Both the position numbers and the translations under genes were made by a program. Positions 1 through 11,937 of a stretch of DNA of 11,937 nt are shown piece by piece. The stretch is from Candidatus Bipolaricaulis sp. (GTDB lineage Bacteria; Bipolaricaulota; Bipolaricaulia; Bipolaricaulales; Bipolaricaulaceae), in contig JAGUVP010000122.1 of assembly GCA_020062805.1 (NCBI GenBank), positions 1 to 11,937 of the forward strand, read 5' to 3'. Position 1 is the stretch's first letter, and each line of letters starts with the position of its first letter. The notes under the pieces were generated by a model. It made no database searches. It was given only the letters and a program-made list of their open reading frames with translations, and had not been told where the DNA came from.

Positions 1-536
1 ATCACTCCCTCCGCCACGTCCACCACGCCGTGCACGAGGGCCAGGTACTCCTTCTGCACTTGCCGGTGGCGGAACTGCTCCATCAACCCGTGGAGTGCTT
101 CCGAGGACTTCGCCAGTACAAGGGCGCCGGTGGTAGCTGCATCCAACCGGTGCACCACTCCAGGGCGCCCAGGTGTGCTCGGGGCAAGCGGGCCGCGGGC
201 GAGGAGGATGGATACCACCGTCACCTGAGGGGTATGGCCCACGGGATGAACAGGAACCCCGCGCGGCTTGTTCACCCCGACTAGGGCATCGTCCTCGTGC
301 AAGATCGGGATCGGGGCCGGGGTGGGGACGATCCCCGGTCCAACCCAGCGAACCTCGACCGTCTCCCCGGCTTTTACCCGTCGCGATCGGGATGGGACCA
401 TCCCCCCGATCCGTACTGCACCACAAGCGAGAAGGGACTGGGCCTGAGCACGAGGGATCGCCAGCCGGCAGGAGAGAAGGCGGTCAAGCCGCTCTCCTTC
501 CTCCTTCTCTTCCACTAGGACGTGATCTAGACGCAT
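1..536 (-). CDS. rluD: RluA/RluD-family 23S rRNA pseudouridine synthase (partial, 3' end beyond the window)
   Basis: The enzyme isomerises uridines to pseudouridine in rRNA, probably the large subunit. The minus-strand frame from ATG 536 is open for 178 codons and leaves the window at base 1. Residues 15-65 look like an S4 RNA-binding domain (GERLDRLLSCRLAIPRAQAQ, then an AVRIGG and KAGETV pattern). Residues 78-98 carry the family's substrate-pocket signature (a VNKPRGVPVHP run). Residues 127-143 hold the catalytic motif, VVHRLDAATTGALVLAK, with D132 as the expected nucleophilic aspartate. The S4 plus catalytic layout matches RluD/YlyB-type members of about 300 residues, so roughly the C-terminal third is missing. 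The exact rRNA target cannot be read from this fragment. An in-frame GTG at 557 is an alternative start; it lies 8 bases after a -10-like TATACT, which would make the message leaderless. ATG 536 has no clear Shine-Dalgarno. The gene is divergent from rimP with at most 44 bases between them. Confidence 0.93.
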   Translation of the reverse strand, partial: MRLDHVLVEEKEEGERLDRLLSCRLAIPRAQAQSLLACGAVRIGGMVPSRSRRVKAGETVEVRWVGPGIVPTPAPIPILHEDDALVGVNKPRGVPVHPVGHTPQVTVVSILLARGPLAPSTPGRPGVVHRLDAATTGALVLAKSSEALHGLMEQFRHRQVQKEYLALVHGVVDVAEGV

Positions 537-544
537 TCCGTTCG

Positions 545-573
545 TTGTATCCGCCACAGGCGACAAGTATAAT
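545..573 (+). promoter_or_regulatory. Sigma-70-type promoter of the rimP operon, predicted leaderless
   Basis: A perfect -10 hexamer TATAAT lies at 568-573. Exactly 17 bases upstream is TTGTAT (545-550), a -35 element matching only the first three consensus positions. The normal distance from the -10 places the transcription start at T580 or A581, and the rimP ATG begins at 581. There is no room for a 5' untranslated region or a Shine-Dalgarno, so the mRNA is predicted to be leaderless. The A/T-rich hexamer stands out from the GC-rich surroundings. Confidence 0.7.
566..571 (-). promoter_or_regulatory. -10 element of the divergent pseudouridine synthase promoter
   Basis: Read on the minus strand, bases 571 to 566 are TATACT, five of six matches to the -10 consensus. 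They overlap the plus-strand TATAAT by four bases. No convincing -35 element lies 16-18 bases upstream, so this promoter would depend on the -10 alone or on an activator. The predicted start near 559-557 falls at or next to the in-frame GTG at 557. Confidence 0.45.
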
Positions 574-580
574 CGCAAAT

Positions 581-1027
581 ATGGAAAGGGTTCAGGAAAA
601 ACTCGATGCACTCGTGCACCGGGGCGCTGCCGAGGCCGAAGTGGAGGTGTACCACTGGGAGCTTCGCCGCCAGGGGCAACGAATGCAACTCGCGGTACAG
701 GTGGATCGTCCGGGGGGAGTGACCCTCGACGATTGCGCCCGAGCAAACCGGGTGATCGGTTCCCTGTTGGACAAGGAAGATCCTGTACCCAATTCCTATC
801 TGCTTGAGGTGTCGTCTCCCGGGGTAGAGCGAGCACTTCTCGATCCCCGGCACTACGTCCAGGCCGTGGGGAAGCTGATCCAGGTGAGGACCCAACAGGG
901 AAGCTCACATCGCGGGCGGCTCACCCAGGTCGCACCGGGCGCGATCGTTCTCGATGGAACGGAAACGGAGATTCCGTTCACCGAGATCGCTTCAGCCCGC
1001 ATCGTCTACGAACAGGGACACCGATGA
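581..1027 (+). CDS. rimP: Ribosome maturation factor RimP
   Basis: RimP binds the 30S subunit in the cytoplasm and assists its late assembly. The 148-residue product has the usual two-domain length. The N-terminal alpha/beta domain spans about 1-83 and ends in the family signature LEVSSPGVERAL (75-86). The C-terminal SH3-like domain spans about 90-146. The frame stays open upstream to base 173, but that extension is antisense to the pseudouridine synthase and is not RimP-like. ATG 581 gives the normal N-terminus and sits directly after a strong -10, so I take it as the start. It is the first gene of the long plus-strand cluster. Its TGA overlaps the nusA ATG (ATGA at 1024-1027), the conserved rimP-nusA pairing. 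Confidence 0.93.
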   Translation: MERVQEKLDALVHRGAAEAEVEVYHWELRRQGQRMQLAVQVDRPGGVTLDDCARANRVIGSLLDKEDPVPNSYLLEVSSPGVERALLDPRHYVQAVGKLIQVRTQQGSSHRGRLTQVAPGAIVLDGTETEIPFTEIASARIVYEQGHR

Positions 1028-1971
1028 ACATTGAGTTCTTGGAGGCCATTGAGGAGATGGCCCGCGCCCGTGGGATTGACCGCGAAGTGGCGTTTGGGGC
1101 GATTGAGAAAGCGATTGCTTCTGCTCATCAGGCAAAGTTCGGCGGCGACGAACCGCCGTTGGTGGAGATCGACCGGCGCTCGGGAGATGTTCGCGTCAAC
1201 GGAGAGGAGTTCGATCTCGTCAAACAGCTGGGCCGCATCGAGTCCCGTCGCGCCGAGGACTTCTTCCGCCGCGAGATCCTCCGCCACCGCCGGGAAGGTC
1301 TCTACGAAATGTACGCGTCGCGGATCGGGGAGATCCTTCACGGGTTCGTCCATCGGTTCGAAGGTCGCGACGTGTGGATTAACCTCGGCGAGGTGGAGGC
1401 ACTTCTCCCGAGCGAGGAACGGATGCCGACGGAGCGCTATGTCCCCGGTCGTCGGCTGCGCACCTACCTCTACCAGGTGGACCGAACCCAAGGTGATCCC
1501 CGGATCTACGTGTCCCGCGCCAATCCCGATTTCGTTGCCCGGCTCCTCTCCCTCGAGGTGCCGGAGCTTGAACAGAGCATGCTGGAAGTGGTGAAGGTGG
1601 CGCGGGTGGCGGGGGTGAAGTCGAAGGTCCTCGTGCGGGGGGTGGATCCACGGATCGATCCGGTGGGAAGCTGCATCGGACCCGGTGGAAGCCGAATCCG
1701 AGCCGTGAGCCGTGAGCTCTCGGGAGAGAAGGTGGACATCGTGCGCTGGAACGAGGACGTGCGGCAGGTGATCCGTGGAGGACTTGCCCCGGCAAGCACT
1801 TTGGAGATCGAACTCGATGAGCCCGCCAGGACAGCCGTGGTCACTGTTCCGGGGAGCGACATCTCACTCGCCATCGGTCGCGATGGACACAACGTAGAAC
1901 TGGCGGCCAAGCTCACCGGTTATGCCATCACCATCCGCACACCGTCCGGCGAACGAGCCCAAGCCCGCTAG
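1024..1971 (+). CDS. nusA: Transcription termination/antitermination factor NusA (short form)
   Basis: NusA binds RNA polymerase and nascent RNA and controls pausing, termination and antitermination. The 315-residue product has the core domains in order: N-terminal polymerase-binding domain (about 1-97, with EEFDLVKQLGRI at 61-72), S1 domain (about 98-166), KH1 (about 185-255, GPGG loop at 219-222 inside a DPVGSCIGPGGSRI motif) and KH2 (about 262-310, GRDG loop at 285-288 followed by a LAAKLTGYAI run). It stops right after KH2 and lacks the C-terminal acidic repeats of E. coli NusA, as in other short bacterial forms. It is coupled to rimP by an ATGA overlap and has a weak purine stretch (CAGGGA) before the ATG. 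ylxR and infB, which usually follow nusA, are absent. The last 50 bases are overlapped by the start of the exporter gene. Confidence 0.96.
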   Translation: MNIEFLEAIEEMARARGIDREVAFGAIEKAIASAHQAKFGGDEPPLVEIDRRSGDVRVNGEEFDLVKQLGRIESRRAEDFFRREILRHRREGLYEMYASRIGEILHGFVHRFEGRDVWINLGEVEALLPSEERMPTERYVPGRRLRTYLYQVDRTQGDPRIYVSRANPDFVARLLSLEVPELEQSMLEVVKVARVAGVKSKVLVRGVDPRIDPVGSCIGPGGSRIRAVSRELSGEKVDIVRWNEDVRQVIRGGLAPASTLEIELDEPARTAVVTVPGSDISLAIGRDGHNVELAAKLTGYAITIRTPSGERAQAR

Positions 1972-4729
1972 CCCTCTGCGGCTTCGGGATCGCCTGTTTC
2001 TCTTCCTGGCCGGAGTTTCTACCCGGTGGCCACTGGTCATCGTTGTTCTGTTCGTCGGTTTGACCTTCCTTGCCTACCTCTACATCCAGGATTTCCCGAT
2101 CCGCACCGCATACCTCGATCTGTTGCCCCAACAGGATCCGCTGGTAGTCAAGTTCCAATCTATCGAACAAGAGATGGCCAGCACGGAGATCATCGCTGTT
2201 CTGTTCACCCTCTCCTCCCCCCCTTCGGATCTAGCTGAGCGCGAAGAAATCCTGTTCATGGCCGCCGAACGGGTCATCCAGAAGCTTGACCTTGACGACA
2301 ACCCAGACCTCGCCGCCGCTTCCTACCGAGTAGGAAAGGGCACCGCAGTTCCACCAGAGCTGCTCATCTTCCGTACCCTCTCTTCAGAGGAATTGGAGAG
2401 CCTGCGAGCGATTGCCCGTGAGGTCCAGGCGGGCTTCCCCGGATTGCCAACGATCCGCCCATTGGAGGACATCGTCGCCTCTGTGAATACGATAACCCCT
2501 GAGCCCTCAGCGGTCGCAGCGACGCTTCGCGAACTCACCACCGCTGGACACGCCGTTCTGCACCTGCTGACAGCCACGGTTGGCCAACAACCCCTGCTCT
2601 CCAAGGCAGCGGGAATCTCCCGAACCGTCCTCGACCGGCCTGCACCTGAGGATGAGGGCGAACCGATCGTATCCCGGGATCGTACCCGGCTGATCCTTCA
2701 GATCTGGCCAACACGTCGTCCGTTTGACTCGCTCCCCTACAATCAATCCGTGACCCGCTTCGTACGAGAGGCGGTGAGCCAGGCGGATCTGGATGACCTC
2801 GGGGTGACTGTGGGTATCGGGGGAACCTACGTGATAACCGTCGAGACCGATGAGATCATCCGCCGCGACATGAACCTGGTAACGATCGTGTCCTCGACCG
2901 CGGTGTTCGTGTTGGTGCTCCTGGCGTTCGCGAGTCCGCTCTTGTGCCTGGCGGCAGTGGTACCAGTGCTTGTCTCTGCCCTGTTCACCATGGCGTGGGC
3001 CAAGATCGCAGTCGGAGGGTTCAACCTCCTCACCGTGTTTCTGCCCGCCCTCATCCTCGGTCTAGGAATCGACTACTCGATCCACATCCTGTCCCGGTAC
3101 GTCGAGGAGAGATCGAGAGGTGCACGGGTCAAGGAAGCACTGACCACGGCGGTCCGGACGAAGGGCAGCGCCTGCCTCACCGCAGCGATAACCACGGCTG
3201 TGGTGTTCAGTTGTCTTCTCCTCTCGCATTCCCGCGCCATGTGGGAGATGGGGGCCATCGCATCATTGGGAATCCTCATCTCGTTCTTGACGACGATTCT
3301 CCTGACCCCCGCCCTGGTTTCCCTAACCACGCGGGATCGCCGCCCCTCCTCCCGTAAGCGCCCCATCGCTTCCACAACTGCGCTGCGGCCCGTGTACCGA
3401 CGGTTCCTCCGTCTGCGGCCGGGAATCGTGGCGGTGGGGTTGATTCTCACCGGGGCGGTGTTGTACCAAGCAACCCGTGTGCAGTTTCGCTTTGTGTCGG
3501 ACGAGCTGGCCCCCGTCACGCCGGGCCAGACCCTCCTGACCACGGTCACGCGCGAGTTTGCGGGTGATGTGTGGCTAGGGGACTCATTCCGGTTCTTCGT
3601 GGATCATCCCGACGATATCGCCCCTCTGGAAGCGGAACTCGCTCGTCAGCCGTTGGTGCACTCCACCTCCTCGGTGCGTGGACTTCTTCCGAAAGAGCTG
3701 CTGGGGGGCAGGGACTCGATCCTCGATCTCCCTATAGCTGACGTGCAGCATGGCGTGGATAGCTTGGGCAACTGGCTCGAGGGATGGGACAAGACCTTGG
3801 GAGCACTTCGTACCCTGATCGTGGACCTCTCGAAGCGCGAACTCGTCGCTGTACTGACTGGACAGATCAAGCTTGCGGAGGCCCTGTCCGAAGGATCGAT
3901 CGATCTCGTCCACCTGCTGTGGAACCTGGAGGACGTAGATGTGATGGAAAATGCTGTCCGAATGGAGAAGATGTCGGCAGATCTCGCCGTGGTGAGGGAG
4001 TTCGTCGACAAGATCGCGGACCTCCCCCCTGAGGCTGACCTGCTCAATCAAATCCTCGCACTTCTCCCTGTGGAGATGCGGTCGCAGTATGCCACGAAAA
4101 GCGGGAGGTACGTCGTTGAGGCGCGGGTAACGCGCGCCATCTTGACGAAGACCAATCTGCGAGCATTCCTCGACTGGGCGGACGGACTCGGGGTGGAGCG
4201 GTTTGGCATTCCGGAGGTCACTGCCCAGCTCGAGGAGTACATGCGGCGCGACTTCCTGCTGTCGACAGTCCTCGCTATCGTGATCATCTTCCTTCTGGTG
4301 TGGCGCGATTTCCCGCAGGCCAGTGAGGCAGCGCTGGCGCTGGCCCCATTGGCGATGGGTTACGTATGGATGCTGGCCGGGATGAACCTTCTCGGAATCC
4401 AGTTCAACTTCACCAACATCGTCATCTCGCCTCTCCTGATCGGAATCGGCGTGGACAGCGCCGTACACCTCCTGCACCGGGTGGACGAAGAGCGGTCCGC
4501 AGGCGGGGATGCGGCGGTGCGAGGGGCGGCGGCGAGTATCGTACCGATTGCGGTCAGTTCATTGACCACGATGGCCACGTTTGGGGCCTTGCTCGCTGCC
4601 CACACCCCGGGCCTCCGACTGCTCGGCACATCGGCCCTCCTCGGGTTGGGATTCACGCTTCTGTGGAGCCTGACGTTCCTTCCCGCGGCAGCGGCGACAC
4701 TGGTTGAGAAAGCGAAACCGAGAGAATAA
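1922..4729 (+). CDS. RND-superfamily (MMPL/COG1033-type) membrane exporter
   Basis: This 935-residue protein is predicted to lie in the inner membrane with the RND layout of two six-helix halves and two large extracytoplasmic loops. TM1 is at about 36-56, followed by a loop to about 315. TM2-TM6 lie at about 318-337, 340-360, 367-390, 416-435 and 443-467, then TM7 at about 501-516. A second, helix-rich loop spans about 517-775, and TM8-TM12 lie at about 777-925. Each half has the diagnostic TM4-like motif: GLGIDYSIH (380-388) and GIGVDSAVH (841-849), with D384 and D845 as likely proton-relay acids. This matches predicted exporters of the MMPL/HpnN/sterol-sensing-like group, which move hydrophobic substrates using proton-motive force. 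The substrate cannot be inferred. ATG 1922 lies inside nusA and gives a 50-base overlap; the only other upstream-of-TM1 starts would be CTG codons such as 1976. No good Shine-Dalgarno is visible, so translation is probably coupled to nusA. Confidence 0.9.
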   Translation: MPSPSAHRPANEPKPASPLRLRDRLFLFLAGVSTRWPLVIVVLFVGLTFLAYLYIQDFPIRTAYLDLLPQQDPLVVKFQSIEQEMASTEIIAVLFTLSSPPSDLAEREEILFMAAERVIQKLDLDDNPDLAAASYRVGKGTAVPPELLIFRTLSSEELESLRAIAREVQAGFPGLPTIRPLEDIVASVNTITPEPSAVAATLRELTTAGHAVLHLLTATVGQQPLLSKAAGISRTVLDRPAPEDEGEPIVSRDRTRLILQIWPTRRPFDSLPYNQSVTRFVREAVSQADLDDLGVTVGIGGTYVITVETDEIIRRDMNLVTIVSSTAVFVLVLLAFASPLLCLAAVVPVLVSALFTMAWAKIAVGGFNLLTVFLPALILGLGIDYSIHILSRYVEERSRGARVKEALTTAVRTKGSACLTAAITTAVVFSCLLLSHSRAMWEMGAIASLGILISFLTTILLTPALVSLTTRDRRPSSRKRPIASTTALRPVYRRFLRLRPGIVAVGLILTGAVLYQATRVQFRFVSDELAPVTPGQTLLTTVTREFAGDVWLGDSFRFFVDHPDDIAPLEAELARQPLVHSTSSVRGLLPKELLGGRDSILDLPIADVQHGVDSLGNWLEGWDKTLGALRTLIVDLSKRELVAVLTGQIKLAEALSEGSIDLVHLLWNLEDVDVMENAVRMEKMSADLAVVREFVDKIADLPPEADLLNQILALLPVEMRSQYATKSGRYVVEARVTRAILTKTNLRAFLDWADGLGVERFGIPEVTAQLEEYMRRDFLLSTVLAIVIIFLLVWRDFPQASEAALALAPLAMGYVWMLAGMNLLGIQFNFTNIVISPLLIGIGVDSAVHLLHRVDEERSAGGDAAVRGAAASIVPIAVSSLTTMATFGALLAAHTPGLRLLGTSALLGLGFTLLWSLTFLPAAAATLVEKAKPRE

Positions 4730-4743
4730 AGTGATCCGAACAC

Positions 4744-4749
4744 GAGGAG
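4744..4749 (+). promoter_or_regulatory. Ribosome binding site of rny
   Basis: GAGGAG lies 8 bases before ATG 4758. It selects this ATG over the in-frame GTG 4731 and TTG 4704, which would add 9 or 18 basic residues and have weaker or no Shine-Dalgarno. Confidence 0.75.
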
Positions 4750-4757
4750 AACACCGA

Positions 4758-6377
4758 ATGTTCTGGATAGGCTGGATCGCCGTAGTTGGTTTGGTCGTGC
4801 CGGCGTGGGCTCAAGCTCAGGCAGGGACGCCGCCACCGACACCGGGGACACCGTTTCCGTGGTCTTCGGTTGCGCTTGGCCTGTTCGCCCTTGCCTTGGG
4901 AGCAGGACTAGGGCTCCTGCTGGCCCGCGCGCGCCGGCGCACCGTGAGCCAGCGGGCTGAGGCGATCCTCACCGAAGCCCGTGGGGAAGCAGAGCGAGTT
5001 CACCGCGAGCGGATCCTCCTCACCCAGCACGAGGTCGAGGAGTTGCGGGAGCGGGAAGAGGAACGCCTGCGAAAGAAGGAAGCTGAGTTCGTTCAGCTTG
5101 ACGAGCGCCTTCGCCAGCGGGAGGAGCGTCTCGGCAAAAAGGCTCAGCATTTGGAGGCGATTGAGGCTTCGATCCGCCAGGACGAGGCCGAGGTCGTTCA
5201 CCTCTTGGAGACAGGTCAGGAACTGCTCCGTGAGGAACAGACGCTCCTTGAGCGGCTGACCGGCCTCACGGAAGAAGAGGCCAAAGAATACCTCCTGAAA
5301 CTGGTGGAAGCCGACTCGGAGCGGTACTTCGCTCGCAAGATCAGCGAGGTGGAACGGCGCACAACCCAAGAGGCGGAGCGCCGCGCACGCCGAATCCTCG
5401 CCAACGCCGTCCAGCGTTACGCCCTTGACTACGCCGAGGAAGCCACGGTGACCACGGTCCCCCTCCCCAACGACGAGTACAAAGGGCGCATCATCGGACG
5501 CGACGGACGCAACATCCGCGCGTTCGAGGCGTTGACTGGGGTCGAGGTCTTGGTGGACGACACGCCCGAGGCGGTGGTCTTGTCCTCGTTTCACCCCGTG
5601 CGGAGGGAGATCGGCCGGGTTGCGTTGGAAAAGCTTCTCGAAGACGGCCGGATCCACCCCGCCCGGATCGAGGAGACGGTGCGCAAGGCGAAGGACCGCG
5701 TGGAAGAGGCGATCATCGAGGCAGGCGAGAAGGCGGCATTTGAGGTGGGGCTCGACCTGCCCAGCGACCTTATCCAGCTGTTGGGCCGGCTTCACTTCCG
5801 CACCAGTTACGGCCAGAATCAACTCCAGCACGCGCTTGAGGTCAGCTTCCTCGCGCGGCTGCTCGCTGACGAGATCGGGATCGACCCCAAGCCTGCCAAA
5901 CGGGCAGGGCTCCTTCACGATATCGGCAAAGCCGTGGACCACGATGTGGAAGGACCGCACGCGCTCATCGGGGCTGATCTCGCCCGCCGTGCCGGCGAGC
6001 CGTGGCCGATCGTGAACGCGATTGCCTCCCACCATGGGCAGGCTGATCCCTCCACTGTGACCGCGGTCCTGATCCAGGCTGCGGATACCCTGTCTGCAGC
6101 CCGACCCGGGGCGCGTCAAGAAACCTATGAACGATACTGCCAGCGGCTGCAAGAGCTGGAGAAGATCGCGGTGGCCTACCCCCTGGTGAAGGAGGCGTAC
6201 GCGATCCAAGCCGGACGTGAGGTGCGGGTGATCGTGCGGCCCGAGAAGACGACGGATGACATGGCAGCGAAGCTCGCGTATGATATTGCGCGCAGGATCG
6301 AAGAACAGGTCCAGTACCCAGGGGAGATCAAGGTGACCGTCGTCCGTCAAGCTCAATTCGTGGACACAGCCCGCTAA
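4758..6377 (+). CDS. rny: Ribonuclease Y (membrane-anchored endoribonuclease)
   Basis: RNase Y is a 5'-end-sensitive endoribonuclease that starts mRNA decay in bacteria lacking RNase E and is held at the inner face of the membrane. The 539-residue product is close to the usual 520. Residues 1-22 are hydrophobic and end in an AQAQA stretch. A transmembrane helix follows at about 36-56 with a basic stop (RARRR). Then come a long charged coiled coil (about 62-215), a KH domain (about 230-295, GRIIGRDGRNIRAFE with GRDG at 247-250) and an HD phosphodiesterase domain with H358, H387-D388 (LLHDIGKA), H425-H426 and D443. The C-terminal domain ends at 539. The double hydrophobic N-terminus is unusual, as most RNase Y proteins have one anchor. 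The next gene is spoVS, a neighbour RNase Y also has in Bacillus. Confidence 0.96.
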   Translation: MFWIGWIAVVGLVVPAWAQAQAGTPPPTPGTPFPWSSVALGLFALALGAGLGLLLARARRRTVSQRAEAILTEARGEAERVHRERILLTQHEVEELREREEERLRKKEAEFVQLDERLRQREERLGKKAQHLEAIEASIRQDEAEVVHLLETGQELLREEQTLLERLTGLTEEEAKEYLLKLVEADSERYFARKISEVERRTTQEAERRARRILANAVQRYALDYAEEATVTTVPLPNDEYKGRIIGRDGRNIRAFEALTGVEVLVDDTPEAVVLSSFHPVRREIGRVALEKLLEDGRIHPARIEETVRKAKDRVEEAIIEAGEKAAFEVGLDLPSDLIQLLGRLHFRTSYGQNQLQHALEVSFLARLLADEIGIDPKPAKRAGLLHDIGKAVDHDVEGPHALIGADLARRAGEPWPIVNAIASHHGQADPSTVTAVLIQAADTLSAARPGARQETYERYCQRLQELEKIAVAYPLVKEAYAIQAGREVRVIVRPEKTTDDMAAKLAYDIARRIEEQVQYPGEIKVTVVRQAQFVDTAR

Positions 6378-6385
6378 GGAGGGGG
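6376..6385 (+). promoter_or_regulatory. Strong ribosome binding site of spoVS
   Basis: AAGGAGGGGG overlaps the rny TAA stop and sits 3 bases before the GTG start at 6389. It decides that start and suggests strong translation of spoVS within the operon. Confidence 0.75.
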
Positions 6386-6388
6386 ACG

Positions 6389-6745
6389 GTGAATATCCTC
6401 AAAATCGCATCCACCTCGGAGGTTAGTTCGGCCGCGGGAGCGGTAGCGAACGCGTTTCGCGAGGAGGGAAGAGCTGAGTTGCAGGCCATCGGTCCCAAGG
6501 CGGTGAACCAGGCGGTGAAGTGCATCGCCATCGCCCGCGGTTACGTGGCCTCCAGCGGCGTGGACCTGTACTTCGTCCCCTCGTTCGTCGAGGTGAATGT
6601 GAGCGACGAAACAAGGACGGGAATTCGCTTCACGGTTCGATCGCGAACCCCGGTCCCGGTTCTGCGCCCGCGCCGCCGCGCAGACGCCCCCCGTCCACCT
6701 GTGGAGCCCCATGTCCCCACGACGGAGGATTGGCACGAAATTTGA
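6389..6745 (+). CDS. spoVS: SpoVS-family Alba-like protein
   Basis: SpoVS proteins are small, highly conserved, Alba-fold proteins. They were named from Bacillus, where loss blocks stage V of sporulation, but they are widespread in non-sporulating bacteria and thought to bind nucleic acid. Residues 1-86 are the whole family domain: MNILKIASTSEVSSAAGAVA at the N-terminus, then a conserved AIGPKAVNQAVKCIAIARGY block (33-52) and SSGVDLYFVPSFVEV (55-69). The product is 118 residues against a usual length near 86. The extra tail (about 87-118) is rich in proline and arginine, then acidic, and does not resemble the family. Its last part overlaps the next gene by 35 bases. The start is GTG with a strong Shine-Dalgarno. 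Its place beside rny suggests a role in RNA metabolism rather than sporulation here; no other sporulation gene is visible. Confidence 0.93.
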   Translation: MNILKIASTSEVSSAAGAVANAFREEGRAELQAIGPKAVNQAVKCIAIARGYVASSGVDLYFVPSFVEVNVSDETRTGIRFTVRSRTPVPVLRPRRRADAPRPPVEPHVPTTEDWHEI

Positions 6746-6974
6746 CCCGTACCGAGAGGTCCTGGCGAGCCTGCCCCTCGTCGGTCAGTTGGGGTTTCTT
6801 GTGGCCGGTGGTGCAGCCGTGGGGTTCGGCTTGGGGTACGGGGTGGACCTTCTCACGGGCGGGCGGGCGGGGCGTGCTGTGGGGATTACGTTGGGCCTGG
6901 CAAGCGGTATCTGGTCGGCAGGGCACCAACTCATGCGTGTGATTAAGGAAAGGCAGGGGGACAAGAATCCATGA
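6711..6974 (+). CDS. Small two-helix membrane protein, AtpZ/AtpI-like
   Basis: The 87-residue protein has a basic N-terminus (MSPRRR) and two predicted membrane helices at about 22-46 and 57-76. The first contains GFGLGYGVDLL (38-48) before a GG turn, and the second is glycine-rich (VGITLGLASGIW). This hairpin of two glycine-rich helices with a GY-x-x-D motif resembles the AtpZ / 'ATPase gene 1' family, linked to F0F1-ATP synthase and to Mg2+/Ca2+ transport. No ATP synthase genes are in the window, so this is a family resemblance and not a function. ATG 6711 has GTGGAG about 4 bases upstream, inside the spoVS tail. Its TGA overlaps the ATG of the next gene (ATGA at 6971-6974), so both junctions look coupled. 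Confidence is good for a gene and moderate for the family. Confidence 0.75.
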   Translation: MSPRRRIGTKFDPYREVLASLPLVGQLGFLVAGGAAVGFGLGYGVDLLTGGRAGRAVGITLGLASGIWSAGHQLMRVIKERQGDKNP

Positions 6975-9454
6975 ACCGATTCTTCAAGCGTCATCAGAAG
7001 ACCATCATCTGGATGTTGGTGATCGGGTTCGTCGCCTCGATCGTCGTGGCGGGAGGATTGAGATTGCTGAGCTCGCCTCCACCCGGAAGTGCGGAGGAAG
7101 TTGTCCTCATCGTCGACGGACGAAAGACGACCCGCCAGGAGTTCGCCCAGGCCTACGGAAACCTTATCGAGTACTACAGACAGCTGTACGCGCTGTACGG
7201 GCTTGACTTCGAGGAACTCCTCCGCGGGACCGAAGGAGCCTATCGAGCGCTCCCCTACCAGGCCCAAGCGGCCGAAGAGATCGTTCGGTCGGTGATCCTC
7301 GACAAGGCAGCCCGTGAGCTGCGGGTGACGGTTGCCAAGACCGAGCTGGATAAGGCCGTGAACGATCGCTACCAGTCGATCCTCGTCCAGTACGGCCTCA
7401 CAGACCGGGACCTTGAGGAGTACCTGAAGTTCCAGGGATACACGCTCGATGCCTACAAGAAGGATCTAGCGCGCGAAGAGGAAGCCCGCCTGCGCGAGGA
7501 GCGGGTACGGCAGATGGCCGTCGGCCCGATCGAGCCGACCGAGGTCGACCTCGTCGCCTACTACGAAAACAACCGAAACCGGTACGAGAACGAACCGGAA
7601 AGGGTCCGCGTGGCGCACATCCTCGTCCGTGAGGCACGGCTCGCCGACGAGCTTCTCGGCAAGGTGAACGAACCCGGGGCGGACTTCGCCGCCCTTGCCC
7701 AGACTCACTCCCTCGACGAGACGACGAAGGACAGCGGCGGCGAGACGGGTTGGTTCGGTCTGTCTGATTCCCCGTTCTCGGAGCAGGTCACGGACGCGGT
7801 GTGGTTGAGCGAGGTCGGCCAGATCAAGCTCGTAGACGACGAGGACGGGTTCCACATCGTGAAACTCATCGAGCGCCGGGAAGCCGGAGTGCCGCCGCTC
7901 GCGGAGATCCGCGACACGGTGCGGGCAGACTATGTCCGCGACGAAGAGAGCAACCGCTGGAGCACGTGGTACGCCGCGCGCCGTGAGCAGACCGAGGTGA
8001 AAACTCCCGATCCCCTCCTCTCGGCAGCGATGGCCTACGGAACGGACAAGACCAAAGCCCTCGCCGAGCTGGAGGCTATCCGTGCCAGCGGATCAGCCAC
8101 CGATTCGTACGTGACCTACTACATTGGACGGCTGTACGAGGAGCTGCTGACGGCCGTAGTGGCCAGGCGGATCGAAGTCGAAGCCAACCCAGAGCTTTCA
8201 CCGGACGGCGAGGCCGAGATCTCCCGGCTGTACGCCGAAGAGGCGATGTACAAGGACAGGGCCGTTGCGGCCTACCTCGCGTTCATCGAAACGGGAATGG
8301 GGGATGATGCGTTCTTCCAGCGCTTGCTGGCCCTCGCCCCCCAGAGCGCGGAGGCACGGTACGCGCGTGCGGAAGCATACCGCCAAGCGGGGAACTGGGT
8401 AGCGGCTGAAGGGGAGTACCGGCAGGCGATCGAAGCCCGGCCGGGCTTCGTGGCCGCCTACATCGGTCAGGGCGATGTCCTGATGGCAATAGAGCTCCAC
8501 ACAGGAGCGGCGGAAGCGTACCGCAAGGCCCTCGACCTCCAGCCGGGGAACCCCGCGCTCAGCCTGAAACTCGCCGCGGCATACGTACGTGGCAACCAGC
8601 TGGCCCTTGCCGACCCGTTGCTCCAAGAGGTCCTCGCCCGCGAGCCGAACAACGCCACTGCACTGACTTTGCACGGTGATCTTCTCCTCGCCCAAGGAGA
8701 CACGGCGGGGGCGATCGCCCGCTACGACGCCGCGTACAGGCGCGGCCTATCTGCCGACGCCCTTCTCAAGCTGGCAGGGGCGTACCTGGTGGCCGACCAG
8801 GTTGCGGAAGCGAAGAAGAGGTACGAGGATGCCATCCGCGTGTTTCCGTACCGAGCCGAGGGGCACGTCGGTCTGGGCGACGTACATGCGAAGCTTGGCG
8901 ATCAAGACAAGGCGTTGTCCTCCTACCGTCAGGCTCTCCAGCGCGCGGTCCCTGTATCGCTCAAGGAATCCATTGCCCGCAAGATCGTGGCCCTGGACCC
9001 AACCGACATCCGGACCCGCTATCTCCTCGCCGGTTACTTCCGGGACCAGTACAAGTACGATGGGGCAATCGTCCAGTATGAGGCAATCCTGGAGCAGGTG
9101 CCCGGGAACCTCGATGCTCTGATCGGCCTCGGGGACTGCTACCTGGCCAAGGTCCAGTACGATCGGGCCCTCGACCACTATCGCCAGGCTCTCGACCAAA
9201 CGGTCGCCGCCGGGCAGAAGCTTTCCATCTACACTCAGATGGTGAAGGTGGAGGAGAGCCGGGTGGGAGTTGGAGCCCCGCTGGGACCGTTGGGACTCGA
9301 GTTCCTGTGGCAACGCGCCCAGCTCTATGCCGAACTCGTTCGGTACGAGGAAGGAGTGGCGGATCTAAAACGGATCCAGACAGCCGATCCCACGTTCCGC
9401 ACTGAGGAGGTGGCCGCGCTTCTCGAACGGCTCACCTTGACCCAACTGCGATGA
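6971..9454 (+). CDS. Membrane-anchored parvulin-type peptidyl-prolyl isomerase fused to a TPR array
   Basis: The predicted role is an envelope foldase or chaperone: cis-trans isomerisation of proline bonds in exported proteins, with TPR repeats as a docking surface. Of its 827 residues, 1-10 are basic and cytoplasmic and 11-33 form an uncleaved membrane anchor. Residues 43-200 are a SurA/PpiD-like N-terminal chaperone region (VVLIVDGRKTTRQEFAQAY onward). Residues 211-301 form the parvulin domain, with RVRVAHILVREA, GADFAALAQTHSLD, SGGETGWFG and GFHIVKLIERR in the usual order. A helical linker follows (about 345-455). About eight or nine tetratricopeptide repeats then run from about 459 to 808, with clear A-x-x-x-Y-x-x-A-L helix-B patterns (for example AAEAYRKALDLQPGN and ALDHYRQALDQ). 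PpiD and PrsA do not carry such an array, so the fusion is unusual. AGGGGG lies about 10 bases before the ATG. ATGA overlaps occur at both ends. Confidence 0.9.
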   Translation: MNRFFKRHQKTIIWMLVIGFVASIVVAGGLRLLSSPPPGSAEEVVLIVDGRKTTRQEFAQAYGNLIEYYRQLYALYGLDFEELLRGTEGAYRALPYQAQAAEEIVRSVILDKAARELRVTVAKTELDKAVNDRYQSILVQYGLTDRDLEEYLKFQGYTLDAYKKDLAREEEARLREERVRQMAVGPIEPTEVDLVAYYENNRNRYENEPERVRVAHILVREARLADELLGKVNEPGADFAALAQTHSLDETTKDSGGETGWFGLSDSPFSEQVTDAVWLSEVGQIKLVDDEDGFHIVKLIERREAGVPPLAEIRDTVRADYVRDEESNRWSTWYAARREQTEVKTPDPLLSAAMAYGTDKTKALAELEAIRASGSATDSYVTYYIGRLYEELLTAVVARRIEVEANPELSPDGEAEISRLYAEEAMYKDRAVAAYLAFIETGMGDDAFFQRLLALAPQSAEARYARAEAYRQAGNWVAAEGEYRQAIEARPGFVAAYIGQGDVLMAIELHTGAAEAYRKALDLQPGNPALSLKLAAAYVRGNQLALADPLLQEVLAREPNNATALTLHGDLLLAQGDTAGAIARYDAAYRRGLSADALLKLAGAYLVADQVAEAKKRYEDAIRVFPYRAEGHVGLGDVHAKLGDQDKALSSYRQALQRAVPVSLKESIARKIVALDPTDIRTRYLLAGYFRDQYKYDGAIVQYEAILEQVPGNLDALIGLGDCYLAKVQYDRALDHYRQALDQTVAAGQKLSIYTQMVKVEESRVGVGAPLGPLGLEFLWQRAQLYAELVRYEEGVADLKRIQTADPTFRTEEVAALLERLTLTQLR

Positions 9455-10086
9455 GCGACACCCACCCGCACCGCGATCCCGTCCTGGCACTGCGCGACCT
9501 CGTGGAGGTGATCGCTCGCCTGCGAGGCCCCACGGGGTGTCCGTGGGATCGCGCTCAGACTCACCGCACCCTCGTCCCGTACCTTCTCGAAGAAGCGTAC
9601 GAAGCGGCGGCGGCGGTGACCGATGGATCGACCGAGGAGATGAAGGACGAGCTGGGGGACGTCCTCCTCCAGGTGCTTCTCCACGCCCAGATCGAGGTCG
9701 AGGCAGGCCATTTCGGGATCGGTGAGGTGGCGGATTCCCTCCGCGCAAAGCTCGTACGGCGCCATCCCCATGTGTTCGGAGAGGAACAGGTCGACACAGC
9801 AGATGCAGTCCGACTGAAATGGGAAGAGATCAAGAAGCATGAGGGGCGACCCGTGCGCGAGCGCCATCTTCCCGCCCTCGTCGCGGCGGCGAAACTCGTG
9901 GAGGTCCAGGAAGCCGCAGGACAGCCTGTCCCAATCGGAGCCCGGCTCCGCAAACCCGAGGGTGCACTGCAACCGGAGAGAATCGTGGGGGAGATCCTCC
10001 TCGAAGGCGTCGCCCTGGCCCGGCAGCTCGGCTGCGACGCGGAGACCTCCCTCCACCGGTTCATCGCGGAGAAGAGCCGTGGGTGA
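9451..10086 (+). CDS. mazG: MazG-family nucleoside triphosphate pyrophosphohydrolase
   Basis: MazG hydrolyses (d)NTPs to NMP and pyrophosphate, cleaning non-canonical nucleotides and, in E. coli, lowering ppGpp during starvation. The 211-residue product has the N-terminal all-alpha NTP-PPase domain: LRGPTGCPWDRAQTH (24-38), the metal-binding EExxE (E47, E48, E51) and ExxD (E67, D70, within DELGD), then RRHPHVFGEE (103-112) and a WEEIK motif (124-128). E. coli MazG has about 263 residues with two such domains. Here the second half (about 140-211) is shortened and shows no clear second EExxE/ExxD set, so it is probably a structural remnant. The ATG overlaps the stop of the PPIase-TPR gene (ATGA). 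The end overlaps the next small gene by 8 bases. Confidence 0.93.
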   Translation: MSDTHPHRDPVLALRDLVEVIARLRGPTGCPWDRAQTHRTLVPYLLEEAYEAAAAVTDGSTEEMKDELGDVLLQVLLHAQIEVEAGHFGIGEVADSLRAKLVRRHPHVFGEEQVDTADAVRLKWEEIKKHEGRPVRERHLPALVAAAKLVEVQEAAGQPVPIGARLRKPEGALQPERIVGEILLEGVALARQLGCDAETSLHRFIAEKSRG

Positions 10087-10351
10087 CCGGTTCGCAGCCG
10101 TACGGTCTCTACCCCAGCCCACCGATGCGATCACGGCGTGGGTGGAGATGGAACCCGAGGCCGTCCACTTCCTGGACGCGGTGTTCTCGTCGGGGTCAGG
10201 ACTTGCCAACGTGCGACGCGAGTACCGCGACGAACCCCCGCGCCGAATGTTCAAGGTGTTCATCGCCCCGGGGTGCGCCGACGAGGTCCGGCGCACCCTC
10301 GCCCGAGCGGCCCGGTACGTGCACATCGGGGAGGTGCGGGTCGAGACGTGA
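10079..10351 (+). CDS. Small DUF4911-like protein
   Basis: The 90-residue product has a core (about 20-90) with a VEMEPEAVHFLDAVF segment, a GLANVRREYRD segment, then a short strand ending in FIAPGCADEV and a final helix. This order resembles DUF4911-type proteins as I remember them: a helix with an E-Y/S-G-L-A turn, a beta hairpin and a P-P/G-C-x-x-E-V turn. No biochemical role is known to me. The start is chosen at GTG 10079 because GGAG lies 7 bases upstream and the 8-base overlap with mazG fits the cluster. GTG 10142 and ATG 10148 are in-frame alternatives that keep the core. Its TGA overlaps the GTG of the next gene (GTGA at 10348-10351). Gap-filling position, coupling and codon pattern support a real gene; the family call is tentative. 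Confidence 0.7.
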   Translation: MGDRFAAVRSLPQPTDAITAWVEMEPEAVHFLDAVFSSGSGLANVRREYRDEPPRRMFKVFIAPGCADEVRRTLARAARYVHIGEVRVET

Positions 10352-10872
10352 GGTGGATTCGCCCCCACCACGTGGCTGGTTCGGTCCACGACGTGGACTA
10401 CGACAGCCTTGTCCAGCAGGGTGTTCGGGCGATCCTGTACGACCTCGAGAACACCCTCTGTCGGTGGCGGGTGTGGGAGATCGATCCCCCAACATGGGCG
10501 CTGCTGGATCGGCTTGCCCAGCAGCACTTGGGGCTCTCCGTGCTCACCAATGCCTTCGTTCCCCCGGATCACCTCCTGGCGCAGGGGCTGAGGGAAAGGG
10601 GGATCGTGTTGGTTAGCTCGGCACACAAGCCGCTGCAGCGAGGGTTCAGGGTTGCCCTCGATCGTCTGGGGGTTCACCCGCATCAGGCGACGATGGTGGG
10701 TGACCAGCTGCTCACCGACATCCTGGGCGGACGCCGGGCAGGGTTGATCACGGTGCTCGTCGACCCGCTGGGTTCAGAGGAATCCCTGCTCACCAAGCTC
10801 AACCGCCGGCTCGAACGACTCCTGGGGCGTCCGATTTCAGCTGGAACGGCACCGCAAACGGGACGAGTCTAG
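10348..10872 (+). CDS. yqeG: YqeG-family HAD phosphatase
   Basis: The 174-residue protein matches the length of Bacillus YqeG, a HAD-superfamily IIIA phosphatase related to the mitochondrial phosphatidylglycerophosphate phosphatase Gep4. HAD motifs occur in order: motif I DLENTL (nucleophile D32), motif II threonine T67 in VLTNAF, motif III lysine K94 in SSAHKPL, and motif IV VGDQLLTDI (D119, D124). The N-terminus (IRPHHVAGSVHDVDYDSL) matches the family's 'P-x-x-x-x-x-S-I-x-D-I-D' start, supporting GTG 10348 over the longer upstream frame, which belongs to the preceding gene. The second aspartate of the usual DxDxT motif is glutamate here (E34). The start overlaps the preceding stop (GTGA). 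Substrate is unproven; phosphatidylglycerophosphate is possible by homology to Gep4. Confidence 0.88.
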   Translation: MRWIRPHHVAGSVHDVDYDSLVQQGVRAILYDLENTLCRWRVWEIDPPTWALLDRLAQQHLGLSVLTNAFVPPDHLLAQGLRERGIVLVSSAHKPLQRGFRVALDRLGVHPHQATMVGDQLLTDILGGRRAGLITVLVDPLGSEESLLTKLNRRLERLLGRPISAGTAPQTGRV

Positions 10873-10877
10873 CTGCG

Positions 10878-11570
10878 ATGCTGGCTCATCCTCCTCTGCT
10901 TGCTCTACTCGCTCGGCTGAACTCAGAGGTTCCCGAAGACGCCCTTCGCGCCGCCCTGACCCATGACTCGTATGCAAACGAGCACGGAGGGGAGAGCAAC
11001 GAGCGCTTGGAATTCCTCGGCGACGCAGTCCTCGACCTGACAATTGCCGACCTGTTGTTCCGTCTCTTCCCCGATCGGGATGAGGGAGACCTGTCCAAGG
11101 TCCGGGCAGTGATCGTGTCCCGCCCCGTGCTGGCAGAAGTGGCGACAGAGTTGGGCCTGGGGCAACTGCTCTTCCTCGGCAAAGGCGCTGAGGACAGCGG
11201 AGGCCGCAGCCGGCCGTCCGTGCTTGCCTCTGCCTTCGAGGCCGTCATGGGGGCCGTGTTCCTCCACCATGGCTACAACGCAGCCCTTCGTCTGGTCGAC
11301 GAACTCCTGCGCACCCGGATTGCCGCCGACGCGGCGATGAGTTCCCCAGACTACAAATCCCTTCTCCAGGAACTGAGCCAGGCTCAGTTTGGAGGACTCC
11401 CCCAGTACGAGGTCGTCTCCTCGGAAGGTCCTGAGCACAAGAAGGTTTTCGCGGTACAGGTTTCCCTCCCCGCTGGCGAGGCCACCGGGCGGGGGAGGTC
11501 GAAGAAAGAGGCGGAGCAAGCGGCTGCAAAGCGCCTCTACATCAAGCTGACCGGACACTCTGGCAGTTGA
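10878..11570 (+). CDS. rnc: Ribonuclease III
   Basis: RNase III cleaves double-stranded RNA during rRNA maturation and mRNA turnover. The 230-residue product matches the usual bacterial length. The catalytic domain (about 5-148) has the signature NERLEFLGDAVLDL (41-54), including catalytic positions E45 and D49, and a later AFEAVMGA segment with E121. The dsRNA-binding domain (about 157-225) starts DYKSLLQELSQ and ends in the KKEAEQAAAKRL helix (209-220). The position three residues before E121, usually aspartate (D107 in Aquifex numbering), is serine (S118). ATG 10878 follows the yqeG stop by 5 bases with no real Shine-Dalgarno, so translation probably depends on termination-reinitiation. 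It is the last gene of the cluster; I see no hairpin-plus-T-run terminator after it. Confidence 0.95.
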   Translation: MLAHPPLLALLARLNSEVPEDALRAALTHDSYANEHGGESNERLEFLGDAVLDLTIADLLFRLFPDRDEGDLSKVRAVIVSRPVLAEVATELGLGQLLFLGKGAEDSGGRSRPSVLASAFEAVMGAVFLHHGYNAALRLVDELLRTRIAADAAMSSPDYKSLLQELSQAQFGGLPQYEVVSSEGPEHKKVFAVQVSLPAGEATGRGRSKKEAEQAAAKRLYIKLTGHSGS

Positions 11571-11595
11571 GGGGAGCGAAGGGGACCCGTATGCT
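11567..11595 (+). promoter_or_regulatory. Candidate promoter for the anion transporter gene
   Basis: TTGAGG (11567-11572, four of six -35 consensus matches) is separated by 17 bases from TATGCT (11590-11595, four of six -10 matches). The predicted start is near 11602, giving a leader of about 70 bases before GTG 11674. The -35 overlaps the rnc stop codon. The evidence is spacing plus moderate matches only. Confidence 0.4.
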
Positions 11596-11611
11596 ACCAC
11601 CCGCATCGAAC

Positions 11612-11677
11612 ATGCTGCCCATCGTCTCGTCTGAGTCGCTGTGTCTATCACGACCCCTTCCCAAGGAGGGGACGTGA
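11612..11677 (+). CDS. Putative leader peptide ORF ahead of the transporter
   Basis: An open frame from ATG 11612 encodes 21 residues (MLPIVSSESLC... ending PLPKEGT). Its TGA (11675-11677) overlaps the transporter GTG start as GTGA. An in-frame ATG at 11591 would lengthen it to 28 residues, but that ATG lies inside the candidate -10. No Shine-Dalgarno precedes either ATG. The reading frame runs through the hairpin at 11648-11677, so a translating ribosome would open that hairpin and deliver a terminating ribosome at the transporter start. It resembles no family I know and may be chance; its placement is the argument for it. Confidence 0.3.
   Translation: MLPIVSSESLCLSRPLPKEGT
11648..11677 (+). 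promoter_or_regulatory. Hairpin sequestering the Shine-Dalgarno and GTG start of the transporter gene
   Basis: TCACG (11648-11652) pairs with CGTGA (11673-11677). After an A-A mismatch (11653/11672), CCCC, one T and CC (11654-11661) pair with GGAGGGG (11665-11671), with one bulged T and a three-base CAA loop (11662-11664). This gives 12 base pairs, mostly G-C. The 3' arm contains the whole AGGAGGGG ribosome binding site and the GTG start. No T-run follows, so it is not an intrinsic terminator. It should block translation initiation unless opened by a ribosome, protein, ligand or heat. Confidence 0.6.
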
Positions 11678-11937
11678 CCCCTGCCCTTGCCTCGCTTGTC
11701 GTCCTAGGCGTAACGCTTCTCCTCTACGTCACAGAGTGGATTCCCCTCGGGGTCACCGCGGTCGGGGCATGCGTGGCGATGGCCCTCCTGGGGGTGGTGG
11801 AGTTCCCCGTGGCGTTCAGCGGGTTTGCCTCAGACGTGGTGTTCCTCGTAGGAGGGATGGTGGTGGTCGGGGCGGCGCTCGTGGAGAGCGGGGCGTCGCA
11901 GCTTCTCGGCGAAGCCCTCCTCAAGCGGGCCGGGGCG
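11674..11937 (+). CDS. SLC13/DASS-like anion transporter (partial, 3' end beyond the window)
   Basis: The first 88 codons of a hydrophobic protein are present. They show a helix at about 4-20, then TEWIPLGVTAVGACVAMALL (20-39), GVVEFPVAFSGFASDVVFLV (40-59) and a GGMVVVGAALVESGA run (60-74). A TEW-x-P motif between two first helices, a G-x-x-x-x-x-x-A-F-S-G-F loop and a G-x-x-V-x-x-x-A-L segment are typical of the N-terminal half of SLC13/DASS (CitT/ArsB-like) permeases, which move dicarboxylates, sulfate or similar anions with Na+ or by exchange. Substrate cannot be told from this fragment. GTG 11674 is chosen because AGGAGGGG ends 3-4 bases upstream; an in-frame GTG at 11641 would add 11 residues but has no Shine-Dalgarno. 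The start is buried in a hairpin. It lies 103 bases after rnc and may have its own promoter. Confidence 0.83.
   Translation, partial: MTPALASLVVLGVTLLLYVTEWIPLGVTAVGACVAMALLGVVEFPVAFSGFASDVVFLVGGMVVVGAALVESGASQLLGEALLKRAGA

Follow-up and report, generated by a model that had tools for sequence, protein, structure and literature searches.

What would open the start of a gene that is predicted to be folded shut within its own messenger RNA? The question is raised by the 3' end of the window, the term used here for the whole stretch of 11,937 nt from Candidatus Bipolaricaulis sp. (contig JAGUVP010000122.1) that we analysed. At that end, a strong predicted hairpin buries both the Shine–Dalgarno sequence (SD) and the GTG start codon of an anion transporter gene, an arrangement that the preliminary description of this DNA took for a translational OFF switch. 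The coordinates of the features discussed are collected in Table 1.

Table 1. Sequence features at and around the transporter start, in window coordinates
Feature	Position	Strand	Remarks
rnc (ribonuclease III), 5' neighbour of the transporter gene	10878..11570	+	PF14622, PF00636, PF00035
-35-like hexamer TTGAGG	11567..11572	+	TTGANN-N17-TANNCT in 8/8 rnc-linked leaders
-10-like hexamer TATGCT	11590..11595	+	17-nt spacer in 8/8 leaders
Predicted transcription start, approximate	11602..11602	+	inferred, ~7 nt past the -10 hexamer
Longer in-frame version of the small ORF, 28 codons	11591..11677	+	ATG in -10 box; SD-like AGGGGA at 11580-11585; would occur on read-through rnc transcripts only
Leader small ORF, 21 codons + TGA	11612..11677	+	only ATG between -10 and GTG; TGA (11675-11677) overlaps transporter GTG (GTGA)
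Alternative in-frame GTG, unlikely start	11641..11643	+	-33 start shared with G010 and G002 only
Hairpin burying SD and GTG	11648..11677	+	RNAfold; not the whole-leader minimum-energy fold in G010 and G002
Competing pairing of 11662-11671 (including the SD) with 11678-11682 and 11685-11689 (codons 2-6), GTG unpaired	11662..11689	+	predicted with 5' arm covered; like the minimum-energy pairing of G010 and G002
SD AGGAGG, 4-nt spacer to GTG	11664..11669	+	AGGGGG in G010 and G002
CitMHS/DASS-like anion transporter, GTG start and first 88 codons	11674..11937	+	cut by contig end (11937); PF03600 above cut-off

The transporter gene and its start codon

The transporter gene and rnc are separated by 103 nt and both lie at the 3' end of the window. 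The transporter orthologue of the related genome G010 matches VcINDY (E 1.4e-25, a sequence match to DASS structures), and its score of 162.5 bits lies below the cut-off of 198.6 for the DASS family model TIGR00785. Another contig of the same genome as the window carries a region (G000:C235:4092-5075) that matches orthologue residues 93-420 at 99%. Elsewhere in the window, at 4704-6745, rny (RNase Y) is directly followed by spoVS.

Our comparison of orthologues covered L001-L016 of 30 loci, those left out (L017-L030) being weak matches. Among further loci, L186 (in G061, an orthologue; 1 of 17 loci) and L104-L173 were left out, and L094-L103, of 80 further loci, fall mostly on the same contigs as loci already covered. 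At four orthologous loci (L013-L016), the stop codon of the preceding ORF begins 3-9 nt ahead of the transporter gene. This ORF is the C-terminus of a malic enzyme in L013, L015 and L016, the three loci tested, which belong to another genus of the family. Since these relatives have the transporter behind a malic enzyme-like ORF, the substrate may reasonably be guessed to be a dicarboxylate, for instance malate.

The position of the start codon decides whether the hairpin precedes the gene or lies within its coding region. The aligned N-termini of orthologues from 15 other loci begin M/V-T/S/D-P, matching a start at GTG 11674, and the strong SD belongs to this codon; the start favoured by the preliminary description can thus be retained. 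Initiation at the upstream GTG, which would place the hairpin inside the coding region, would be compatible with an in-frame extension that is open and with a GTG that is also kept in G010 and G002. However, the -33 start is absent from all 13 of the other orthologues, and in 9 of these the upstream frame runs into a stop without offering any ATG, GTG or TTG; we consider this reading very improbable.

The hairpin and its occurrence among relatives

RNAfold confirmed the hairpin over the SD and the GTG, with an energy of -18.6 kcal/mol and 12 pairs (5 + 7). Its 5' side consists of TCACG (11648-11652), an A.A mismatch (11653/11672) and CCCCTTC (11654-11660), followed by a CCAA loop (11661-11664) and the 3' side GGAGGGG-A-CGTGA (11665-11677). 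The 12 pairs and the A-A mismatch had been described correctly, whereas the proposed variant with a bulged T and a CAA loop is weaker (-16.9 versus -18.6 kcal/mol). The earlier view that the element is not a terminator also held, as no terminator-like site (GC stem plus T run) was found in 11450-11760, and an intrinsic terminator was rejected as a candidate.

A structure of this kind could be incidental: a G-rich SD, a GC-rich leader and C-rich codons 2-6 may fold by chance. Several measures of rarity bear on this reading. When the leader upstream of the SD was shuffled, 27 of 1000 sequences reached the hairpin energy and 29 of 1000 buried the SD and the start equally; the SD was at least as paired in 704 of 1000 shuffled leaders, so that its pairing is expected from composition. 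The stability of the 121-nt region around the hairpin is not unusual (z -0.67, 43 of 200 shuffles as good), and 42-nt tiles at -18.6 kcal/mol or lower are found at 121 of 3965 positions on the plus strand of the window and 140 of 3965 on the minus strand. We also compiled a background of 604 predicted starts, drawn from three genus genomes in the form of 61 stretches (20 contigs of the same genome plus the window, and 20 stretches each from G010 and G009), using a home-made hexamer gene finder whose calls include probable errors, for example the minus-strand ORF 9325-10683. The hairpin energy was reached by 24 of these starts, and a single one had both its SD and its start codon paired upstream at least as fully. 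On the shuffle and background counts, the hairpin is mildly unusual: it sits in the tail of the distribution, yet a few such starts are expected per genome.

A match to the transporter was found in 7 of 12 genus genomes and the leader DNA in three of the 12, including the genome of the window; the other two are G010 and G002. Between the window and these two relatives, 3 of 30 hairpin positions vary (11648, 11667 and 11672), as do 4 of 77 other leader positions. The change A11667G, present in both relatives, turns a U-A into a U-G pair and weakens the SD itself to AGGGGG; in G002 the outer pair is lost through the change at 11648, and the change at 11672 alters the A.A mismatch. The alignment contains no compensatory change in the stem. 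None of the other four genus members that have the gene has an alignable leader: beyond short motifs, no alignment with the window was obtained for G009, G001, G003, G011 or G020, the last of the rnc-linked leaders included, and this stem was not seen in them; the leader of G011 forms a different hairpin over its SD. The hairpin was accordingly rejected as a conserved element.

These observations weigh upon the proposal of a dedicated hairpin switch, in which an RNA thermometer, or a protein, small RNA or ligand, would open the stem. The buried SD and start are in keeping with it, as is the 5' arm, which carries no change in G010 and differs in G002 by its first base only; the isolated stems of these two relatives have energies of -17.8 and -19.7, respectively. 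In folds of the whole leader, however, the minimum-energy structure of both relatives is a different one: the SD is predicted to find most of its partners in codons 2-6, so that the upstream share of SD pairing is only 0.25 in G010 and 0.36 in G002, and the GTG is unpaired with a probability of 0.75 and 0.65, respectively. In the shorter stretch -50..+30 the SD is paired upstream with a probability of 0.57 in G010 and 0.05 in G002, and therefore the two folds are in close contest in G010.

The computed stability of the stem falls from -18.6 kcal/mol at 37 °C to -8.8 kcal/mol at 65 °C, which counts in favour of a switch, but melting on heating holds for any stem. In fourU thermometers (PMC10586365), a stem close to the start codon pairs the SD with four consecutive U; our hairpin likewise holds the SD in a stem near the start, and differs in that the SD pairs with CCCCUUC, with no four consecutive U facing it. 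An Rfam search of the whole window at gathering scores returned no match to described riboswitch or cis-regulator families. A csrA-like gene was found in none of the 12 genus genomes (the genome of the window is 73% complete, and the control search was positive in 3 of 14 named genomes), and the hairpin was rejected as a CsrA target. By title, one open literature collection yielded no switch of this kind, either upstream of DASS genes or within the Bipolaricaulota, which is no proof of absence. With the leader found in only three of the 12 genus genomes, the SD changed in two of them and compensatory pairs lacking, the OFF switch of the preliminary description is not supported as a dedicated hairpin, and we judge this explanation to be improbable. 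The hairpin appears instead to be one lineage's implementation of start locking and not a conserved sensor, as judged from the sequence comparison.

Occlusion of the start was then considered independently of any particular stem, as the predicted cost of opening positions -12..+5. This cost is 17.8 kcal/mol in the window, a value reached by 15 of the 604 background starts, 18.7 in G010 (10 of 604) and 19.8 in G002 (3 of 604). Similarly high costs were obtained for G009 (18.6; 11 of 604) and G011 (18.3; 13 of 604), through pairings other than those of the window, and ordinary ones for G001 (9.8), G003 (5.0) and G020 (10.9). The opening cost is thus in the top 2-3% of starts in three of six lineages and ordinary in three, with a Fisher p of ~0.011 over the six (against a background of strong-SD starts; p is nominal, as the lineages are related). 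The ordinary accessibility of half of the lineages agrees with an incidental origin of the structure. The differing pairings in the occluded half fit selection for a start that is locked unless read through, and not for one hairpin.

A promoter-like pattern and a small frame in the leader

The gene order rnc–transporter occurs at 8 of the 16 loci, representing six lineages, and all eight gaps contain the promoter-like pattern TTGANN-N17-TANNCT. A promoter scan was blank at this locus because TTGAGG/TATGCT has 8 matches and the scan threshold is 9 of 12. In 1.67 Mb of background sequence, on both strands, the pattern has 12 sites, of which two are the same promoter in G010 and G009; a called ORF lies downstream of 11 of the 12, within 320 nt in 10 cases. 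At loci L063, L075 and L080, promoter-like sites are situated 6-17 nt before the ATGs of long ORFs, so that genes with a short leader, or with none, may be frequent in the genus. A looser version of the pattern precedes called ATGs at 12 of 34 sites; altered patterns do so at 1 of 18, 2 of 20 and 0 of 6 sites. Because 5 of these 12 sites have the ATG <20 nt away, short leaders look usual in the genus genomes.

Downstream of this putative promoter, each of the eight rnc-linked leaders has an ATG at 15, 16 or 17 nt past the -10 hexamer, which in seven of them is the sole ATG before the transporter start. It opens a small frame of 21, 21, 21, 27, 30, 19, 19 and 24 codons in the eight leaders. In seven leaders, from five of the six lineages, the TGA of this frame overlaps the transporter start (its first base at +1, giving GTGA or ATGA), and the distances from ATG to start in these seven (62, 62, 62, 80, 89, 56 and 56) are all 2 modulo 3. 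The exception is G020, where the frame ends with TAA at -13, does not overlap the start, and has an ATG-to-start distance of 85. The promoter pattern, the place of the ATG, the frame and the stop overlap can be read directly from the sequences of the leaders compared; the NTGA overlap as such comes free if codon 2 of the transporter begins with A, as in the Thr (ACN) or Ser (AGC) codons found here. At the G011 locus (L007) the overlaps form a chain: rnc terminates on the ATGA that opens the small frame, which in turn terminates on the transporter's GTGA. No comparable ATG frame was seen in L009-L012, four orthologues for which rnc was not detected upstream.

The longer in-frame version of the small ORF was rejected, as its ATG lies inside the -10 box and, together with its SD, is kept only in G010 and G002 among the eight leaders. 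The conserved small ATG is not preceded by an SD. The small-frame peptides have nothing obvious in common beyond the window clade, and within that clade the frame has undergone two synonymous and four non-synonymous changes.

How often such a frame would arise by chance was estimated from 3000 shuffles per leader. With the ATG allowed at 10-22 nt past the -10 hexamer, the frequencies were 6.5% (G000, the genome of the window), 6.5% (G009), 1.2% (G001), 13.1% (G003), 3.4% (G011) and 1.7% (G020); with the wider range of 3-30 nt they were, in the same order, 11.1, 11.8, 2.7, 28.2, 7.6 and 3.6%. The promoter and ATG patterns were spotted by inspection and then tested, and the p-values for frame and promoter are nominal; given related lineages and a pattern seen first, we did not multiply the shuffle percentages into one probability. 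Across the genus, 27 of 209 sampled leaders (including that of G009 itself) contain some small ATG frame that stops close to the gene start, against 20.4 expected, and 8 of 100 shuffles reach 27. Enrichment of leader frames is not clear on this genome-wide scale, and a genome-wide use of such frames is not supported.

The lack of clear enrichment is compatible with the incidental reading, under which the small frame would be a by-product and the transporter modestly translated. However, chance folding leaves unexplained why the ATG keeps a fixed position in eight of eight leaders from six lineages and why the frame ends on the start in seven of eight. We consider an incidental origin unlikely, though it is the alternative to be taken most seriously.

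Translational coupling as a probable explanation

We propose that the DASS/CitMHS-like transporter is translationally coupled to a leader ORF whose peptide is of no consequence, an explanation that we regard as probable on the basis of the sequence comparison, the predicted folds and the analogy with known systems. A sigma-70-like promoter just behind rnc would produce a transporter mRNA that opens with an ATG ~9-11 nt from the predicted transcription start, followed by a frame of 19-30 codons that stops at the transporter start or, in a single lineage, shortly ahead of it. For the lineage of the window, the SD and GTG would be locked in the hairpin, or the SD would be paired with codons 2-6, and free 30S subunits would therefore initiate poorly. 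Ribosomes would be loaded at the short-leader ATG, melt the hairpin as they translate the small frame across it, terminate on the transporter start, and then restart or allow a new 30S subunit to bind; the sequence of the small peptide would be immaterial. We infer that the promoter is active, that the small frame is translated and that the transporter is coupled to it.

Folding calculations are in line with a role for reading through the region. Covering the 5' arm in silico frees the GTG and leaves the SD paired with codons 2-6 (probability unpaired 0.03); therefore, opening of the hairpin alone would not free the SD. A ribosome footprint on the stop codon clears both the SD and the GTG in silico, but it does so by construction of the calculation and is not a prediction. 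Against coupling stand the SD-less small ATG, the lack of peptide conservation, the G020 frame that ends 13 nt upstream, the ordinary accessibility of the start in G001, G003 and G020, and the absence of clear genome-wide enrichment of such frames. On balance, a conserved leader ORF with stop–start overlap appears to be a better account of the locus than a dedicated switch. A coupling device had been listed among the candidates of the preliminary description, which was right about the buried SD and start, and had missed the promoter and the small frame.

Coupling of this kind has precedents. In Escherichia coli, the small upstream frame uof is coupled to the start of fur, under the control of iron and RyhB. 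The arrangement proposed here resembles uof–fur in having a small upstream frame coupled to the start of a gene, and differs in that fur is a regulator gene under iron and RyhB control and the gene studied here encodes a transporter.

A closer parallel is offered by the E. coli iraD leader, for which PMC5574718 describes an SD-sequestering structure and a short ORF that ends in a stop–start overlap with the gene, with coupling demonstrated. Both loci have a short upstream frame with such an overlap; the SD is sequestered in iraD and predicted to be so in the window, and coupling is shown in iraD and proposed here. According to the same paper, a CsrA site overlaps the SD of the iraD leader ORF, whereas the small ATG before the transporter has no SD and lies ~9-11 nt from the predicted 5' end, in a genus in which we found no csrA-like gene. 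In Salmonella, the small ORF mgtQ favours the translation of mgtB, which encodes a Mg2+ transporter, again a small frame before a transporter gene with a structured start region; mgtQ is reported to act via acidic residues and alternative stem-loops (PMC8092293), unlike the peptide considered here, which is not conserved.

Beyond coupling as such, we tentatively suggest, as a possibility that we hold to be doubtful, that in this genus of the Bipolaricaulota a near-leaderless, SD-less and peptide-indifferent small ORF at a fixed distance from its promoter serves as a ribosome-loading ramp, bringing terminating ribosomes to the otherwise locked start of a DASS-like transporter, so that transporter output would read the capacity of the cell for short-leader initiation and not a ligand. 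If coupling through the leader frame is correct, it would constitute, for an uncultivated lineage, a case of translational coupling to a leader ORF whose position and reading frame are conserved and whose peptide is not, and an SD-less short leader would serve as a ribosome loading site. It would also mean that what looks like a hairpin switch in a single genome may be an exchangeable part of a different device, which is the conserved one.
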